A stretch of 64,000 nucleotides of DNA from Salinibacterium xinjiangense. Its GTDB lineage: Bacteria > Actinomycetota > Actinomycetes > Actinomycetales > Microbacteriaceae. Position numbers and translations under genes: made by a program. Below, piece after piece: positions 1-64,000 of the stretch. Below the pieces are notes generated by a model. That model ran no database searches, was not told the origin of the DNA, and saw nothing but the letters and a program-made list of their open reading frames with translations. The stretch spans positions 1 to 64,000 of the forward strand of contig NZ_BMLC01000004.1 of assembly GCF_014645015.1 (NCBI RefSeq), read 5' to 3'. Position 1 is the stretch's first letter. The number at the start of each line of letters is the position of its first letter.

Positions 1-130
1 CTCTAAATTGACTCGAATGCAATGGCCGTATGCCGAACGACCAGCGCGACAAGATCAGGGACGAATCCAACTATCCTTCAAGCGTGCCGAATTACGGTCA
101 TATGGGAACTCCACCATGTCGCGCACTGCT

Positions 131-430
131 TCACTGGCGTGTGCGATAGATCTTCGTCGACTTCCTTCCCGCCCATAAGAGCGTGACCATGAACGCCACA
201 AAGCAGAGGGCGACCGCCACCCAGAACCAAGCTGACGCGTGGGTTGCCAGACTGGCGAAGAAGCTCCCAAAAAAGAGAAGGACAAGCGGAGTCAAAAATC
301 TCGGGGTCCAAGCCACTCTGCAATACAACTCGACCCCGAGACTTTTCGCAATAACTTCAAAATCCAAAGGTCCAACTGTGAACCGTCTGGTCTCGTGCTG
401 CTTTCGTTTTGGGGAATGAGAGCGGATCAC
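131..430 (-). CDS. Small two-helix membrane protein, unknown
   Basis: A 99-residue reading frame with two hydrophobic stretches (about residues 43-62 and 67-85) separated by a short polar turn, ending in a basic tail with 'GRKSTKIYRTRQ'. That layout suggests a small integral membrane protein with both ends cytoplasmic. The start is a GTG with no convincing Shine-Dalgarno sequence, so the true start may be internal. I recognise no family. The gene lies at the edge of the window and next to a RidA-like gene with no obvious link. It could be spurious. Confidence 0.4.
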   Translation of the reverse strand: MIRSHSPKRKQHETRRFTVGPLDFEVIAKSLGVELYCRVAWTPRFLTPLVLLFFGSFFASLATHASAWFWVAVALCFVAFMVTLLWAGRKSTKIYRTRQ

Positions 431-547
431 GATCGGCCCGGGCGAGCTCAGACATTCAAGCGTTCGTCGCGTCTATGAAAGGTAGATCAAATCTGCATTC
501 CGACAAAAATGGCGCCCGCAGGCCGGACCCCCTACGGGACAGCATCG

Positions 548-955
548 TCAGTCGATCACAGCAGCGACGGCTTCGATCTCGACGAGCTGATCCGTATACC
601 CGAGGACGGTGACGCCTATGAGCGTGCTCGGTACGTCATGCGTTCCAAAGGCCTCGCGAACGACTGCCCAGGTCTTGACGAGGTCGCTCTGATTAGATGA
701 GGCGACGAGAACTCGTGTGCTTAGGACATCATCGAGTCGGGCGCCCGCTGCGTGCAGCGCAATAACGAGGTTTTCCATCGCCTTGCTGGCCTGCGCCGAG
801 TAGTCTCCGACTCCTGCGGTGCTGCCATCGAGATTGAGCGGGCAGGCGCCAGCCAGAAAGATGAGGCGCGCCTCAGCGGGAGCTGTTGCAGCGTAGGCAT
901 ACTGAGCCACATTGGAAAGCTCGGCAGAACGGATCAAGACAACATTTTGGGACAT
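548..955 (-). CDS. RidA family protein (reactive enamine/imine deaminase-like)
   Basis: A 135-residue protein with the fold signature of the RidA/YjgF/YER057c family: an N-terminal strand running into 'LIFLAGACPLNLDG', a helix with 'QASKAMENLVIALHAAGARL', and a C-terminal 'VEIEAVAAV'. RidA proteins hydrolyse reactive enamines or imines released by PLP enzymes; many paralogues have other, mostly unknown, substrates. The conserved arginine of true RidA near the end of the third strand region appears as 'STRVLVA' here. The ATG at 955 was chosen over the much longer open frame because it has a GAGGG ribosome-binding site about 4 bases upstream and begins the conserved domain. It is divergent from the hydrolase gene at 1140. 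Confidence 0.85.
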   Translation of the reverse strand: MSQNVVLIRSAELSNVAQYAYAATAPAEARLIFLAGACPLNLDGSTAGVGDYSAQASKAMENLVIALHAAGARLDDVLSTRVLVASSNQSDLVKTWAVVREAFGTHDVPSTLIGVTVLGYTDQLVEIEAVAAVID

Positions 956-1139
956 GCCCTCACTGTATGGGAGAGCCAACGCGCGGCTGGCTTGCTCACG
1001 TACGCCCGCAAACCGAACCGCCAACGAGACAGATCCGGGGCCGCTCCACCCCACTGCCGACAGCGCCGGTGCTGTGTCAGATGGGACCCGCTTGCGGTGA
1101 CCAAACACGCTGAGACCTGATTGAGATAGTGTTCCGTAC

Positions 1140-1922
1140 GTGACGTTAAACCATGTTCGACGCGGAAGCGGTAGCCCGTTGTTGCTTGTGCATGGCTTGG
1201 GCGCAGGCTGGCGATCCTGGGCCCCAATCTTCGACGAACTGGCCGAGAGCCGTGAGGTTATCGCTGTCGACCTACCGGGGTTCGGTGAGACGCCGCCGTT
1301 GACCGGTGAGGTCTCGATCGCCACCCTGACCGACGCCGTCGTGGACTTCATCCGCGAACAAGGACTAGACGGGGTCTCCACCGTCGGCCAGTCAATGGGC
1401 GGCCGAATGGTGCTCGAGCTCGCGCGGCGGGGAGTCGGCGGCGACACCGTGGCGTTGGAGCCGGGCGGCTTCTGGAACGACCGCGAACTAGCCGTCTTCG
1501 GCGCCACGCTGCGGCCGTCGATCGCTTTAGTCCGAGCGCTGCGCGGCATGCTGCCATCACTACTCGGCAGCTCGGTGGGAAGGACTCTGCTGCTGGCGCA
1601 GTTGTCGGCCCGGCCCTGGGCGCTCTCGTGCGAGACCGTGCTGCCGGACGTGCGCGGGCTGGCCGACTCCCCGGCGACTGGCGCAGCCATGGACGCTCTG
1701 ACCAAAGGGCCCAAGCAACAGGGCGCCCCCGCTGGCACGGTTCCCGGTCGGGTCACGATCGGGTGGGGACGCCGGGACTTGGTGACCGTGCCGAGACAGG
1801 CTGCGCGCGCCACGGAGCTGTTCCCCGACGCGGTGCTGCACTGGTTCGAACAGTGCGGTCACTTTCCGCAATGGGACGCACCACACGAAGCGACCCGACT
1901 AATTCTCGACAGCACCGATTAG
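1140..1922 (+). CDS. Alpha/beta hydrolase
   Basis: A 260-residue alpha/beta-hydrolase. The oxyanion region 'LLLVHGLGAGWRSW' is near residues 14-27, the nucleophile elbow is GQSMGG (serine near residue 85), the acid is probably the Asp of 'GRRDLV' near residue 210, and the catalytic His is in 'CGHFPQWD' near residue 239. Proteins of this type cleave small esters, lactones or C-C bonds; the substrate cannot be read from sequence. The start is GTG. The 3' end overlaps the convergent small gene at 1919 by 4 bases. No signal peptide is visible, so the enzyme should be cytoplasmic. Confidence 0.85.
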   Translation: MTLNHVRRGSGSPLLLVHGLGAGWRSWAPIFDELAESREVIAVDLPGFGETPPLTGEVSIATLTDAVVDFIREQGLDGVSTVGQSMGGRMVLELARRGVGGDTVALEPGGFWNDRELAVFGATLRPSIALVRALRGMLPSLLGSSVGRTLLLAQLSARPWALSCETVLPDVRGLADSPATGAAMDALTKGPKQQGAPAGTVPGRVTIGWGRRDLVTVPRQAARATELFPDAVLHWFEQCGHFPQWDAPHEATRLILDSTD

Positions 1923-2314
1923 AGTCGGGCGCTCTGCTCAGCCGATGACCGCACCCGTCGCCGTATGCGGATCCTTGTCGTGGCCTTTTTCGAGATTTCT
2001 TCGATCCATTCCGTCACGCGATCGCAGAAGCAGAAGCCATCACAGGTGTCTCCACTTATCCACCGGGTATTCGACATCGCGGTGGCCCCTGCGCCGGTGA
2101 ACCTTCTCAGGATGTCGACCGAGATCGCACCATCGTCATTGGCAGTCAGCCACGCATGAGCGGTGCTGCTCAGTTCGAGCACCATTCGTTTACGTGAACA
2201 GCGGAAGGATCGCACTGTCGTGGGATCGAATAGAGCTAAATCGGGGCAACGCAGGCTGGTGATCCCACCCAGCACCCCCCGGTGACTGTGCAGGACCATC
2301 CACCTCACATGCAA
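1919..2314 (-). CDS. Hypothetical protein
   Basis: A 131-residue frame convergent with the hydrolase gene and overlapping its stop by 4 bases. The middle ('MVLELSSTAHAWLTANDDG') and the later 'WISGDTCDGFCFCDRV' with three cysteines look protein-like, and the C-terminus is strongly basic. An internal ATG about 43 codons in would give an 88-residue protein and is equally plausible as the start. I recognise no family. Its codon use is less GC-rich than its neighbours, in keeping with the accessory character of the region. It may be a gene remnant. Confidence 0.4.
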   Translation of the reverse strand: MHVRWMVLHSHRGVLGGITSLRCPDLALFDPTTVRSFRCSRKRMVLELSSTAHAWLTANDDGAISVDILRRFTGAGATAMSNTRWISGDTCDGFCFCDRVTEWIEEISKKATTRIRIRRRVRSSAEQSARL

Positions 2315-2661
2315 GAACCCACCCGATGGGGCCCGCCTTTGGAACCACTCACGTTCCTAACAATAATTCGGCGTCCGAGGGTCTTCAGATTGTGACCAGT
2401 TCAAGGGTCAATCCCTCGCCCAAACATCAGTCGAGTGGGAAAAGGCAACGTGCGCCCGTAAGCCCAGCACGGCGACGCAAAACCCTGACCGCGTCAACAT
2501 AAGGCAGCCGCGATATAAAAGCACGACGACCCGCGACGCAGTTCATACGCGAAATCCAGGATGACAGCGTATGCCAGATGGGAACCTCCAATGCGACGAT
2601 CAACAGGTCGTTGCGAGGATCTCGAGAAGAACAGCCGATTCGGAAGCGGCTGCATGTGTTA
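2315..2661. other. Stretch without a supported gene
   Basis: About 350 bases of lower GC between the hypothetical gene at 1919 and the end of the MFS remnant. An 84-codon minus-strand frame at 2427-2681 resembles nothing I recognise and overlaps the MFS remnant, so it is not called. Confidence 0.5.
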
Positions 2662-3188
2662 TCAGATCCGTGCCACGGCACCCAGAACTCGTGGCGCGAT
2701 GCTGCCGACCAGCAATGCGGCGGCCGTAGGAATCAGGAGCGCGATGGGTAAAGTCGACGCGCCCGCGACGAACCCGATCAGGGCCGGTCCGATCAGTCCC
2801 CGCCGTAGCCAATTGCGGTTACCGAGGACAGTGTTCGCTCGGCTCCGGAAAGCACTGCAATTGTGCTGACAACGATGGGCCAGACCAACGCCATGCCCGC
2901 ACCTGCCAGGGACCAGCCTGCGATGTCGGATCCAACTCGGGTTCCAATTGGTGCGTTGAGAACCCCGGCAAGAAGGACGAGGCCAAAGCCGAGGCTGGCG
3001 ACCCCTCCAGCGAGCCTCAACGTTCTTGTCGCGCCTAATCGACTGCGAAGGGTATCCCCGAGAAATCGAACGCCCGTCATCGTTGCAAAAAACACTGCGT
3101 ACACAAGTGAGCCGGTTGCCGCGTCGGCTCCAAGCACGCGAATCGCGTGAACGCCGGCCCAGTCGGCGTTAACAGCCTGGCCGGGCAT
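2662..3188 (-). pseudogene. MFS transporter remnant (5'-truncated and frameshifted)
   Basis: Minus-strand reading gives the C-terminal half of a major facilitator transporter of the kind with 'DWAGVHAIRVLGADAATG' followed by 'RFLGDTLRSRLGATRTLR', the conserved loop between helices 8 and 9. The frame reaches 'TAIGYGGD' and a stop near 2793. Moving the frame by two bases at about 2797-2800 restores 'LIGPALIGFVAGASTLP', 'ALLIPTAAALLVG' and an end at 2662, just where the family normally finishes. The N-terminal six helices are missing upstream of 3188, where unrelated sequence begins. With both a truncation and a frameshift the gene is dead. Confidence 0.78.
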
Positions 3189-3314
3189 TGCCCGCAGACC
3201 TCCGAATCGACGGACTATCAGGCCACATTATGCCTAGCCGAAGACGACTCGGCGCGCTACGCTGCTGCCAGCAATTGTTCGCATTCACTCCACTAAAAGG
3301 AAGAAGGCGCGACC

Positions 3315-4217
3315 ATGTCGGCTGCCAGCGAAGAATCTCCCGCATCTGTGATCCACGATGATGCCGGCGGACCGGCAAGCTCGCTGGGGATGCCGGGTCG
3401 CGGTGCTCTGGATACGGTGCATCGAGAGCTTGAGCGTCATACCCTCGACGGCCCCGAAGCCATCGATCCGCTGCTGACCTACCGGGATGCCCTCCTCGGT
3501 CGATACATCATCGACCGGCCGATCTTCACGCTGGCCTGGCCGTCGAGTCTCTACATTCCCGCGGATGCAGACCCGGCGAAGTACTGGATCACCGCACCGC
3601 CTGCCGATCACCGCTATCGCTACCGGTGGACCGATCCGCAGCCGACCGCCAGCAGCGCGTCAGAGAAGACCGGGCACCTGTTCAGCTGGACCAACGTGTC
3701 GGGGTTGAACCCGAGCTACACCGGTGCTGCGGGCGTCGGCGTGCGGATCGTGCCGACGAACTCGCTCTCGACTGTGCGAGTCAGTGCCGACGTCGATCTG
3801 GTGGCCGAGAGCCGCTGGTGGTATCTCGTTGGCTCGTCCGCCGGTTTCGCAAACTTCTCCTACCGCGGCACCGTCTACATTTCGGGCTGGGAAATCAGCC
3901 CGGTGACCGGGCAATGGGAGTTGCTGAGACCGTTCGGGTCTCGGGTGCTCTTCCAGTATCGCGAGAGCGGGCAAGGAGGAACCGCGATACGCAGCGACCA
4001 CCACGCCTTCGACGATCTCTCTGTGCGGCTGCAACTTCAGGGCGGCCACACCTACGGCATCGGGGTCTCGTTCGAGGTGGAGGTCGGATTCGACTGCCAT
4101 GACCGCAATGGCAAGCCGTATCAGAAGCAGCCCGGCGACGACATCAAGCTCTGGGCATCGATGACCGGCGAGGTATCGAGCATCAGCGTCTCCACCGAGA
4201 CGGTGTGGATCCCCTGA
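3315..4217 (+). CDS. Hypothetical soluble beta-rich protein
   Basis: A 300-residue protein with a good Shine-Dalgarno (AGGAAGAAGG) upstream of the ATG. It has no signal peptide or membrane helix. After a polar N-terminal 60 residues it is rich in alternating hydrophobic/polar stretches and aromatic residues (for example 'SRWWYLVGSSAGFANFSYRG' near residues 171-190 and 'GGHTYGIGVSFEVEVGF' near 248-264), which suggests a beta-sandwich. A single late cysteine lies in 'GFDCHDRNG'. I do not recognise a family. Coding quality is good, unlike the remnants on both sides. Its role is unknown. Confidence 0.8.
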   Translation: MSAASEESPASVIHDDAGGPASSLGMPGRGALDTVHRELERHTLDGPEAIDPLLTYRDALLGRYIIDRPIFTLAWPSSLYIPADADPAKYWITAPPADHRYRYRWTDPQPTASSASEKTGHLFSWTNVSGLNPSYTGAAGVGVRIVPTNSLSTVRVSADVDLVAESRWWYLVGSSAGFANFSYRGTVYISGWEISPVTGQWELLRPFGSRVLFQYRESGQGGTAIRSDHHAFDDLSVRLQLQGGHTYGIGVSFEVEVGFDCHDRNGKPYQKQPGDDIKLWASMTGEVSSISVSTETVWIP

Positions 4218-4268
4218 CGGCATGCTCGAGAGTGGGAGGGACGCGGCCTCCTCTCGACGCGCGACCGG

Positions 4269-4785
4269 CTAGCTCTCTACGTAGGCCGCGAGGTGCTTGC
4301 CGGTGAGGGTGGATCGCCCGGCGACGAGTGCTGCAGGGGTGCCCTCGAACACAATGAGCCCGCCGTCGTGGCTGGCTCCCGGACCGAGATCGATGATCCA
4401 GTCGGCGTGGGCCATGACCGCCTGATGGTGCTCGACGACAATGACCGATTTGCCCGAATCCACCAGGCGATTCAGAAGGACGAGCAGCTGCTCGACATCG
4501 GCGAGGCGTAGACCGGTGGTCGGCTCGTCGAGCACGTAGACGTCACCCTTCTCGGCCATGTGGATGGCGAGCTTGAGCCGCTGCCGTTCGCCACCGGACA
4601 GAGTGGTGAGCGGCTGGCCGAGGCTGAGATATCCCAGCCCCACGTCGACGAGGCGATGAAGGATGGCGGGCTTCGCCGGTGTTCGACCCTCACCGCTGGC
4701 AAAGAAGTCTTCGGCCTCGGCCGACGACATCGCGAGCACCTCGCTGATGTCGCGCCCGCCGAGGTGATAGGAGGGAAGACCCCCA
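4269..4785 (-). pseudogene. C-terminal stub of a UvrA-like ABC ATPase
   Basis: This frame encodes the last ~170 residues of a UvrA-family protein: the ABC signature 'LSGGERQRLKLA', the Walker B 'DVYVLDEPTTGL', the H-loop 'VIVVEHH' and the typical end 'WIIDLGPGASHDGGLIVFEG'. The 'VDVGLGYLSLGQPLTTLSGG' lead-in is characteristic of UvrA and of the shorter drug-resistance UvrA paralogues. Homology continues upstream through 'YHLGGRDISEVLAM' to about 4785 and then stops abruptly in an out-of-frame TGA, about 50 bases before an IS3 element. All of domain I and the zinc fingers are absent and are not found on the far side of the element. An internal ATG leaves a 156-residue open frame, which is unlikely to be functional. 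Confidence 0.85.
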
Positions 4786-4833
4786 CAGCGACGTCAAAAT
4801 CCCAGTGAGCCCGTAAGAGGCGGTTATGGCGAG

Positions 4834-4857
4834 GTGAATCGCCCTGGGTTTCGTTCC
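4834..4857 (+). repeat. IS3 terminal inverted repeat (left)
   Basis: 24 bases identical to the reverse complement of 6121-6144. It begins GTGAATCGCC and ends GTTTCGTTCC. The stop codon of orfB touches its inner edge. Confidence 0.95.
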
Positions 4858-5783
4858 TAGGTGTTCTCTTGGGAAGCGGTCGCTTCCAAGAGTGATTCGG
4901 GATTAGCGTCGTGCGCCTGTTCGGCTTCGGTCGGGGTGCGGTAGTCGAGCTCAGAGTGGAGGTGCGGGTTGTTCCACCACCACACCCATTCCAGCGTCGC
5001 GAGTTCGACTTGCTCGACGGTGCGCCACGGCCCGCGAGCGCGGATCAGCTCGGTCTTGTAGAGCGCGTTGATGGCCCCAGCCATCGCATTGTCATAGGAG
5101 TCGCCGACCGTCCCGGTCGAGGGAATCGCGGCGAGTTCCGCGATTCGGTCCGTGTAGACCATGGCCATGTAGTTGGAGCCGTGATTGGAGTGGTGGGTGA
5201 GTCCAGTCAGGTCGCCACCGGCGTCAAAAGCCGCCATGTCTAGTGCTTGCAACGGCAAGATGTCCGTTTTCAGCGTTGACGCGACGTTCCATCCGACGAT
5301 ACGCCGCGAAAAGACATCGGTGACAAACGCGACATAAGCGAAGCCCTGCCAGGTGCGCACATAGGTGACGTCCACGACCCAAAGTTTGCGGGGTGCGTCG
5401 GCGCGGAAGTGCCGCTTCACGAGATCGGTGGGTCGCGCACCAGCTGGATCGGATTTCGTGGTGAACACCCGTTTACCGCGTTTGACACCGCGCAGCCCGA
5501 ACGAGCGCATGAGTCGCCCCGTCTGGTCACGGTCGATTTCCCAACCCTGCCGCCCCAGCAGCCGATGCATTTTCCGCACTCCATAGACGCCATAGTTCTC
5601 GGCATGCAGGCGCGCGATCTCAGTACCGATCAGTTGATCCGACAGTGTCCTGGCGGATGCCGGTCGGCTCTTCGCCGCCCGGTATCCGCGCGCGGTGACG
5701 AATCCCACCTCAGCTGCTCGCATCGTGTGGCAGACGAGCTCGACCGCGAAGCGATCCTTCATCACATCGATGAAGGCGATCAT
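4857..5783 (-). CDS. IS3 transposase OrfB, DDE residues altered
   Basis: A 308-residue integrase-type catalytic protein: an HTH_21-like region ('HAENYGVYGVRKMHRLL', near 60-77) followed by an rve domain. The first acidic residue is present in 'LWVVDVTYV'. The second, normally in HSDHGSQY, reads 'HHSNHGSNY' (AAT codon), and the third, normally the Glu of 'NALAESIN', reads 'NAMAGAIN' (GGG codon). Both changes are visible in the DNA and are single-base changes from GAT/GAC and GAG. An enzyme lacking two DDE residues should be inactive, although the frame is otherwise open. OrfB starts inside the orfA stop (ATGA), so it may be made by re-initiation or frameshifting. Confidence 0.9.
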   Translation of the reverse strand: MIAFIDVMKDRFAVELVCHTMRAAEVGFVTARGYRAAKSRPASARTLSDQLIGTEIARLHAENYGVYGVRKMHRLLGRQGWEIDRDQTGRLMRSFGLRGVKRGKRVFTTKSDPAGARPTDLVKRHFRADAPRKLWVVDVTYVRTWQGFAYVAFVTDVFSRRIVGWNVASTLKTDILPLQALDMAAFDAGGDLTGLTHHSNHGSNYMAMVYTDRIAELAAIPSTGTVGDSYDNAMAGAINALYKTELIRARGPWRTVEQVELATLEWVWWWNNPHLHSELDYRTPTEAEQAHDANPESLLEATASQENT

Positions 5784-6094
5784 TTCGACGAGGGGCGGCC
5801 GAGCTCGGTGGCGAAAAACACGCTCGCAGACCGCAGGATCTCGTTCGCTCTCTCCAACTCGACGATCTGTTTCTTCAACCGTTTGATCTCCAGCTGCGCC
5901 TCCGACGTCGTCCCGGGGCCTTTGCCAGCATCAATATCGCCGCGCTTCTTCCACAATCGCAGTGTCTCAGGATTCACTCCGAGACGGCCTGCGACATGGT
6001 TGGCCGCAGCGAAATCCGACGCGCGATCAGGTCGTGCTTCAGCAAGCATCCGAAGAGCACGTTCACGAAACTCGGCCGGGTAAGGGTTCGACAT
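5780..6094 (-). CDS. IS3 transposase OrfA (HTH and leucine zipper)
   Basis: A 104-residue protein starting 'MSNPYPAEFRERALRMLAEA', the usual beginning of IS3 OrfA, with a helix-turn-helix around residues 33-52 ('VAGRLGVNPETLRLWKKRG') and a leucine-zipper coiled coil ('LEIKRLKKQIVELERANEIL') near 68-88 that mediates multimerisation. It binds the element ends. The end 'FFATELGRPSSK' is the standard junction to orfB. The sequence appears intact. With a defective OrfB, OrfA alone could still occupy inverted repeats of related copies and so act as a repressor; that is inference. Confidence 0.92.
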   Translation of the reverse strand: MSNPYPAEFRERALRMLAEARPDRASDFAAANHVAGRLGVNPETLRLWKKRGDIDAGKGPGTTSEAQLEIKRLKKQIVELERANEILRSASVFFATELGRPSSK

Positions 6095-6120
6095 TGTTCA
6101 ATCCTCCAAAAGGAAAGAGC

Positions 6121-6144
6121 GGAACGAAACCCAGGGCGATTCAC
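6121..6144 (-). repeat. IS3 terminal inverted repeat (right)
   Basis: 24 bases, the exact reverse complement of 4834-4857. The orfA ribosome-binding site (AAAGGAAAGAG region read on the opposite strand) lies just inside. Confidence 0.95.
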
Positions 6145-6652
6145 GGTGCCCTTTTGACTGTCCCGACATTAAGCCCGCTGACGGGGCGTCATACGCACGA
6201 GGTCAGCGTCTCGTATCCCTAGGAATACAAGACGTCTCAAGGCCGCGACCTGGGCGTCCTCAATATCGCAGGAATCTTGCGGCACGCCGATTCTCATAAC
6301 TACGTCGCATAACCGCACGCTTGAGCTGTCGTACTCGCCATTGGTTATGAGACATTCCGGGAGCAGGAATGACGAAACTGATCGGTGTCATTTTTCGAAT
6401 CCGTCTGCACGAACGTTCGTGCTCGCGCGCGCACCTCACTCCAGCCACCGACGAACCTCAATTTCCGTAAGCGGAACGACCTACGGTCCGAATTTTCCGC
6501 TCGTACGAGATCGCGCTGGCGACCACTTTTCGACCCGACCTGGTGTCCCGTAGGGGAACCCTCACCCCCGTCGTTAAGGTCGTGCCTGCCATCATCGATC
6601 CGTACGTCAAACTGACCACAAGTGAAAACATCACAACGAAGAGGTGGTTTGT
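6145..6652. other. Stretch without a supported gene
   Basis: About 500 bases between the IS3 element and the MBL-fold gene. Short frames on both strands show no recognisable protein. It probably holds the promoter of the MBL gene and remnants from IS-associated rearrangement. Confidence 0.5.
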
Positions 6653-7567
6653 ATGGCTTCCCAACCCGTGGACTTCCACTCAGGCGCGCCGATTGACCTC
6701 GACCTCTCGGTCGAATGGATGGACGGCTCCGGCTTGAACGAGCCACTGGTCCAGGTCCACGCACTCGACGAACACACCTATATCCTTCGCCAGTCTCTGA
6801 AGACACACTACGAGGGACCATTCGTCTTCCTCCTGCTCGGCAACACGGGCGCACTCATGATCGATTCTGGCGCGACCTCTGACGAGGAGACATGGCCACT
6901 GCGCCACTTTGTCGACGAAATCATCACGGACTGGCTCGTCGCGCATCCCGCCCCGTCGTATTCGCTCACCGTCGCCCACTCGCACGGTCACGGGGACCAC
7001 ATCGCCGGAGATGTGCAGTTCTCCAACCGCGCCAGGACCAGCGTGGTGCCGGCGTCTCTTGAAGGCGTGAAAAGCTTCTTCGGATTCACGAATTGGCCGA
7101 ACGAGACCGTTTCTTTCGACCTCGGCGGGCGGATCCTGCGCGTGATCGCCGGTCCCGGGCATGAAGAGGCCGCCACGCTTTTTTACGATCCGTGGACCGG
7201 CATCCTCTTCACGGGCGACACCGTCTACCCCGGTCGCCTCTACGTCGTGGATATGTTCGCCTACATCGCCACGCTGGATAGGGCCATCACCGTCATGGCC
7301 GAGGTTCCCGTCTCCTACCTTTTGGGATGCCACATTGAGATGTCGTCTACGCCGGGCCAAGATCATCCACTCGGTTCGCTCAGCCACCCAGGCGAGGCAC
7401 CGATGCCCATGCGCCCAGGCCAGCTTCTGACCCTGCGCGAACGCGCGGTCGAGATAGCCCACGTCCCAGGCGTCTACAAGTTCGACGACGTCATCATCTA
7501 CAACGGTAAGGCTGTGGTCGACGACTACTTGAACCCGTCCTCAGGCACTGAGGGTGGCAGCGATTGA
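6653..7567 (+). CDS. Metallo-beta-lactamase-fold hydrolase
   Basis: A 304-residue MBL-fold protein. The metal-binding HxHxDH motif is at about 111-116 ('SHGHGDHIAGD'). Further ligands are the His of 'GPGHEEAA', the Asp of 'GILFTGDTVYPG' and the late His of 'LLGCHIEMSS'. The family covers lactonases, glyoxalase II and other thioesterases; nothing here decides among them. The ATG at 6653 is chosen over the in-frame GTG at 6644 because GAGG lies 8 bases upstream. No signal peptide is seen. It is convergent with the lipoprotein gene at 7722. Confidence 0.88.
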   Translation: MASQPVDFHSGAPIDLDLSVEWMDGSGLNEPLVQVHALDEHTYILRQSLKTHYEGPFVFLLLGNTGALMIDSGATSDEETWPLRHFVDEIITDWLVAHPAPSYSLTVAHSHGHGDHIAGDVQFSNRARTSVVPASLEGVKSFFGFTNWPNETVSFDLGGRILRVIAGPGHEEAATLFYDPWTGILFTGDTVYPGRLYVVDMFAYIATLDRAITVMAEVPVSYLLGCHIEMSSTPGQDHPLGSLSHPGEAPMPMRPGQLLTLRERAVEIAHVPGVYKFDDVIIYNGKAVVDDYLNPSSGTEGGSD

Positions 7568-7721
7568 CCCAGCAGGGGCGCTGTGCAAACCAATCGCCAC
7601 GGGAGGGTGAGAGATGCGGTCCGAGCGCGAAAGCGGCCATCGCGACGGAGAGCTCAACGGTGTCACAAGGGAACCTTCTGCGGGACCTGCTAAGCCCCGG
7701 TGTTTGATCCGCTGGTTGTCG

Positions 7722-8123
7722 TCAGTCGCTCGTCCACATGGAGTCGATAAGTCCGGCATACGACAATTTAGTGGGATCGGTATCGAATTTAGCTCCTGGA
7801 TATTCCAAGACAATCCAGTCGGATTGATAGCCGTTCTCCCCAAGGGTTTCCGCGAATTTCTCCGCTTCGTTCGGCGACTCAAAACGGTAAATCGCAATTT
7901 CTTCTGACCGCACCACCGCTATGCAGGCGTTGTTTGTGGCACAGGCGTCGGCGGTAATGTCGCGTGGATTCGTCACGGGGAGATCAGCCTGCGCTGTGAA
8001 AGCAGCCCCTACATCATCGACCCCCATAGTCGACCGAGGCTCAAGTACCGCCTGACACCCGCTCATCGTCAAGGCAATTGCAACGACGGTGAGGACTCGA
8101 GCTGCCTCGGCTATCTTCATCAC
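7722..8123 (-). CDS. Small secreted lipoprotein, unknown
   Basis: 133 residues. The N-terminus has a lysine, a hydrophobic core and the lipobox LTMSGC (cysteine near residue 23), so the protein should be diacylglyceryl-modified and anchored outside the membrane. The mature part has a pair of cysteines ('DACATNNAC') and a segment 'EEIAIYRFESPNEAEKFAET' that looks like a strand-helix unit of a small alpha/beta domain. I recognise no named family. The codon use is somewhat less GC-rich than housekeeping genes. It may share a transcript with the isochorismatase-like gene upstream (53-base gap). Confidence 0.82.
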   Translation of the reverse strand: MMKIAEAARVLTVVAIALTMSGCQAVLEPRSTMGVDDVGAAFTAQADLPVTNPRDITADACATNNACIAVVRSEEIAIYRFESPNEAEKFAETLGENGYQSDWIVLEYPGAKFDTDPTKLSYAGLIDSMWTSD

Positions 8124-8176
8124 TGCATTGTCCCACCTTGATCCAGTTGCGCAGGGGAACCCGTAACGGAACGTTT

Positions 8177-8746
8177 TCAGCGGTTGAGAAGTTCGTGGGA
8201 GAGGACGACGGTGGCGAACTCGTCGTGAAGATTGATCGCGGTAACTCGGGAAAGTTCCGCCGCGCTGATCATTCCACCTTCTAGGTCTGCCCTGTCAAAT
8301 GTGTGAGTCGCGTCTATAGCAAAGTAGACGGTGTATCCCAGATTTCCGCCAATGCGTGCTGTTGTTTCGCAGCAGTGATTGGTGGTGATGCCACAGATCA
8401 CAATGGTCGAGATAGCGTTTTCTCGAAGCCAGGAGTCAAGATCGGGTGTGCCGTGAAAACTTGAGTTGACCGTTTTTTGGACCAATAGATCCGGAGTTCC
8501 GGACAGGTAGCTTTTCAAGGCATGGCCGGGGTTGCTGGGGTGCAGCGGAGAGAGCGGATTGGAGGAATTATGCTGCACGAAGACGACTGGTCGCGAAAGC
8601 CTGTGCCACTCGTTCACTAACGCTGTGATGTTCTGATCACAGTCCGCGTTATTTCGGGGTCCCCACCAATCAACTTGGTCAAATCCTTGCTGGGCGTCTA
8701 CGACGATCAGGGCGGTGTGATCATCGATCGAGGGTAGTTGGATCAC
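8177..8746 (-). CDS. Isochorismatase-family cysteine hydrolase
   Basis: A 189-residue cysteine hydrolase. The catalytic triad is readable: Asp17 in 'ALIVVDAQQGF', Lys91 in 'LLVQKTVNSSF', and Cys125 in 'GITTNHCCETTAR' (followed by a second Cys126). The cis-peptide region 'VICGITTNHC' is typical. Relatives hydrolyse nicotinamide, isochorismate, N-carbamoyl compounds or peroxyureidoacrylate; the sequence lacks the His-rich metal site of nicotinamidases, so a general amidase or isochorismatase-like role is likely. It is cytoplasmic. The start ATG at 8746 begins the conserved domain with the normal N-terminal length. Confidence 0.9.
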   Translation of the reverse strand: MIQLPSIDDHTALIVVDAQQGFDQVDWWGPRNNADCDQNITALVNEWHRLSRPVVFVQHNSSNPLSPLHPSNPGHALKSYLSGTPDLLVQKTVNSSFHGTPDLDSWLRENAISTIVICGITTNHCCETTARIGGNLGYTVYFAIDATHTFDRADLEGGMISAAELSRVTAINLHDEFATVVLSHELLNR

Positions 8747-9264
8747 GATTTAGGCTCCCTATTTATTTCAGACCAATGGCCACATGGCTGATCCCAAGAC
8801 GCCGTGTAGGACCGGGACCGATTCAGACACCGTTCAGCATCCCATGACGGTGGCAGCGCGCACGGTCGCGGCCAGCAGTTGGGCGCAGACGCTATCTCCA
8901 AAGCCGGAACTCCAAAGGTCCGGAGCGATTGACACGGGCGGCGGCACGCCGGTCACTCAGGGCTCCCGCACGAAGGACGGCGACCGGGATGCCCGAACGC
9001 TCATACAACATCGAAGACGATCCCCCGAGTTCCGCGGGCACCCGATTCTCGTAAGGGCCGCCCGATAAAATCCCCGGTGAGGGAGGATAAACGGCACACG
9101 CGAGAAGCGTGACCGGCGTCCTCACCCCGATCGAGTTCGGGATAATCGATGCACGAGCCGCTCACGCGGCCGGAAAGCCCAAACAAGACGTGTCAACCAA
9201 ATCGTCAGCAGTCGCAGTGCGGAAATTCACCACCACTGGTGATAACGCAAATGCCTGATCCTGA
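8747..9264. other. Stretch without a supported gene
   Basis: About 520 bases between the isochorismatase-like gene and the end of the ice-binding operon. Only short frames with biased composition occur on either strand. I see no clear terminator or RNA gene. Confidence 0.5.
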
Positions 9265-9840
9265 CTAGTCTCCGATGAGATCGAAGCCCAGATGGAGCGC
9301 TGCGTTCTTGCACGTGTCCTGATTGTTGTTTTGATCCAAGAAGCGGATGAACGCTCCTGCGAATGGCACAGACTCGCCGGAAGCGAGCATCGCCTTAATG
9401 GGCATCCAGTTACCGGTGATGCTGAAATCAATCGCCGGGCACGCTTCCGAAATTCCGCGAGACATGCTGGTCCCGGAGATGGTGACGCAAATCCGGTCGA
9501 GGGCGACAGGCGTGGCTCCCCCGTTCGTTACGAAGCCCGTGACAGGTGCCGCGGCGCTACCAGGCCCCATTCCGGCAATGGCGGAGGTCTGGGTGACGGA
9601 AATTGAATTCGTCGAGCCGACGCATTTGGATGACGGCTCAGCCGCCTGAACACGCGATGGAAACGCAGCAATCGTTGCGAGAACCACGGTGAGAATGAGC
9701 AGCAAACCCACAACGGCAATGGCTCGTTTTCGTCGTCGAGAGGAGACGAGCATGGCGATTCCCACAGCCACGACCACCGCGGCGATGACGATCACAGCAG
9801 CGATGGGCAGGTCAGTGCCGGTATACACAGCTGACCGCAC
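9265..9840 (-). CDS. Secreted protein of the ice-binding operon, paralogue of the 11557 product
   Basis: Third gene of the minus-strand operon, 19 bases after the ice-binding gene. The 191-residue frame begins 'VYTGTDLPIAAVIVIAAVV' and 'SSRRRKR', which looks like a sortase-type sorting signal (TG, membrane span, Arg cluster). It then runs into a second hydrophobic segment ending 'FPSRVQA-AEPSS', a normal signal-peptide cleavage site. An in-frame ATG at 9753 with GGGA upstream would give a 162-residue protein with an ordinary signal peptide, and I favour that as the translated form. The mature domain ends in 'ACPAIDFSITGNWMPI' and 'DQNNNQDTCKNAALHLGFDL', matching the end of the 11557 product, so the two proteins are probably related. 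Function unknown; likely surface partner of the ice-binding protein. Confidence 0.75.
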   Translation of the reverse strand: MRSAVYTGTDLPIAAVIVIAAVVVAVGIAMLVSSRRRKRAIAVVGLLLILTVVLATIAAFPSRVQAAEPSSKCVGSTNSISVTQTSAIAGMGPGSAAAPVTGFVTNGGATPVALDRICVTISGTSMSRGISEACPAIDFSITGNWMPIKAMLASGESVPFAGAFIRFLDQNNNQDTCKNAALHLGFDLIGD

Positions 9841-9859
9841 AGGATGTCAGCTGTGTGTC

Positions 9860-11467
9860 TCACGGGACAGTCACCTCCTGCCGTGCCGTTGCTGCGTTGC
9901 CCGCAGCATCTCGCACGCGAACGAGCACGTTGTGCGTTCCTGGCGGCAATGGGGCAATCGTGACTGACCAACTACCGTCGGCGCCAACGGTCGAATTCAG
10001 CGTCTGCCCAGATACCAGAAGACTGACGATCTGTCCTGCTGCCGCCGTCGAGGTGCCAGCAAAGGTCGGAGCGTTGCTGGAAGCTACCGCCGACGAGCCA
10101 CCGGTAATGGTGATGGCAGGTGGTAGGTCAACAGTGAACCGGATGGTGTTCGAAGCAAGCGTGAGGGCGCCGCTACCCAGCGCACGGCCGATCAGCTTCG
10201 CGTCGGCGCCGATCGTGATGGCGCCATGGGCGAGGATGGTGCCGGAGAAGAAAGAGTTTGCGCCCGTGCCGACAGCGCCGTTTGCCTGCCAAAACACGTT
10301 CGATGCTTTCGCTCCGTTGATGAGTTCGATCCTGCTGCCTGCGGCAGTGTTTAACGCTGCGTCGATTTGGAAGATGAATATTGCATTGGGGTTATTTTGG
10401 CCGTCGAGCGTGACGATGCCCCCGGCGCTGAGCTCGAAGGCTGCCTTGGTACTATGAACTCCGGCCGTGAAAGTGGCGCCAATTTGATCTCCCGCGAATG
10501 TTGTTGTCGGCGTTCGCGAAGCAGCATCGGCGTAGGCGGCGGCGCGGTCGGCATGCGCGCCGGAAGCGATCGCGTCGCCCGCATGAGTCTCGCCCTGCAC
10601 CGTGCCATCCGGAAAGCCCGTGACGAGGGGCGTGGGGTCAACGCCAAGGTCTCCACTGAGCGCGCTGACCGACGTATTCGTTGCTGTTGATCCGAGTGCC
10701 GAGTACGGAGCGGCGCGACCCAGAAAGATTCCGGCGAGTGCGGGAGGCGTGACGGAGAACGGGGAGCTGGTAGCTGGTGCTAGCGTGCCCGACGCCGCGA
10801 CAAGGGTGTAACCGACGCCAGGCGCGTCGATGCTGATGTCTGCGAAGGTGGCAATGCCGTTGGAGTCAGTGAACGCTGTCAGCGTTCCACCGAGCGTGCC
10901 GGAGGAAGGGTTTGAACCGGTCGATAGGACGACCGGAGTGCCGCTCGTCATGACCGCAGATCCGTCTGCAGACTGCACAACGACGGTGACAGCGGGCGTG
11001 ATTATGGTCCCGTCAGCGGTGTCACCCAGACTGGCTCCGAACGCGAGCTTCGCTGCGACCGCGACGGCCACAGCGCCACTAGGAGTGCCCGCCGCCGTCC
11101 ACGATCGGTAGATACTCGTGACAGTGTAGGTGAAGCTGCCATCGGCCGGGACCAAGTCAGTGCAGGATGTCGTCGCAATCAGGTTCCGCGCGTCCGAGCC
11201 GCAGGCCGGGGTCGTGGTCGTTCCGGATCTTCGGGTGACGACATAGCCGGAGGGCACGATCACGCCACTCGCCGCGGTCCAACTGACGGGCACTGCTGAC
11301 GATGCGTACGCGGGAACAATCACAGCGGTCGGCGGCTGAAGCCTGCCGGTCTCGGCAGAACCAGCGCCAACACCACTTCCAGTCCAGTATGAAAAGGCAG
11401 GAGACGCTGTTGCGAGTAATCCAACGGCTATGAGAGCGGTGACCAGCGTCAACAGTTTAGTTTTCAC
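9860..11467 (-). CDS. Ice-binding (antifreeze-like) DUF3494 protein
   Basis: 535 residues from a GTG start with a G-rich ribosome-binding site. A signal peptide ends near 'ASPAFSYW', and the SYWT motif is like SipW-type substrates. Next come a fibronectin-III-like region (about 40-135), an invasin/Big-like Ig region (about 140-245), the DUF3494 ice-binding beta-helix (about 250-455), and a C-terminal Ig-like domain ending 'VRVRDAAGNAATARQEVTVP'. DUF3494 hallmarks are 'LGRAAPYSALGSTATNTS', 'NPNAIFIFQIDAAL', 'NVFWQANGAVGTGA' and 'GTILAHGAITIGADAKLIGR'. This family binds ice planes, causing thermal hysteresis, recrystallisation inhibition or ice adhesion. The frame stops without a sorting signal, although one lies just downstream. 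It is the middle gene of a three-gene operon. Confidence 0.93.
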   Translation of the reverse strand: MKTKLLTLVTALIAVGLLATASPAFSYWTGSGVGAGSAETGRLQPPTAVIVPAYASSAVPVSWTAASGVIVPSGYVVTRRSGTTTTPACGSDARNLIATTSCTDLVPADGSFTYTVTSIYRSWTAAGTPSGAVAVAVAAKLAFGASLGDTADGTIITPAVTVVVQSADGSAVMTSGTPVVLSTGSNPSSGTLGGTLTAFTDSNGIATFADISIDAPGVGYTLVAASGTLAPATSSPFSVTPPALAGIFLGRAAPYSALGSTATNTSVSALSGDLGVDPTPLVTGFPDGTVQGETHAGDAIASGAHADRAAAYADAASRTPTTTFAGDQIGATFTAGVHSTKAAFELSAGGIVTLDGQNNPNAIFIFQIDAALNTAAGSRIELINGAKASNVFWQANGAVGTGANSFFSGTILAHGAITIGADAKLIGRALGSGALTLASNTIRFTVDLPPAITITGGSSAVASSNAPTFAGTSTAAAGQIVSLLVSGQTLNSTVGADGSWSVTIAPLPPGTHNVLVRVRDAAGNAATARQEVTVP

Positions 11468-11556
11468 GTGATCCCCCCGGGAAAGTAAGTACACAACAGA
11501 ACGTCGAACGAGGGCCAGGCACACCAACCGAGGTCAGTGTGCCCGGCGGATGTCTG

Positions 11557-12030
11557 CTATTTCGCTAGGAAATACAGCGGGATCTCGATGTCCTGGCATG
11601 CATCCTGGTTGGCGTCGCGGTTCAGCATCGAAATATCGATAGTCCCAATGAGCTGGCCACCTCCGGCGATCTGCCCAGGCTGGTACACCACATTGCCCAC
11701 AGCGAAGTCAGCTGCAGAGCAGCCGGTGACGGCTGTCCAATCGAGTCCGCCAGCGGATTTGACTGCCACGGTCACCTCGGAGAGCTTCTGGGTTCCCGTC
11801 CCCGGATTGGTTACGGTGAAGGCGAACGTCTTGGCCGCGCCACCTGGGGTGAGACCCGTGGGTGCTACGTTTTTGATGGTGAAAGGGGTGCTCGAGCCCG
11901 TCTTCACGATGCCGGTGCCGAAGCCCTGCGCGGTCCAGTAGGCGGATGCGGCCGTCCCTCCAGCGAGCACCAGCGCTGCCGTGGCGGCAACCGTTATGAG
12001 CGTGCGTTTGTTACGTCGTAATGCAGACAT
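11557..12030 (-). CDS. SipW-type secreted protein, first gene of the ice-binding operon
   Basis: 157 residues. A basic start ('MSALRRNKRTL') is followed by a hydrophobic core and 'GGTAASAYWTAQGFGTG', the AYW motif that follows cleavage by SipW-like signal peptidases in TasA/camelysin-type proteins. The mature part looks like a beta-sandwich ('AKTFAFTVTNPGTGTQKLSE'), and the end 'CSAADFAVGNVVYQPGQ' plus 'NRDANQDACQDIEIPLYFL' parallels the last 60 residues of the 9265 product. No SipW gene is in the window. The ATG at 12030 is preferred over one 11 codons upstream because it starts a standard signal peptide. A fibre or surface-layer role is inferred from the motif only. Confidence 0.82.
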   Translation of the reverse strand: MSALRRNKRTLITVAATAALVLAGGTAASAYWTAQGFGTGIVKTGSSTPFTIKNVAPTGLTPGGAAKTFAFTVTNPGTGTQKLSEVTVAVKSAGGLDWTAVTGCSAADFAVGNVVYQPGQIAGGGQLIGTIDISMLNRDANQDACQDIEIPLYFLAK

Positions 12031-12214
12031 GTTTATTTCCCAATTGTGTACGAAGGTTGGCATCGATGCACGGCGAAAGAGCCTGCAAAGAGCGTGCTGG
12101 GCCGTCCGGCTCCAGCAGCGAGTCTCTTATATGAATAAAATGAACCCGTTTGAATAATGTATTGCTTCCGAGTCTTTGGGGGTATGAAAAACCAGAACCC
12201 CACCCGGGTGAGAA

Positions 12215-14815
12215 TCAATCGGCGAGAGGATGAGGCTCGCCGGTTAAAGTGGGGGGAAGCGACGCGCGCAGCGGGCTATCAAGCAACTGTTGGCCAAAAC
12301 GTTTCATGACGGCGGCCGCTTCGACCCTCGAACTCACGCGCAGTTTCCGGTACAGCACCCTCACATGGGTCTTAACCGTATTGCGCGAGACGAACTGACT
12401 CTCAGCGATCTCGTTGAGAGTGCCCCCGAGCGCCAGTGCCCGAAGAATCTCCATCTCGCGCGCCGTAAGCCGTTCGTGCGGTAACGACTCGTCGGGCTGG
12501 CCCACCGTTTCCGGTACGGTGGCCAGAAAACGTCGCAGCTCGGTCCACTCGCGCTCGCGCTGTTCGGACATTCGGCTCCACAGTGCAACGCGAGTGCTCA
12601 CGGGAATCATCAGGAAGAGATACGGCATTGGCGATGAATGCTGCGTCAACAGCGCCTCGTCGAAAGTGTCGTCCGCCGCTATGACATCGCCCAGGAGCTC
12701 ATGGGCGGCGGCTCGAACCAGAAGCAACAGGGAATGACCGGCGAGTGAATGATGCGATCCATACAGCATGCAAGGATCGGTGATGTCGAGCACCTTGGAG
12801 CCGTTTCCCGAAGCGACGAGCGCCGCCGCGAGCAGGGGGACCACGCATTCACCGCGCGGCTCGCTCACACGAGCGGCGTCGAGGTAGTCGAAAGCGAGTC
12901 TCGGCTCGCCAGCGCGCATCATCGCCTCGAAGGTCATCTCTGAACTGAGTGCGACCAGCAGCGCACCGGGACGACTGTCTCGCGTGAGATGGCCGAGTTG
13001 GCGTACAGCAACCCGCGTCTGGGTTGCGTGACCGGAATGCAGGTAGACAAAGCACTCGCAGATCTTCATCAGTACGGTGAGGCTGACACTGAGGTTGGGA
13101 ACGACCGAGATGTCGAGTCGGAGGTCACTCATCCCATCGACATCGAGTGCAGCGCGTGCGAGGAAATACCGTGCGACGAATTCGGCGGTTTGCGCGATCG
13201 ACCGTGGCCAGCCACACCGCCGATAGACACGCTGAGCCTCCGCGAGATAAGCCTCCGCGAGCATTAGTTCTCCGCGCTCAGCCTCCACCGCAGCGAGTGT
13301 CGCCGTCGCCAAATAGAGGTGATACGGCATGGATCCTATGGTCACTGAATCTTGCGCAACCCGAGCGAACTTTGACGCTACGTCGACGTGACCGTCGAGC
13401 AGTTCGGCGGTCGCCAGTCCGATCCAGGCCAGTGACGGCGCGGCCCCGAATTGTCCGAGCTCCAGCCACGGAACCGTGAGAAGGGATTCCGCCAACTCTC
13501 GGCCAAGCGTGCGCGCTTCCTCGTATCTACCCCTGGCCACCAACGCGGCGGTGTGCGATACGACCACCATCGCGTCCAGTTCGGCCGACGTAGCCTTTGT
13601 CGCAGACAGATGGGCTCGCTTCAGCGCCTCCTGGATCTCATCCCTCTTTCGGTCGGGCTCAAGAGGCGGCACGAGGGAGATCTGTAGCCTCATCATCAAG
13701 GCCTCGACTGAGTGCTGAGAGTCGCTGATGTCGATCGCTGCAGCAGCTTTTCTCATTGTGTCGATGCGACCGAGGGTGATCAGCGTGAGCACGGGTACGT
13801 TCGCCAAGGCGATTAGCGCTTCGACGTGCTGGCCCGAACGAGCGAGGTGGAAAACGTTGGCGTCATTGTCGCCGATGGCCGCGGCGTCACGCGCGGCGTC
13901 GGTGTGAAACTGGATGGATTCGGGTGCTGCCCGCGCCGCGGCGTCGTCACCCAGCGCATCGTGGAATTCGGGCGCGAGCGAGATACGCACACCATCGTCG
14001 CCATCAACGCTGTGGATGACGCGGCTGTCCAGCAACTGGGTGAGCGCAGCATTGGGATCGTCGACAAGGTCGAATCGAGGGGAATTCCGGCGCACTGAGA
14101 GATACTGCGATAAGAGCAGCATCAGGCGGTATATGTCCCCACTTCCGTCGAGCTGCATGGCCCAGTCACGCACGTGCCCCGCCCTACCCCGTAAATCAGT
14201 CGGAGCAAGGTTGGCAAGGGCCGCGAGGGGATCTCGAAGGTCGGCAGGTCCGACCACCATGACTCCACGCCCTGAGCCAAGGTCGGCGTCAACCGCGGCA
14301 TCCGTGACGAAAGCCCAGCGCACGCTCGGCCAGTGCGCCCCGAGCGCAGCGAGCTGGGCAAAGTTGGGGAGCCCACGTGCGAGTTCCGCTTCGTTTACCA
14401 CCATGATAATTGGCGATGCCTCACGCTTGACGGCGTCGGTGGCGTCCTGCAGTCGGGTGAATGTCATGCGCTCGAACTGGGTGATGACACCTAATTCATA
14501 GAGGCCGTCGAATGCAGCGTCCAGGGCATCGCCCTGTTCGGGAAGTTCTGAGCCCTCAATCCACAGGATGCGCTCGGGGCGTGTGTGCAACCAGTTAGCG
14601 AATGACACCGACTTGCCACTGCCGCGTGGTGCGGAAACGACGAGGACCGAGCCGACGTCCAGCCAGGTCGCCAGGGCGCGGGCGAATGCTGGAGGAACCC
14701 GCGCATCAACGACGGGGGGCAGTCCAATGCGGTTGGAGAATGTGTGTTTCAGGGATCGCGGAACTCGAACAGAACTGACCGCTATGTCCCGCATGTCATC
14801 GCCTTGGGCTTTCAC
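12215..14815 (-). CDS. Large LuxR-family (MalT/LAL-type) ATP-binding regulator
   Basis: 866 residues. An N-terminal STAND-type NTPase has Walker A APRGSGKS at 62-69 and a probable Walker B 'PIIMVVNEAELARG'. A long helical repeat region of TPR/MalT type spans the middle, and the C-terminal LuxR helix-turn-helix begins 'LTAREMEILRALALGGTLNE' with the recognition helix 'VSRNTVKTHVRVLYRKLRV'. Such proteins switch on promoters after binding a small ligand and ATP. The GTG start at 14815 has GGGGGGAG 5 bases upstream. It lies 180 bases upstream of, and on the same strand as, the ice-binding operon, so it probably controls that operon, either by read-through or at the 12031-12214 promoter region; this is inference. 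Confidence 0.9.
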   Translation of the reverse strand: MKAQGDDMRDIAVSSVRVPRSLKHTFSNRIGLPPVVDARVPPAFARALATWLDVGSVLVVSAPRGSGKSVSFANWLHTRPERILWIEGSELPEQGDALDAAFDGLYELGVITQFERMTFTRLQDATDAVKREASPIIMVVNEAELARGLPNFAQLAALGAHWPSVRWAFVTDAAVDADLGSGRGVMVVGPADLRDPLAALANLAPTDLRGRAGHVRDWAMQLDGSGDIYRLMLLLSQYLSVRRNSPRFDLVDDPNAALTQLLDSRVIHSVDGDDGVRISLAPEFHDALGDDAAARAAPESIQFHTDAARDAAAIGDNDANVFHLARSGQHVEALIALANVPVLTLITLGRIDTMRKAAAAIDISDSQHSVEALMMRLQISLVPPLEPDRKRDEIQEALKRAHLSATKATSAELDAMVVVSHTAALVARGRYEEARTLGRELAESLLTVPWLELGQFGAAPSLAWIGLATAELLDGHVDVASKFARVAQDSVTIGSMPYHLYLATATLAAVEAERGELMLAEAYLAEAQRVYRRCGWPRSIAQTAEFVARYFLARAALDVDGMSDLRLDISVVPNLSVSLTVLMKICECFVYLHSGHATQTRVAVRQLGHLTRDSRPGALLVALSSEMTFEAMMRAGEPRLAFDYLDAARVSEPRGECVVPLLAAALVASGNGSKVLDITDPCMLYGSHHSLAGHSLLLLVRAAAHELLGDVIAADDTFDEALLTQHSSPMPYLFLMIPVSTRVALWSRMSEQREREWTELRRFLATVPETVGQPDESLPHERLTAREMEILRALALGGTLNEIAESQFVSRNTVKTHVRVLYRKLRVSSRVEAAAVMKRFGQQLLDSPLRASLPPTLTGEPHPLAD

Positions 14816-15265
14816 CGGAACTCCCCCCTGCGATCGAGGCCAGCCGAGCGGCCGCGATTCCCTTCACAGTACCCATTCGCCACCTCACCCACGTTGTGCC
14901 CGTGCGCGTAAATTTCGAGCATGGATCGACCCGAAACCATGATGCTTTGAACTTGCTGCCACCCCGATAACGCCGACCGTACTCTACCCCGATCAGCGGC
15001 AGGGCGCACGGAGATCGCATCCGCGGTCGATTCGCGCGGCAGCATGCGCCCTCTTCGGAAAGGCCGGCGTTGTCCCCCGGGTAGCGTTCGCCGACAAACA
15101 GCGCATCGCGGTGCGCGGGGGTTATGGTCATAAGGCGAGGGTGTGCCGGCTTGCAAACGGGCGGCGTTGGTACAGCGCGAAACCACTGATCGGGGATGCG
15201 GGTCCCTGCCTCGCACGTGCTGCGGGGACGACCGGTTGGGTAGCCGGGTGCGCCGCAGCTTTTCG
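14816..15265. other. Stretch without a supported gene
   Basis: About 450 bases upstream of the LuxR-type regulator. No convincing coding sequence on either strand. It must hold the regulator's promoter. The left part gives the G-rich ribosome-binding site of that gene. Confidence 0.5.
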
Positions 15266-16005
15266 CTAGCGGATGGTGTCATCGCTATCGTCGCTGGGTG
15301 AGTTCGGCTCTGGCACATCGACCAGCAGTACCGGTGTGGAAGTGGCAATGTTGCCCGCGGCATCACGGGCAGTAGCAGTAGCAGTCACTGTTACCTCGCC
15401 GTTGGCCAGGAACGGCGAAATGACCGGTCAGGCCCTGCCGCGCCTCACCGTTGCGCGAAGCGACGGGCCCTAACGTTGCGTGTCACGATCGACCCTCACG
15501 CGCCGACCGTGGTTCCTGCAATTCTCGTGGTAGCCGTTGTCGTGGTAGCCCATGAGCCTCCATAAATCGCGATCAGAGGGTCTGAGGCGCCCACGGTAAG
15601 AACCTGCTCTGCCATAACTTCAATTCCCGTTCCAGCCGTAACGGCGGTTACCCGACTCTGTACGCCATCTGCCAGTGCGGCGGTCCTCACGCGCCAGCTA
15701 CCTTCCGACGGTTCCCATGAGGTCAGAACCTGGCCCGCCACCGTCACAGTCACTTTCGAGTCGGCTACTGCATCAGCCGTACCGCTGATGGTCGTCTCAG
15801 AGAGTCTCGTGGTTGCTGCAGTCCCTCCGGTGATGACGATCGAGAGTGCTGTTTCGCTGATCAGTCCGAAGATATTTGCGTCCAGGGGGTCTGCTGAGGA
15901 TTGAGGTGACACCTTGACGTGCAGCAGACCCCTTTGCTGCCCTTTCTCACCGATGCGGAGGTCACTCTGGGCACCGGCGTCATTGTCATGTCGGTGTGTG
16001 GGGTA
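15266..16005 (-). pseudogene. Remnant of a secreted Ig-like repeat protein
   Basis: Minus-strand frames spell pieces of bacterial Ig-like domains broken by stops and shifts. From 16005 one frame gives 'LRIGEKGQQRGLLHVKVSPQ', then 'TISGTADAVADSKVTVTVAG' and 'TTTTATTRIAGTTVGA' before a TGA at about 15496. The reading resumes in another frame as 'ISPFLANGEVTVTATATARD' and 'AAGNIATSTPVLLVDVPEP', ending with a stop at 15266-15268. The repeated 'TI(S/A)GT..VTVTV' pattern is the same type as the C-terminal domain of the ice-binding protein at 9860, so this may be the tail of a decayed paralogue. No N-terminal portion is left. Confidence 0.68.
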
Positions 16006-16441
16006 GACCGGCTCGGCGGTTGCTGTCGATGGGCCCTAGCCGCCGGGCCGGCCTGCGCCGGCCGCCGGCCCTGATCGCGGCCTTGTTCCTGCTGGTGGGG
16101 CTGCCGCTCGCGGCCACCAGCGTGACTGCGATCGGCCAGGCTGTGGGCGAGCAGGCCGTGCACAGCAGCGCGAGTGGCTGGGCTGATTCCGTTGGCCGCC
16201 GAGTGGTGAATGTCACCTCCCGTGGCTCTGAGATGCTGCTGCGCACGAAAGGCGCCCGTTGCCGGTCCCCAACACGACCAGCCTCCCTACTCGGCTCCAT
16301 TCGGCGGGCATCGATCCCGACGCCGTCGCGGTCTCTTTTCGGCCGACCTACGCGCGACGTTTCGACGCAGACCCATCCCTAAACTGAGCGGCACACTACC
16401 CGCAAAACCGGGGCCCCGCGCGGGATAGATAGAGTGAATAG
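16006..16441. other. Stretch with a doubtful membrane-protein fragment
   Basis: A plus-strand open frame (15996-16382) contains one hydrophobic span ('PALIAALFLLVGLPLAATSV') but its second half is low-complexity and arginine/serine-rich. I regard it as a fragment at best. The promoter of the carotenoid pair should lie at the right end. Confidence 0.35.
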
Positions 16442-17284
16442 ATGATCTCCCGCCTGGTTCAGATCTCACGGCCGGTGCTTTGGGTGAACACCATCGGCAC
16501 CTCCGTCATTGGCATGTGGCTGCTCGGGGATTTATGGCGCTGGGACGTTGTCCCGCTGCTGCTCTGGGCAACCCTGCCGTTCAACTTGTTGATCTACGGC
16601 GTCAACGACATCCTCGACCAGGAAACGGATGCCCAAAATGCCCGCAAGGGCGGCCTCGAAGGGGCTCGCATCCTCAGCTCCGAAACGCGCACGATCGTGC
16701 TCGGGGTGCTGGTCACAAACGTGCCTTTCATCGCTTACTTCCTGGTGACGCTGCCGCTGGCGGCGTTCGCTTGGATCGCCGCGTATGTCACCATTTTTGT
16801 TTTCTACTCGGCACCGCCCCTACGATTCAAGGCCCGGCGCTACCTCGATTCCCTCAGCAACGCTGCCTATGCATTCCCGCTGGTGTTCGTGCCCCTGGCC
16901 GTGGGCGAGTCGCCGATCTGGGCGGCCGCGATCGGGCTGATGGCGTGGAGCGTCGCCAAACATACCTTTGATGCTGTTCAGGACATCGACGAGGACTGCG
17001 CCGCCGGAATTCACACCACAGCGGTGCATCTCGGCGCTCGGGGCGCCGTGGTGTGGAGTGGGGTGTGGTGGGGCCTGTCAACGGTCGGGTTTGTGCTGGT
17101 GAACTGGCCGGTCGCCGTCGTAAGCGCATTGATTGCCGGCTGGCTGCTACTGTCGCTGGGGCGTGACCCCACTCCAGCCACCGCCCGCCGCCTGTACCGC
17201 TATTCCATCGCGTTCCCCTACGTCGCCGGCTCCGTTGCCGGGGCCCAAATCGTGGCCGCCATTCTGCTGAAAGATTACCGATGA
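16442..17284 (+). CDS. UbiA-family prenyltransferase, probably lycopene elongase-like
   Basis: 280 residues with about eight membrane helices. Both aspartate-rich motifs of the UbiA superfamily are present: 'NDILDQETD' at 55-63 and 'DAVQDIDED' at 177-185, which bind the prenyl diphosphate through Mg2+. The first helix 'ISRPVLWVNTIGTSVIG' and the pairing with a carotenoid desaturase-type gene point to the lycopene elongase branch (CrtEb/LyeJ type) that adds C5 units in C50 carotenoid synthesis. A menaquinone or chlorophyll-type acceptor cannot be excluded from sequence alone. The stop overlaps the next start by 4 bases (ATGA), so the two are translationally coupled. Confidence 0.85.
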   Translation: MISRLVQISRPVLWVNTIGTSVIGMWLLGDLWRWDVVPLLLWATLPFNLLIYGVNDILDQETDAQNARKGGLEGARILSSETRTIVLGVLVTNVPFIAYFLVTLPLAAFAWIAAYVTIFVFYSAPPLRFKARRYLDSLSNAAYAFPLVFVPLAVGESPIWAAAIGLMAWSVAKHTFDAVQDIDEDCAAGIHTTAVHLGARGAVVWSGVWWGLSTVGFVLVNWPVAVVSALIAGWLLLSLGRDPTPATARRLYRYSIAFPYVAGSVAGAQIVAAILLKDYR

Positions 17285-18735
17285 CCCGTTCGCGCAAGCC
17301 CACCACCCCACAACGCATCGTCGTGCTGGGCGCGGGCCTCGGGGGCCTCACCGCCGCTGCGCTGCTGGCCCGCGCCGGCCATACAGTGACGGTGTTGGAA
17401 GGTTCCGACTGGATCGGCGGCAAGAGCCGACGCCTCATGATCGATGGTCAGCGGGTCGACACCGGGCCGGCACTGGTCACGTTCCCCTTGGTCTGGGACG
17501 AGATGATCGCCCGCTACGACGCGCTCGGCGCCCGCCACTCCACCCCGCCCGAAGCCGCCGACGTGGCCGCGCTCACCCTGCAGCGACTTCCCGAAGTGGG
17601 CCGGTACTTCTACCGGGGCGACGATGTCACATTGCCGATCCCGGCTGGGCACCCGTGGCACGCGGCCTGGACCCGGTTCGAACGTGAACACGGCGGCCTC
17701 GGCCCGCAGCTCACGAGTATGCTCACCGCCAACCCGGCCAGTTTGGCGTCGTTGCCGGCCGTGCGCAATGTCTTTCGCGTCTACGGCACCAGACTGACCA
17801 CCCGCGGCTTTCTGGACAGTCTGACCTGGATGCCCGACGGCCTGCGTGAGATCATCGCCATTCACACCCTGAACGCGGGCGTCTCCCCCAAGCACACCCT
17901 GGCTCTGTACGCGAGCATGCCGGCCATCATGGCCCGGAGCGGCGTTTGGGTTCCCGACGGCGGCGTGAACGAGTTGCCGCTCGCGCTGCACCGACTGGCG
18001 CTGCATGCGGGCGCGGATGTGCACACGGGCGAGCCCGTTACATCCGTCTCGAAAAGGCTCGTGACCACCGCGGTGGCGGCATACCCGGCCGACGTGGTCG
18101 TGAGCGGGCTCGACAGCGCCGTGCTCGACGGGCTGCTTGGACTGCCGAAATCCCGGCCGCGGGCGCTGAGCTGCTCGGGGGTGGCGATTTATGCGTCCCT
18201 GGAAGCGCCGCTGCCCGAGGTCACCGCCACGCACTCCATCGTGCTGCCCGACGATCCGGCAGCGCTGCACCATAGTCTCGATGCTGGGATGGTACCCGAG
18301 CAGACAATGGCATTTTTGAACTACTACCGACCACACGAGGTATACCCCAACGACCGGGCCACCGTGGCTGTGCTACTCACCGCCCCCGCCGACGGCCGCA
18401 CGTACACCCTCGACAGCCCATGGGTGGCGAGCGAGGTGGCGCGGGTCAGCGGCGCCGTGGGCCTGGATCGGCCGATCAGCGAGTTCTTCCGAGACCACGT
18501 TGTACTGGACCCGCAGTACTTCTCCGACTGGGGCTCCACCGGCGGGGCTCTCTACGGCGCCACTAACCCGCTTTGGCAGAGCGGGCCGTTCCATCGCCCC
18601 GGCTACACCAGCCGGGCCCGGCCCTGGCTGTGGCGGGTCGGCGCGTCGGTGCACCCCGGCGGCGGCATTCCCGCCGTGCTCGGCGGCTCGATGACCGCGA
18701 TGCAGAAGCTGATCGGACGTCTCGACGGTCGCTGA
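17281..18735 (+). CDS. CrtI/CrtD-type FAD-dependent carotenoid desaturase
   Basis: 484 residues. The N-terminal Rossmann motif 'VVLGAGLGGLTAAALLARAG' and 'LEGSDWIGGKS' (about 13-49) are the signature of phytoene desaturase/CrtI-like oxidoreductases, followed by 'DTGPALVTFP'. The C-terminus has the matching FAD contact 'VHPGGGIPAVLGGS'. The usual function is desaturation or related redox steps on the polyene chain. Because the partner gene is an elongase-like prenyltransferase rather than crtB, this may be a 3,4-desaturase (CrtD-like) step of a C50 route instead of phytoene desaturation; that is inference. It overlaps the upstream gene by 4 bases. Confidence 0.85.
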   Translation: MTRSRKPTTPQRIVVLGAGLGGLTAAALLARAGHTVTVLEGSDWIGGKSRRLMIDGQRVDTGPALVTFPLVWDEMIARYDALGARHSTPPEAADVAALTLQRLPEVGRYFYRGDDVTLPIPAGHPWHAAWTRFEREHGGLGPQLTSMLTANPASLASLPAVRNVFRVYGTRLTTRGFLDSLTWMPDGLREIIAIHTLNAGVSPKHTLALYASMPAIMARSGVWVPDGGVNELPLALHRLALHAGADVHTGEPVTSVSKRLVTTAVAAYPADVVVSGLDSAVLDGLLGLPKSRPRALSCSGVAIYASLEAPLPEVTATHSIVLPDDPAALHHSLDAGMVPEQTMAFLNYYRPHEVYPNDRATVAVLLTAPADGRTYTLDSPWVASEVARVSGAVGLDRPISEFFRDHVVLDPQYFSDWGSTGGALYGATNPLWQSGPFHRPGYTSRARPWLWRVGASVHPGGGIPAVLGGSMTAMQKLIGRLDGR

Positions 18736-19533
18736 CGACAACCACCCACGCACGCACCCTCCAGGAAACAGTGTCCACGAGTTCTTTGACCGCCCGGAAC
18801 TCTTCGATCACATTGAGCAACATCGGCCTTGTCTGGCCTGTTAGCTCCTCCGCCCTGCGGTGCTTCACCGGCCCGTTCGGTGTGGGTCGAACTGTTCATG
18901 TCAACGCCAACCAAAAATGGGCCCATTCCTGCCAACTGAAAACAAGGCCACTGTTGTGTGGTCTACTGCGGAGTCTGCTGCGTGCTCAGGTGGCAGGCTC
19001 TAGTCACGCAGGCATGGCGGCTGGCGTGTTCATGATGACCTCGAACTTTAACGGCGTCAAACGTCCCGGGCGTGCTTGCCGCCGCCGTCGGTGATAGGTG
19101 CGTTCGATCCAGGTCACTATCTCGATCCGACCATCGGGTGTGCTGTCGGTTTGATTGACTCAAACCATGGGGCACGTCAACGAGTGGACTAGATCGACAG
19201 CAGACCCAGACGGCCATTCAGGCGCCAGCAGCCCATCCTCGCCTCCTGATGCGCGGAGTGCTATCGGGCGGTGCTTGCTGGTTCGATCGAGGTGACTGAG
19301 GTCGCGATAGGCGCGATAGGCGCGCGGTCGCAGGGAAGCGTGCACGCGAGAGGAGAGGAACCAATTCCCGGGGCTCACTTCAGATGAGAAAGTCACGAGC
19401 CTCGGGAGGCGCATGCTCCCTTTGATTACGTGGGCTCGCTTTGACCTGACAGACCCACTTCACCTGCAAATCGTCAGCCGCCGGACGATCAGGCACGCCG
19501 GATCGCAGCCTGCCCGCGCCGACGCAGCGATAG
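18736..19533. other. Stretch without a supported gene
   Basis: About 800 bases after the carotenoid pair. Composition is mixed and frames on both strands are short and unconvincing. I see no RNA gene or clear repeat. Together with the following remnant it looks like a recombination scar. Confidence 0.5.
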
Positions 19534-19797
19534 GTGTGCTTTGAGGACACCAACTCGGTGACCGACACCGTGACCGTCGGCCGCAGCCCCTTCGAAGTGA
19601 CGCTGAATGAGACCACGAAGACCGCGTACGTGATCGCTACTGACGAGGGCACGGTATCGATAATCGACCCCGTGGTGACGGGTTTGGCCAATGGGGACAG
19701 TTACACGTTCACGGTGGCCGCGACGAACGCTGCCGGCACCGGTGCCGCCTCCACCGCCGTCACACCAATACAACCGCCGGTCACACCACGCATGTAG
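19534..19797 (+). pseudogene. YVTN-propeller / fibronectin-III fragment
   Basis: An open frame of 87 codons joins two unrelated surface-protein pieces. The first, 'VTVGRSPFEVTLNETTKTAY' and 'EGTVSIID', is one blade of a YncE-type YVTN beta-propeller. The second, 'VVTGLANGDSYTFTVAATNA' and 'AAST', is the end of a fibronectin type III domain. Neither is complete, there is no secretion signal or Shine-Dalgarno, and the sequence before it is non-coding. It is best read as the 3' end of a lost exported protein. Confidence 0.65.
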
Positions 19798-19903
19798 GGG
19801 ACGTTTGAGAATTCAGAGCTTCGACTACGCCACGCGACCTGTTCTGCGGGGGCTGGCGTAGTTTGAGCCCCGTCTTCTTTCCGAGAGATAAACCCAAGGA
19901 ACC

Positions 19904-19941
19904 ATCACTGATCACGTTCGCGTGGCTCCCGTATCAGTGAT
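19904..19941 (-). terminator. Inverted repeat at the 3' end of the SulP gene
   Basis: A 9-base perfect stem, ATCACTGAT at 19904-19912 and ATCAGTGAT at 19933-19941, with a 20-base loop. It overlaps the SulP stop codon at 19934. There is no T-run, so termination is only a possibility. A second 8-base inverted repeat (CTACGCCA/TGGCGTAG) lies just left at about 19823-19861. Confidence 0.4.
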
Positions 19942-21436
19942 CAGAGCCCATGTTGCCCGCGAGACGCGTGTGCAGGATGGTGCTGGCTTCGTTGAGGCCC
20001 TCAATGACGACGTGCTTTCCGTGGCGTTCGTACTTGTACTTGATTGCGTCGAGGGCGGCCACGGTGGACGCGTCCCAGATGTGCGAGCCAGACATCTCGA
20101 TGACGATACGTTTCGGGTCGTCCGCGTATTCGAACTGCGTCATCATGTCGTTGCTCGAAGCAAAGAACAGTGCTCCGGTGACCGTGTAATACGCGGTCTG
20201 GGTCTCGCCCTCACCGGACAGGCTGCGCTCGACTTTTGCGAGGTGGGCCACGCGGCGGGCGAAGGCAACCATAGCGATGATCACGCCGACGACGACGCCA
20301 ACGGCGAGGTTATGGGTGAGCACGATGACGACCACGGTCGCGACCATGACGGTGGTCTCGCTCTTGGGCATCCGCTTCAGCGTCGACAGGCGGATGCTGT
20401 GCCAGTCGAAGGTGAGGACAGCGACGATGATCATCACGGCAACCAGGGCGGCCATGGGAACAACGGCCAGCACATCGCCGAGGCCGAGGACCAGGACCAG
20501 TAGGAAGACGCCGGCCAGGAAGGTGGAGATGCGGGTGCGAGCACCGGAGGCCTTGACGTTGATCATGGTCTGGCCGATCATGGCGCAGCCGCCCATGCCG
20601 CCGAATAGGCCGGACATGACGTTGGCGACGCCCTGACCCCAGGTTTCGCGGGTCTTGTTGGAGTGGGTGTCAGTGATCTCGTCGACGAACTTCGCGGTCA
20701 TGAGGGATTCGAGGATGCCGACCAGGGCCATGCCGAGGGCGTAGGGGGCGATGATCGTGAACGTCTCCCAGCTGAGTGGAATGTTCGGGAGGAACAGCCC
20801 AGGCAGGCTCCGGGGCAGCTCGCCCTGATCACCAATGGTGGGCACGTTGATCGCGATGACGACGGTAGCCACGGTCAGGACCACGATCGCCACGAGAGGC
20901 GCGGGGACGACCTTTGTAATGCGAGGCATCACGATCATGATGATGATTCCGATAGCGACCAGCGGGTAGACCATGAACGGCACGCCGAGCAGCTGGGGCA
21001 GCTGCGAGGTAAAGATGAGAATCGCCAGGGCGTTAACGAAGCCGACCATGACGCTGCGGGGAATGAACCGCATGAGCTTGGCCACCCCGATCACGCTGAG
21101 GATGATCTGGAATGCCCCGGCCAGGATGACAGTGGCGATGAAGTAGTCCATACCGTAGTCGCGCGCGACCGGGGCGATGACGAGGGCGACGGCGCCGGTG
21201 GCGGCGGTGATCATGGCGGGGCGGCCGCCGACGAAGGCGATGGTAACGGCCATCACGAACGAGGAGAACAGGCCGACGCGCGGGTCGACGCCGGCGATGA
21301 TCGAGAACGCGATGGCCTCGGGAATGAGTGCCATGGCCACGACGAGGCCGGCGAGAACCTCGCGGGTCAGGATGCGCGGGGTTCTCAGGGCGGTCAGGAC
21401 AGAGGGTTCGGCTTTATAACGATCAACTTTGGGCAA
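19934..21436 (-). CDS. SulP-family anion permease with STAS domain
   Basis: 500 residues. About eleven membrane helices (residues 25-375) show the SulP consensus: 'GLVVAMALIPEAIAFSIIAG' near the start and 'GGMGGCAMIGQTMINVKASG' in the middle. A C-terminal STAS domain (about 405-490) contains 'IVIEMSGSHIWDASTVAALD', whose phosphorylatable-serine position is occupied by Ala-Ser-Thr residues. SulP proteins move sulfate or bicarbonate, usually with Na+ or H+. Length and helix pattern match the bacterial YbaR/YvdB-like branch. It is transcribed away from the MerR gene at 21645, with a 16-base palindrome between them. Confidence 0.9.
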   Translation of the reverse strand: MPKVDRYKAEPSVLTALRTPRILTREVLAGLVVAMALIPEAIAFSIIAGVDPRVGLFSSFVMAVTIAFVGGRPAMITAATGAVALVIAPVARDYGMDYFIATVILAGAFQIILSVIGVAKLMRFIPRSVMVGFVNALAILIFTSQLPQLLGVPFMVYPLVAIGIIIMIVMPRITKVVPAPLVAIVVLTVATVVIAINVPTIGDQGELPRSLPGLFLPNIPLSWETFTIIAPYALGMALVGILESLMTAKFVDEITDTHSNKTRETWGQGVANVMSGLFGGMGGCAMIGQTMINVKASGARTRISTFLAGVFLLVLVLGLGDVLAVVPMAALVAVMIIVAVLTFDWHSIRLSTLKRMPKSETTVMVATVVVIVLTHNLAVGVVVGVIIAMVAFARRVAHLAKVERSLSGEGETQTAYYTVTGALFFASSNDMMTQFEYADDPKRIVIEMSGSHIWDASTVAALDAIKYKYERHGKHVVIEGLNEASTILHTRLAGNMGSDH

Positions 21437-21607
21437 GAGGGATTTTTCGGCGATAGCGATAGAAGACTCCGGAAACGGGGCTCTCCCGCAGGAGGGCCGA
21501 TGGGCGAGGTGTGGGGCGCCTCATTGCGCGGGCCCAGCACTGTCGTGTTCGACAACGGGGCGGGTGATGCTGGCACGCAGGAAACTGTGGACCAGACCTG
21601 TAACACT

Positions 21608-21623
21608 ACCCTAACGTTAGGGT
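21608..21623. promoter_or_regulatory. Perfect palindrome, candidate MerR operator
   Basis: ACCCTAACGTTAGGGT is a perfect 16-base palindrome in the divergent region between sulP and merR. On the minus strand TTAACC lies at its upstream side and TACAGG about 18 bases further, a promoter with the over-long spacer typical of MerR-regulated genes. On the plus strand it ends 21 bases before the MerR start. MerR proteins act by twisting such long spacers. Confidence 0.75.
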
Positions 21624-21644
21624 TAAGTTGAAAAGGGTGACGAC

Positions 21645-22028
21645 GTGGAATCAGATCAAGGTGCGGTAATGCACATCGGTGAGCTCGCCGAGAAGACCGG
21701 TTTATCGTTACGAACGATCCGGCACTACGACGAGGTGGGCCTCCTCAAGCCCACAGGGCGCACCGATGGCGGGTTCCGCCTATACACGCAGGGCGACTTC
21801 AGCCGGCTCATGCTCATCCGTCGCATGAAGCCTCTCGGATTCCCCCTCGACGAAATGACCGACCTGCTGCGCGTGATCGACACCCTCAGCGACAGCGACA
21901 CGATGGTCGACCCTGCTGTTCGCCGCGAACTGGACAACTTCATCACTGAAGCGGTCAAACGCCGGGCAAAACTTCAGGAGCAGCTCGCCATGGCCGACGA
22001 ATTCCTCACACTTCTGCGCGAGCGGTAA
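21645..22028 (+). CDS. MerR-family transcriptional regulator
   Basis: 127 residues. The winged helix-turn-helix is 'IGELAEKTGLSLRTIRHYDE' followed by 'VGLLKPTGRTDGGFRLY', the classic MerR signature. A dimerising coiled coil ('VKRRAKLQEQLAMADEFLTL') ends the protein, and there is no cysteine-rich effector-binding tail, so the metal-sensing type is unlikely. A GTG start at 21645 with AAAGGG upstream is used; an ATG eight codons later would keep the whole domain. Divergence from sulP and the palindrome between them suggest that it controls the permease and itself. Confidence 0.9.
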   Translation: MESDQGAVMHIGELAEKTGLSLRTIRHYDEVGLLKPTGRTDGGFRLYTQGDFSRLMLIRRMKPLGFPLDEMTDLLRVIDTLSDSDTMVDPAVRRELDNFITEAVKRRAKLQEQLAMADEFLTLLRER

Positions 22029-22178
22029 CACCCGCTGCCAAACCCCTTCACTCAGCAAGCCGAAGTGAACGAAATGAGGGGGCTCCCCGTGCTTCGGCGG
22101 CGTTTGCCCAGATTCATACAGTGTGCGCAGTTGGAGCGCTGCATTGAGTGAACCAGACCGGGGTAAACCCGGTTGCGT

Positions 22179-22997
22179 TCAGGGAATCTGTGCTGGGAGC
22201 TCTGCGCCGCGGCCCTGCGATGTGGGACTTTGACCTATCAATCTGGGCGGGTTTTGCAGGTCGATCCGGCCGGAGACGACATCACCGGCTACCTGGCGCA
22301 AGGGGAGATTCCGGTCGCGGGCGTAGGTGCGCATGATGACGAAGGCATCGTTCATGGTGGTGTTCATCGTGGCGGCGAGGACGCCTTTGGCCTGCTCGAT
22401 CAGAATCCTGGAATCGAGCGCGCGTTGCAGCTGCTCAGCCACGACGTTGGCGCTGCGAATGTGGCGTTCCTGCAGGATGCCGATCGTCGCAACATCGGCC
22501 AGCGCTTGCGCAACGGCGATATCCTCCGGAACGAGCGCCCCGATCTGATGGCTGAATAGGTTCATCGTGCCTATGACTTGCCCGCGAAGTCGCAACGGAG
22601 TGGCATGAACGGATTTGAAGCCTTGTTTCAGTGCCTCTGTTGAGAACGTGGGCCAGGTTCCCCCGTCGATTTCGATATTACCGACGGTCACGGGGATGCC
22701 GGTATAAAAACAGTCAAGACATGGGCCCTCCCCTGCGGCGAGTTGGAAGATTTCTACCAACTCAGCTTCCTCACTCGTGGAGGCCACCAGCTGAAGCTGA
22801 CCCGTGGGGTCGACCAGCATCAGCCCGCCCGCCTGGGTATCGAGAATCTCGGTGCATCGCTCGACAAGCCAGTGCAGCAGATCAACGACATCGAATTCAG
22901 TGACGAGGGTGTCGGCGAGTTTGACGAAAGCCGTGCTGAGCTTGCTCTCACGTGTCTTAGTTGTCATCATCTTCTTATTTTCCTCATTTTTTGTCAC
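22179..22997 (-). CDS. GAF and ANTAR domain protein
   Basis: 272 residues. An N-terminal GAF sensor domain runs from about 25 to 175 ('TQAGGLMLVDPTGQLQLVAS', 'GEGPCLDCFYTGIPV') and a C-terminal ANTAR RNA-binding domain from about 190 to 245 ('LQRALDSRILIEQAKGVLAA', 'AFVIMRTYARDRNLPLRQVA'). ANTAR proteins bind tandem hexaloop RNA hairpins and prevent transcription termination. The cysteine pair in 'PCLDC' might be sensory. The GTG start lies in the stop of the upstream gene (GTGA overlap), so the two GAF proteins are coupled and may form a hetero-complex. The GTG has an AGG-containing upstream region only within the preceding gene. Confidence 0.88.
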   Translation of the reverse strand: MTKNEENKKMMTTKTRESKLSTAFVKLADTLVTEFDVVDLLHWLVERCTEILDTQAGGLMLVDPTGQLQLVASTSEEAELVEIFQLAAGEGPCLDCFYTGIPVTVGNIEIDGGTWPTFSTEALKQGFKSVHATPLRLRGQVIGTMNLFSHQIGALVPEDIAVAQALADVATIGILQERHIRSANVVAEQLQRALDSRILIEQAKGVLAATMNTTMNDAFVIMRTYARDRNLPLRQVAGDVVSGRIDLQNPPRLIGQSPTSQGRGAELPAQIP

Positions 22998-23680
22998 GGG
23001 GGCGTGTCTTCGAAGTTCAGCGAGCCGGACACCACATCGCGGGCGACGGTGTGAACGGTTATCCCGTTCGCGAAAGCGTAGGCCTGCAATCGTGCATATG
23101 CGATAGTCGCGGTCGTCTTCAACTGCACCAGAACGATGCCGGTGGCCTGGTGAACCTCTCGGCGAAACGCGGGCGCCGCCGCCGACTCCACGGCCACGTC
23201 ATCGATCGCGGACACCATTGCCTGCTGAACCGTTCCTGCCGCTATTGCCGATGCGATCGCCAATGCCGTGGCCTGCTGCTGATCGTCCAATACGAGAGGT
23301 GTATCGCAAAACAGGGTTGCAACTCCCACCGTGACCGCCCCCATCTGGATGGGAACGCAGAAGATCGCACCGACAGGTAGCTCGCTGAGCGCTGCACCGA
23401 GCACTGGCCAATCATCATGACCTCCCGAAGCGACGTCCGGGATCATGACAAGTCGGCCTGAACGCACGACCGAATTTTGGGGCCCTTCACCGAGCTCGAA
23501 CTGCAACTCGTCAATACGCGCGGCGATCACCCCACTCGAGCAGAGGCTCATCCGCGAACCGGAGGCGCTCATTGCCGCAACAGACGCACCCGAGACGGGA
23601 AGAGATTTCAGAAACGGACGACACAAATCCTGCACGTCGTCAGGCTCACGTCTCGCACCCGAATGGGTCGATCCGGTCAC
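22994..23680 (-). CDS. GAF domain protein with ANTAR-like C-terminus
   Basis: 228 residues, upstream partner of the protein at 22179. A GAF domain occupies about 30-160 ('ELQFELGEGPQNSVVRSGRL', 'LPVGAIFCVPIQMGAVTVGV'). The C-terminal 60 residues ('REVHQATGIVLVQLKTTATI', 'AYAFANGITVHTVARDVVSG') align by eye with ANTAR but are less conserved. The equivalent of the 'QAKGVLA' start is 'QATGIVLV'. It overlaps the downstream gene by 4 bases. A tandem of two GAF-ANTAR proteins is common in Actinobacteria, and the target RNA is not evident here. Confidence 0.85.
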   Translation of the reverse strand: MTGSTHSGARREPDDVQDLCRPFLKSLPVSGASVAAMSASGSRMSLCSSGVIAARIDELQFELGEGPQNSVVRSGRLVMIPDVASGGHDDWPVLGAALSELPVGAIFCVPIQMGAVTVGVATLFCDTPLVLDDQQQATALAIASAIAAGTVQQAMVSAIDDVAVESAAAPAFRREVHQATGIVLVQLKTTATIAYARLQAYAFANGITVHTVARDVVSGSLNFEDTPP

Positions 23681-23932
23681 ACCGATCCGCCTCGCTCACA
23701 GACGTAGTGCGGATCGCCGAATTGCGTTTCCGCAGCAAGGGTGCCGTTCAACCACATCACCATCAGGATCTTCCGCCGTTGGACTGCCAGGGTCCGGGAC
23801 AGTTTTTTCTACGGTACCCCACACACCCAAACCAATACACACTGAACCCGACCGCATGGCCTGCAATGAATCACCTTGCACCCCACTTGCGGTGGCCGAA
23901 TTTCCTCTTCTCATTGATTTCACATTCGAAGC

Positions 23933-24448
23933 ATGTCAGCCTTATTTTTATTCACTCAGGCCCTCGGTGAATCCGCGTATCGTCGGATTGAGCCCAAAGT
24001 GAAAGCTTCTTTTCCACCCACACTCTGTGGCATCGGAACACTGCCACGACAGCTGCAGGTCGAGCGGGTCGGCCTAAAATCCTGGCAGGTGAGCGATAGT
24101 ATCGCGCGCACTGCGATCGCCGTGCTCGAGGTGATTCCTCTCGACGGATCACGTTGGCGAATTTCGGATTCAATGGTGAACGAGCGCGACCCATGCTGGC
24201 TACTCGGATACGTAGAGCGTCTGGAGCATGACAAGTACGAAGTGTTGTGGCTGGCCGCACCCGTCACCTGGGCCTTCGTTGCATCCTTTGAGGATGCTTT
24301 AGCCGCCGTGGCCGATCGCACTCAGGTCACTGGTGCCATCCAAGCGCAACACGATCCCGCCATCGCGGCATCCTCCACTGTGGTGTCCTCCCATCTGGCG
24401 TTTGACCACATCCGCCGCCGCCAACAGGCCTCCACGACTGCTTACTAG
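23933..24448 (+). CDS. Hypothetical soluble protein
   Basis: 171 residues, no signal peptide. The central part reads as a small beta-barrel-like domain: 'SIARTAIAVLEVIPLDGSRW', 'VNERDPCWLLGYVERLEHDK' and 'YEVLWLAAPVTWAFVASFED'. The last 30 residues are polar and helical with 'HIRRRQQAS'. I do not recognise a named family, although proteins of this size and pattern are frequent as orphans in Micrococcales. It is followed, 88 bases later, by a DUF7882-like gene in the same direction. Confidence 0.75.
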   Translation: MSALFLFTQALGESAYRRIEPKVKASFPPTLCGIGTLPRQLQVERVGLKSWQVSDSIARTAIAVLEVIPLDGSRWRISDSMVNERDPCWLLGYVERLEHDKYEVLWLAAPVTWAFVASFEDALAAVADRTQVTGAIQAQHDPAIAASSTVVSSHLAFDHIRRRQQASTTAY

Positions 24449-24536
24449 GACAGTCGGCCAATCCGTACATCCGTACATCATCGAGAGCGGGGCCGAGTTC
24501 GTTCCTCACTCTCACAAATCGAACGGGGTATAAACC

Positions 24537-24890
24537 ATGGGTTTTCTCTATTACGGAAACAACAGCTATGCCGTCGAGATGGATGACCGCCCGCTGGCCC
24601 ATCTGAAGGTCGCCATGCTGAGCCTCCTCCGTGCGGGCAAATGCATGGCATTCACCTTCGATCGGTCAGCCGAGCTCGGCAGTGGCCGTGAAACGCTCTG
24701 GATCAGCCCGTCAACCGAGATCCGCTTCCGCTTCCTCGGAGGCCGGCCACCACGGATTAGCGAGCCGTGGGTGCGCTCCATTATCGCTACCGCGGACAGC
24801 CCCACCGGTCTTCGGATGGTCACCGAACCCGCCGACGCCCCCGCGGACACAGGTGCCCCCGCAGACACGCACGTCCTCACGCCGGCGTGA
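24537..24890 (+). CDS. DUF7882-like small protein
   Basis: 117 residues beginning 'MGFLYYGNNSYAVEMDDRPL' and continuing 'AHLKVAMLSLLRAGKCMAFT', with a tryptophan-containing 'ETLWISPSTEIRFRFLG'. This pattern is characteristic of a small family restricted to Microbacteriaceae relatives (now DUF7882), present in many copies per genome and sometimes misannotated as ATP-dependent DNA ligase. The C-terminal Pro/Ala/Asp-rich tail is probably disordered. Function is unknown. The ATG follows 'AAACC' with only a weak ribosome-binding site. Confidence 0.8.
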   Translation: MGFLYYGNNSYAVEMDDRPLAHLKVAMLSLLRAGKCMAFTFDRSAELGSGRETLWISPSTEIRFRFLGGRPPRISEPWVRSIIATADSPTGLRMVTEPADAPADTGAPADTHVLTPA

Positions 24891-24997
24891 CGTTTTATCG
24901 TGGAGAAACAGCGGGTGCTCATCGATATGTAGTTCTCGACCGAGGATGAACAGTATCTACAGCCGAACTTCAGATCATCACCGGCACAGAGAGGTCG

Positions 24998-25288
24998 CTA
25001 GCTTAATCGCGGCATCAACGCCGGAGCAGGCCAAACATCTAGCTCCCAATATGCGAAATCTGGGTACTCTTCGCCGTCGTCTTGCTCCTCAACGAGGCCG
25101 GGTAACTTCTCTATACGTACCGAAACTCCAGGGCTCACCAAGACGCGCGTCGGTCGGTTGCCCGAACCAGTGAAATCTACGAATGCCCCACCAGCGCGCA
25201 CTGCTTCTACAATCTTGGATTCGACGACGGCGACAGCGGAATCGGTTACCGCGTATGAGCTTCCATGAAGATGAACCAGAACAGTCAT
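24998..25288 (-). CDS. Small hypothetical protein
   Basis: About 96 residues from the ATG at 25288 ('MTVLVHLHGSSYAVTDSAVA'). The layout is strand, helix with 'VVESKIVEAVRAGGAFVDFT', then 'TRVLVSPGVSVRIEKLP' and an acidic, aromatic tail 'EEYPDFAYWELDV'. It could bind a small ligand or partner through the acidic tail. I recognise no family, although short proteins beginning this way occur next to DUF7882 genes in Micrococcales. An upstream in-frame start at 25315 is also possible. Confidence 0.6.
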   Translation of the reverse strand: MTVLVHLHGSSYAVTDSAVAVVESKIVEAVRAGGAFVDFTGSGNRPTRVLVSPGVSVRIEKLPGLVEEQDDGEEYPDFAYWELDVWPAPALMPRLS

Positions 25289-25605
25289 AAGGCGCTTTCT
25301 GTTGTTAAACAGCAATATTTACCATTACCCGAACCGTACGCTCCACAGCATCCGCCATTCCCCGGCTTGACAAACAGCAGAAATCGGGCAGGCCACTCTG
25401 AAGACCCGAAACCTTGTGCCGCCACTTCGCACTCCACAATGCGACCGCAGGATTTCGCTGAGGCGTAGAGCCAGCCAATTCTGGCAAGGAGGCCCACCGC
25501 GTGCCCGATCAGGGCGTTGGCCGGCCGGGAGGACTTTTCCTGCGGGGATTCGAAGAACAGCATCACCGTGGGAACGACGTTGTGGTCGTGGTCGTCTGTG
25601 GGTCG
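25289..25605. other. Stretch without a confident gene
   Basis: A minus-strand frame (25285-25566) with several cysteines near its end ('GGCCGAYGSGNGKYCC') overlaps the start of the 24998 gene. I see no ribosome-binding site or family, so it is not called. Confidence 0.4.
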
Positions 25606-26064
25606 CTACCCGGCGAGGATCAGTGCTTGCGGTGCGGCCTGCTTCATTCGGGTTTGCAACCATCTGAGTTGAATGGCAGTCTCCCCATCGCAGTCCGTCA
25701 CGATGCTGAGCAGTTCTGCGTCCCTCAGACCCTGAGCGGCCTGCTTAATCATGGCCCACGTGATGTCGACCAGGCTGGCCAGGAGATAGAGATCCTGCAG
25801 GTCCCGGAGGAGCCCGATGGGTCCGGAGCGTGTGGTGGAGAGCCCGTCGACGTGGAGACGTTCAGGCTCGTCATCCCCCGGCTCACCGAACCGCTCCAGC
25901 ATCGGAGCGAGGGCCTCCTGGTGTACGTCGCATTGCGCGGCGAGGATCTGGCAGATGAAGTGGACATCGGGTTCGTGGCCGTGTCCCTCGGACACCTGCC
26001 GCAGCGACGCGGCGAGGGTGCCCTCGGAGGTGTGCAGCAGGCTCAGGTAGACCGGGAGTTTCAT
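25606..26064 (-). CDS. Small helical protein coupled to the molybdopterin oxidoreductase
   Basis: 152 residues, starting within the stop of the upstream oxidoreductase (ATGA overlap), so the two are made together. It is predicted largely helical: 'EGTLAASLRQVSEGHGHEPD', 'HFICQILAAQCDVHQEALAP', and later 'ITWAMIKQAAQGLRDAELLS'. The spacing of His and acidic residues (H28, H30, H35, H48) is suggestive of a four-helix bundle, but no hemerythrin or ferritin motif is complete. It is likely an accessory or chaperone-like partner of the enzyme; the role is inferred from coupling only. Confidence 0.78.
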   Translation of the reverse strand: MKLPVYLSLLHTSEGTLAASLRQVSEGHGHEPDVHFICQILAAQCDVHQEALAPMLERFGEPGDDEPERLHVDGLSTTRSGPIGLLRDLQDLYLLASLVDITWAMIKQAAQGLRDAELLSIVTDCDGETAIQLRWLQTRMKQAAPQALILAG

Positions 26065-28550
26065 GAGTGTTCCTCCTCAGCGACGACCATGGCCGGAGCA
26101 ACGGGGGCGATCGTCTCCTTGGCCTGCGCCGCGGGCCCGCCGACGGTAGGAAGAACACCCCGGCCACGGCCTGCCGTACTGACGGGCCGGGAAGCCGTCG
26201 TCGTGGGCGCCGGGGACGCCGCGGTGCCGTCGGCGATCTTCGTGATCCGGACTGCGGCGTTCTTCAGGATGGGTTGCTTGGACACCGGGTCCCATTCAGT
26301 GATGGTGAGTTCGTTCGCGGCCCGGTAGTTCCCGCCAGGGACCCCGCCTTCGTCCCAGTAGCCGTAGTGGAACGGGGCGAAGATGCTGCCGTCACGGATC
26401 CCGCTGACCCTGACCGGGGCGGTGAGGTGCCCGCGCCGGGACTCGACCCGCACGATGTCGCCTTCTGCTACTTCGTAGGCCTCGGCGTCGCGGGCGGAAA
26501 TCTCCACCCATGCATCGGGCGCCGCACCATTGAGCTGCGGGGACCTGCCGGTCTTCGTGCGGGTATGGAGGTGATAGACCGTACGCCCGGTGGTATAGCG
26601 AAACGGGTAGTCATCATCCGGGGTCTCATGTGCAGGGTGGTAGGGGGCGGTCTTGAAAATGGCCCTGCCTGCCGGGTTGACGGCCTGATAACTTTCGGGG
26701 CCGACTGGTGCCCCGGTCAGCAGGTCATGCCCGTAGCTCTCACAGTATCCAGGGTTGGTGGGGAACACGCCGTCACGGTAGAGCCGCACTGTGCCGTCCG
26801 GGTGCTCCTCGTTACACGGCCATTGCACGCCACTACCGCCGCGGAGCTTGTCATAGGTGATACCCGTGTAGTCGCACGGGCGCCCCCGCGTGCATTCCTT
26901 CCATGCCGCGAAGGCGTCCTCCGGTCCCGTCCAGTCCAGTAACGGGGTTCCGTCGAGCCGGGTGAAGCCCATGCGTCGGGAGTAGTCGAGGAAGGTGTCG
27001 AAATCGCTCCGGGCCTCACCGGGTGGTTCCACGGCCTTCTCGGAGAGATGAACGGTGCGGTTGACATTGGTGAACGTCCCGGTCTTCTCACCCCATGCCG
27101 CGGCGGGCAGGACGACGTCGGCGTACTGGGCGGTCTCGGTCAGGTACAGATCCTGTACCACCAAAAATACGCTGTCGACCGAGAGGATGTCGCGGATCCG
27201 GGATAGTTGCGGCATCGACACCGCAGGATTCGTGGCCGAGATCCATAGGAACTCGATGGATCCCTGCTCCACATAACGGAAGATCTGCATGGCATGAGTG
27301 GGTGGCGCCCAGTGCGGGATGATCGAAGCATCGACATTCCACAGGTCGACGAGTTGCTGGACGTGCTCAGGGTTCTCCCAGTTCCTGAAACCCGACAAAT
27401 CCCCGTCCGCCCCGCATTCGCGATTGTTCTGGGCGGTCGGTTGCCCGTTCATCTGCAGGATCCCGCAACCGGGTTTACCCAGCAGACCGCGCAGCAGGTG
27501 CAGATTATTTACCGCACAAGACGACGCCGTGGCCTGGGACGACTGGTAGAAACCCTGCAGGACAGTGGACAACACGCGCTCCGACGTGCCGAAAATCTCT
27601 GCAGCACGGCGCACGTCGTCAGCCTCTACACCGCAGGTCTCGGCTACGGCCTCGGGAGTCCACGGCTCGACGGTGGCACGCAACTGCTCAACGTTCATCG
27701 TGTGCTGGTCGATGTACTCCTGATCGATCCATCCATTGATGAACAGCTCGCGCACCAGCCCATGCATCAGCGCCAGGTTCGTTCCCGGCCTGACTGGCAA
27801 ATGCACCTCCGCTTGACGTGCCACTTCTGTGAAACGCGGATCCACGCACACGATCCTCGGCTTATCCGGACCCGCGATCCTGTCAAGGACCCGCATCCAC
27901 AGGACAGTCTGGCTTTCGGCCATGTTGTGGCCGAACAGGAACATGGCGTCGCACTCGTCGATGTCGACGTAGCTGCCGGGTTGCCCGTCGGAACCGAAGC
28001 TCTCCTTCATGGCGGCGGCCGCGGTTGCGGTGCACAGTCGAGTGTTGCCGTCCATGTGCGGGGTACCGATCCCGGCCTTCGCGACGATTGCCTGCGCGTA
28101 GTACTCCTCGAGGAACAACTGGCCGCTCGTGTAGAAGCCGTGGGACAGGGGCCCTTTGTCATCAAGAAGATTTCTGCTGCGGGTGACGATGCGTTGCATT
28201 GCGGTTTCCCAGTCCGACTCGACCAGTACCCCGTTCTCGCGCACCAGGGGCACCGTGAGCCGGTCCTCGTTACTGACGCCCTGCCAGCTGGCGAACAGGC
28301 CCTTCGGTCCCAGCCGCCCATGGTTCACGATGTCCAACGACCGGCCGCGCACCCCGACCATGGTCCCGTCTTTCACGGCGATGTCGATTCCGCACCCGTT
28401 GCTGCACAACACGCACGCCGATTGCACCCAACGCTCCACGTCGGACTCATCGACCCCTTCAGCCAGGACCTGATCAACCCGCGTCGGCCACAGCTCGTCC
28501 CGCGCGTAAGGGGTGCGTGTTCCCCAGATCTCCGCAATACGGTCAACCAT
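26061..28550 (-). CDS. Molybdopterin-dependent oxidoreductase (formate dehydrogenase/nitrate reductase-like)
   Basis: 829 residues. The N-terminal iron-sulfur site has three cysteines, C46, C49 and C53 ('CVLCSNGC'); the usual fourth Cys before the Lys-Gly is Gly81 ('NHGRLGPKG'). The molybdenum ligand is probably C173 in 'GNTRLCTATA'. MGD-binding segments follow: 'DAMFLFGHNMAESQTVLWMR', 'GILQMNGQPTAQNNRECGAD' and the C-terminal 'GYWDEGGVPGGNYRAANELT'. There is no Tat signal, so it is cytoplasmic. The ATG at 28550 has a strong GAGGAG site; a start 18 codons earlier lacks one. Length and motifs fit the NasA/FdhF-like group, but formate, nitrate or another oxo-acid substrate cannot be settled. 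Confidence 0.87.
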   Translation of the reverse strand: MVDRIAEIWGTRTPYARDELWPTRVDQVLAEGVDESDVERWVQSACVLCSNGCGIDIAVKDGTMVGVRGRSLDIVNHGRLGPKGLFASWQGVSNEDRLTVPLVRENGVLVESDWETAMQRIVTRSRNLLDDKGPLSHGFYTSGQLFLEEYYAQAIVAKAGIGTPHMDGNTRLCTATAAAAMKESFGSDGQPGSYVDIDECDAMFLFGHNMAESQTVLWMRVLDRIAGPDKPRIVCVDPRFTEVARQAEVHLPVRPGTNLALMHGLVRELFINGWIDQEYIDQHTMNVEQLRATVEPWTPEAVAETCGVEADDVRRAAEIFGTSERVLSTVLQGFYQSSQATASSCAVNNLHLLRGLLGKPGCGILQMNGQPTAQNNRECGADGDLSGFRNWENPEHVQQLVDLWNVDASIIPHWAPPTHAMQIFRYVEQGSIEFLWISATNPAVSMPQLSRIRDILSVDSVFLVVQDLYLTETAQYADVVLPAAAWGEKTGTFTNVNRTVHLSEKAVEPPGEARSDFDTFLDYSRRMGFTRLDGTPLLDWTGPEDAFAAWKECTRGRPCDYTGITYDKLRGGSGVQWPCNEEHPDGTVRLYRDGVFPTNPGYCESYGHDLLTGAPVGPESYQAVNPAGRAIFKTAPYHPAHETPDDDYPFRYTTGRTVYHLHTRTKTGRSPQLNGAAPDAWVEISARDAEAYEVAEGDIVRVESRRGHLTAPVRVSGIRDGSIFAPFHYGYWDEGGVPGGNYRAANELTITEWDPVSKQPILKNAAVRITKIADGTAASPAPTTTASRPVSTAGRGRGVLPTVGGPAAQAKETIAPVAPAMVVAEEEHS

Positions 28551-29095
28551 GACAAACTCCTCGATAACGCCGCTCATAACGTGCACCGGTAAACGTCGGT
28601 TCATTTCAGATTGTCATAATCAGCTGGCCCTGTCGACGTAATTCGAACCCTTTTGGGCAATCTGAACGGGACCCGGGAAGGGCATGGCGGCAGCGGTTCC
28701 GTTCGCGGGTTTGCCGACAGTTCGCCCCGATGGTGTTGATCTGTTCCCCACGGATGGACGCACCTCCGATGTGGCCTGCCGCCCCTATCGCACTGACACG
28801 GTTTTCGCGGGGTCATCACTGTTGCCCAGCTTGTCGGGGCAATCCAGGAGCACGCCCGATTCCGGTGGGCGTTCAGGTGTCGCTGTCCCTACGTCAGTGC
28901 CAGTTGTGCCCGTGGCGGATTGTTGCCATTGGGTACTGGAGAGTTGGTGCGAATTCTTCCCGTTTTCGATGATGGTGCATTGCAGACCGCCTCTTCGAAC
29001 AATTCGCAGTCCGCGTTGGAAGTGGCTCTTTCACCCGCCGATGAGGGCGCCGGGAATTATCGGAATCTGATACCGACAGTCGATAAGGTGACGGC
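28551..29095. other. Intergenic stretch, probable promoter region
   Basis: About 545 bases between the oxidoreductase and the PadR-like remnant. No convincing gene. The promoter of the minus-strand oxidoreductase must lie near 28551-28700. Confidence 0.5.
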
Positions 29096-29392
29096 TTGAA
29101 GGAATTTCCCCGAGGGGCAGTATTCCTACACACCCTGCATCATGCGGTGGAAGGGCTCATCCATGCGGCTCGGATGAACGCAGAACTGGCCAATCATTGC
29201 CACGAGATCTCACCGGGCACGTCCTACCTCACCTTGCACCGGATGCACAACGATGGCCTTCCTGTGCCGTGCAACGCCACCGTGGATGGCCGGGTTCTTC
29301 GCACCCTCACCGCCACCAACGGGGGCCTTGCCGCGCTCCGGGGCGGTCGACGAGCCGTTCGCGAGCCGGCTGCAGAAGTCCTCCCATCCCCA
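29096..29392 (+). pseudogene. PadR-family regulator, probably decayed
   Basis: From a TTG start the frame reads 'GAVFLHTLHHAVEGLIHAAR', 'MNAELANHCHEISPGTSYLT' and 'LHRMHNDGLPVPCNATVDGR', an evident PadR winged helix (consensus: ILHHA..E.IHG..M.EEL..HGY.ISPGTLYP.LH.ME..GLL). The DNA-binding part is nearly full length, but conserved positions are altered (for example SPGTSYL for SPGTLYP). Beyond 'ALRGGRRAVREPAAEVL' the frame loses family resemblance and runs into a permease fragment. It could still encode a truncated regulator. Confidence 0.65.
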
Positions 29393-29411
29393 TTGGCCCC
29401 TGGACTGGAAC

Positions 29412-29552
29412 TGTGCCTTGACGAGTCGTCCCGCGCTGGCCCGCAAGCTCGGCCGAGGAGATGCGGTCGCCATCGGCCTGGGATCCATGATCGGCGCGGG
29501 CATCTTCGCCTCGTTCGCTCCTGCAGCCGCAGCCGCGGGAGCGGGCCTCCGG
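29412..29552 (+). pseudogene. N-terminal fragment of an APC-type amino acid permease
   Basis: In a different frame from the PadR remnant, 'LARKLGRGDAVAIGLGSMIG' and 'AGIFASFAPAAAAAGAGL' form the start and first membrane helix of an APC-superfamily permease (GLGSMIGAGIF motif). Similarity ends near 29552 and a stop follows at 29568. In many Actinobacteria a PadR gene precedes such a permease, so this looks like the left end of a former two-gene unit cut by an insertion. Confidence 0.7.
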
Positions 29553-29591
29553 ACGTGCCCCACGGTTTAGTTACCTTCATTGGTGTGAAGA

Positions 29592-29812
29592 TCAGGCTGA
29601 TACGGGTGTCTGGCTGAAGCGTAACTCGTGCTCGACCGGAGAGAGATGCTGCAACTGAGAATGTCGTCGCTGCCAGCTGTAGAAGATCTTGATGTAATCG
29701 AATATGGCGTTCGCGAGATCGAGTCTTGTTCGCCATTTCTTCCGATTGAGGAGCTCGATCTGCATGCTGGACCAGAACGATTCCATCATGGCGTTGTCAT
29801 AACAATCGCCGT
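29592..29812 (-). pseudogene. C-terminal fragment of an IS3-family transposase
   Basis: Minus-strand reading gives 'DCYDNAMMESFWSSMQIELL' followed by 'RLDLANAIFDYIKIFYSWQR' and 'SQLQHLSPVEHELRF', the last ~72 residues of an IS3-type OrfB including the catalytic Glu. It is a different subgroup from the element at 4834. The upstream part of the transposase is replaced by a hexanucleotide repeat tract. The fragment abuts the truncated permease. Confidence 0.82.
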
Positions 29813-29816
29813 CGGG

Positions 29817-29858
29817 CTCGGGCTCGGACTCGGACTCGGACTCGGACTCGGACTCAAT
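29817..29858. repeat. CTCGGA hexanucleotide tandem repeat
   Basis: Six perfect CTCGGA units (29823-29858) preceded by CTCGGG. It reads as Ser-Glu, Pro-Ser or Gly-Leu dipeptides depending on frame. It sits exactly where the IS3 transposase similarity ends. Confidence 0.9.
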
Positions 29859-30114
29859 CTTGCGATCTTCACCGGCGGCGTCTTCAGCGCCATAACCATC
29901 AGCCGGAGCGACCGAATGAGCCTCCCCGCGATGATGGTCGTTCCTGCGATCATTGCCTTCCCGATCGCAGCCGTCGAGCGCCGGGTCGCGTTCCCCGTTG
30001 GTCGCTGACCGGGAAGCGCGTACTTCTTCCATTTGCGGCAATTAGTTCGTTGTCGATGCCACGCGGGCCAGTCCGCGAGGTACCTCTTCGACATGCGTTA
30101 CGGGATAGACGCAC
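29859..30114. other. Stretch without a supported gene
   Basis: Frames on both strands remain open here because of composition (Glu/Ser-rich on one, hydrophobic on the other), but none has a start site or recognisable domain. Confidence 0.45.
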
Positions 30115-30147
30115 GAAGCGCCCCTTGCGTGTTGCAGGAGGCGCTTC
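30115..30147 (-). terminator. Probable terminator of the alcohol dehydrogenase gene
   Basis: An 8-base perfect stem, GAAGCGCC at 30115-30122 and GGCGCTTC at 30140-30147, 15 bases after the stop codon at 30163. There is no clear U-tract, as often in high-GC bacteria. Confidence 0.6.
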
Positions 30148-30162
30148 ACACCGCTCGAGCGA

Positions 30163-31209
30163 CTAGGCGAACGTTGCCGCATCGATGACGAAGCGGTAGC
30201 GGACATCCGACTTCAACACGCGCTCGTAGGCATCGTTGATGGAGTCCGCGCTGATGAGTTCGGTTTCGGGCACGATTCCGTGCTCTGCGCAGAAGTCAAG
30301 CATCTCCTGCGTTTCACGGATGCCGCCGATGGCCGACCCAGCAAAATTACGCCGAAACGGGATGAGCGAGAAGACCTGGACGGGGAGCGGCTCCGCGGGG
30401 GCGCCGACGTTCACGAGGGTGCCATCGACGCGGAGGAGTCCGAGGTACGCTCCCATGTCGAGTTTGGCCGACACCGTATTGATGATCAGGTCAAACGAGT
30501 TGGCCAGGGTGGTAAAAGTGTCGGCATCGCTGGTCGCGTAGTAGTTGTCGGCGCCGAGGCGGCGGCCGTCCTCTTCCTTTGACATGGTTTGCGACAGCAC
30601 GGTCACCTCGGTGCCCATGGCGTGGGCGATCTTGACGGCCATGTGACCGAGGCCGCCCATGCCAACAACAGCAACCTTCGTGCCGGGGCCCGCGCCCCAG
30701 TGGCGAAGCGGCGAATAGGTGGTGATTCCAGCGCACAGGAGCGGGGCCACCTTGGAAAAATCGAGATTCTCGGGCACGCGCAACACAAAATCTTCAGTAA
30801 CGACGACGGCCTGCGAGTAACCGCCCTGAGTGACGGTACCGTCAGCGGAATCGACACTCGCGTATGTCCCGACGTTTCCCTCGGCACAGTACTGCTCGTC
30901 ACCGCGGAGGCAATATTCGCACTCTCCGCAGGAGTTCACCATGCAACCGACGCCGACACGATCGCCGACTTTGTGTTTGGTTACCTCGGAGCCAACCTCA
31001 GTGACATAACCGACGATTTCGTGTCCGACGACCTGCGGGTAAGCGATCTGTCCCCATTCGCCGCGCACGGTGTGAATGTCTGAATGACAGATACCGGCGT
31101 ACGCGATGTCGATCATGATGTCTTTGGGGCCGACGTCACGGCGTTCGATGGTGGTCTTAATGAGCGGTTCGGTCGCGGCTGGTGCTGCATAGGCGTTGAC
31201 GGTGCGCAT
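30163..31209 (-). CDS. Zinc-dependent NAD(P) alcohol dehydrogenase (cinnamyl/aldehyde reductase type)
   Basis: 348 residues of the medium-chain dehydrogenase family. Catalytic zinc ligands are Cys41 ('AGICHSDIH') and the GHE motif ('[11 protein letters not shown]'). The structural zinc lobe has four cysteines in '[15 protein letters not shown]'. The Rossmann motif is '[14 protein letters not shown]'. '[15 protein letters not shown]' and '[11 protein letters not shown]' are typical of the YahK/AdhC branch, broad NADPH-dependent aldehyde reductases. It is cytoplasmic. The gene appears monocistronic, with a candidate hairpin terminator just downstream. Confidence 0.92.
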
Positions 31210-31659
31210 GGTTTCCTTTAATCATTGAACAATCGTGCGAGGTACTTGGTGATGTCCCGTTAAGCAATGAAGTTTCTCAATACCGCGCGAGCCAGTCTTC
31301 TAGCCTAGGCGATGGCAAGTTCGGAGAGGCTGGGCGCCGTCTCTGTTCCCCGGGTAGACACAGTGGATACACCAGTCGTCCACGTGTAAGGCTCACGATG
31401 ACATCCGTTGAGTGCCGTCTGCTTCGTCACGGTAAACGTCACACCGACAAAGGCGCCCCGGCCGCGCTTGGCGGCAAGTTGTGGGTCGTTCCTTCAGGAT
31501 TGACGCTTCTCGCACTCACCCGAGCTGTGCTCGCGATAAGTCCGCAGCCTGAGCCGGTTACCCTTCACCAATACCTCCGGGAGAACGCAACCGGCAGCGG
31601 CAAGAACTACCGGGTGCCCGACTTGGTCCCGAAGAACGACGTAGGGCCGCCGACACCGG
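31210..31659. other. Intergenic stretch without a supported gene
   Basis: About 450 bases between the alcohol dehydrogenase start and the stop of the glycerol-dehydrogenase-like gene. A plus-strand frame that continues antisense into the latter gene is judged non-coding. Confidence 0.5.
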
Positions 31660-32811
31660 TCAATGGTGGGCCTCGTACTTCTTCGGTTCGGCGAGACCCG
31701 CCTCCGATCGAGCCCGCCGAGCGAACCGCTCGAGTGACTTCATCGCGGAGACCACCTCGGCGGGGCGCACCTCGAATGGCATGTTGTGGATCGTTTCGCC
31801 GGGCACCGTCGCGGCCTCCGCGACGCCGCGCAGATCGGAATCGTCGTCGATCGACAGTCCAATCTCCGTGAGGGTCGTCGGGAGCCCCACCCGCGTCGTG
31901 AATTCGACGAAGTCGCGGATATCAGAACTCGGTGCCCCCTCGAGAATGAGCTGGGTGAGCGACCCGATGTTGACCTTCTGCCCGTGCGCGAGCCCGTGCG
32001 TCTGCGGTGCCACGGTGAGCCCGTTGTGGATCGCGTGCGCTGCCGCGAGGCCACCCGACTCGAAACCGAGGCCCGACAGGAGCGTATTCGCCTCGATGAC
32101 CTTTTCGACAGCCTGCGTTACGAGGTTGTCGCGCACCGCGTCGAGCGCGGGGAGGGCGTTCTCCCAGAGCACCTCCCAGCTCAGCTTCGCGAGCGCCGTG
32201 CCAGCGAGGGTCGGCAGGCCACCCGCCATGGTCGTCGAGTTCGAGCGGGACGTCGCTCGCGCTTCAAGCCAGGTCGCGAGGGCATCTCCGACCCCCGCCG
32301 CGAGGAACTCCGCTGGAGCATTGGCGATGAGCTGGGAATCAACGAGCACGAGATCGGGGTTTCGGGGAAAGAAGCGGTACTCCTCGAACGCGCCGTCCTC
32401 GGTATAAACGACGGCGAGTGCCGAGGTCGGTGCGTCGGTCGACGCGACGGTGGGTGCCGTCGCCCATCGGATACCGGCGAGAAACCCTGCGGCCTTGACC
32501 GCGTCGATCGTGCTGCCACCGCCCACAGCAACCACGACATCCGCCTTGGCGTCGGCGATCACGGCGGTCAGCCGGTCGATCTCCTTCGCCGAGGGCATGC
32601 CGCCGAAGCGCTCACGCCGAAGCGGCAGGTTGGCCTTCCTGAGCGAGGATTCGACCTCGTGTCCGACGAAGCCCCAGACCACATCATCGGCGACGATGAG
32701 CGGAGTGCTGCCGATAGCGGCGAGGAACTCACCGAGCCGGGACATGGCACCCGGGCCCTGCACGTAGCGGCCGGGGCTGATGACGGAACGGATGGGGGTG
32801 GCTGTCGACAT
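31660..32811 (-). CDS. gldA: Glycerol dehydrogenase-like iron/zinc alcohol dehydrogenase
   Basis: 383 residues of the type III metal-dependent dehydrogenases. NAD-binding 'VVVAVGGGSTIDAVKAAGF' is near 90-110. Metal ligands are the Asp of 'AAGVGDALATWLEA' and the histidines of 'AAAHAIHNGLT' and 'THGLAHGQKV', the GldA pattern. 'PTVASTDAPTSALAVVY' is also typical of glycerol dehydrogenase. The expected reaction is glycerol to dihydroxyacetone, with vicinal diols as alternatives. It is divergent from the IclR gene at 32995 and therefore probably its target. A dihydroxyacetone-kinase-like gene is in the window, but 28 kb away in a different operon. Confidence 0.87.
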   Translation of the reverse strand: MSTATPIRSVISPGRYVQGPGAMSRLGEFLAAIGSTPLIVADDVVWGFVGHEVESSLRKANLPLRRERFGGMPSAKEIDRLTAVIADAKADVVVAVGGGSTIDAVKAAGFLAGIRWATAPTVASTDAPTSALAVVYTEDGAFEEYRFFPRNPDLVLVDSQLIANAPAEFLAAGVGDALATWLEARATSRSNSTTMAGGLPTLAGTALAKLSWEVLWENALPALDAVRDNLVTQAVEKVIEANTLLSGLGFESGGLAAAHAIHNGLTVAPQTHGLAHGQKVNIGSLTQLILEGAPSSDIRDFVEFTTRVGLPTTLTEIGLSIDDDSDLRGVAEAATVPGETIHNMPFEVRPAEVVSAMKSLERFARRARSEAGLAEPKKYEAHH

Positions 32812-32898
32812 GAAGATCTCCTGACGTCGTTGTCGAATGCGGGGCCCGATGGGCGATCGACCAGCGGGATAACTCGTTCACGCACTATCCACGGTAGG

Positions 32899-32919
32899 GG
32901 TGTCGCGACCTCGGACACC
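32899..32919. promoter_or_regulatory. Candidate IclR operator
   Basis: GGTGTC (32899-32904) and GACACC (32914-32919) form an inverted repeat with 9 bases between, in the divergent region between gldA and the IclR gene. Position and symmetry suit an operator; the call is tentative. Confidence 0.35.
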
Positions 32920-32994
32920 ACGAGGTTTTTCACTCTGCGAGAAGTGGAGCCGCACGGCATTGTCGTGCCGGTCGCCTGGGCGCAGAATGAAAGG

Positions 32995-33843
32995 ATGCGA
33001 ACAGATGATGCGTCGACACCCGAACCGATGAGCGACCCCGTGCCCGCGCCCTCGAACCCGCGCGAATCAAGCGTCGTGACGGTCGAAAAGACCCTCGCCA
33101 TCCTGGAGATCGTCGCCGAGCGTGGTGGCGCGTCCGCGCGGGACGTCTCGCAGGCTCTCGGGTATCCCCTGCCCACTGTCTACCGGCTCATGCAGGCGCT
33201 CGTGCATGCCGAATACCTCGTGCATCTTCGAGGCGAACACCGGTTCGAACTCGGATACAAGATCGACCGACTGGGGGTTTCCCTGCACCGACAGATCGGG
33301 GTGCCGAGTCCCGTGCGTGCCGAGATTGCGCGGTTGCACGACACCGCGAAGGCGGCCGGCTATTTCGCCGTCTATCGCGGTGCTGACGTGGTCGTTGCGT
33401 TCGTTGTGGATTCGCCGGCTCATCCGCGGCTCACGCCGCTGAGCTTCGGGTTTCACCAGGCTGCCCACGCCACCGCGTTCGGGAAGATCCTCCTCTCCGG
33501 AATGAGTGAGGATCAGGTGGGGCAATACCTCGACGTGCACGGGATGGCGCCGCTCACTGCCCGCACGATCACCGACCGTTCCGACCTCGACGAACATCTC
33601 GCGCTGGTGTCTCGCACGGGGATCGCGTGGGAGCACGAAGAGTTCGTGCCGGGAATGACCTGCGCGGCGATCGGAGTGCGTAACGGCGCGGGGATGGTCG
33701 TCGGCTCGGTCGCGATCAGCGCGCCGAGCGGTGAGGTATCGAGCGCACGCGAGCGCGTATTCGAGAAGCTGTTGCGCGACGCGGCGAACCAGGTAAGCAA
33801 GTACTACCGGTCGGGACAGGTGCGCCAGGCCGCGACCGCCTGA
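32995..33843 (+). CDS. IclR-family transcriptional regulator
   Basis: 282 residues from the ATG at 32995 (an ATG at 33028 would give 271). The N-terminal winged helix is 'VEKTLAILEIVAERGGASAR' followed by 'DVSQALGYPLPTVYRLMQAL'. The C-terminal effector domain has 'HATAFGKILLSGMSEDQVGQ' and 'CAAIGVRNGAGMVVGSVAIS', characteristic of IclR. A much longer open frame extends upstream but only as an antisense shadow of gldA. Effectors are usually small acids or sugar derivatives. Divergence from gldA and the inverted repeat between them suggest control of glycerol/diol oxidation. Confidence 0.9.
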   Translation: MRTDDASTPEPMSDPVPAPSNPRESSVVTVEKTLAILEIVAERGGASARDVSQALGYPLPTVYRLMQALVHAEYLVHLRGEHRFELGYKIDRLGVSLHRQIGVPSPVRAEIARLHDTAKAAGYFAVYRGADVVVAFVVDSPAHPRLTPLSFGFHQAAHATAFGKILLSGMSEDQVGQYLDVHGMAPLTARTITDRSDLDEHLALVSRTGIAWEHEEFVPGMTCAAIGVRNGAGMVVGSVAISAPSGEVSSARERVFEKLLRDAANQVSKYYRSGQVRQAATA

Positions 33844-33917
33844 TGGGTTTGAGCGCGGGGCGGGTTTGAGCGCGGGGCAGGTTCGCGTCCCGCCTGGAAA
33901 CCGGCCCGGCGAGAGAA

Positions 33918-33949
33918 AGAGCCCGGCCACCTCGCGGTCGCCGGGCTCT
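33918..33949. terminator. Bidirectional hairpin terminator
   Basis: A 10-base perfect stem, AGAGCCCGGC at 33918-33927 and GCCGGGCTCT at 33940-33949, with a 12-base loop. It lies between the convergent IclR gene and the YbhB-like gene. Confidence 0.75.
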
Positions 33950-33967
33950 CCGTCAGTTGCTTCGCGG

Positions 33968-34498
33968 CTACTTCGCCTCGTACCAGGGCGTGATCACGGC
34001 GCGGGCGATCGTGTGCCCCGCCATGTTGAAGCCGAGAAACGAGGGGGTCGCACCTGCGTCGAGGCCGAGTGAATCGACGTCGAGCGCGTGAATGCCGATG
34101 TAATAGTTGTGCTTGCCGTGGCCCGCGGGCGGCGCCGCACCGAGGTAATGGGCAAGGCTCGCGTCATTCTTGAGCTGCAGCGCGCCCGCGGGTAGTCCGC
34201 TCCCGACCGCATTTCCCGCCCCGGTGTCGACCGAGGTCGTCGTGACCGGCACGTCGGCGACCGCCCAGTGCCAGAATCCGGCACCGGTCGGGGCGGAGGG
34301 GTCGTACATCGTGATGGCGAAGCTCTTCGTCTCGGCAGGGAACCCGTTCCAGCTCAGCTGCGGGCTCACATCCTCCCCGCCGGCGCCGAAGATACCGCTG
34401 CGGTGGCCGGGCGCCATCTCCTCTCCATCCGTGACGTCGCTGCTCGTCACGGTGAAGGTCGGGACCTTCGCGATGTCGTCATAGGGGTTGTGGCTCAT
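33968..34498 (-). CDS. YbhB/YbcL-family (PEBP, Raf kinase inhibitor-like) protein
   Basis: 176 residues of the bacterial phosphatidylethanolamine-binding-protein family. Signature pieces are 'GGEDVSPQLSWNGFPAETKS', 'ITMYDPSAPTGAGFWHWAVA', and 'GHGKHNYYIGIHALDVDSLG', which line the anion-binding pocket (Asp, His and 'PAGHG'). Function in bacteria is poorly defined; ligand binding or protease/kinase interaction has been proposed for relatives. The ATG at 34498 has a strong GAGGAG site 5 bases upstream and begins the conserved region. No secretion signal. It is 49 bases downstream of the GMC gene on the same strand. Confidence 0.92.
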   Translation of the reverse strand: MSHNPYDDIAKVPTFTVTSSDVTDGEEMAPGHRSGIFGAGGEDVSPQLSWNGFPAETKSFAITMYDPSAPTGAGFWHWAVADVPVTTTSVDTGAGNAVGSGLPAGALQLKNDASLAHYLGAAPPAGHGKHNYYIGIHALDVDSLGLDAGATPSFLGFNMAGHTIARAVITPWYEAK

Positions 34499-34547
34499 AG
34501 TGCTCCTCGATTCAGGTTGGGACGGTAGAGAACAGGTCGTGTCGGCA

Positions 34548-36113
34548 TCAGATGCCGCCGGTCTTGAGTTGGTCGGCGATGTACTCGGCCTGCCGGATCG
34601 CGAGCGCAACGATGGTGAGCGTCGGATTGGCTGCGGCTCCCGTCGTGAACACCGACCCGTCACTGATGAAGAGGTTCGGCACGTCGTGCGCCCGCCCCCA
34701 TTTGTCGACCACGCCATCCTGGGGCTTTTCACTCATCCGGCTCGTGCCCATGTTGTGGGTGGCTGGATACGGCGGCGTACGGTGGGACCCGATGGAGCCG
34801 ACGGCGTCGTAGAGCAGTTCGGCCTGGGTGTAGCCGTGGTTGCGCATCGCGACATCGTTCGGGTGATCATCGAAATTCACGTTGGGAACGGGCAGCCCGT
34901 TCTTGTCGGTGACCGACTTGTTGAGCGTGATGCGGTTCGACTCCTGAGGCATATCCTCACCGATGACCCACAGTCCGGCGGTGTTCGCGTAGGCCTCGAG
35001 GATCTCCGTGAAGCTCGCTCCCCACGCGCCGGGATCAGCGAAGCTTGCAAGGAACGCCGGACCGAGCGAGATGGTCTCGAGGTAGTAGCCTCCGGCGAAC
35101 CCGCGGTCCGGGTCGTGGCCCGACTCGTCCGCGATGACGCCCGCCATCGTCTCGCCGCGATACATGCGCACGGGCTTGTCGAACCGCGCGTAGACCGAAC
35201 CGGTGGTGTGGCGCATGTAGTTGCGGCCCACCTGGCCGGACGAGTTGGCGAGACCGTCGGGGAACATAGGACTTGCCGAAAGCAGCAACAGCCGGGGCGT
35301 CTCGATCGAGTTGGCCGCCACCGCCACGAGCTTCGCGCGCTGTCGCTGGAGGTTGCCGTCCTTGTCGAGGTAGAGCACGGCATCCGCTCGCCCCTTCGCG
35401 TCGTGCGTGATCTGCACGACGTGACTGTCGGGACGAAGGTCGAGCAGTCCGGTCGCCTCGGCACGGGGAATTTCCCGCACCAGCGTCGACCACTTGGCCC
35501 CGCTTTTATCGCCCTGGAAGTTGAAGCCGTCCTGCACGGATGCCGGTCGGCCGTCGTATTCCTCGGCGTTCGTGGCGTACGGCCCGGTCGAATAGAACGA
35601 GTAGCCAATGCGTTCGGCGCCATTCGCGAAGACCTTGTAGTTATTGTTCGCAGGCAGCGGTTTGCGGCCGTGCAGGTGGGTGGATCCCATCGCGATCTCG
35701 GCCTTGTCGTAGTACGGCGCGAGATCGGCGAGAGTGATCGGCCAGTCGAGCAGGTTCGCCCCCTCGATCCGCCCGTAAGTCGAGCGGGTCTGGAACTCAT
35801 GAGCCTTGAATCTCGGAGTCGCCCCCGACCAGTGGGTCGTCGTGCCGCCGACCGCCTTGACGATCCAGGCGGGAAGGTTGGGGAAATCGCGGGCGATGCG
35901 ATAGGAACCGGACGTCGTTCTTGGGTCAAGCCAGGCCATCTGGTTGAAGGCCTCCCACTCGTCGTTGACGTAGTCCTCATTGCGCAGGTAGGGACCGGCC
36001 TCGAGCACGACGACGGGGATTCCCTTCGCCGTGAGTTCGTAGGCAAGCGTTCCACCACCGGCGCCGGAACCGACGATGACGACCGCCTCGTCGTCGTGCT
36101 CGATCGCGGTCAC
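34548..36113 (-). CDS. GMC-family flavoprotein (gluconate/sorbose dehydrogenase large-subunit-like)
   Basis: 521 residues. The FAD motif 'VVIVGSGAGGGTLAYELTAK' is at about 10-29 and the substrate channel motif 'AVGGTTTHWSGATPRFKAHE' near 87-107. The C-terminal GMC domain has the catalytic His in 'YPATHNMGTSRMSEKPQ' and the Asn in 'AANPTLTIVALAIRQAEYI'. The close architecture is the flavin subunit of membrane gluconate 2-dehydrogenase-type enzymes. It begins inside the stop of the subunit-3-type gene (ATGA overlap), a pairing that is normal for such complexes. No cytochrome c subunit gene is adjacent, so the electron acceptor is unknown. Confidence 0.9.
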   Translation of the reverse strand: MTAIEHDDEAVVIVGSGAGGGTLAYELTAKGIPVVVLEAGPYLRNEDYVNDEWEAFNQMAWLDPRTTSGSYRIARDFPNLPAWIVKAVGGTTTHWSGATPRFKAHEFQTRSTYGRIEGANLLDWPITLADLAPYYDKAEIAMGSTHLHGRKPLPANNNYKVFANGAERIGYSFYSTGPYATNAEEYDGRPASVQDGFNFQGDKSGAKWSTLVREIPRAEATGLLDLRPDSHVVQITHDAKGRADAVLYLDKDGNLQRQRAKLVAVAANSIETPRLLLLSASPMFPDGLANSSGQVGRNYMRHTTGSVYARFDKPVRMYRGETMAGVIADESGHDPDRGFAGGYYLETISLGPAFLASFADPGAWGASFTEILEAYANTAGLWVIGEDMPQESNRITLNKSVTDKNGLPVPNVNFDDHPNDVAMRNHGYTQAELLYDAVGSIGSHRTPPYPATHNMGTSRMSEKPQDGVVDKWGRAHDVPNLFISDGSVFTTGAAANPTLTIVALAIRQAEYIADQLKTGGI

Positions 36114-36700
36114 TTCTTCACCTCCGCCATCTCGGCGTCGCGCCGTCCGGGCTGGTTGCTCGTGTCGCGGTCTATCGCAGGCGAGACGGGCGGGAGGGTC
36201 GCACCCCCGGTGACCCCGGTGGCGATTTCGACGAGCTGGTTGGGCCCGTCGTAGGTGTCGATGCGTGGATCGGGTAGCCAGTCGAGGTCATCGAAGCCGC
36301 GGTTCACGTAGCCGCCCTTGGGGAAGCTCGGGCCCTCATAGCCGAGCACCTCCCAGACGTCCTCATTGTCGTAGAGGTTCAGCACCGTCGTACGACGCAC
36401 GAAGCCGAAGAATTCGGTGGTCTCGATGCGGCGCAGCACCTTGGTCGCCGCCTCATCGTCGAGATCACGGAAATCCCCGCCGGCGAGATGGCCGAGCGTG
36501 AGAAGACCCTGGGTCAGCGCTACCCGGAACCAGGTCGAGTTCTCAGCCTCTGCAAGGATCGTGTCGGCAGTGCGCTCATAAGGTCCGTCGGGAAAAGACG
36601 GGTGGGGGAAGGCGACACGGATCACCCGGATGAGCACGCTTCGCGCTTCATCTGTCAATGAGGTGTCGTTCAGCTGCGGATACTTGGCGGGAAATGCCAT
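36110..36700 (-). CDS. Gluconate 2-dehydrogenase subunit 3-type protein
   Basis: 196 residues matching the small subunit family (PF13618 by recognition): 'FPDGPYERTADTILAEAENS', 'ALTQGLLTLGHLAGGDFRDL' and 'TEFFGFVRRTTVLNLYDNED', with the terminal 'VWEVLGYEGPSFPKGGYVNR' that packs on the flavin subunit. It lacks an obvious Tat signal at the N-terminus ('MAFPAKYPQLND'), unlike many relatives, which suggests a cytoplasmic or piggy-back location. It is translationally coupled to the GMC gene and shares the strand with the YbhB gene downstream. Confidence 0.87.
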   Translation of the reverse strand: MAFPAKYPQLNDTSLTDEARSVLIRVIRVAFPHPSFPDGPYERTADTILAEAENSTWFRVALTQGLLTLGHLAGGDFRDLDDEAATKVLRRIETTEFFGFVRRTTVLNLYDNEDVWEVLGYEGPSFPKGGYVNRGFDDLDWLPDPRIDTYDGPNQLVEIATGVTGGATLPPVSPAIDRDTSNQPGRRDAEMAEVKK

Positions 36701-36742
36701 TTGTCGGCTCCTTTGCTCGAGAGAAATGGGGGTGGTTGAAGG

Positions 36743-37771
36743 TCAGGGAACGAGGATGCCGCGGCCGATCAGACGGCCAGCGTCGAGGTCGGCTATCGCG
36801 TCGAGCGCCGCATCCATCGGGTATACCGCCGTGTGCAGCGTGACGCGACCCTGCGCGGTGAGGGTCATGAGTTCGACGAGGTCGTTGTACGTGCCGACGA
36901 GGTTGCCGATCACGTTGATCTCCCGGGAGATGATGTCGATCGTTGGGAGGCTCACCGCCCCGCCGTAGCCGATCACGTAATGCGACCCGCGGTTGCGCAG
37001 CAGTCGGGGCGCAAGCAGCTCCGCGCCCCGCTCGCCGACGAAGTCGAAGACGACATTCGCGCCACCGTTCGTGATGTCGAGCACGTGTTTTTCTACCGTG
37101 GCGTCGTCGGTCGCGAGAACCGTGTGGTGAGCGCCGAGGGTTCGCGCGAGTTCGAGGGCGCCCTCGCTGCGGTCGACCACCGTGATCGTGGCGCTTGTGA
37201 TGGCGGCGAGCGCCTGGATGCCGATGTGCCCGAGGCCACCTGCGCCGACCACGACCGCGTGGGTACCGGGGAAGAGCACGTCGGCTGCTTTGCGCACCGC
37301 GTGATAGGCGGTGAGTCCGGCATCGGCGAGAGCCGCGACATCCTGTGGCCGAAGCCCCTCATCGAGCTTCACGACCGCCCGCGCGTTGGTGAGCAACTGC
37401 TGGGCCATCCCACCGTCGACGTTGATGCCGGGGAAGGTCGCGTTTTCGCAGTGCGAGTCCTGCCCTATGCGGCACGCGGGGCACAGCCCACAACTCGTGA
37501 GCGGATGCATGATGACCGTGTCGCCCACCTTGACGTTGTGCACGGCGCTGCCGACCTCCCGCACCCATCCGGCGTTCTCGTGGCCGAGGATGTAGGGAAG
37601 GCTGGGGTGCTGGATCGGGTCCCACTGGCCCTCGATGATGTGCAGGTCGGTGCGGCAGAGTCCGGCGGCGCCGACATCGACGATCACGTCCCACGGGCCG
37701 GTGATCTGGGGCTCGGCGACCTCCTCGATGACGGGGTGCTCTCCGTACTGGTGCAGACGAACTGCTTTCAC
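36743..37771 (-). CDS. Zinc-dependent NAD(P) alcohol dehydrogenase (AdhP/Rhodococcus type)
   Basis: 342 residues from a GTG at 37771 with a GAGGAG site 6 bases upstream; the longer open frame has no start signal. Catalytic zinc: Cys of 'AAGLCRTDLHIIEG' and His of 'YILGHENAGWV'. Structural zinc: 'CGLCPACRIGQDSHC'. Rossmann: 'VVGAGGLGHIGIQALA'. This is the NAD-dependent alcohol dehydrogenase group common in Actinobacteria, with broad specificity for primary or secondary alcohols. It precedes the gluconate-dehydrogenase-type genes on the same strand with a 42-base gap, so a single transcript of four redox genes is possible. Confidence 0.9.
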   Translation of the reverse strand: MKAVRLHQYGEHPVIEEVAEPQITGPWDVIVDVGAAGLCRTDLHIIEGQWDPIQHPSLPYILGHENAGWVREVGSAVHNVKVGDTVIMHPLTSCGLCPACRIGQDSHCENATFPGINVDGGMAQQLLTNARAVVKLDEGLRPQDVAALADAGLTAYHAVRKAADVLFPGTHAVVVGAGGLGHIGIQALAAITSATITVVDRSEGALELARTLGAHHTVLATDDATVEKHVLDITNGGANVVFDFVGERGAELLAPRLLRNRGSHYVIGYGGAVSLPTIDIISREINVIGNLVGTYNDLVELMTLTAQGRVTLHTAVYPMDAALDAIADLDAGRLIGRGILVP

Positions 37772-38278
37772 TATGTTCTCCTCATTGAGATCGGCGACGG
37801 ATACAGAGATCGATGGCTGGTGCAAAGATCGACGGCTGCCCCGCCCGACGTTTAAGCATCTCCCGCCACCGAGCGACGTGCCAGAGCGCGTATCGCAGAG
37901 TGAGAACGGGGGCGAGGCGACGACTGGCCGAGCGACCGAATTCCGGTGATCTGTCGTCAAGGAGCGCGTCGCATCCACTTCCGTGTCGGCGTCGTCGGGT
38001 TCGGCTCTGGTGGCGGCTGAGCCGTCGACGTCCATGGGGACGGCAATCCGCGCCTCTGCTTCGGTTTCGGCCATCATGGTGCCAACGGCAACCAGTTTCA
38101 CCGCATCGATCCGCGTGGATTTCGAGATGGTGCCATGTTCGATGCCAACTAGAGTTGGGCCCAGCAACCCTCAAGGCGAGTGCTCTTATGGTGTCACCTG
38201 GCTGAGAAGGTCTCAACTAGGTTGGGAACTGAGAGTTGTGCCCCGTACGTAACCACTCTTCACACCGGAAGTGACGAC
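37772..38278. other. Divergent promoter region without a supported gene
   Basis: About 500 bases between the minus-strand redox operon and the DLH-like gene. Open frames exist on both strands but have no family match. A segment near 38190-38235 contains GGCTGAGAAGG and repeats CAACTAGGTTGGGAACTGAG; it could fold but fits no riboswitch I know. Confidence 0.45.
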
Positions 38279-38926
38279 ATGACCGCCCTGGTGCCGATCC
38301 CCTCCCCCGGTGAAACCCTGTTCTACGGCGAGTGGGGCAACCCCGCGGTCGTTGTCCTCCATGACATGTACGGCAGGATGCCCTGGCTCGAGCCGTTCGC
38401 CACGGCCGTCGCCAGTCGTGGTTTCCGTGTCGCGGTGCCCGACCTCTACAGCGGATTCTGCACCCCTGACCGGGAGGCGGCCCGCAATCTCATGGAGAGC
38501 CTTGATGTCGCACAAGCGCTATCGATTATCGACGACGCCGTCGAACAAGACCGGGAGACCGGCGTCGAACGCGTCGGCCTGGTCGGCTTCTCGATGGGCG
38601 GCTGGCTCGCGCTGCTTCATGCCCAGGGCGGTGGAGCCGATGCCGTTGTCGCGTACTACGCGAGCCTGGGCTCAGCCGACCACGGTGTGATCCCGTGCCC
38701 GGTGCTGCTGCAGTGGGCCGAGAGCGACAGTTGGCGAACAGGCGAGGATCCCGAGTCCTTCGTGACCCGGCTGAAAGACCACGGCACGCCCGTCACGGAG
38801 TACACATACGCCGGCACCCACCATTCGTTCGCGAATGCGAGCCTGCCGAGCGGGCTTGACAGCAGGGCCGCGGCTCTCGCCTTCGCCAGAACAGCGGTGT
38901 TCCTGGAAGCCCAGCTCATCGACTGA
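38279..38926 (+). CDS. Dienelactone hydrolase-family protein with a serine nucleophile
   Basis: 215 residues of alpha/beta-hydrolase fold. 'AVVVLHDMYGRMPWLEPFAT' is the N-terminal DLH-type signature, 'VGLVGFSMGGWLAL' is the nucleophile elbow, where classical dienelactone hydrolase has Cys and this protein has Ser, and the Asp/His pair is in 'QWAESDSWR' and 'YAGTHHSFAN'. Members with serine are esterases of various kinds. The ATG at 38279 has GGAAG upstream; an earlier in-frame start is unsupported. It ends 6 bases from the convergent DinB gene. Confidence 0.87.
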   Translation: MTALVPIPSPGETLFYGEWGNPAVVVLHDMYGRMPWLEPFATAVASRGFRVAVPDLYSGFCTPDREAARNLMESLDVAQALSIIDDAVEQDRETGVERVGLVGFSMGGWLALLHAQGGGADAVVAYYASLGSADHGVIPCPVLLQWAESDSWRTGEDPESFVTRLKDHGTPVTEYTYAGTHHSFANASLPSGLDSRAAALAFARTAVFLEAQLID

Positions 38927-38931
38927 GGTCG

Positions 38932-39480
38932 TCAGCGACTCACGTCATGCAGGTGATGGATCGGGTCGTGGATGAAGTATTTCGAGAACGACTCGATCGT
39001 GAACTGCACTCCGTCACTGCGGCGCCCCGGTCGTGACCAGTCGGTGACCCGCCCGAACGCGGCCGAGAGCGATGCCGCAGCCTCCGTGAGTTCGGCGGCG
39101 ATAACGGCGGGATCCTGCGTGTTGTAGCGCTCGGCGACAGCCGTCTCATCCTGGTCCCAGTTGGGGTACAGCGGGTTGTCGTCGCGCTGCATGAGTTCGA
39201 GCCTGTGGTGATAGAGACGGAACACGTCGCGCACATGCGCCGCATACTCCAGTGGTGACCACGTCGACTCGCCGGGTCGACTGCGGACGTCGGCGCGGTT
39301 CAGCACTGGCGGCCAGGCCGCCGCGTTCGCGAGCAGCATGGCCGCGACATCCTTCGCTCCGAAAGTTGCTGCGTCGAAGCCGCACTCGGGGCAGGGTTTC
39401 TCGATGACCCAGGTCCAGTTCTTGGTATCGGGCGTGAGCGGGGCATCGGGGGTGATCGGCATATCGGGCGGGATCGGCAT
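38932..39480 (-). CDS. DinB-family protein
   Basis: 182 residues from the ATG at 39480. Characteristic start 'PDTKNWTWVIEKPCPECGFD' then the four-helix DinB_2 domain with 'STWSPLEYAAHVRDVFRLYH' (metal-binding His) and a terminal 'YFIHDPIHHLHDV' supplying the other histidines. DinB-like proteins include mycothiol or bacillithiol transferases; this Actinobacteria-wide subgroup may use mycothiol, but no activity is established from sequence. An upstream frame of 21 residues is considered non-coding because GGGAG lies just before 39480. Confidence 0.88.
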   Translation of the reverse strand: MPIPPDMPITPDAPLTPDTKNWTWVIEKPCPECGFDAATFGAKDVAAMLLANAAAWPPVLNRADVRSRPGESTWSPLEYAAHVRDVFRLYHHRLELMQRDDNPLYPNWDQDETAVAERYNTQDPAVIAAELTEAAASLSAAFGRVTDWSRPGRRSDGVQFTIESFSKYFIHDPIHHLHDVSR

Positions 39481-39564
39481 GCTCCCATGGTCGCGCTCCA
39501 GCACCGGCGCGTGCCGCAGATTTGCTGCCAAACTCGCCAGCACGATGCCGATTCCTGATCCGCG

Positions 39565-40881
39565 CTAGGCCCTGATCGCGGGAATCGCTGTCACACGTGA
39601 CATGAACCGTACAACGTTGTCGTCGACGATGATGTCACTCGGGCGAAGGGGGCGCGACAGGTACAGCCCGTCGAGCGCGCTGATGCGACTCAGCGCGACA
39701 TAGGTCTGCCCGGGAGCGAACGACCGCTGCCCGAGGTCGACGATCGCACGGTCATAGGTCTTGCCCTGGGATTTGTGGATCGTCACGGCCCACGCCAGCC
39801 TCAGCGGAAACTGGGTGAACTCAGCGACGACGTCTTTGCGCAGTGATTTCGTCAGCGACGAGTAGTTGTACTTGAATTTCTCCCACACGGCCGGGCGAAC
39901 CTCGTGGCGTTCCCCGTCGACGTTCACCCACACCGTCGAGTCGATCCTGACGACGGTGCCGACGGTGCCATTCACCCAGCGCTGGCCGCCGTTCTCGTAA
40001 CCCGTGTCGTTGCGCAGGAACATCACCCGCGCGCCCATCTTGAGCTCCAGCGCCTCATCCGCCGGGAACGCTCGCCCGTTGAAGTCGCCGCTGACCTCGG
40101 CCTTGGCCGTGAGCACCCGCCCCGGCAGCCTCGCGAGCTCTGTCGCGTTGATCCTGGTGACGGTGCCGTTGGTGGTGGCCAGCGTGATCGCGCCGTCGGT
40201 AGGGGGCGGCCGCGCACCGACCTCGTTCAGCCTGGCGGCGATCTCGGCTGTCACCCCGCCGTGCCGAACCGCGTTGAGCATGTATTTGAACTCGGCTTCA
40301 TGCTGGCGATGAATGGTCGTCAGTTCGTAGATCGTGAGGTCGGTGTCATCCCACACCTTCGCATCGAAGAACCAGATCGAGCGATAGTGATCCTCGAAAT
40401 AGGCGCGCTCCTCACCCTCACCCGGCACCGGCGCCAGTTGGTACGGGTCACCGAACAGCACGACCTGCACCCCGCCGAATGCCTCGTGCTTTCGCTGCCG
40501 GGCCTGCCTCAGCGACCGGTCGATCGCATCGAGCAGGTCGGCGTTGACCATGGAGACCTCGTCGATGACGAGCGTGTCGATAGTGCTGAGCAGTTTGCGC
40601 AACGCGACGCCCTGGTCGATGTCGTGGTCAGCGATGACCCCGATCGGCAATCGGAAGAGCGAGTGGATGGTCTGCCCGCCCACGTTCAGCGCCGCGACAC
40701 CGGTGGGCGCACAGATCACGATCTGCTTCGACGTATTCTCAGAGAGGTGATTCAGGAGGGTGGATTTACCGGTTCCCGCCCGACCTGTGATGAACAGGTT
40801 CTGCTGGGTGGTCTCGATCGCGTCGAAGACCGCCTGCTGTTCAGGCGACAGCTGCAGCTCGTTCCGCCCGACACCGTTCAC
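39565..40881 (-). CDS. PIF1/RecD-like DNA helicase
   Basis: 438 residues. Walker A 'GRAGTGKSTLL' at 33-43, Walker B 'TLVIDEVSMVNADLL' near 100, 'VVLFGDPYQLAPVPG' (motif III), and the C-terminal 'AVTIHKSQGKTYDRAIVDLG' and 'YVALSRI' (motifs V and VI). This is the compact bacterial Pif1-like type of superfamily 1B helicases that unwind DNA 5' to 3' during recombination, repair and replication fork processing. A start ATG at 40881 gives the standard short N-terminus. It is divergent from the gene at 40980 with under 100 bases between. Confidence 0.9.
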   Translation of the reverse strand: MNGVGRNELQLSPEQQAVFDAIETTQQNLFITGRAGTGKSTLLNHLSENTSKQIVICAPTGVAALNVGGQTIHSLFRLPIGVIADHDIDQGVALRKLLSTIDTLVIDEVSMVNADLLDAIDRSLRQARQRKHEAFGGVQVVLFGDPYQLAPVPGEGEERAYFEDHYRSIWFFDAKVWDDTDLTIYELTTIHRQHEAEFKYMLNAVRHGGVTAEIAARLNEVGARPPPTDGAITLATTNGTVTRINATELARLPGRVLTAKAEVSGDFNGRAFPADEALELKMGARVMFLRNDTGYENGGQRWVNGTVGTVVRIDSTVWVNVDGERHEVRPAVWEKFKYNYSSLTKSLRKDVVAEFTQFPLRLAWAVTIHKSQGKTYDRAIVDLGQRSFAPGQTYVALSRISALDGLYLSRPLRPSDIIVDDNVVRFMSRVTAIPAIRA

Positions 40882-40979
40882 CGCTTTACTGTACCCGGGG
40901 CATCCAGGGCATCGTGCGAGCGTGCCGGGACTGTTCAGAATGCGACGGCACCCCGGATGCGCAATTTAGGATGGAACTC

Positions 40980-41945
40980 GTGAACCGCACGATCATCATC
41001 TGGGCCGTCGTAGCTGCGGCCGTGATCGGCGCCTTCGCGATCACGGTCGGCGCTCTCAACTCCACCCTCTACAGCTCGAGTGGCTTCGTGAAGAGCTACC
41101 TCGACGCGCTCGAGAGGAAGGATGCGCCAGCAGCTCTCGAACTCGCCGGCTCCGGCGAGCGCAGCACCGCCACCAGGGCCATGCTCGACTCTTCCGCGAT
41201 GAGCGACCTCGACACGGTCGAATTCGTCAGCGAGTCGCGATTTTCCGACGGTGTGCAGCGCGTCGTGTTCTCCTATGTCGCCGGCGGCAAGCCCGGCGAG
41301 TCGAGCTTCGATGTGCAGCAGGCAGGGAATGTGCTCGGCCTGTTCTCGAACTGGAGCTTCGCGACCGCGCCGTACAGCGTCGTGCAACTTTCGGTGCTGA
41401 ACTCACAGGACTTCACCGCGAACGGCGTGGATCTCAGCACCCCCGAGCAGGGCACTGCCCTGCCCCTGGTGGTGTTCACGCCGAGCGCTGTCAGCGTCAC
41501 CCACGAGTCGACCTTCCTGACAGCGAATCCCCTGCTGGTCAGCGCAACCCAGCCCGGGGCATCCGTTGTCGCGGCCCTCGACGTGCGGGCGAATTCGGCG
41601 TTCGTCGAGCAGGTGCAGGGTGAGATCGACGACTTCCTCGACACCTGCACCACGCAGACTGTGTTGCTGCCGACGGGGTGCCCCTTCGGCCAGCAGATCT
41701 CGAACCGGATCGCGTCGACTCCCGAATGGTCGATAAGCGAATACCCGTCGGTATCACTGGTTCCCGGCGCCGAACCCGGCAGCTGGCTGATGCCGGTGAC
41801 GAACGCCGCAGCTCACCTCACCGTCGACGTGCAATCACTCTTCGATGGAACGACCTCTGTCTTCGATGAAGACGTGGCGTTCTCTGTGAGCTACCTCGCG
41901 ACGTTCCTCGGCGACGACGAGGTGCTGATCACCGCCCAGCGTTAG
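40980..41945 (+). CDS. Membrane-anchored exported protein, unknown
   Basis: About 321 residues from a GTG at 40980 with AGGATGG upstream (an ATG at 40971 is too close to the ribosome-binding site). One N-terminal membrane helix ('IIIWAVVAAAVIGAFAITVG') is followed by a long extracellular part without cysteine-rich or repeat motifs except a pair in 'LDTCTTQTVLLPTGC'. A region 'SGFVKSYLDALERKDAPAAL' resembles the DUF4878/lumazine-binding-like NTF2 cap of actinobacterial exported proteins. The 3' end overlaps the convergent CtaG gene by 17 bases. Function unknown. Confidence 0.82.
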   Translation: MNRTIIIWAVVAAAVIGAFAITVGALNSTLYSSSGFVKSYLDALERKDAPAALELAGSGERSTATRAMLDSSAMSDLDTVEFVSESRFSDGVQRVVFSYVAGGKPGESSFDVQQAGNVLGLFSNWSFATAPYSVVQLSVLNSQDFTANGVDLSTPEQGTALPLVVFTPSAVSVTHESTFLTANPLLVSATQPGASVVAALDVRANSAFVEQVQGEIDDFLDTCTTQTVLLPTGCPFGQQISNRIASTPEWSISEYPSVSLVPGAEPGSWLMPVTNAAAHLTVDVQSLFDGTTSVFDEDVAFSVSYLATFLGDDEVLITAQR

Positions 41946-43941
41946 GCGTCGATTCCAGTCTGGCGTCGACGCGAGCACGCCCTGCGAGCATGGAATTGTA
42001 TTCGTCGAGCTCCGCGTCGCCATCACGGTCGGCCTTGCGGTCGTAGCGTTTCGATTCCTTGGCATCGCTTCGCGACCACATGATCGCCACCACGATCGCT
42101 AGTGCAACAGTCGGGATCTCGCCGACGCTCCACGCGATCCCGCCGCCGATCTGCTGATCCTGCAGCGCGGTGATGCCCGTATCCCAGCCCATCGAGCCGT
42201 ACCAGTCTGCGAGCAGCAACCCGGTTCCCGACATCAGGGCGAGGCCGAAGAAGGCATGGAAGGCCATGGTTCCCAACAGGATGAGCAGCCGGATCGGATA
42301 CGGCGGCCTCGATGGTGACGGATCCACCCCGATGAGCGCCTGCACGAACAGGTAACCCGTCAGCAGGAAGTGGATGACCATCCACTCGTGACCGATGTGG
42401 TTGGTGGTCGCCCAGCCGAACAGGGGCGTGTAGTAGAACGCCCAGAGTGAACCGGCGAACAGCACAGCCGCGACGAGCGGCTTGCCGAGAACCTCGAAGT
42501 ACTTCGAGTGCACGAGCAGCAGCAGCCACTCCCGCACGCCACGACTGCCATCCGTGCGCTTCTCGATCGTGCGCAACGCGAGGGTGATCGGCGCACCCGG
42601 AACCAGCAGCACCGGGATTCCCATGCCGAGCACCATGTGGGCGAGCATGTGCTGCGAGAAGAGGAACTTCTCGTACACATTGATGCCGCCGTTGGTGATG
42701 TAGAACAGCAGCAGCATCCCGGCAACCCACAGCACGGTCCGCAGCACCGGCCAGGTGTCCCCGCGCCGGCGCAGCCTCAGCACGGCGGCGACGTAGAAGA
42801 AGATTCCAAATCCGCAGACCAGGATCCAGAGTAGATCGAAGTTCCAGAGCGTGAACAGGCGCTCGATCGTCACCGGAGGCGGCAGCGGGCTCCCGGTCAG
42901 AAGCTCGGCCGGTGTGGGTCTCGCGAGATCCGCCGCTGTGACCTCCGGTATGGGAGTCGCGGTACGCGCCAGCGCCGCGGCTACTCCTGACGCGATCCCC
43001 ATGAACGCGATCTCTGCCGTCACGACCCACCAGAAGTACCCACGTCCGCTGCCGGCGGCCGCCTGCATCCTGCCGATGAAGAATCGGCGCTGCATCGCGC
43101 CGAACAGCCCGAGCGCCAGCAATGACGCGACTTTGACGAGCACGAGAATGCCGTACGGGGAAAGGAGATTGCCGATCTGCTCGATCCTGATCTGGGCACT
43201 GAGGTAACCGGATGCCGCTACCACGATGAAACTGATCAGGGCAACCGTCGAGTACCGCGCCAGCACTGAGGCAAGTCGGCCCTTCTCGAGGGTCGGCTTC
43301 ACCAGCACGATGGTGATGAGTCCGCCGAGCCAGATCCCGGCGAAGAGCACGTGCAGGAAGATCGCGGTGATGGCCGAGTCGTGGTTCTCTGTGCCGCCCG
43401 TGTGGCCCTCGAGCGACATCGGAACGAGACCCACGACGGCGACAACCGTGACGAACAGCAACACTGTGACGTTGCGCACGGCGAAACACAGCACGGTGAC
43501 TGTCGCGGCGATCAGCGTGGTCGCCAGCCATGCCTGCCCGAGCCCGGTGCCGGTGAGGAAGCCAGCGAGCACATCGCCGAACGCATTGTCGAGGCGGATC
43601 GTCGGCTGCAGCACGGTCAGGAACGTGAAGAAGGCACTGGCGGCGGCAGCGACGGCCCAGAGGGCGGATGATCCCGCCGCGACATCCAGCGCCCTCGAGA
43701 ATTCCGGCTTCCCGGAGTCGAGAGCGAACAACGCCAGCACGAGAGCACCAATGGTCCCGGCGACACCGATGTTGACCAGGAGCTTCGAGATCGGGAGCCC
43801 GTAACGGGCGGCCGCTCCCGGGTCGATCAGTTGTGGGGCATCGGCTCCACCACCGAAAGCGAGCGACCCGAAAAGGGCGAGCATGGCCACCAGGATGAGG
43901 GTCGCGGGAGCAGCAATCCGAACAAGACGTGGCACTACCAC
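41929..43941 (-). CDS. CopD-CtaG fusion (copper transport / cytochrome oxidase assembly)
   Basis: 670 residues and about 15 membrane helices. The first half carries the CopD-type domain (about 190-330; 'GHTGGTENHDSAITAIFLHV' and 'LFAGIWLGGLITIVLVKPTL') and the second half the Caa3 CtaG domain (about 380-630; 'LLFYITNGGINVYEKFLFSQ', 'HMLAHMVLGMGIPVLLVPGA' and 'GHEWMVIHFLLTGYLF'). Many Actinobacteria have this fusion, thought to deliver copper to cytochrome c oxidase. Histidines and methionines in the loops could bind Cu. It is convergent with the gene at 40980 and follows the HU gene's terminator. Confidence 0.92.
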   Translation of the reverse strand: MVVPRLVRIAAPATLILVAMLALFGSLAFGGGADAPQLIDPGAAARYGLPISKLLVNIGVAGTIGALVLALFALDSGKPEFSRALDVAAGSSALWAVAAAASAFFTFLTVLQPTIRLDNAFGDVLAGFLTGTGLGQAWLATTLIAATVTVLCFAVRNVTVLLFVTVVAVVGLVPMSLEGHTGGTENHDSAITAIFLHVLFAGIWLGGLITIVLVKPTLEKGRLASVLARYSTVALISFIVVAASGYLSAQIRIEQIGNLLSPYGILVLVKVASLLALGLFGAMQRRFFIGRMQAAAGSGRGYFWWVVTAEIAFMGIASGVAAALARTATPIPEVTAADLARPTPAELLTGSPLPPPVTIERLFTLWNFDLLWILVCGFGIFFYVAAVLRLRRRGDTWPVLRTVLWVAGMLLLFYITNGGINVYEKFLFSQHMLAHMVLGMGIPVLLVPGAPITLALRTIEKRTDGSRGVREWLLLLVHSKYFEVLGKPLVAAVLFAGSLWAFYYTPLFGWATTNHIGHEWMVIHFLLTGYLFVQALIGVDPSPSRPPYPIRLLILLGTMAFHAFFGLALMSGTGLLLADWYGSMGWDTGITALQDQQIGGGIAWSVGEIPTVALAIVVAIMWSRSDAKESKRYDRKADRDGDAELDEYNSMLAGRARVDARLESTPNAGR

Positions 43942-44014
43942 AGTTTACGTCTGGCTCTCCGAGTGCCCGCCGTGTGAGGCCCCTCCCTGAAGAGGGCCCG
44001 TCCCTGTACGACGA

Positions 44015-44042
44015 AGGGCGGCATCCTCTCGGATGCCGCCCT
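44015..44042 (-). terminator. Strong hairpin terminator after the HU gene
   Basis: A 12-base perfect stem, AGGGCGGCATCC at 44015-44026 and GGATGCCGCCCT at 44031-44042, with a TCTC loop, 16 bases beyond the HU stop. It should also insulate the CopD-CtaG gene from read-through. Confidence 0.85.
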
Positions 44043-44058
44043 GACGTTGTGAAACTGC

Positions 44059-44349
44059 TTAGCCCTTTGCGGCAGCCTTCAGCTTGCTTCCGGCGCTGAT
44101 CTTGACGCCCTTGCTTGCCTTGATCTCGATCGCTTCACCGGTCTGCGGGTTGCGTCCGGTGCGCGCTGCGCGGTCGGTGCGCTCGACGGAGATCCATCCC
44201 GGGATGGAGACCTTCGTGCCGTCGCCGACAGACTTGGCGAGAACTGAGAAAAGCGAGTCAACGATGCCGCTGACTGCCGCCTGGGTCTGGCCAGACTCTG
44301 CGGCAACTGCCGCGACGAACTCGGTACGGTTTAGTGACTTGTCAGCCAT
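44059..44349 (-). CDS. hup: HU-family DNA-binding protein
   Basis: 96 residues, a complete short HU without the lysine/alanine-rich tail found in mycobacterial HupB. The signature beta-arm 'GRNPQTGEAIEIKASKG' is present (residues 68-84), preceded by 'VSIPGWISVERTDRAAR'. HU binds and bends DNA non-specifically. It lies 84 bases after rpsN on the same strand and ahead of a strong terminator, so it may be partly co-transcribed with the ribosomal protein genes or have its own promoter in the gap. Confidence 0.95.
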   Translation of the reverse strand: MADKSLNRTEFVAAVAAESGQTQAAVSGIVDSLFSVLAKSVGDGTKVSIPGWISVERTDRAARTGRNPQTGEAIEIKASKGVKISAGSKLKAAAKG

Positions 44350-44433
44350 GGGGTGTCCTCCTCGGACCTGATGCAGTTATGGGTGGAACTTTGGTGGATG
44401 ATCCGGGTCAAAAACCGCGGAACCGCTAGGAAT

Positions 44434-44739
44434 CTACCAGCTTGACTTGGTAATTCCGGGCAATTCGCCCCGGTGCGCCATGTCACGGAAGCGAACACGG
44501 GATACACCGAACTGGCTGAGGAAACCACGCGGGCGTCCATCGATGGCGTCGCGGCCGCGAACGCGGACCGGCGAAGCGTTGCGCGGGAGCTTCTGCAGGC
44601 CGAGGCGTGCAGCTTCGCGGGACTCGTCGGTTCCCGCCGGGTCGACGAGCGCCTTCTTCAGTTCGAGACGCTTGGTCGCGTAGCGAGCCACGATAACCTT
44701 GCGCTGCTCGTTGCGGGCGATCTTGCTCTTCTTGGCCAT
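44434..44739 (-). CDS. rpsN: 30S ribosomal protein S14, zinc-free form
   Basis: 101 residues, the long type of S14 ('[20 protein letters not shown]', '[20 protein letters not shown]', ending '[11 protein letters not shown]') with no CxxC zinc ribbon. In Actinobacteria this form replaces the zinc-binding S14 when zinc is scarce. Here it is the third gene of rpmB-rpmG-rpsN, two bases after rpmG. It assembles in the head of the 30S subunit. Confidence 0.97.
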
Positions 44740-44741
44740 TG

Positions 44742-44909
44742 TTAGCGCTCCTCGCGGAATTCGACGTGCTGGCGAATCACTGGGTCGTACTTCTTGAGTA
44801 CGAGGCGATCCGGGTTGTTGCGACGGTTCTTGCGCGTCACATAGGTGTAGCCGGTTCCAGCGGTGGAACGGAGCTTGATGATCGGGCGTACGTCCTGAGT
44901 CTTAGCCAT
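44742..44909 (-). CDS. rpmG: 50S ribosomal protein L33, zinc-free form
   Basis: 55 residues: starts '[20 protein letters not shown]', continues '[20 protein letters not shown]', and ends '[15 protein letters not shown]'. The usual CxxC pairs of the zinc form are missing. The ATG overlaps the rpmB stop by one base (TAATG), a tightly coupled arrangement. The two-base gap to rpsN confirms an operon. Confidence 0.96.
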
Positions 44910-45145
44910 TAGATTTTCTCCCCACGTGCGAGAAGATCCTTGACCACTGCTTCGATGCCGCGGACGTCGATGACCTTGATGCCCTTAGCGGACAGCTGCA
45001 GCGTGACGTTACGGCGAAGCGAGGGTACGTAGTACTTCTTCTTCTGGATGTTCGGATCGAAGCGACGCTTCGTGCGTCGGTGCGAATGCGAGATTGCGTG
45101 ACCGAAGCCTGGGATGGCTCCTGTCACCTGGCATGTTGCTGCCAT
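44909..45145 (-). CDS. rpmB: 50S ribosomal protein L28, zinc-free form
   Basis: 78 residues: '[20 protein letters not shown]', '[20 protein letters not shown]'. It has a single Cys5 and so lacks the CxxC...CxxC ribbon of the zinc form. A strong AGGAG site lies 7 bases upstream. It opens the rpmB-rpmG-rpsN operon, which starts 141 bases after zur. I could not find a clear Zur box in that gap. Confidence 0.97.
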
Positions 45146-45286
45146 GGTTCTACTCCTGTTCTGGTTACCGCGAGCATCCCGTTTCCGGAAGCCCGCCCAA
45201 GATCACTTGTCGGCGCACCTGTCTTTCAAACTTTCGAAGAAGGCATGTGCACGTGAGCGGAAGAGTCCGCTCTGCAGCCTGCAATG

Positions 45287-45688
45287 TTACGGGTTTCCTG
45301 GCGCTTCTGCAATTGAGCAGGGTGCACAGTATCCGAACACGTCGACCACGTGGTTCGGTCGGGTGAAGCCGTGCTCCGCAGCGACGGAGTTCGCCCACTG
45401 CTCGACGGCGTCCGCCTCGATCTCCACCGTCAACCCACAACGGCGACAGATCAGGTGATGGTGGTGGGTTCCGGGCGTGCACGCGCGGTACAGGCTCTCA
45501 CCCTCCTGCTGCAGCGAATCGGCCTCCCCCTCCACGGCGAGGTCGGCGAGTGCCCGGTAGACGGTGGCCAGCCCGATGGATGATCCACCGGCCCGCAACG
45601 CGGCATGCAGTTGCTGCGCGCTCACGAAACTCTCGCGGGTGTTCAGTGCAGCACGCACCGCATCGCGCTGCCAGGTGTGGCGCTTCAT
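45287..45688 (-). CDS. zur: Fur-family zinc regulator (Zur)
   Basis: 133 residues from an ATG overlapping the znuB stop (ATGA). The winged helix is 'WQRDAVRAALNTRESFVSAQ' then 'SSIGLATVYRALADLA'. The metal-binding region has the H-rich 'CTPGTHHHHLICRRCG' with a CxxC pair, and a second CxxC in 'YCAPC' near the end for the structural zinc. These features fit Zur. Adjacency to znuACB and to the zinc-free ribosomal protein genes makes zinc, rather than iron or manganese, the likely signal. A longer frame upstream has no start signal. Confidence 0.92.
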   Translation of the reverse strand: MKRHTWQRDAVRAALNTRESFVSAQQLHAALRAGGSSIGLATVYRALADLAVEGEADSLQQEGESLYRACTPGTHHHHLICRRCGLTVEIEADAVEQWANSVAAEHGFTRPNHVVDVFGYCAPCSIAEAPGNP

Positions 45689-46593
45689 GCGGACACTCCC
45701 GCGGCTGCGCTGCGGGCTGACGGTTCGAGCTGGCGACGAAGTCGATGTCCCCTTATGCGGCCCACGATGCGGCATCCGAGGTAGATGAGGAACGAGATGG
45801 TCGTGACATACGGGCTGATCGGCAGTGAACCACCGATGGCGAGCAGCACGCCGCCGACGGCAGATGCGAATCCGAAGAGCATCGCCAGCAAGGGCACGAC
45901 AATCGGCGACGACGAGACCCGCAGGGCGGCAGCCGCTGGCGTGACGAGCAGCGCGAGCACGAGCAGCGCGCCGATGATCTGTACCGAGACCGCGACCATG
46001 AGGCCGAGCAGGATCATGAACACGATCGACAGGGTGCGAGCGGGAACGCCCCGCGCCATGGCTACATCCGGATCGACGCTGTCGAACACGAGCGGTCGCC
46101 AGATCACCAGCAGTGTGATGAGCACGACAATGCTGATCGCGATGAGAACGCCGAGCTGGGGGATGTCGACCGACAGGATCTGGCCCGTAAGCAAGCCGAA
46201 CCTGTTGCCGCTGCGCCCCGGATAGAGCGCGAGGAACAGGATGCCCAGCCCGAGCCCGAAGGGCATCAGCACCCCGATGATGGAGTTGCGATCACGGGCC
46301 CGAGCTCCGAGCACGCCGATGATCGTCGCCGCAAGCAATGAGCCGACGAGCGATCCTGCGACGACGTTCGCACCGAACAGCAACGCGGCAGCGGCTCCCG
46401 CGAACGAGAGTTCGCTGATGCCGTGCACCGCGAAGGCCATGTCGCGCTGCATCACGAAGACGCCGATCAGGCCGCCGACGATGCCGAGGATGGCGCCGGC
46501 GATGATGGAGTTCTGCACGAGTACGAGCAGTCGGCCGTAGTCGCTGAAGTTGAAGATCGACGACCAGAAGTCTGCCGCGAAGACGTCGGTCAT
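45685..46593 (-). CDS. znuB: Zinc ABC transporter permease
   Basis: 302 residues with eight or nine membrane helices, typical of the ABC-3 metal permease family. Recognisable segments include 'ISELSFAGAAAALLFGANVV' and 'GVLMPFGLGLGILFLALYPG'. It forms the channel of the ZnuABC importer. The gene begins inside the stop of znuC (ATGA) and ends in the zur start, so stoichiometric translation is expected. A basic C-terminal tail ('GRIRGHRLRRQLEP') faces the cytoplasm. Confidence 0.94.
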   Translation of the reverse strand: MTDVFAADFWSSIFNFSDYGRLLVLVQNSIIAGAILGIVGGLIGVFVMQRDMAFAVHGISELSFAGAAAALLFGANVVAGSLVGSLLAATIIGVLGARARDRNSIIGVLMPFGLGLGILFLALYPGRSGNRFGLLTGQILSVDIPQLGVLIAISIVVLITLLVIWRPLVFDSVDPDVAMARGVPARTLSIVFMILLGLMVAVSVQIIGALLVLALLVTPAAAALRVSSSPIVVPLLAMLFGFASAVGGVLLAIGGSLPISPYVTTISFLIYLGCRIVGRIRGHRLRRQLEPSARSAAAGVSA

Positions 46594-47390
46594 GATGCCT
46601 CCCCGAGATGATGCGGAAACTCGGGAACTCCGGCGACGAACACGCGATTGCCGGTATGGATCACCTCGACCCGTGTTCCGTACAGGTCGCTCAACACCTC
46701 CGAGCGCAGGACTTCCTCAGGCGGGCCCGAGGTGAACCGGCCAGCAGCGAGGTAGAGCACCGTATCGACCATGTCGAGCACCGGATTGATGTCATGGGTG
46801 ACGAAGACGACGGCGGTGCCGCGCTCGTGCAGCCCCTTATCGATGAGCTCGGCGACTCCACGCTGGTGGTGCAGGTCGAGGCTCGACAGCGGCTCATCGC
46901 ACAGCAGCAACGCGGGATCACTCGCGAGAGCCTGCCCCACACGGAGGCGTTGCTGCTCACCGCCCGACAGCACGCCGACCGGGAGGTCGGCATACGCCGT
47001 CGCTCCGACGGACTCGATGAGGGCATCCACCGTCTCCTTCGACCGACGGGATGGCCACGGCACGCCCCAGCGATGCCCGTCGAGCCCGAGGCTCACAAGG
47101 TCACGGCCCCTCAGGGCGGTGCCAGCGGGCATGATCCGCTGCTGCGGGATGTAGCCGATCGCACGGTCGCCGCGGTGCACCGGCTTGCCCTGCAGCAGGA
47201 TTTCGCCGAAGTCCACGGGAAGCTGCCCGAGAATCGCGCGCAGCAGGCTCGTCTTTCCCGAACCGTTGGCACCGAGCACGGCGACGAACTCCCCCGGCTG
47301 GACTGTGAGGTCGAGGTCGCTCCACAGGGTACGGCCTCCGAGAGACAGTCCGGCCCGGCGGATATCGAGGATCGGACCCGCGTCGCTCAT
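46590..47390 (-). CDS. znuC: Zinc ABC transporter ATP-binding protein
   Basis: 266 residues from the ATG at 47390 (an upstream in-frame start at 47468 would overlap znuA). Walker A 'GANGSGKTSLLRA', Q-loop 'AIGYIPQQRIM', signature 'VLSGGEQQRLRVGQALA', Walker B 'ALLLCDEPLSSLD', and H-loop 'VVFVTHDINPV' are all present, so the ATPase should be active. No strong Shine-Dalgarno is seen, which suits translation coupled to znuA 29 bases away. Confidence 0.94.
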   Translation of the reverse strand: MSDAGPILDIRRAGLSLGGRTLWSDLDLTVQPGEFVAVLGANGSGKTSLLRAILGQLPVDFGEILLQGKPVHRGDRAIGYIPQQRIMPAGTALRGRDLVSLGLDGHRWGVPWPSRRSKETVDALIESVGATAYADLPVGVLSGGEQQRLRVGQALASDPALLLCDEPLSSLDLHHQRGVAELIDKGLHERGTAVVFVTHDINPVLDMVDTVLYLAAGRFTSGPPEEVLRSEVLSDLYGTRVEVIHTGNRVFVAGVPEFPHHLGEAS

Positions 47391-47419
47391 AGGGCCCGTG
47401 ACGGCGACAGGGCTCGGCG

Positions 47420-48322
47420 TCACAGCCGCAGCGCCCGCGCCAGTTCGTCCAGGTTGTCGGTCATCCACGAGACGTAGTCTGCCCCCTCCGGCAGGGTCTC
47501 CGTGAATACGACCACCGGCACGTCGGCGGATTCTGCGGCCTGGCGCACGCGCTCGGTCTCAGGGCTCGCGGTCTGGTCGTTGTATCCCAGTATGCGCACG
47601 TCCCCGTCAGTGAACAGGTTTACGGTCTGCTCGAAGGCCAGCGGAGGAACGTCGCTGCCCTCTTCAATTGCCTCGGTGAAATCATGGGGCGTCAGATTCT
47701 CCAGCCCGACGGCCTCGAGCAGGTAAAGCGGAACCGGTTCGGTCACTGCTGCACCGCCTCCATCGGCCTCTTGCTTCAGGGCTGCCGCCCGAGTTTCGAG
47801 GCCCTCGATCTGCGTGGTGAGGTCCGCAGCGTTGGTGGCGAAGGTGGCGGCGTTCTCGGGGTCGATCGTCGACAGCTCATCGGCGATCCGCGCGACGACA
47901 CCGGTCATGCCGGGGAACGAGTACCAGACGTGCTCGTTGAATCCATCGACCGGCTCCGTGGTCTCGCTCAGGCCCGATGCGGTCACGGCTTCGAGCACGA
48001 CGGCGTTTGTTCCGGATGCCTCGACCAGTGCCTCGACGAAGGGGTCGTATCCCCCACCATTGGCGATCACGAGGTCGGCGTCGGCGATGGCGAGCTGGTC
48101 GCGGGCCGAGGCCTCGAAACTGTGCGGATCGACCGTGGACTCGCCGATGAGGCTGGTCACCGTACCGAAGTCGCCGACGATGGCCTGCGCGATGTCGCCG
48201 TAGACGGTCGTGGTCGCGACGATCGACACACCCGCGCTCTCCGGAGCGGGAGTTGCAGAACATCCGGCGAGGCCGAGGGACACGATGGCGACAGTGGCCA
48301 GAACGGGAAGAGTACGGCGCAT
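47420..48322 (-). CDS. znuA: Zinc-binding lipoprotein of the ABC transporter
   Basis: 300 residues. A lipoprotein signal ends at the lipobox 'SLGLAGC' (cysteine near 21). Metal ligands of cluster A-I solute-binding proteins are visible: His of 'STVDPHSFEAS', His of 'GFNEHVWYSFPG', His of 'NLTPHDFTEAIEEG' and Asp of 'ILGYNDQTAS'. The histidine-rich loop of many ZnuA proteins is absent ('KQEADGGGAAV'). The ATG at 48322 follows GAGAG and starts the signal peptide. The candidate Zur site is immediately upstream. Confidence 0.94.
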   Translation of the reverse strand: MRRTLPVLATVAIVSLGLAGCSATPAPESAGVSIVATTTVYGDIAQAIVGDFGTVTSLIGESTVDPHSFEASARDQLAIADADLVIANGGGYDPFVEALVEASGTNAVVLEAVTASGLSETTEPVDGFNEHVWYSFPGMTGVVARIADELSTIDPENAATFATNAADLTTQIEGLETRAAALKQEADGGGAAVTEPVPLYLLEAVGLENLTPHDFTEAIEEGSDVPPLAFEQTVNLFTDGDVRILGYNDQTASPETERVRQAAESADVPVVVFTETLPEGADYVSWMTDNLDELARALRL

Positions 48323-48343
48323 GATGAGCTCTCTGGCTTGAAC

Positions 48344-48363
48344 GGTAATGAGATTCGTTATCA
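48344..48363 (-). promoter_or_regulatory. Candidate Zur operator upstream of znuA
   Basis: GGTAATGAGATTCGTTATCA contains an imperfect palindrome TAAtGAgatTCgTTA (48346-48360), similar in form to actinobacterial Zur boxes rich in TAA...TTA. It lies 22 bases from the znuA start and covers a possible TTGATA -35 on the minus strand. Confidence 0.55.
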
Positions 48364-48409
48364 ACAGCCTACGCCACCACGCTGCCGCCTGCGCCCGGGG
48401 AGGCAGCAG

Positions 48410-49744
48410 CTAGTCGAGCAACAGCGCCGGTTCCTCGAGCACGCTTGCGACATCCGCTACGAATCGACTCACCACGTCGCCATCGACCACGCGGTGGTCG
48501 AAGCTCCCACCGAGGGTCGTCACGAACCGCGGCCTGACCTCGCCATCCACGACCCACGGCTTCTGCTTGATGGTGCCGAGTGCGAGAATCCCTGCCTCGC
48601 CCGGGTTCAGGATCGGGGTTCCCGTATCCATGCCGAACGAACCGAGGTTGGTGATCGTGAATGTGCCGCCCGCCATCTCCGCCGGCTGGGTACGACCGTC
48701 CCGGGCCGTGATCGTCAATTGCTCGAGTGCCGTCGCAAGGTCGCGCAGGGAAAGGGTGTGCGCATCCTTGATATTCGGTACGACCAGCCCCCGCGGTGTC
48801 GCAGCGGCGATGCCGAGGTTCACATAGTGGTGCACGCTGATCTCTTTATCGGTCCACGTGCTGTTGACGGTCGGGTTTCGTCGCACGGCCCAGATCACGG
48901 CCTTGGCCGCGATGAGCAGCGGCGAGACCCTGATGCCCGCGAAATCCGGGGAGTTCTTGAGACGCTTGACGAACTCCATCGTCCTCGTCGCATCGAGGTC
49001 GACGAACACACTCACGTGCGGAGCAGAGAATGCGCTGCCGACCATCGCCTTCGCGATCGCCTTGCGCACACCCTTCACGGGGATGATCTCTTCGCGTTCG
49101 TCACCCCACTCCGGAGTCTGGATGTTGCGGAAGACGCTGACCTGCGACGCCTGCCTGATCACGTCGTCGCGGGTGATATCGCCGATCGGTCCGGTGGCGA
49201 CCACGAGCGACAGGTCGACGCCGAGGTCTTTCGCCAGCTTGCGGATCGGCGGCTTCGTCATGGTGATGGATGCCCTGGGCGGCGGAGCGCTGGCGACCCG
49301 GGGTGCCGTGGCTGCCGCCGTGGCTCGCGGGGCCGACGGGGCCGCTGGCGCGGTCGCGCGCCGGCGGGACCCACCGTGACCGCTGACTCCGTATCCGACG
49401 AGCACAGCCCCCGAGGTCTCCTCCTGGGGCGCTACGGTCGCTGCCGTGTCTGCCACGATCGACTCGTCGGCACCGGCCGGCGCCGTGAGCTCGATCTCGG
49501 CGCCCTCGGCGCTCACCGAGATGATCGGGGTGCCGACCTCGACAGTCTGGCCCTCCGCGACCAGAAGGGCGGAGACCGTCCCGGCGAACGGGGACGGCAG
49601 TTCCACAAGCGATTTGGCCGTCTCGATCTCGACGAGCACCTGGTTGACGACGACCGTGTCGCCAGCCTTGACCTTCCACGAGACGATCTCGGCCTCGGTG
49701 AGTCCCTCGCCGACATCCGGAAGTGTGAAATCTGAATTCGTCAT
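48410..49744 (-). CDS. 2-oxoacid dehydrogenase E2 (dihydrolipoamide acyltransferase)
   Basis: 444 residues. One lipoyl domain (1-78) with the lipoylated Lys44 in '[15 protein letters not shown]', an Ala/Pro-rich linker, a peripheral subunit-binding domain (about 165-200; '[20 protein letters not shown]'), and the catalytic domain with '[15 protein letters not shown]' at the active site. It takes the acyl group from E1 and passes it to CoA. It lies 69 bases after the E1beta gene on the same strand. Whether pyruvate or branched-chain 2-oxoacids are the substrate cannot be fixed; separate alpha and beta E1 genes are commonest for the branched-chain type in Actinobacteria. Confidence 0.93.
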
Positions 49745-49813
49745 GCTCGCCGTGCTCCTGTTCGTAAAAGTCGTGGGTGGCCCGGAAATCGTGAGCAGCC
49801 CTGGGTCCCAGCG

Positions 49814-50794
49814 CTAGTAGGCCATGGCCCTGTCGACGGCCTCGAGCACGCGGTCGGCATCCGGCAGGTAGATGTCTTCGAGCTTCGCCGGAGGGAAAGG
49901 TGTGTCGAAACCGGCGACACGCAGCACCGGCGCCTCGAGTGAGTAGAACGCGCGCTCAGTGACCGTCGCCGCGATCTCAGACCCGACCGAGACGAAGCCG
50001 GGGGCCTCCTGGGCGATGACCAGCCTGCCGGTCTTCTGCACCGAGGCCACCACCGGGTCATAGTCGATCGGCGACAGCGAGCGCAGGTCGATGACCTCCA
50101 CGCTTCGACCCTCCTCGGCCGCGAAATCCGCGGCGCGCAGCAGCACATTCACCATCGGACCATAGCCGAGCACCGTGATGTCCGTGCCCTGGCGCACCAC
50201 GCGTGAGGCGTGCAGTTCGCTGCCGCTCGCATCCAGTTCGACCTCGCCCTTCGGCCAGTAGCGACTCTTCGGCTCGAAGAACATCACCGGGTCGTTGCTC
50301 GCGATGGCCTCCTGGATCATCCAGTAGCCATCGTGAGGAGTGGATGGCGTCACCACGCGCAGCCCTGCCGTGTGAGCGAAGTACGCCTCAGGGCTCTCCT
50401 GGTGGTGCTCGACGGCACCGATATGTCCGCCATAGGGCACCCTGATCACGACCGGCATACTGAGCGAGCCCTCGTGACGGGCCGTCAGCTTGGCCAGCTG
50501 GGAGGTGATCTGGTCGAACCCGGGGAAAATGAACCCGTCGAACTGGATCTCGACCACGGGACGATAACCGCGCATCGCCATGCCGATGGCCGTGCCGACG
50601 ATTCCGGACTCGGCAAGCGGGGTGTCGAGCACACGATTCTCGCCGAACTCGGCCTGCAACCCCTCGGTCACCCGGAAGACACCACCCAACGGGCCGATGT
50701 CCTCCCCCATGAGCAGCACTTTGTCGTTGTCGAGCAGGGCCTGGCGCAATCCCAGGTTGATGGCCTTCGCGAGACTCAGCAACTGCGTGCTCAT
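49814..50794 (-). CDS. 2-oxoacid dehydrogenase E1 component, beta subunit
   Basis: 326 residues, full length for the family. Landmarks are 'KVLLMGEDIGPLGGVFRVTE', 'VEIQFDGFIFPGFDQITSQL', and 'VIRVPYGGHIGAVEHHQESP', with the transketolase C-terminal domain 'VIDLRSLSPIDYDPVVAS'. Together with the alpha subunit it forms the TPP-dependent decarboxylase that loads the lipoyl arm of E2. The start overlaps the alpha-subunit stop by 4 bases (ATGA). Confidence 0.95.
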   Translation of the reverse strand: MSTQLLSLAKAINLGLRQALLDNDKVLLMGEDIGPLGGVFRVTEGLQAEFGENRVLDTPLAESGIVGTAIGMAMRGYRPVVEIQFDGFIFPGFDQITSQLAKLTARHEGSLSMPVVIRVPYGGHIGAVEHHQESPEAYFAHTAGLRVVTPSTPHDGYWMIQEAIASNDPVMFFEPKSRYWPKGEVELDASGSELHASRVVRQGTDITVLGYGPMVNVLLRAADFAAEEGRSVEVIDLRSLSPIDYDPVVASVQKTGRLVIAQEAPGFVSVGSEIAATVTERAFYSLEAPVLRVAGFDTPFPPAKLEDIYLPDADRVLEAVDRAMAY

Positions 50795-51918
50795 GCGTGG
50801 CCGCCTTCCGTGCCCGCGAACGAGGCCTCATAGGCTTCGAGCCAGGCGAGTTGGGCATCCATCACCGGGTGTGGCTCTGAATACACGTTGGCGAACATGC
50901 TCGATGCCGGAGGCGTGACGAGATCGTGGATGCGGCGGCGGATGTCTGACGCAGCGTCAGCGCCTTCGGTCGCGACCTCCGCGAAGAACCCGTCGCCCTC
51001 GCCCCGCGACCTCAGGTAGGCCTCGAACCGACTGATCGGATCTGCAGCCGTCCAGAACTCGAGCTCTTCCGACCTGCGGTATTTCGTGGGGTCGTCACTC
51101 GTGGTATGGGCGCCCATGCGATAGGTGAGCGCCTCGATGAACCTGGGGCCGACACCGCTGCGGGTGGCATCGAGGTTCGCTCTCGTCACTGCGTAGCTGG
51201 CGAGCACATCGTTGCCGTCGATCTGCACCGACGGGATGCCGAAACCCGACGGGCGCAGGTAGAGCGGCGTGCGCGACTGCTTGGTCACGGGCACCGAAAT
51301 CGCCCAGTGATTGTTCTGCAGGAAGAACACCACTGGAGTCTGGTAGCTCGCCGCGAAGACGAGAGCCTCGCTGACATCGCCCTGGCTGGTGGCACCATCG
51401 CCGAAGTAGACCATGACGGCTTCGTCGGCTTCCAGGTCTCCCGTGGCCGTCGCGCCATCCAGCTGGATACCCATCGCGTAGCCGGTGGCGTGCAGTGTCT
51501 GCGAACCAATGACCAGCGTGTACAGGTGGAAGTTGCCGTTCATCTGAGGATCCCAGCCTCCGTGACTGAGCCCTCGCAGCAACGCGATGAGCCTGATCGG
51601 GTCAACGCCCCTGATCCGCGCCACCGCGTGCTCACGATACGCGGGAAACAGATGGTCCTGTGGCCTGGCAGCGAAGGCGGAACCCACCTGTGCAGCCTCC
51701 TGGCCGAGGCTCGGAATCCACATCGCAAGCTGGCCCTGGCGCTGCAGGTTCGCAGCGTCGAGATCGATCATCCTCATGACGACCATGTTGCGATGGAAGT
51801 CCCTCAGTTGCTCATCGCTGAGCTGCTCGATATAGGGAAGGTATTCGGCGGCAGCATCGCTCGTGACGATTTTACCTTCCGTCGACAGGAGTTGCACCGT
51901 CGCTGGGGTGTAATGCAT
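50791..51918 (-). CDS. 2-oxoacid dehydrogenase E1 component, alpha subunit
   Basis: 375 residues. The TPP motif 'YFGDGATSQGDVSEALVFAA' and 'FFLQNNHWAISVPVTKQSRT' is near 168-217, followed by the phosphorylation-loop-like 'TYRMGAHTTSDDPTKYR', typical of E1alpha. The order E1alpha, E1beta, E2 is standard; no E3 (lipoamide dehydrogenase) gene is present here. The ATG at 51918 is 4 bases after the aminotransferase stop, so the whole set may be co-transcribed; a GTG 17 codons later is an alternative start close to the conserved region. Confidence 0.94.
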   Translation of the reverse strand: MHYTPATVQLLSTEGKIVTSDAAAEYLPYIEQLSDEQLRDFHRNMVVMRMIDLDAANLQRQGQLAMWIPSLGQEAAQVGSAFAARPQDHLFPAYREHAVARIRGVDPIRLIALLRGLSHGGWDPQMNGNFHLYTLVIGSQTLHATGYAMGIQLDGATATGDLEADEAVMVYFGDGATSQGDVSEALVFAASYQTPVVFFLQNNHWAISVPVTKQSRTPLYLRPSGFGIPSVQIDGNDVLASYAVTRANLDATRSGVGPRFIEALTYRMGAHTTSDDPTKYRRSEELEFWTAADPISRFEAYLRSRGEGDGFFAEVATEGADAASDIRRRIHDLVTPPASSMFANVYSEPHPVMDAQLAWLEAYEASFAGTEGGHA

Positions 51919-51922
51919 TGCT

Positions 51923-53014
51923 CTAACCTAACCCGCCTGCCGTCGGCGACGTTCGTTGCATGTGTACAACCTCAGCCGAAGCCCTAAGAAGCTTGTCTAC
52001 AGCTTCTGCCTCGCCCACGCTCACACGGAGCCCGTCGATGAGCGCCCTCGCCACAATCGAGTGGCTGGCAAACACCTCGGCCGCCGCGGCTGTATTCTCA
52101 CCGGTCGGCAGCCACACGAAGTTGCCGTGTGGTTGCGGAAAACGCCAGCCCTGCGCCGTCAACCCGTCGGCGACGCGCTGCCTCACCTCATTGAGCCGAG
52201 CCACTCGCTCGAATAGCTCATCCTCGTGCTGGAGGGAGACGATTGCCGCCTGCTGCGCCAGCCCGGTTACAGACAGCGGGATCGCGACGGCTCTGGCCGC
52301 ATCCATCACATATTCGGGACCGAGGGCGTACCCGATGCGGAGCCCGGCGAGCCCGAAGGCTTTGGAAAACGTGCGGAGCAGCACGAGATTCGGGTATTCA
52401 GCCAGCAGCCCGTCGCCACTCACTGCGTCAGGGTCGACCACGAATTCGGCGTAGGCCTCATCGAGCACCACCAGAACGGTCGACGGCACTGCTGCCATGA
52501 ACTCAGCGAACTGCGCGCCGGACACCACCGTTGATGTCGGGTTGTTGGGGCTGCACACGATAACAAGCCTCGTGCGATCAGTGATGGCCGCGAGCATCGC
52601 CGGAAGGTCGTGTCCGTGGTCTGGAGTGTTCGGCACCTGGATGGATGTCGCACCCGCGGTCGTGACAAGCCCCGGGTATGCCTCGAAGCTGCGCCATGAG
52701 TAGACGACCTCATCTCCGGGGGCTGCGGCGGCAGTGATCAGCTGGGCGAGCACCGACACGGATCCGGCGCCGACCTGCACCTGCCCGGACTCGACGTTGT
52801 GGCGCGCTGCGAGAATGGAACGAAGCGCACCGGCCGTAGCATCCGGATACCGGTTGATGCCCTCGAGGGTGAGCGATTCGAGCACGGAGGGAAGCGGTTC
52901 GAACGGATTCTCATTCGAGGACAGCTTGAAAGCATCGACGGCGGCGGGCTTGCCCTGCCGGTATGGCTGAAGCGTCTCTATCTCGGGGCGCAGTCGTACT
53001 CTCGATGAGGTCAC
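51923..53014 (-). CDS. hisC: Histidinol-phosphate / aromatic aminotransferase
   Basis: 363 residues of PLP fold type I. The Schiff-base lysine is in '[20 protein letters not shown]', with '[17 protein letters not shown]' at the N-terminus and '[17 protein letters not shown]' binding the cofactor, all as in HisC. Actinobacteria also have a close paralogue (phenylalanine aminotransferase, Pat), and this isolated gene, away from other his genes, may be that one. It is followed directly by the 2-oxoacid dehydrogenase genes, so transamination to a 2-oxoacid could feed that complex; this link is inference. Confidence 0.88.
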
Positions 53015-53100
53015 AGCCCCAGCCTAAACTGGGTGGTTGCAGTCGCGGCACAGCCCGCGGACCTTTGCGCCGGTCATCGCCGTCGGTGCATAGTTGTGCC

Positions 53101-53502
53101 ATGAAACTTATCGTGCGCCTGCTCATCAACGCTGTGGCTCTCTGGTTGACGACACTGCTGGTTGCGGGCGTCAGTGTTCAGGCATTCGCGCCCGGTGGCA
53201 CCGTCGAAACTGTGCTCACATACCTGCTGGTGGCGGCGATCTTCGGAATCGTCAATGGAGTGGTCGGCAACCTGATCCGTATCGTTGCGTTCCCGCTCTA
53301 CATCCTGACCCTCGGCCTCATCTCCCTCATCGTCAATGGCCTGCTGTTGCTGCTGGCGGCCTGGCTTTCACAGCTGTTCGGCTTCGGTCTTGTGGTCGAG
53401 AGCTTCTGGTGGGGAGTGCTCGGTGCGCTGGTGCTCGGCCTGATCAGCTGGCTGATCGGCATTGTGCTCCGTCCGGTGGTCAATCCTTCACGGCGCAGCT
53501 GA
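53101..53502 (+). CDS. Phage-holin-IV-2-like small membrane protein
   Basis: 133 residues with four membrane helices: 'LLINAVALWLTTLLVAGVSV', 'VLTYLLVAAIFGIVNGVVGN', 'PLYILTLGLISLIVNGLLLL', and 'GVLGALVLGLISWLIGIVLR'. The pattern and the 'FGIVNGVVGNLIRI..FPLYILTLGL' signature define the DUF/holin 4_2 family widely found in bacterial chromosomes outside prophages; function is not established. The ATG at 53101 is preferred over a longer open frame. Six 15-16 bp repeats lie right after it. Confidence 0.87.
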   Translation: MKLIVRLLINAVALWLTTLLVAGVSVQAFAPGGTVETVLTYLLVAAIFGIVNGVVGNLIRIVAFPLYILTLGLISLIVNGLLLLLAAWLSQLFGFGLVVESFWWGVLGALVLGLISWLIGIVLRPVVNPSRRS

Positions 53503-53535
53503 CCCAGGCATCGTCTTGCCCAGGCGCAGTTAAGC

Positions 53536-53627
53536 CAGGTATCACTGGGTCAGGTATCACTGGGTCGGGCATCACTGGGTCGGGCATCAGCGGAGTCAGA
53601 CATCCGCGGAGTCAGGCATCACTGGGA
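53536..53627. repeat. Six 15-16 bp tandem repeats
   Basis: Units at 53536, 53551, 53566, 53581, 53597 and 53613, consensus CAGGCATCACTGGGT; the fourth and fifth are 16 bases with CGGAGT endings. The last unit overlaps the 3' end and stop codon of the lipase-like gene at 53619, and the array fills the whole gap between two convergent genes. Confidence 0.88.
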
Positions 53628-55163
53628 CGGCACTCGCTCGTACTGGTAGGCGGTGCTGGTGACAGAGGTGGCACCACTGCTGAACGAATCGAGTCGCGAG
53701 CCCGTCTTCGTGATCTGGTCGCTCCGCGCCTTATCCATGAGCCGTGCCGTCTCTTCGTAGTACTCATAGTGGTGAGCCGGTACCGCGTAATCTGTCGGCA
53801 CCTCCCTGCCCGAGAAGACCGCCCGCTCGACGAGCACTGCATGGTTGTTGACCTGTTCACCGCCAAGAGCCGGAACGATGTCGTCGGTGTGCTCGACGAT
53901 CACAGTGGGGAATCCTTCAGGGATCTGCACCTGGCCCGTCGGGCCACCGAAAGACGCCAGCCCCTGCGTGTTGTAGTCACCGGATGCCGCCAATCGCGCT
54001 GCGGTCCCGCCTCCCTGCGAGTAGCCGGTGAACTGAACCGGGCTTGACGAATCGATCCCCGCAAGTTCCATCGCTGCGGCGACGGACGCATAGCTTCCCC
54101 CGCCGAAGCCCGCGGCGTTGGCCATATTGCTCGTCATATCCCATGGTTCACTGTCTGCCGACGGCGAGAATGTCACGGTGCCCGCAATGTAGACCTCGAA
54201 CCTGTCGACGTCACCCGGCGTTGAATACTTCTCTATGACCACCTGGGCGCCATCTGTCGTTTCAGTGTCTGGCACTCGTGACAATCGTTCGGCGAAACCA
54301 TTCGGGCTGCCCGACACCGTCTGCATGTGCGTGTCGACGAGCCTCACCGGAGTCTCCTTGAAGAGCCCGATCGTGGAACCGGCACGCATGACCGCGGTGG
54401 AACCGATCATCACCCCGGCGCCACCGAGCAGGCTGGTCAACTGCGGCGGCACACCCAACGCTCCGGCCACCACATCGCCCGACGCCTGCGAGGCAAGGCG
54501 CACGAGATCGACGGTGAGCGGATTGGTGATGATCTCGTTGTGCTCCCTGAACCAGGGTGCCGGATGCGATTCACCGGACCGCCCCGCTTGCGAAGTGCTG
54601 AACGGAGAAGAACCCAGCGGAGAAGAACCGAGCGGAGACCGGCTGGGTTGATTCGGGCCTCGTTGATTCGGGCCTCGTTGATTTGGGCCGAATCGATTCG
54701 GGCCTTGCCCACCCGCGTTCGCCTTTTCGATCAGGATTCCGCCAGCGACGCCGAGTACAGCCGTCCCAGTGAGGGTTGCGAGCAACAGCATCGGCGAGAA
54801 CCTTGCGAGCATCGCCCCGAACTGGCCGGTGAACTCATGGATCATGCGACCGACGAAATGCTCGGCGAATCCGTAGCCGGCCGCGGCTGCCTCGATCGCG
54901 GACTCCATGGCTCTGGACTGCAGCTCGACCTCAGCGATGACCATTCTGGCCCTGTGGATCTCGGCCTCAGCGTCAAAAGCGCTCGCGGGTGCGGCCGCCG
55001 ACCTCAGCTGCCACGGGGAGACGAGCGAGTCGATAACTCCGAGGTCACTCCCGAGAGCCGACATCTCGCGCCAGAGCTCCCGCAACTGCTCGGCACAGGT
55101 GAACAATTCATCGGTACCCACCGCGAAAGACCCGCTACCTCCGATGACCAATTCGTCACCCAT
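53619..55163 (-). CDS. Two-domain protein: helical N-terminus plus lipase-like alpha/beta hydrolase
   Basis: 514 residues from the ATG at 55163. Residues 1-120 are helical with no signal peptide ('LFTCAEQLRELWREMSALGS', 'EIHRARMVIAEVELQSRAME'), reminiscent of secreted WXG/LXG-type N-terminal domains. A hydrophobic segment ('MLLLATLTGTAVLGVAGGIL') follows, then a low-complexity linker with GPNQR and PLGSS repeats. The C-terminal half is a hydrolase with the GxSxG elbow 'FTGYSQGGGTAARLA', a probable Asp in 'VIVEHTDDIVPALGG', and a His in 'YAVPAHHYEYYEE'. The start overlaps the stop of the WxG-like gene by 8 bases. A type VII-like secreted lipase or esterase is suggested but not proved. Confidence 0.8.
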   Translation of the reverse strand: MGDELVIGGSGSFAVGTDELFTCAEQLRELWREMSALGSDLGVIDSLVSPWQLRSAAAPASAFDAEAEIHRARMVIAEVELQSRAMESAIEAAAAGYGFAEHFVGRMIHEFTGQFGAMLARFSPMLLLATLTGTAVLGVAGGILIEKANAGGQGPNRFGPNQRGPNQRGPNQPSRSPLGSSPLGSSPFSTSQAGRSGESHPAPWFREHNEIITNPLTVDLVRLASQASGDVVAGALGVPPQLTSLLGGAGVMIGSTAVMRAGSTIGLFKETPVRLVDTHMQTVSGSPNGFAERLSRVPDTETTDGAQVVIEKYSTPGDVDRFEVYIAGTVTFSPSADSEPWDMTSNMANAAGFGGGSYASVAAAMELAGIDSSSPVQFTGYSQGGGTAARLAASGDYNTQGLASFGGPTGQVQIPEGFPTVIVEHTDDIVPALGGEQVNNHAVLVERAVFSGREVPTDYAVPAHHYEYYEETARLMDKARSDQITKTGSRLDSFSSGATSVTSTAYQYERVPSQ

Positions 55164-55452
55164 CGGAACCCATTCCTGCGATTGCGTTCCGCGTCGATTG
55201 GATGGCCGAACGGATCGTAGCGATGCCGTCATCCATCGTCACCCCAAGTCCGCCCAACGCCGAGTCGAACGCCAGTTTCGTCAGACCACGCCACGACCCC
55301 GCTGTAGCGGGAACGAGCACATGGCGGGCACGCTCCAGCCGCCAGAGAAGGTGGGTGAGTTCGCGCGCCTGGTTTTCCAGGTCAGCGAGAACCTGCTGCG
55401 CAATCTGGGGATCGGGTGCACTGCCTGTCGCGAGATTCGTCGAGTAGTTCAA
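55156..55452 (-). CDS. Small helical WxG-type protein
   Basis: 98 residues from a TTG start with AAAGG 6 bases upstream; the longer open frame has no ribosome-binding site. Two helices flank 'TAGSWRGLTKLAFDSALGGL', a WxG turn as in WXG100 proteins. The N-terminal helix is 'AQQVLADLENQARELTHLLW'. It overlaps the two-domain lipase-like gene by 8 bases, which resembles the small-partner/large-effector layout of type VII secretion loci. No EssC/EccC ATPase or other secretion component is in the window. Confidence 0.7.
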   Translation of the reverse strand: MNYSTNLATGSAPDPQIAQQVLADLENQARELTHLLWRLERARHVLVPATAGSWRGLTKLAFDSALGGLGVTMDDGIATIRSAIQSTRNAIAGMGSDG

Positions 55453-55603
55453 CTGTGGCCTTTCCCGATGCGTAGTTCGATGCGATGTGGTGCTTGCTGC
55501 AGCGTGCAGGAGCGCGACCCGGCACGGTAGACGGGACGGCAACCGGTGGCGATTGTGGAGAATCGGTTCGTGTGGGCGAGAAGAACTGCGCAACAATAGG
55601 TGG

Positions 55604-56128
55604 GTGAGTTTTGAGCAGAGTTTCATCGAAACCGCACGATTTCGCGTGTGTTTCGTCTGCACAGGCAACATCTGCCGTTCACCCATGGCCGAGACCATTC
55701 TCAAGCGGCTGGCCTCCCAGTCGGGGCTGGGTGGCAACGTCTCGATCACCTCCGCCGGCACGGGCGACTGGCACGTCGGCGAACCGGCCGACGACCGCAC
55801 ACTGGCAGCCCTGGCATCCCGGGGATACAACGCTTCCGGTCATCGCGGCCGTCAGTTCGACCCTGCCTGGTTCGATGAACTCGATCTCGTGGTCGTCTTC
55901 GATCGCAGCCAGGAGCGCACCCTCAAGTCATGGGCATCGACAGACCAGGATCGATCGAAGGTGCAACTTCTGTTGTCATTCGACAGTAGGCAGTCCCCGA
56001 TGAACGATGTCCCAGACCCGTATTATTCTGACGCCGCACTCTTCGACCAGGTGCTGTCGATGATCGAAAAAGCCTGCGCTGCACTCTTCCGCCAGATCAC
56101 ACCAGGAATCCGACAGGGAACATCATGA
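55604..56128 (+). CDS. Low-molecular-weight protein tyrosine phosphatase
   Basis: 174 residues from a GTG start. The P-loop 'VCFVCTGNICRSPMAET' holds the catalytic Cys and Arg (CX5R), and the general acid Asp is in 'DVPDPYYSDAALFDQVLSMI'. It may dephosphorylate tyrosine or act in arsenate-type chemistry, but arsenate reductases of this fold lack the DPYY segment. It is coupled to purB by a 4-base ATGA overlap, which is unusual for a phosphatase. The gap to the divergent WxG-like gene (151 bases) holds both promoters. Confidence 0.93.
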   Translation: MSFEQSFIETARFRVCFVCTGNICRSPMAETILKRLASQSGLGGNVSITSAGTGDWHVGEPADDRTLAALASRGYNASGHRGRQFDPAWFDELDLVVVFDRSQERTLKSWASTDQDRSKVQLLLSFDSRQSPMNDVPDPYYSDAALFDQVLSMIEKACAALFRQITPGIRQGTS

Positions 56129-57507
56129 GCTTGCCCGAACAACCACTGAGCCCGCTTGACGGACGATACCGACCCATGGTCGTCGGTCTCGGAGACCATC
56201 TCTCTGAGGCTGGTCTCAACCGCGCGCGGGTGCGCGTCGAGGTGGAGTGGCTGCTTTACCTCACCGACCATGAATTGTTTGGCTCGCAGCGAGTCGAACA
56301 CGAACAGGCACGCCAATTGCGCGAGTTCGCCGCCGATTTCGGCCAGCCTGAGATCGACCAGCTCGCCGCCCTGGAGGCCACCACCCGGCACGATGTCAAA
56401 GCCGTCGAATACCTCGTTCGCGCCAAACTCACCGAGCTCGGTCTCACCGATATCGCTGAGCTCACCCACTTCGCGGCGACGAGCGAAGACATCAACAACC
56501 TGTCGTACGCCATCACGATCAGCGCGGCCGTGCGCGAGGTCTGGCTGCCGAGGCTGCGCGCGGTGATCGAGTCTCTTCGCACCCTCTCCATCGAACTGAG
56601 GGATGATGCGATGCTCGCCCATACCCACGGCCAACCCGCCACCCCCACCACCATGGGCAAAGAGTTCGCCGTCTTCGTACACCGCCTCGAGCGCATCACA
56701 GCGAAGATTGAAGCCACCGAGTTCCTGGGCAAATTCAACGGTGCCACCGGCACGTACGCAGCCCACCTGGCCGCCGACTCCGAGCAGGACTGGCCCGGGA
56801 TCTCGCGTGAATTCGTCACGGGCCTCGGTCTGCAATGGAATCCACTCACCACCCAGATCGAATCGCACGACTGGCAGGTTGACCTGTACCAGCAGATGAG
56901 CCACGCCGCGCGCATCCTGCACAATCTGTGCACGGACGTGTGGTCGTACATCAGCACCGGATATTTTCGCCAGATTCCGCAGGCAGGGGCGACGGGCTCA
57001 TCGACGATGCCCCACAAGATCAACCCGATTCGGTTCGAAAACGCTGAAGCCAATCTCGAGCTCTCCAGCGCGCTGCTCGAATCCCTGGCACAGACCCTCG
57101 TCACGTCGCGCCTTCAGCGTGACCTGACCGACTCGACCACCCAGCGCAACATCGGAGTCGCTTTCGGTCACTCCCTGGTCGCCTTCGAGAACATCCTCCG
57201 CGGTCTGAAAGAGATAGACCTCGATCGCGAGAGACTCGCCGCAGATCTCGATAGCAACTGGGAGATTCTCGGTGAAGCTATCCAGACGGTCATCCGCGTC
57301 GAGATCACAGCCGGCCGAAGCTCGATCACCGATCCTTACGCGATCCTGAAAGATCTGACCCGCGGGAAGCGCATCGGGCAGTCGGAGCTCGTCGAATTCA
57401 TCGATGGTCTCGACATCGGCCAGGACGCGAAGGACCGGCTGCGCGTCCTGACACCGGCGACATATGCCGGGCTCGCGTCACAACTCGTGAACTACATCGA
57501 AAGCTGA
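56125..57507 (+). CDS. purB: Adenylosuccinate lyase
   Basis: 460 residues of the fumarase/aspartase superfamily. The signature loop 'GSSTMPHKINPIRFENAEAN' is near 293-312, and further motifs are 'ATSEDINNLSYAITISAAVR' and 'AHTHGQPATPTTMGKEFAVF' (His near 171). The enzyme acts twice in purine synthesis, releasing fumarate from SAICAR and from adenylosuccinate. Length and features match the long E. coli-type PurB. It starts within the phosphatase stop codon. No other pur genes are adjacent. Confidence 0.97.
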   Translation: MSLPEQPLSPLDGRYRPMVVGLGDHLSEAGLNRARVRVEVEWLLYLTDHELFGSQRVEHEQARQLREFAADFGQPEIDQLAALEATTRHDVKAVEYLVRAKLTELGLTDIAELTHFAATSEDINNLSYAITISAAVREVWLPRLRAVIESLRTLSIELRDDAMLAHTHGQPATPTTMGKEFAVFVHRLERITAKIEATEFLGKFNGATGTYAAHLAADSEQDWPGISREFVTGLGLQWNPLTTQIESHDWQVDLYQQMSHAARILHNLCTDVWSYISTGYFRQIPQAGATGSSTMPHKINPIRFENAEANLELSSALLESLAQTLVTSRLQRDLTDSTTQRNIGVAFGHSLVAFENILRGLKEIDLDRERLAADLDSNWEILGEAIQTVIRVEITAGRSSITDPYAILKDLTRGKRIGQSELVEFIDGLDIGQDAKDRLRVLTPATYAGLASQLVNYIES

Positions 57508-57522
57508 CTGTCTTGAGGGCCG

Positions 57523-57570
57523 AGTACATCGAGGGGTAAGTACATCGACGCGCCGAGTACATCGACGCGC
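57523..57570. repeat. Three copies of a 15-bp direct repeat downstream of purB
   Basis: AGTACATCGACGCGC occurs at 57539-57553 and 57556-57570, with a variant AGTACATCGAGGGGT at 57523-57537. The spacing is 16-17 bases. It begins 16 bases after the purB stop. Confidence 0.85.
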
Positions 57571-57718
57571 ATTGCCACCAGTGCGGTGGCCCTCAGGCTG
57601 TAAGCAATCGGCCCGTGCTCACCAGCCCGGCTATCCGCACCAGACAGGCTGTCCGCGCGAGACAGGCTGCAGGCCCGGACCTTCGACCGGTTGCCAACCG
57701 AGTACCTGACGCCCGGTT

Positions 57719-57979
57719 TCAGTGGCCCAGTGGCCGATTGCCCTGTTCGTCATCCTGTTCGGCGAGATCGATCTTCTCGTCGCCCGTGGGCTGCACCGCG
57801 AGCGAGAGCATCGCCAGCACGACCAGCGACACAATAAAGGCGATGCCCGTGAATATCAGCGCCACTACCAACTCGCGCGTCGACATCAGTACGACAAGAC
57901 CGGCGAACACGCCCAGGATGCCTGACAGCACAAGCAGCTCGAGCGGGCGTGTGCGGTCGTTGCGGCGCGGCTTCCTCAT
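57719..57979 (-). CDS. Small two-helix membrane protein
   Basis: 86 residues from the ATG at 57979, overlapping the stop of the upstream membrane gene (ATGA). Two hydrophobic segments ('LELLVLSGILGVFAGLVVLM' and 'LVVALIFTGIAFIVSLVVLA') flank a short loop, then an acidic tail 'DEKIDLAEQDDEQG'. Length and layout match small actinobacterial membrane proteins with no assigned role. Coupled translation suggests interaction with the 206-residue partner. Confidence 0.78.
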   Translation of the reverse strand: MRKPRRNDRTRPLELLVLSGILGVFAGLVVLMSTRELVVALIFTGIAFIVSLVVLAMLSLAVQPTGDEKIDLAEQDDEQGNRPLGH

Positions 57980-58596
57980 CGTGACCCCGCCTCGGTCATC
58001 ACAGCAGAACCGGCGCCCTCGGAAGGCGCCCATTTGAGGGAGAGCCCGGCAATCGACAGGTAGACCCCGAAGATTGCCCAGTATGCGCCAAGCGTGCCGA
58101 CGATGATGATGGATGCCGTCAGCTCGCGTACGACCCCATCCGGGCCGGTGAACGCCTGCTGGAAGCCCGGCGGTACCAGCAGCACGGCCAATGCGAGCAG
58201 TGCAGTGAGAGCTCCGACGAATATCCGATCCCGAGCGCAGCGGTCTCGTCCTCGACTGCGCAGGCCCAGATAGAGCTCAAGGAGTCCGGTGATTGCGGCG
58301 AACGCGGTGAGGAGGAATACGAAAAACGGCAGCCCGCCACCGGGAAGCGCCAGCGCCAGTACTCCGGCAAGCACAGTGATGAGCCCCTGGGACAGCGTGA
58401 CGGTTCGCGTGATGCCGCGCACCCCGAGCCGCAGGGCCGATGCCACCAGGATTGCACCAGCGCTCACGGAAAATATACCGAACGTCAGGTAGCCAAGCGG
58501 GGCCGAGTGATCGGCCGTGAAGGTGATGACCAATGCAAGCGCCAGCGCAGGTACAGCTCGCCCCACGGGCACGTACCAGGGCGTTGAAAGTTCCAC
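57976..58596 (-). CDS. DUF308 (HdeD-like) multi-pass membrane protein
   Basis: 206 residues with six membrane helices, for example 'AVPALALALVITFTADHSAP', 'ITVLAGVLALALPGGGLPFF' and 'IIIVGTLGAYWAIFGVYLSI'. The repeated two-helix pattern and 'LSQGLITVLAGVLAL' and 'GLLELYLGLRSR' phrases are typical of HdeD/DUF308 proteins. In enterobacteria HdeD is linked to acid resistance; no role is known for actinobacterial homologues. It is upstream of and coupled to the small membrane gene at 57719. Confidence 0.8.
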   Translation of the reverse strand: MELSTPWYVPVGRAVPALALALVITFTADHSAPLGYLTFGIFSVSAGAILVASALRLGVRGITRTVTLSQGLITVLAGVLALALPGGGLPFFVFLLTAFAAITGLLELYLGLRSRGRDRCARDRIFVGALTALLALAVLLVPPGFQQAFTGPDGVVRELTASIIIVGTLGAYWAIFGVYLSIAGLSLKWAPSEGAGSAVMTEAGSR

Positions 58597-58727
58597 ATTT
58601 CCAGTGTAGACCGCGTCGGATGTGCATCGGCCCCACCGGGTCGCCGCACGTTTGACGCCGGATTCGAAGCCGTCAGCGACGCACGCAACCCTGGTGTCTC
58701 AGTCGATAGCAGCGCTAGATTCCGGTG

Positions 58728-59567
58728 TCATCTGGTGGACGGTGGGCGACGCGCAACCACGACCGTGACCCCTTTGGCGCGCAATCGTGCAATGTGGGTC
58801 GGGTCGGTCTCTCCGTCGACCACGACAGCGTCGAAATCAGTCAACGGCATGAGAGCGTGCAGAGCCCGCTTGCCAAATTTCGTGTGATCCGCAAGGAGGA
58901 TGCGGCGTGTGGATGATTCGAACATCGCCTGTTTGACGTCGACGGTATCCAGCGTCTGGTGAAACACCATGTCATCGGTGATGGCCGCGGTGGACATAAT
59001 CAGAAGGTCAGCACGCATGGCCTTGATCGCGGTGGTGGTGATGTGACCCATGAAGGCACTGCACCAGTTGTGGTACTGGCCACCAAGCCCGAGGAGGGTG
59101 ACACCGTTGGTTCCGCGAAGTTGCTCCATGACGGTGAGGGTGTTGGTGATCACGGTAAGGGGCCGCTTCGTCCGAAGGTGCGGCACAAGGTGCGCGGTTG
59201 TGGTGGAGTCGTCCAGCATGATGGCCTGGCCGGGCTCGATGAATTCCAGCGCGGCGTGGGCGATGGATTCTTTCTCGCCTAGCTGACGACTCGAACGATA
59301 TAGGTCGCTGGATTCGACAAGCGCCGTAGACATCGCCGTAGCCATACCCCGGCTCTTTCGGATGACCCCGCGCCCATCCAGCTCGTCGAGGTCGCGATGT
59401 ACCGTCATGATGCTGATGTCAAAGCGTGCGGCGAGTTGTTCAATGCGGATGGAGCCTTCGGCCATGACCGCTACCGTGATGGCGCGCTGGCGCTCGGACC
59501 GGCGGTTCTGGGGCACGTTGCCGGCATTCTCAAGGTCAGTTGTGACCAAAAATCCACCTGTGCTCAC
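58728..59567 (-). CDS. DeoR/GlpR-family transcriptional regulator
   Basis: 279 residues. DeoR helix-turn-helix: 'RSERQRAITVAVMAEGSIRI' then 'EQLAARFDISIMTVHRDLDE' and 'LDGRGVIRKSRGMA'. The C-terminal sugar-phosphate sensing domain has 'EPGQAIMLDDSTTTAHLVPH' and 'LLADHTKFGKRALHALMPL'. The GTG start lies within the stop of the TIM-type isomerase (GTGA). As the last gene of the operon it should be an autoregulated repressor responding to a phosphorylated intermediate of the pathway. Confidence 0.93.
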   Translation of the reverse strand: MSTGGFLVTTDLENAGNVPQNRRSERQRAITVAVMAEGSIRIEQLAARFDISIMTVHRDLDELDGRGVIRKSRGMATAMSTALVESSDLYRSSRQLGEKESIAHAALEFIEPGQAIMLDDSTTTAHLVPHLRTKRPLTVITNTLTVMEQLRGTNGVTLLGLGGQYHNWCSAFMGHITTTAIKAMRADLLIMSTAAITDDMVFHQTLDTVDVKQAMFESSTRRILLADHTKFGKRALHALMPLTDFDAVVVDGETDPTHIARLRAKGVTVVVARRPPSTR

Positions 59568-60358
59568 CGGAGTCCGGCCGCCTCGTCGAGAATGTGCTCG
59601 AGTTCACCAGGCTGGTGTGCGAAGCGACCAAGGAAGAGGCCGTCGATATTGTTACCGAGCGACGTCAGGGTGCCGCGCTGCGCGCTGCCGCCATAGATTA
59701 CCGTCGACGATCCCAACCAGGACTCGCCACTGAGCCGGTCACGCAAAGCCTGCGCGACAACGCCCACAGAGTCAGGCGATGCTGGCATCTCTGCGCCGAT
59801 CGCCCACTCCGGCTCGTAAGCGACAACAATCTCCGGGCTCGAATCTGTCCGCACCACCGTCGCAAGCGCGGAATCCAACTGGGCAATACAGGCACTGGCC
59901 GCGTCCGCGGCTGACATCTTTTCTCTCTCGCCGACGCAGAGCACCGGCGTGAGCCCGTTGCGGAAGGCTGCCTCAAGCTTCAGCTTCACCACGTCATCGC
60001 CCTCCCCGAACACGTTGCGTCGCTCCGCATGACCGACCTCGACGAAGCTGCACCCTATCTCGCGCAGGTCAGCACCACTTGTTGCGCCTGTGAAGGCGCC
60101 ACGATCCTCCCAATGGAGGTCCTGCGCACCCCAACGAATGTGCGTTCCTTCGAGAGCGTCACTGACAGCGGGGACCGCAGGCAGCGACGGGAGTACAAAA
60201 AGCTTTACCGTCCCGCTTTTTATCGCGGGGTGGCCGTTGGCAATGGTCGCGACATCACGTGCCCACTGCGCACTCTGAGCGATGTTCATATAGAGCTTGA
60301 GGCTGACTCCGAGCACCACCGGGCGTGTGGCGGCGTTGTCAGGCACGCGGATCATCAC
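59564..60358 (-). CDS. Triosephosphate isomerase-family protein, probably tetrulose-phosphate isomerase
   Basis: 264 residues with a TIM barrel. The catalytic Lys is in '[14 protein letters not shown]' (normal TIM has NWK; here Ser-Leu-Lys), the His in '[17 protein letters not shown]', and the Glu in '[13 protein letters not shown]'. The phosphate-binding loop '[20 protein letters not shown]' is present. The altered NxK site, absence from a gap-pgk-tpi cluster, and pairing with RpiB and DhaK-L genes match the second TIM paralogues of tetritol catabolism (EryH/DerI-like), which interconvert erythrulose and erythrose phosphates. It overlaps the rpiB stop by 4 bases. Confidence 0.87.
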
Positions 60359-60828
60359 CCACAGCTACCTGTCTGCTCGTATTCGTCAAGAGTGGCAACT
60401 TTTTCGGCGGACGGCGACGAGTCGTCGAATTCGTACCCAAGCCATTCCCTTGCGAGGCGCCGAGCCAACTCGAGACCGACGACGCGCTGACCGAAAGTCA
60501 GAACCTGTGCGTTATTGCTGAGCACACTGCGCTCCACGCTGTAGCTGTCATGCGCGGTGACGGCCCTGATTCCTGGCACCTTATTGGCGGCTATCGCAAC
60601 GCCCAGCCCCGTGCCACACACTAAAAGGGCTCGATCGGCCGATCCGTCTCGAATAATCTCGGCGGCAGCAATCGCTACGCGGGGGTAGGAGGTGTGCCCG
60701 TCAGCATCAACGCCGACATCGATGACCGATGACACACGAGGGTCTTTCTCGAGGTCTGCTTTTAGTGCCTCCTTATAGTCGAACCCCGCATCGTCGGATC
60801 CGATTACTACTCGCCAGGTGCGGCTCAT
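60355..60828 (-). CDS. rpiB: RpiB/LacA/LacB-type sugar-phosphate isomerase
   Basis: 157 residues. '[20 protein letters not shown]' is the N-terminal phosphate-binding region (usual GADHAG; here GSDDAG), '[20 protein letters not shown]' is the strand-loop with the active-site Cys, and '[20 protein letters not shown]' supplies the partner residues. The His of the usual DHAG motif is replaced by Asp. In tetritol pathways RpiB homologues (EryI) interconvert erythrulose 4-phosphate and erythrose 4-phosphate. It overlaps the DhaK-L stop by 4 bases and the TIM gene start by 4 bases. Confidence 0.92.
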
Positions 60829-62573
60829 GACTCTTCCTTTCGTAATGAAGCCTCCGTGAAGACTGCGGCTGCAGCCGTCATCGCAAGTGCGAGGGAGATT
60901 GCTCCCGGGTCCGGACTTCCGAGGCTCTTCTCCATATGTGGCCGCGCTCTGCCGACGCGGGGGAGCAGGTCGGCGGTCGCGACGGCTGCTGCTGTGGCAT
61001 CTTCTGCCGCTCTGCTCCAGGCAACGGCCAGGGTCTCGCCGTTGTCGATACGCGCGGTGAGGCCCAGCGTGAACGGCACCAGGGCGTCGACAAGCGTCTT
61101 GTCTCCGACCGATGCTCCGCCCATGCTCTGCACGATATCCCTCGCCGCGTCGACCGCCGCCGCGACGACATCCGCTCCGGGGCGTAACTGGTCACCGATT
61201 CGTTCACCTGCGGCGCGCAATCCGGCGCCCCACAGGGCACCCGACGTTCCGCCCGCTTTATTGGCCCAGGCGTCCCCTGCCCGACACAGGACCGTTCCGG
61301 CACCCGCACCCGCGGAGACAGCTGCCGATGCTTCATCGGCGGCCGCACGAGATCCTCGCTGCATACCGATGCCATGATCACCGTCACCCGCGACCGAATC
61401 GAGCCGACCCAATTCGAGTACCTGGCCATGGATGACGACTCGGATCGCTTCAATCACATCGCGCGCAGTACTCCCGGCCGCGGCGGAAGCCTCAGAACCA
61501 GCCACCTCGACGGAGTAGGTCTGATCGATGACCTGATCTGCCACCGCCGGTGTGTTGCTTTCTGCAACCGCTCCTTTACGGTACGCGGCAGAATACGCCG
61601 GCGACGTCCACGCAGCCTCCAGATCATCATCGAGCCAGATTAGGGTCAACGAAACCCCTGCCATCTCGAAGCTCGTAGCGAACTCCCCGACCTCGGGATC
61701 CACAACCGTGACCCCCGCCAGGTCGAGCTCGGCCACAATCGTTGCGAAGATGACGAAGAGTTCTTCGGACTTGACCGAGCCGAGCCCGTTGAGAATGACG
61801 CCCACGCGAGCTCCTCTGGCGTTCATCACGCCATCGAAGAGTTCGTTCAAAAGCCCCTCGACGAACAGTCCGCCAAGCTCGCGTGCCGAGGGCATCGGTC
61901 GCATGGCGATGCCGGGCTCTCCATGTATGCCCATTCCTACGGCCATCTGCCCCACGGGCACTGTGAACAGCGGTTCGGTCGCACCCGGAAGCGTGCAACC
62001 CGAGAAGGCAACGCCGAACGAGCGGGTGCGCTGGTTCGCCCGACGGGCCAGGTCAACGACGGCGTCGAGATCCATACCCTGCTCGGAGGCCCACGCGGCG
62101 ACACGGAATACCGCGAGGTCTCCGGCAATCCCACGACGCTTATCCCGTTCTTCAGGGGGTGCACTGAAAATATCGTCCGTGACTCTCACGGTCCGGCACG
62201 GGATACCCTCTGCCCGTAATCGCTGCTCCGCCAGGTCGAAATTGAGGACATCGCCTGCGTAATTGCCATAGCTGAGGAGCACCCCAGCGTCAGTCGCGAC
62301 CGATTTAGCAACTGTGTAGATTTGCTGCGCGCTCGGCGAGGCGAAGACATTACCCAGGGCCGCCGCGTGCGCGAGCCCAGCGCCAACGAGGCCCGCGAAC
62401 GCCGGATAGTGCCCGGATCCGCCGCCGATGACGACCGCGACCTGGTTTTCAGGCGTTGCGCTGGCTCGTGCCACCCCTCCGGGCACGCGCCTAACCAGGC
62501 GGCGATGGGCCGCGAGAAACCCGTCGACAGACTCCTCGGCAAAAGTGGCGGGATCGTTCAGAAGATAGCTCAT
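60825..62573 (-). CDS. DhaK-DhaL fusion kinase (dihydroxyacetone/erythrulose kinase-like)
   Basis: 582 residues. The DhaK domain (1-335) has '[20 protein letters not shown]' and the substrate-linking His217 in '[15 protein letters not shown]', which forms a hemiaminal with the keto group. The DhaL domain (about 365-575) has '[20 protein letters not shown]' for Mg-ATP and '[20 protein letters not shown]'. Both are intact, so it is an ATP-dependent kinase of dihydroxyacetone, or more probably, from context, of erythrulose (LerK/DerK-like). It is followed by coupled RpiB, TIM and DeoR genes. The ATG at 62573 begins the family's usual '[20 protein letters not shown]' start. Confidence 0.92.
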
Positions 62574-62671
62574 GGTGTCTCTCGTCGATGGGATGGTTCA
62601 GGGGACAGATTCGTGACGCCGTCCATCCCTGCGCGGTCGCGCGTGATGGCGTCGTCAGATATTTCTCCGGA

Positions 62672-62953
62672 TCAGCCAGAGCCAATGAACGGCGCCGTCA
62701 TCCTGGCAGCGTCGCCCTTTCTCATCGGGAGGCGGTTGAACCACTGCATCTCAGTCTTCGCCACCTTTCCGCTGTGCTTGAAAATATCCGCGAGCGTGGC
62801 GGCCACCGTCGAGACCACCACCATGGGCTGGCGCGCCGTGTAGGCAAGCGCCCCCAGGGACAAGAGCATGATGGATCCACCAATCCCGACGCTGATTACG
62901 TCGACGAGGGCTCTCGTGTCGACCGCACGATCTGTGACGGTTTTGCTCGCCAT
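62672..62953 (-). CDS. Small membrane protein between polyol dehydrogenase and kinase
   Basis: 93 residues from an ATG at 62953 with GGAAG 8 bases upstream. It has one clear membrane helix ('VDVISVGIGGSIMLLSLGAL') and a basic-amphipathic C-terminus ('IFKHSGKVAKTEMQWFNRLP'). I recognise no family. The position inside a tetritol-type operon suggests a role with uptake or membrane association, but a chance open frame remains possible. The longer frame to 63199 overlaps the dehydrogenase and is not supported. Confidence 0.5.
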   Translation of the reverse strand: MASKTVTDRAVDTRALVDVISVGIGGSIMLLSLGALAYTARQPMVVVSTVAATLADIFKHSGKVAKTEMQWFNRLPMRKGDAARMTAPFIGSG

Positions 62954-63140
62954 GGGAAAACTTCCAGCACCTGCTGCGGCTGGCCCGGATGCGCCCCGCG
63001 TGGAGGGGTCATCCGTTGGCCTCGCCCTCATGCCGACAGTGATCCCGGGCACGTTGAACGGCGGAGCCCGCCCGAATGCGGAGTCGTACACGCATGGAGG
63101 ATTCCCTGCCGCCGCCTTCCCAGCCTCATGGAGAGGCTGG

Positions 63141-64000
63141 TCACCGCAAGACCCGCGATTCGCTGTCGTGAGGCCGGATCTGGAGTTTGCGCCCCTCACC
63201 GCGGCGAAACATCTCGAGGGCGACTGCGTAGTCGTCGAGCGTGAATGAGTGACTGATCATCGCGGTTGCGTTTATTGCCCCAGCCTCGAAAAGTTCGACC
63301 GCGCGACCGAACGAGTTCAAAACGGCCATGGTGCCGACGATCGAGATCTCATCGCGGTAGACACGAAATGGGGAGAACTGGGCTGTGCGATCGGCTGGAG
63401 CTACGCCGAAGTCCTGGAAGAATCCGGCCGGCTTGACACGGGTGAGCCCATCTTCGATAGCACCGATGTTGCCAGTGCAGTCGATCACGACATCCCATTT
63501 ATCGCGTTCGGCGTCGTCCGGTGTCGTATAGCGAAACTCGACCCCGCACTCTTTAGCGGTCTCCAGCCGCAGTTCGTTTACATCCACGATGGTCACCGTC
63601 GAAGCGCCCGCCTTTCTGGCCAGCTGCGCCATCAGGAGGCCCATCGTCCCCGCGCCGTACACGAGTACGTGATCTCCCAATCGACGGGGCAATACATCCC
63701 ACCCACGTATGGCGCAGGCCAACGGCTCGATGAGGGCAGCCTCGTACAAATCGGTGTCAGGCTTGAGCTTGTAGACGTTACCCGCCGGCGCGACGAAGTA
63801 CTCCTGCGAAGCACCGTCTGATGCGACCACGCCCAGCCCATTCCAGAATCGGCAGAGGTTTTGGTGCCCGTTGAGGCAAAATTCGCACTCGCCGCATGTC
63901 GTGCTCGGATTGATGGCGACGTGTTCACCGACCTTGAAGTCAAAAACCCGACCATTGACGCCCTCACCCAGGGCGACGATGACTCCCGTGGCCTCGTGAC
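63141..64000 (-). CDS. Zinc-dependent polyol dehydrogenase (partial, 5' end outside window)
   Basis: At least 286 residues of a medium-chain dehydrogenase, cut at the right edge. The GHE zinc region ('GHEATGVIVALGEG') opens the fragment, the structural zinc cysteines are 'CGECEFCLNGHQNLC', the Rossmann motif is 'VLVYGAGTMGLLMAQLA', and 'LACAIRGWDVLPRRLGDHV' is typical of sorbitol/threonine-dehydrogenase-like enzymes. In the operon it would oxidise a tetritol (or other polyol) to the ketose that DhaK-L phosphorylates. It is 187 bases upstream of the small membrane gene on the same strand. Confidence 0.9.
   Translation of the reverse strand, partial: HEATGVIVALGEGVNGRVFDFKVGEHVAINPSTTCGECEFCLNGHQNLCRFWNGLGVVASDGASQEYFVAPAGNVYKLKPDTDLYEAALIEPLACAIRGWDVLPRRLGDHVLVYGAGTMGLLMAQLARKAGASTVTIVDVNELRLETAKECGVEFRYTTPDDAERDKWDVVIDCTGNIGAIEDGLTRVKPAGFFQDFGVAPADRTAQFSPFRVYRDEISIVGTMAVLNSFGRAVELFEAGAINATAMISHSFTLDDYAVALEMFRRGEGRKLQIRPHDSESRVLR

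Follow-up and report, generated by a model that had tools for sequence, protein, structure and literature searches.

Paralogous Ig-Like Proteins Flank a DUF3494 Ice-Binding Protein in Salinibacterium xinjiangense and Related Loci: a Candidate Actinobacterial Surface Fibre

Organization of the Locus

The window, meaning the whole 64,000-nucleotide stretch of Salinibacterium xinjiangense DNA analysed here, contains a group of three consecutive genes that, like all the features described below, are read from the minus strand. Gene 1 (12030-11557, 157 aa) encodes an AYW-type signal peptide, a short segment after it (YWTAQGFGTGIVKTGS, 11893..11940) and an Ig-like domain with a Cys pair. Gene 2 (11467-9860, 535 aa) encodes an SYW-type signal peptide, a comparable segment (YWTGSGVGAGSAETGR, 11342..11389), a stretch with one Cys pair, a stalk, a DUF3494 ice-binding domain (10142..10690) and, at its end, a bacterial Ig-like domain of the Big_13 type (9866..10093, Pfam 4.6e-11). 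The open frame of gene 3 (9840-9265, 191 aa) comprises a TG dipeptide, a two-helix hairpin and an Ig-like domain. These products are proposed to be the shaft subunit, the tip and the wall-anchored base, respectively, of a surface structure in which the segments common to genes 1 and 2 would serve as donor strands.

An earlier, sequence-only reading of this DNA had taken the middle gene for an ice-binding protein, and the Pfam Ice_binding model (PF11999) bears this out with 156 bits against a cut-off of 28.7 (E 1.4e-45); solved relatives of the domain include 5uyt (E 2.7e-37) and 6eio. The motifs quoted in that reading are also present, with NRDANQDACQ at the end of gene 1, DQNNNQDTCK at the end of gene 3, and AYW and SYW in genes 1 and 2, which are presumably the label of SipW/TasA-type secreted proteins. 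The suspected relationship between the first and third genes is not due to chance. A single BLASTP comparison yields 26% identity (E 2e-7), the family profiles of gene 1 (32 sequences) and gene 3 (16 sequences) match with 98.9% probability (E 2.4e-17), and in the window locus the HMM of either family also picks up the gene of the other (147/37 and 163/37 bits). Judged from their sequences, genes 1 and 3 are paralogues flanking the DUF3494 gene. The idea that two such paralogues carry the ice-binding unit in a surface structure is thus upheld as regards their similarity, but not as regards their equivalence: gene 1 is a carrier with the N-terminal segment shared with gene 2, and gene 3 one with an anchor in its place. 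When the two family profiles were searched against the sequences of solved structures, nothing useful was retrieved, the best matches having E-values of 0.055 (ribosomal S11) and 1.3.

The intergenic region between genes 1 and 2 can form an RNA stem-loop of 15 bp (11514..11547), which is more stable than expected from shuffled sequences whether the region is taken as 11480-11556 (z -3.5, 0/200 shuffles) or as 11468-11556 (z -2.9, 2/200). A z-score below -2 was obtained after gene 1 in 13 of the 19 trios described below, with 6 falling short of the threshold, and 4 of the 15 loci that lack gene 3 have such a stem-loop as well. Upstream of the trio lies a gene for a LuxR-type regulator of 866 aa (12215..14815, Pfam GerE 5.7e-15). 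Relatives of this regulator with 53–58% identity are kept near the nearest trios (L025, L055, and L056), and a partial relative is found at the contig edge of L082.

Distribution of the Trio

The same gene order recurs in 19 non-redundant loci, the window included, and in a 20th, with hosts in the Microbacteriaceae, Promicromonospora, Arthrobacter, Actinokineospora and an Aeromicrobium MAG. Compostimonas suwonensis and Herbiconiux daphne are examples of isolates that carry all three genes. This count leaves out L080, L081, L084, L087, L088, L102, L103, and L106, which duplicate, in this order, L055, L056, L058, L025, L060, L064, L061, and L059, as well as a Subtercola pair split over two contigs (L057/L092 and L074). 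The middle gene carries a DUF3494 domain in 13 of the 19 trios and lacks it in 6; none of five gene 2 proteins without DUF3494 (L058, L060, L061, L093, and L089) has a Pfam domain over cut-off. The ice-binding domains of the trios (n = 21) form one group in a tree of 76 rows, with a support of 76 that is not strong, nested in a set of 25 with a support of 100.

The earlier expectation that the pair would accompany related DUF3494 genes holds for the closest ice-binding genes, but does not extend to the domain at large. Among 50 DUF3494 loci, of which 30 were the best-scoring places, so that lower-scoring trio genes fall outside that sample, flanks of about 1.5 kb contain both genes of the pair in 2, gene 1 only in 1, and no gene 1/gene 3 pair in 47. 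Since the pair also flanks proteins without DUF3494 and is absent from most DUF3494 loci, its putative role as a carrier of ice-binding proteins would apply to part of the trios only, and it resembles a system for surface display in general, with a tip that is in many cases, but not always, ice-binding. Gene 3 is not indispensable in this system, because 16 Arthrobacter or Pseudarthrobacter loci contain gene 1 and no gene 3 in the stretch examined; in 2 of these, the sequence stops less than 1 kb past gene 1. Within the trios, the distances of the three genes are correlated (gene 1 and gene 3, 19 loci, Mantel r 0.59, 0/10000; gene 1 and gene 2, 15 loci, r 0.75, 0/10000; gene 3 and gene 2, 15 loci, r 0.50, 1/10000), a pattern that shared species history alone can yield. 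The gene 2 distances, and the segment counts given below, exclude L059, L064, L085, L107, and L083, where gene 2 was not picked up.

The Segment Common to Genes 1 and 2

Genes 1 and 2 have in common an N-terminal segment of the form YWTxxGxGxGxAxTG, which is missing from gene 3. Across all pairs of 21 loci, the gene 1 and gene 2 segments share a mean of 5.82 identities per 15 columns, a value reached by none of 2000 permutations in a control averaging 2.89 (sd 0.68), and two further YW proteins encoded in the window's genome share just 2.38 and 2.76 per 15 with the gene 1 segment. The likeness extends well past the YW residues and the cleavage site. In the AlphaFold monomer of gene 1, pLDDT block means range from 87 to 96 from residue 61 onward and are below 50 for residues 7–46, and the proposed donor strand is accordingly modeled with low confidence. 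A Foldseek search with this model listed 50 matches, all of them general Ig-like sandwiches and none at E 0.001, and TasA was not among them.

The segment might instead serve solely for recognition by a SipW-like peptidase, with genes 1 and 3 encoding independent small surface proteins, or chaperones, on the gene 2 stalk and no fibre being assembled. The fruitless search for solved homologues by sequence is compatible with such an arrangement, as is the SipW-cognate signal model TIGR04088, which matches 5 of 32 gene 1 relatives (best 8.7e-4) and does not match gene 1 of the window; Peptidase_M73 (PF12389) likewise has no match to the window's gene 1 and a weak one to 1 of 32 relatives (E 0.0082). 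Recognition alone, on the other hand, does not fit well with a segment that continues so far beyond the cleavage site and is absent from the two other YW proteins of the genome, nor with the trio genomes that have no SipW-type match, and this explanation is regarded as rather unlikely.

A SipW-type peptidase is present in the window's own genome. Among 13 trio genomes, 7 have one over cut-off, 11 have any match, and 2 have no match, one of the latter (G328) being 99% complete. The presence of SipW was considered as a marker of the trio and discarded for lack of enrichment (7/13 trio genomes vs 122 of 199 family genomes over cut-off). Sortases occur in 12 of the 13 trio genomes, with three over cut-off in that of the window, which also encodes a protein with a C-terminal LAYTG. 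No SipW or sortase match adjoins a trio in the genomes searched.

The N-Terminal Signal and Hairpin of Gene 3

At their N-termini, the relatives of gene 3 carry Cys-x-x-L[APSG]xTG, followed by a hydrophobic stretch and basic residues, an arrangement that amounts to a sortase-type signal at the end opposite to the usual one. The L[APSG]xTG motif, whose letters were picked after the sequences were seen, lies near the N-terminus in 16 of 20 gene 3 proteins; a Cys precedes the motif position in 19 of them and is residue 3 in 11, with start codons chosen near that Cys. Such a Cys..L[APSG]xTG start was found in 14 of the 989 distinct called ORFs of the examined loci, and 13 of these 14 are gene 3. 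Of 10 gene 3 proteins, 3 are matched by the NCBIfam anchor model for LAVTG and 2 by that for LPXTG, with E-values up to 0.1.

In the window, the AlphaFold model and the comparison with relatives place a first helix at residues 13–34 (9739..9804), followed by basic residues, and a second at residues 41–58 (9667..9720). A Cys directly after this hairpin (residue 73, 9622..9624) is conserved in 16/16 and 20/20 relatives, and a signal-peptidase-like A-x-A follows the second helix in 17 of 20 proteins, the window having VQA. The remainder is an Ig-like domain (residues 80–190, 9271..9603) supported by pLDDT block means of 80–97 and by the profile match to gene 1. The domain is modeled with seven strands, and therefore no open acceptor groove is demonstrated. 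The 50 Foldseek matches listed for gene 3 include the TasA fibre 8aur, at rank 9 and without significance (E 7.1e-3, TMq 0.32), and the donor-strand pilus complex chains 7b0x, 2wmp, 9fxb, and 9fy9; the first five are eukaryotic Ig-like sandwiches, and none of those listed matches at E 0.001.

These features lead us to suggest, quite tentatively, that gene 3 is a hairpin anchor cut twice, with a stub fixed by sortase, a cut by signal peptidase, a disulfide joining the parts, and a free Ig-like domain that would form the base of a non-covalent, ice-tipped fibre. Sortase cutting cannot be general, since three relatives (Promicromonospora soli, Arthrobacter sp. 260, and the Aeromicrobium MAG) have lost a good sortase motif and yet keep both Cys residues. 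That retention, together with the modeled helical hairpin, is what might be expected if gene 3 were a two-helix membrane protein left uncut, its outer ends clamped by a disulfide, acting as a membrane base or as a TapA-like chaperone for gene 1. The prevalence of both the sortase motif and the A-x-A site among gene 3 proteins argues against an uncut protein, as does a normal C-terminal LPxTG on the protein in the base position of three more distant Arthrobacter loci (group B, two of them close kin), and we judge it improbable, if somewhat less so than the alternative considered next. We also asked whether these group-B proteins had lost the third Cys cleanly together with the LAxTG signal, and found that they had not, the extra Cys being not cleanly absent.

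The Gene 2/Gene 3 Junction and the Start of Gene 3

Both ends could be located in 15 relatives, including L059, where the end of gene 2 was located separately. In 9 of these, gene 2 shares its last 4 bases with gene 3; the others have a 1-base overlap or are separated by 3 to 43 bases. The frequent overlap opens the way to an explanation in which the N-terminal signal of gene 3 belongs to gene 2, frameshifting or read-through giving rise to a long, sortase-anchored product and leaving the Ig-like domain of gene 3 as a leftover or a second product. Like wall proteins, the gene 2 products of L061, L063, L099, and L110 do end in a Pro/Thr-rich or acidic spacer. The Cys at residue 3 behind gene 3's own start codon in 11 of 20 proteins, the variable spacing, which allows no fixed shift to join the frames, and the lack of a shared slippery site in 10 junctions inspected by eye make this explanation very improbable. 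Given the variation in both spacing and frame, a programmed frameshift from gene 2 into the gene 3 signal was discarded as the principal interpretation.

The window departs from its relatives at this junction. A GTG overlapping the gene 2 stop (9861..9863) is in the position of the start codon of most gene 3 relatives and follows an AGGAGG (9874-9879), but its frame differs from that of gene 3 and runs into a stop. The start of the window's gene 3 is out of frame with respect to that of its relatives: between 9839 and 9820 the codon for the conserved-start Cys lies in one frame and Thr-Gly in another, and the gene retains TG, helix, and basic residues without a full sortase motif in frame. The GTG at 9840 that opens the gene 3 frame has no AGGAGG-like site by eye. 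The shifted start may leave the window's strain with little or no base protein, unless the shift is a sequencing error. On such a reading, gene 3 would be a decaying or wrongly sequenced copy and the trio non-functional, or misread, in this strain, leaving the interpretation of its relatives unaffected. This is a serious possibility, although one that we consider short of probable, given that the remainder of the gene is uninterrupted and matches the family domain with 147 bits.

A Proposed Donor-Strand Fibre with an Ice-Binding Tip

The arrangement of the trio suggests a TasA-like donor-strand fibre, with gene 2 as ice-binding tip, gene 1 as shaft and gene 3 as wall-anchored base, a proposal that we hold to be evenly poised between right and wrong. 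In this model, the three gene products would assemble into a thin fibre on the cell surface by which the cell holds on to ice. After removal of the signal peptide, the N-terminal strand of gene 1 would enter the Ig-like domain of a neighboring subunit, as in Bacillus TasA. At the tip, the same segment of gene 2 would plug into a shaft subunit and display the ice-binding domain, gene 2 having no Ig domain of the gene 1/gene 3 family that could accept a further strand. At the opposite end, gene 3 would provide an accepting Ig-like domain and no donor segment. Its anchor would consist of Cys-x-x-L[APS]xTG, a helix and basic residues, followed by the second helix and a signal-peptidase site, so that sortase could fix a short N-terminal stub to the wall and signal peptidase could free the domain behind the second helix, with a disulfide between the Cys of the stub and that at the start of the mature domain keeping the base on the wall. 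The overlap of genes 2 and 3 in most relatives would favor equal amounts of tip and base, and the stem-loop after gene 1 would allow for more shaft than products of genes 2 and 3.

If correct, the model would mean that the Actinomycetota have their own, undescribed donor-strand fibre, found across several families, fixed to the wall by the front end of its base, and equipped with interchangeable tips of which one type binds ice. It would also explain how some of these bacteria could present DUF3494 away from the cell, beyond secretion alone. No description of such a trio was found in the literature searched, including searches for ice binding with SipW and for ice binding with pilus and DUF3494.

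Several known systems share elements of this model. In the SipW-dependent TasA, TapA, and CalY of Bacillus, small beta-sandwich subunits are likewise combined with aromatic residues at the cleavage site. The TasA donor strand directly follows the signal peptide, and the likeness of the TapA N-terminus to it is taken as a sign of a similar role, according to PMC9674648; both systems pair a segment directly behind the signal peptide with a similar one in a partner protein. The gene 3 model also has a weak structural match to 8aur. No match in sequence or fold is significant, and the trio differs in having an ice-binding tip, a base that is a paralogue of the shaft and carries a sortase-type anchor at its N-terminus, and SipW-type genes that lie elsewhere in the genomes analysed. 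The sortase-built pili of Gram-positive bacteria follow a similar logic of tip, shaft, and base, as outlined in PMC11389406, but genes 1 and 2 of the window show no sorting signal, and in the genomes searched the sortase matches lie apart from the trio.

For the anchor itself, gene 3 would add a second case in which sortase acts on an N-terminal signal, and one of simple structure. Bender and Weiser reportedly described a pneumococcal N-terminal LPNTG in 2006. The M26 IgA1 metalloproteases of Gram-positive bacteria, which carry an N-terminal LPXTG and are cut 56 residues further on (PMC9637739), set a precedent for the position of the gene 3 signal. They are unrelated, large enzymes, whereas gene 3 is an Ig-like protein of about 180–240 residues with an anchor flanked by two conserved Cys residues; the comparison with the proteases concerns their N-terminal signal, not Cys residues. 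With regard to ice binding, the Marinomonas primoryensis adhesin is also a surface protein that holds the cell to ice (PMC3492233 and PMC5014055), but it is one giant Gram-negative protein and not a multi-gene fibre. Lastly, the domain of gene 2 is a member of the DUF3494 proteins with a branch of its own in the sample examined, and is set apart by a stalk that carries it, by a preceding signal peptide of the YW type, and by being encoded between two paralogues.

Two homologous small proteins flank a DUF3494 protein

All three genes are on the minus strand in head-to-tail order, with gene 1 at 12030–11557, gene 2 at 11467–9860 and gene 3 at 9840–9265. Gene 2, the sole DUF3494 match of the window's genome, carries a Big_13 domain at its C-terminus besides the Pfam DUF3494 domain (E 1.4e-45); neither gene 1 nor gene 3 has a Pfam or NCBIfam match over cut-off. 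The sequence-only reading had proposed that the two small flanking proteins are related, and this is borne out by BLASTP between them (E 2e-7, single comparison), by profile–profile comparison of the two families (E 2.4e-17 across 112 columns) and, at the window locus, by reciprocal detection of each gene by the HMM of the other's family. On these sequence comparisons, genes 1 and 3 are homologous. The trio is likewise real and more widespread than that reading had supposed, with genes 1 and 3 around a middle gene at 19 non-redundant loci and in one further genome (G598), and no description of it was found in the literature searched.

Distribution and evolutionary association of the trio

Of 27 genomes of the genus, only the window's and G018 have gene 1, and the same holds for gene 3. 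In the family, gene 1 matches, some of them partial, occur in 32 of 398 genomes, 16 of which have at least two, mostly a few kb apart on the same strand; the second match corresponds to gene 3 or to another small Ig-like protein, the latter in a more distant operon type (group B). The gene 3 alignment matched 30 of 396 genomes of the order at E ≤ 0.001, reaching at least 200 bits only in the window's genome and G598. A scan of named genomes yielded 50 loci, which after removal of duplicates gave the 19 trios, window included, with genes 1 and 3 around a middle gene. In 13 of these, one to three DUF3494 domains lie between them (the window, a Salinibacterium MAG, two Glaciihabitans MAGs, a Schumannella MAG, Compostimonas suwonensis, Herbiconiux daphne, two Promicromonospora, Arthrobacter sp. 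260, an Aeromicrobium MAG and two further genomes); the six without are from two Subtercola, G033, a Mycetocola MAG and two Actinokineospora. In the twentieth trio, that of G598, gene 1 was taken from the ORF list and the middle protein has 165 residues. Sixteen Arthrobacter or Pseudarthrobacter loci carry gene 1 with no gene 3 within the stretch covered; at ten of them the following ORF was noted, and in 8/10 it is of YW type (AYW/SYW-like) or FW type and has 468–482 residues. The other two of the ten are L083, where the next ORF has 824 residues, and L086, where the sequence ends after gene 1.

DUF3494 domains occur in 141 of 398 family genomes and are thus far commoner than gene 1. The expectation that the small pair would stand beside related ice-binding genes holds in part. 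Among 50 DUF3494 loci inspected over about 1.5 kb on each side (20 from the first scans and the 30 best of the family scan), only two had both small genes and one had gene 1 alone, a sample that leaves out the lower-ranking trio genes of G071, G332, G266 and G109. A tree of 76 DUF3494 domains, however, places the 21 trio domains in one group, whose support of 76 is not strong and which is nested in a set of 25 with support 100 that also holds three domains of genes adjoining the Glaciihabitans trios and one from G018; the trio hence goes with one DUF3494 branch. Inter-locus distances are correlated between genes 1 and 3 (r 0.59, 19 loci, 0/10000 permutations), genes 1 and 2 (r 0.75, 15 loci, 0/10000) and genes 3 and 2 (r 0.50, 15 loci, 1/10000), which shared species history alone could explain.

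The N-terminus of gene 3

In its relatives, gene 3 begins with a Cys, an L[APSG]xTG motif, a hydrophobic stretch, basic residues and a second hydrophobic stretch, often followed by A-x-A and then by a Cys and the Ig-like domain. Across 20 gene 3 proteins, the motif is present in 16, the first Cys in 19, the second in 20 and A-x-A in 17; in place of the motif the window has AVYTG, the Aeromicrobium MAG has LATIG and Promicromonospora soli has LSPTS, while Arthrobacter sp. 260 has no counterpart. Such a Cys-plus-motif start was seen in 14 of 989 distinct ORFs called at the loci, gene 3 included, and 13 of the 14 are gene 3. For the window protein, the structural model predicts two helices (13–34 and 41–58) and an Ig-like domain at 80–190. 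In a double-cut anchor of this design, sortase would fix the N-terminal stub, signal peptidase would cut behind the second helix and a disulfide would join stub and domain.

In three group-B Arthrobacter loci (L118 and L119, which are close kin, and L120), the sorting signal of the protein at gene 3's place is C-terminal (ELPVTG, ELPTTG or ELPDTG); the remaining group-B proteins there show no C-terminal LPxTG-type signal. The position of gene 3 in the operon may be that of a wall anchor, of which these C-terminal signals are the best independent sign. As N-terminal LPXTG motifs are known in M26 IgA1 proteases (PMC9637739), an anchor of this kind has a precedent, and the portions of the literature examined yielded no description of a Cys pair flanking an N-terminal sorting signal.

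The window's own gene 3 departs from its relatives at its start. A GTG at 9863 overlaps the gene 2 stop, as the gene 3 start does in 9/15 relatives, and lies 10 bases downstream of an AGGAGG, and its frame passes a Cys and a Leu before running into a stop, the Thr-Gly and the remainder of gene 3 lying in a different frame. The frame therefore differs from that of the relatives within 9839–9820, which may reflect decay, sequencing error or a translation shift.

A proposed donor-strand fibre

Genes 1 and 2 share a segment after the signal peptide; no YW-type N-terminal segment was seen in gene 3. The YW-type start served to locate 21 gene 2 proteins (26 loci tried); counted from the aromatic residue, 20 of them have Gly at position 6 and all 21 have Leu at position 17, and the mature protein has exactly two Cys in 16 (3, 3, 4, 4 and 6 in the others). 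Genes 1 and 2 agree after YW at a mean of 5.82 of 15 positions (all pairs, 21 loci), against 2.89 (sd 0.68) with permuted gene 2 columns (0/2000 reach 5.82); with two further YW proteins encoded in the window's genome, gene 1 has 2.76 and 2.38 positions in common.

In TasA fibres, the strand just behind the signal peptide is handed to the next subunit, and the likeness of TapA to the TasA donor strand has been read as a sign that TapA donates too (PMC9674648). The trio is proposed to follow the same donor-strand logic in a fuller form: gene 2 would only donate, gene 1 would donate and accept, and gene 3 would only accept and would carry the anchor. So modelled, the trio would be a variant of donor-strand matrix fibres with sortase anchoring and an unusual base protein. 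Foldseek returned no match below 0.001 for the gene 1 and gene 3 models. For gene 3, several eukaryotic Ig-like proteins scored ahead of a TasA fibre, which was at rank 9, and the best 50 rows included chains of donor-strand pilus complexes, some of them chaperones by entry title; neither kind was seen in the best 50 for gene 1. Residues 7–46 of the gene 1 model are of low confidence, which fits a free strand and also a mere lack of data. Because structural support is weak and trio genomes show no enrichment of SipW-type peptidases, the chances of a donor-strand fibre appear about even, and the full double-cut anchor is doubtful.

Operon organization and neighboring elements

In the 15 relatives with located gene ends, the junction of genes 2 and 3 is a 4-base overlap in nine, a 1-base overlap in one and a gap of 3 to 43 bases in five. 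Between genes 1 and 2, a 15-bp stem-loop (11514–11547; z -3.5, and -2.9 for the whole gap) might favor more shaft (gene 1) than tip and base; the 70 bases that follow gene 1 have a fold with z below -2 in 13/19 trios and in 4/15 loci without gene 3.

The window, L025, L055 and L056 each have a LuxR-type regulator close to the trio, and L082 has a partial match at its edge. At two Glaciihabitans loci, a divergent ice-binding gene sits between trio and regulator; the divergent extra ice-binding genes beside the Glaciihabitans trios (L055:2992–4968; L056:13056–14720) belong to the trio's DUF3494 branch. Past the window's LuxR gene, 15496–15912 holds the short remnant of an Ig-like protein (Ca_tandemer at E 3e-5, under the cut-off), and about 3 kb from gene 3 there is an IS3-like transposase pair (4857–6094; rve, HTH_21 and HTH_Tnp_1 domains).

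Group B (L066–L073, L112–L129) comprises a YW-type Ig protein, a second small Ig protein and sometimes a third YW protein, a large protein coming last at several loci; in L117, L123, L125 and L129 the second Ig domain is the end of a larger ORF. The window's genome also has a separate SipW operon (L160; G000:C3, about 95.6–99.7 kb), whose products are a camelysin-like protein of AYW type (Peptidase_M73 at E 0.0029, under the cut-off), one carrying LAYTG as a C-terminal signal, a second AYW protein, which has a ricin-type lectin domain, and the SipW-type peptidase.
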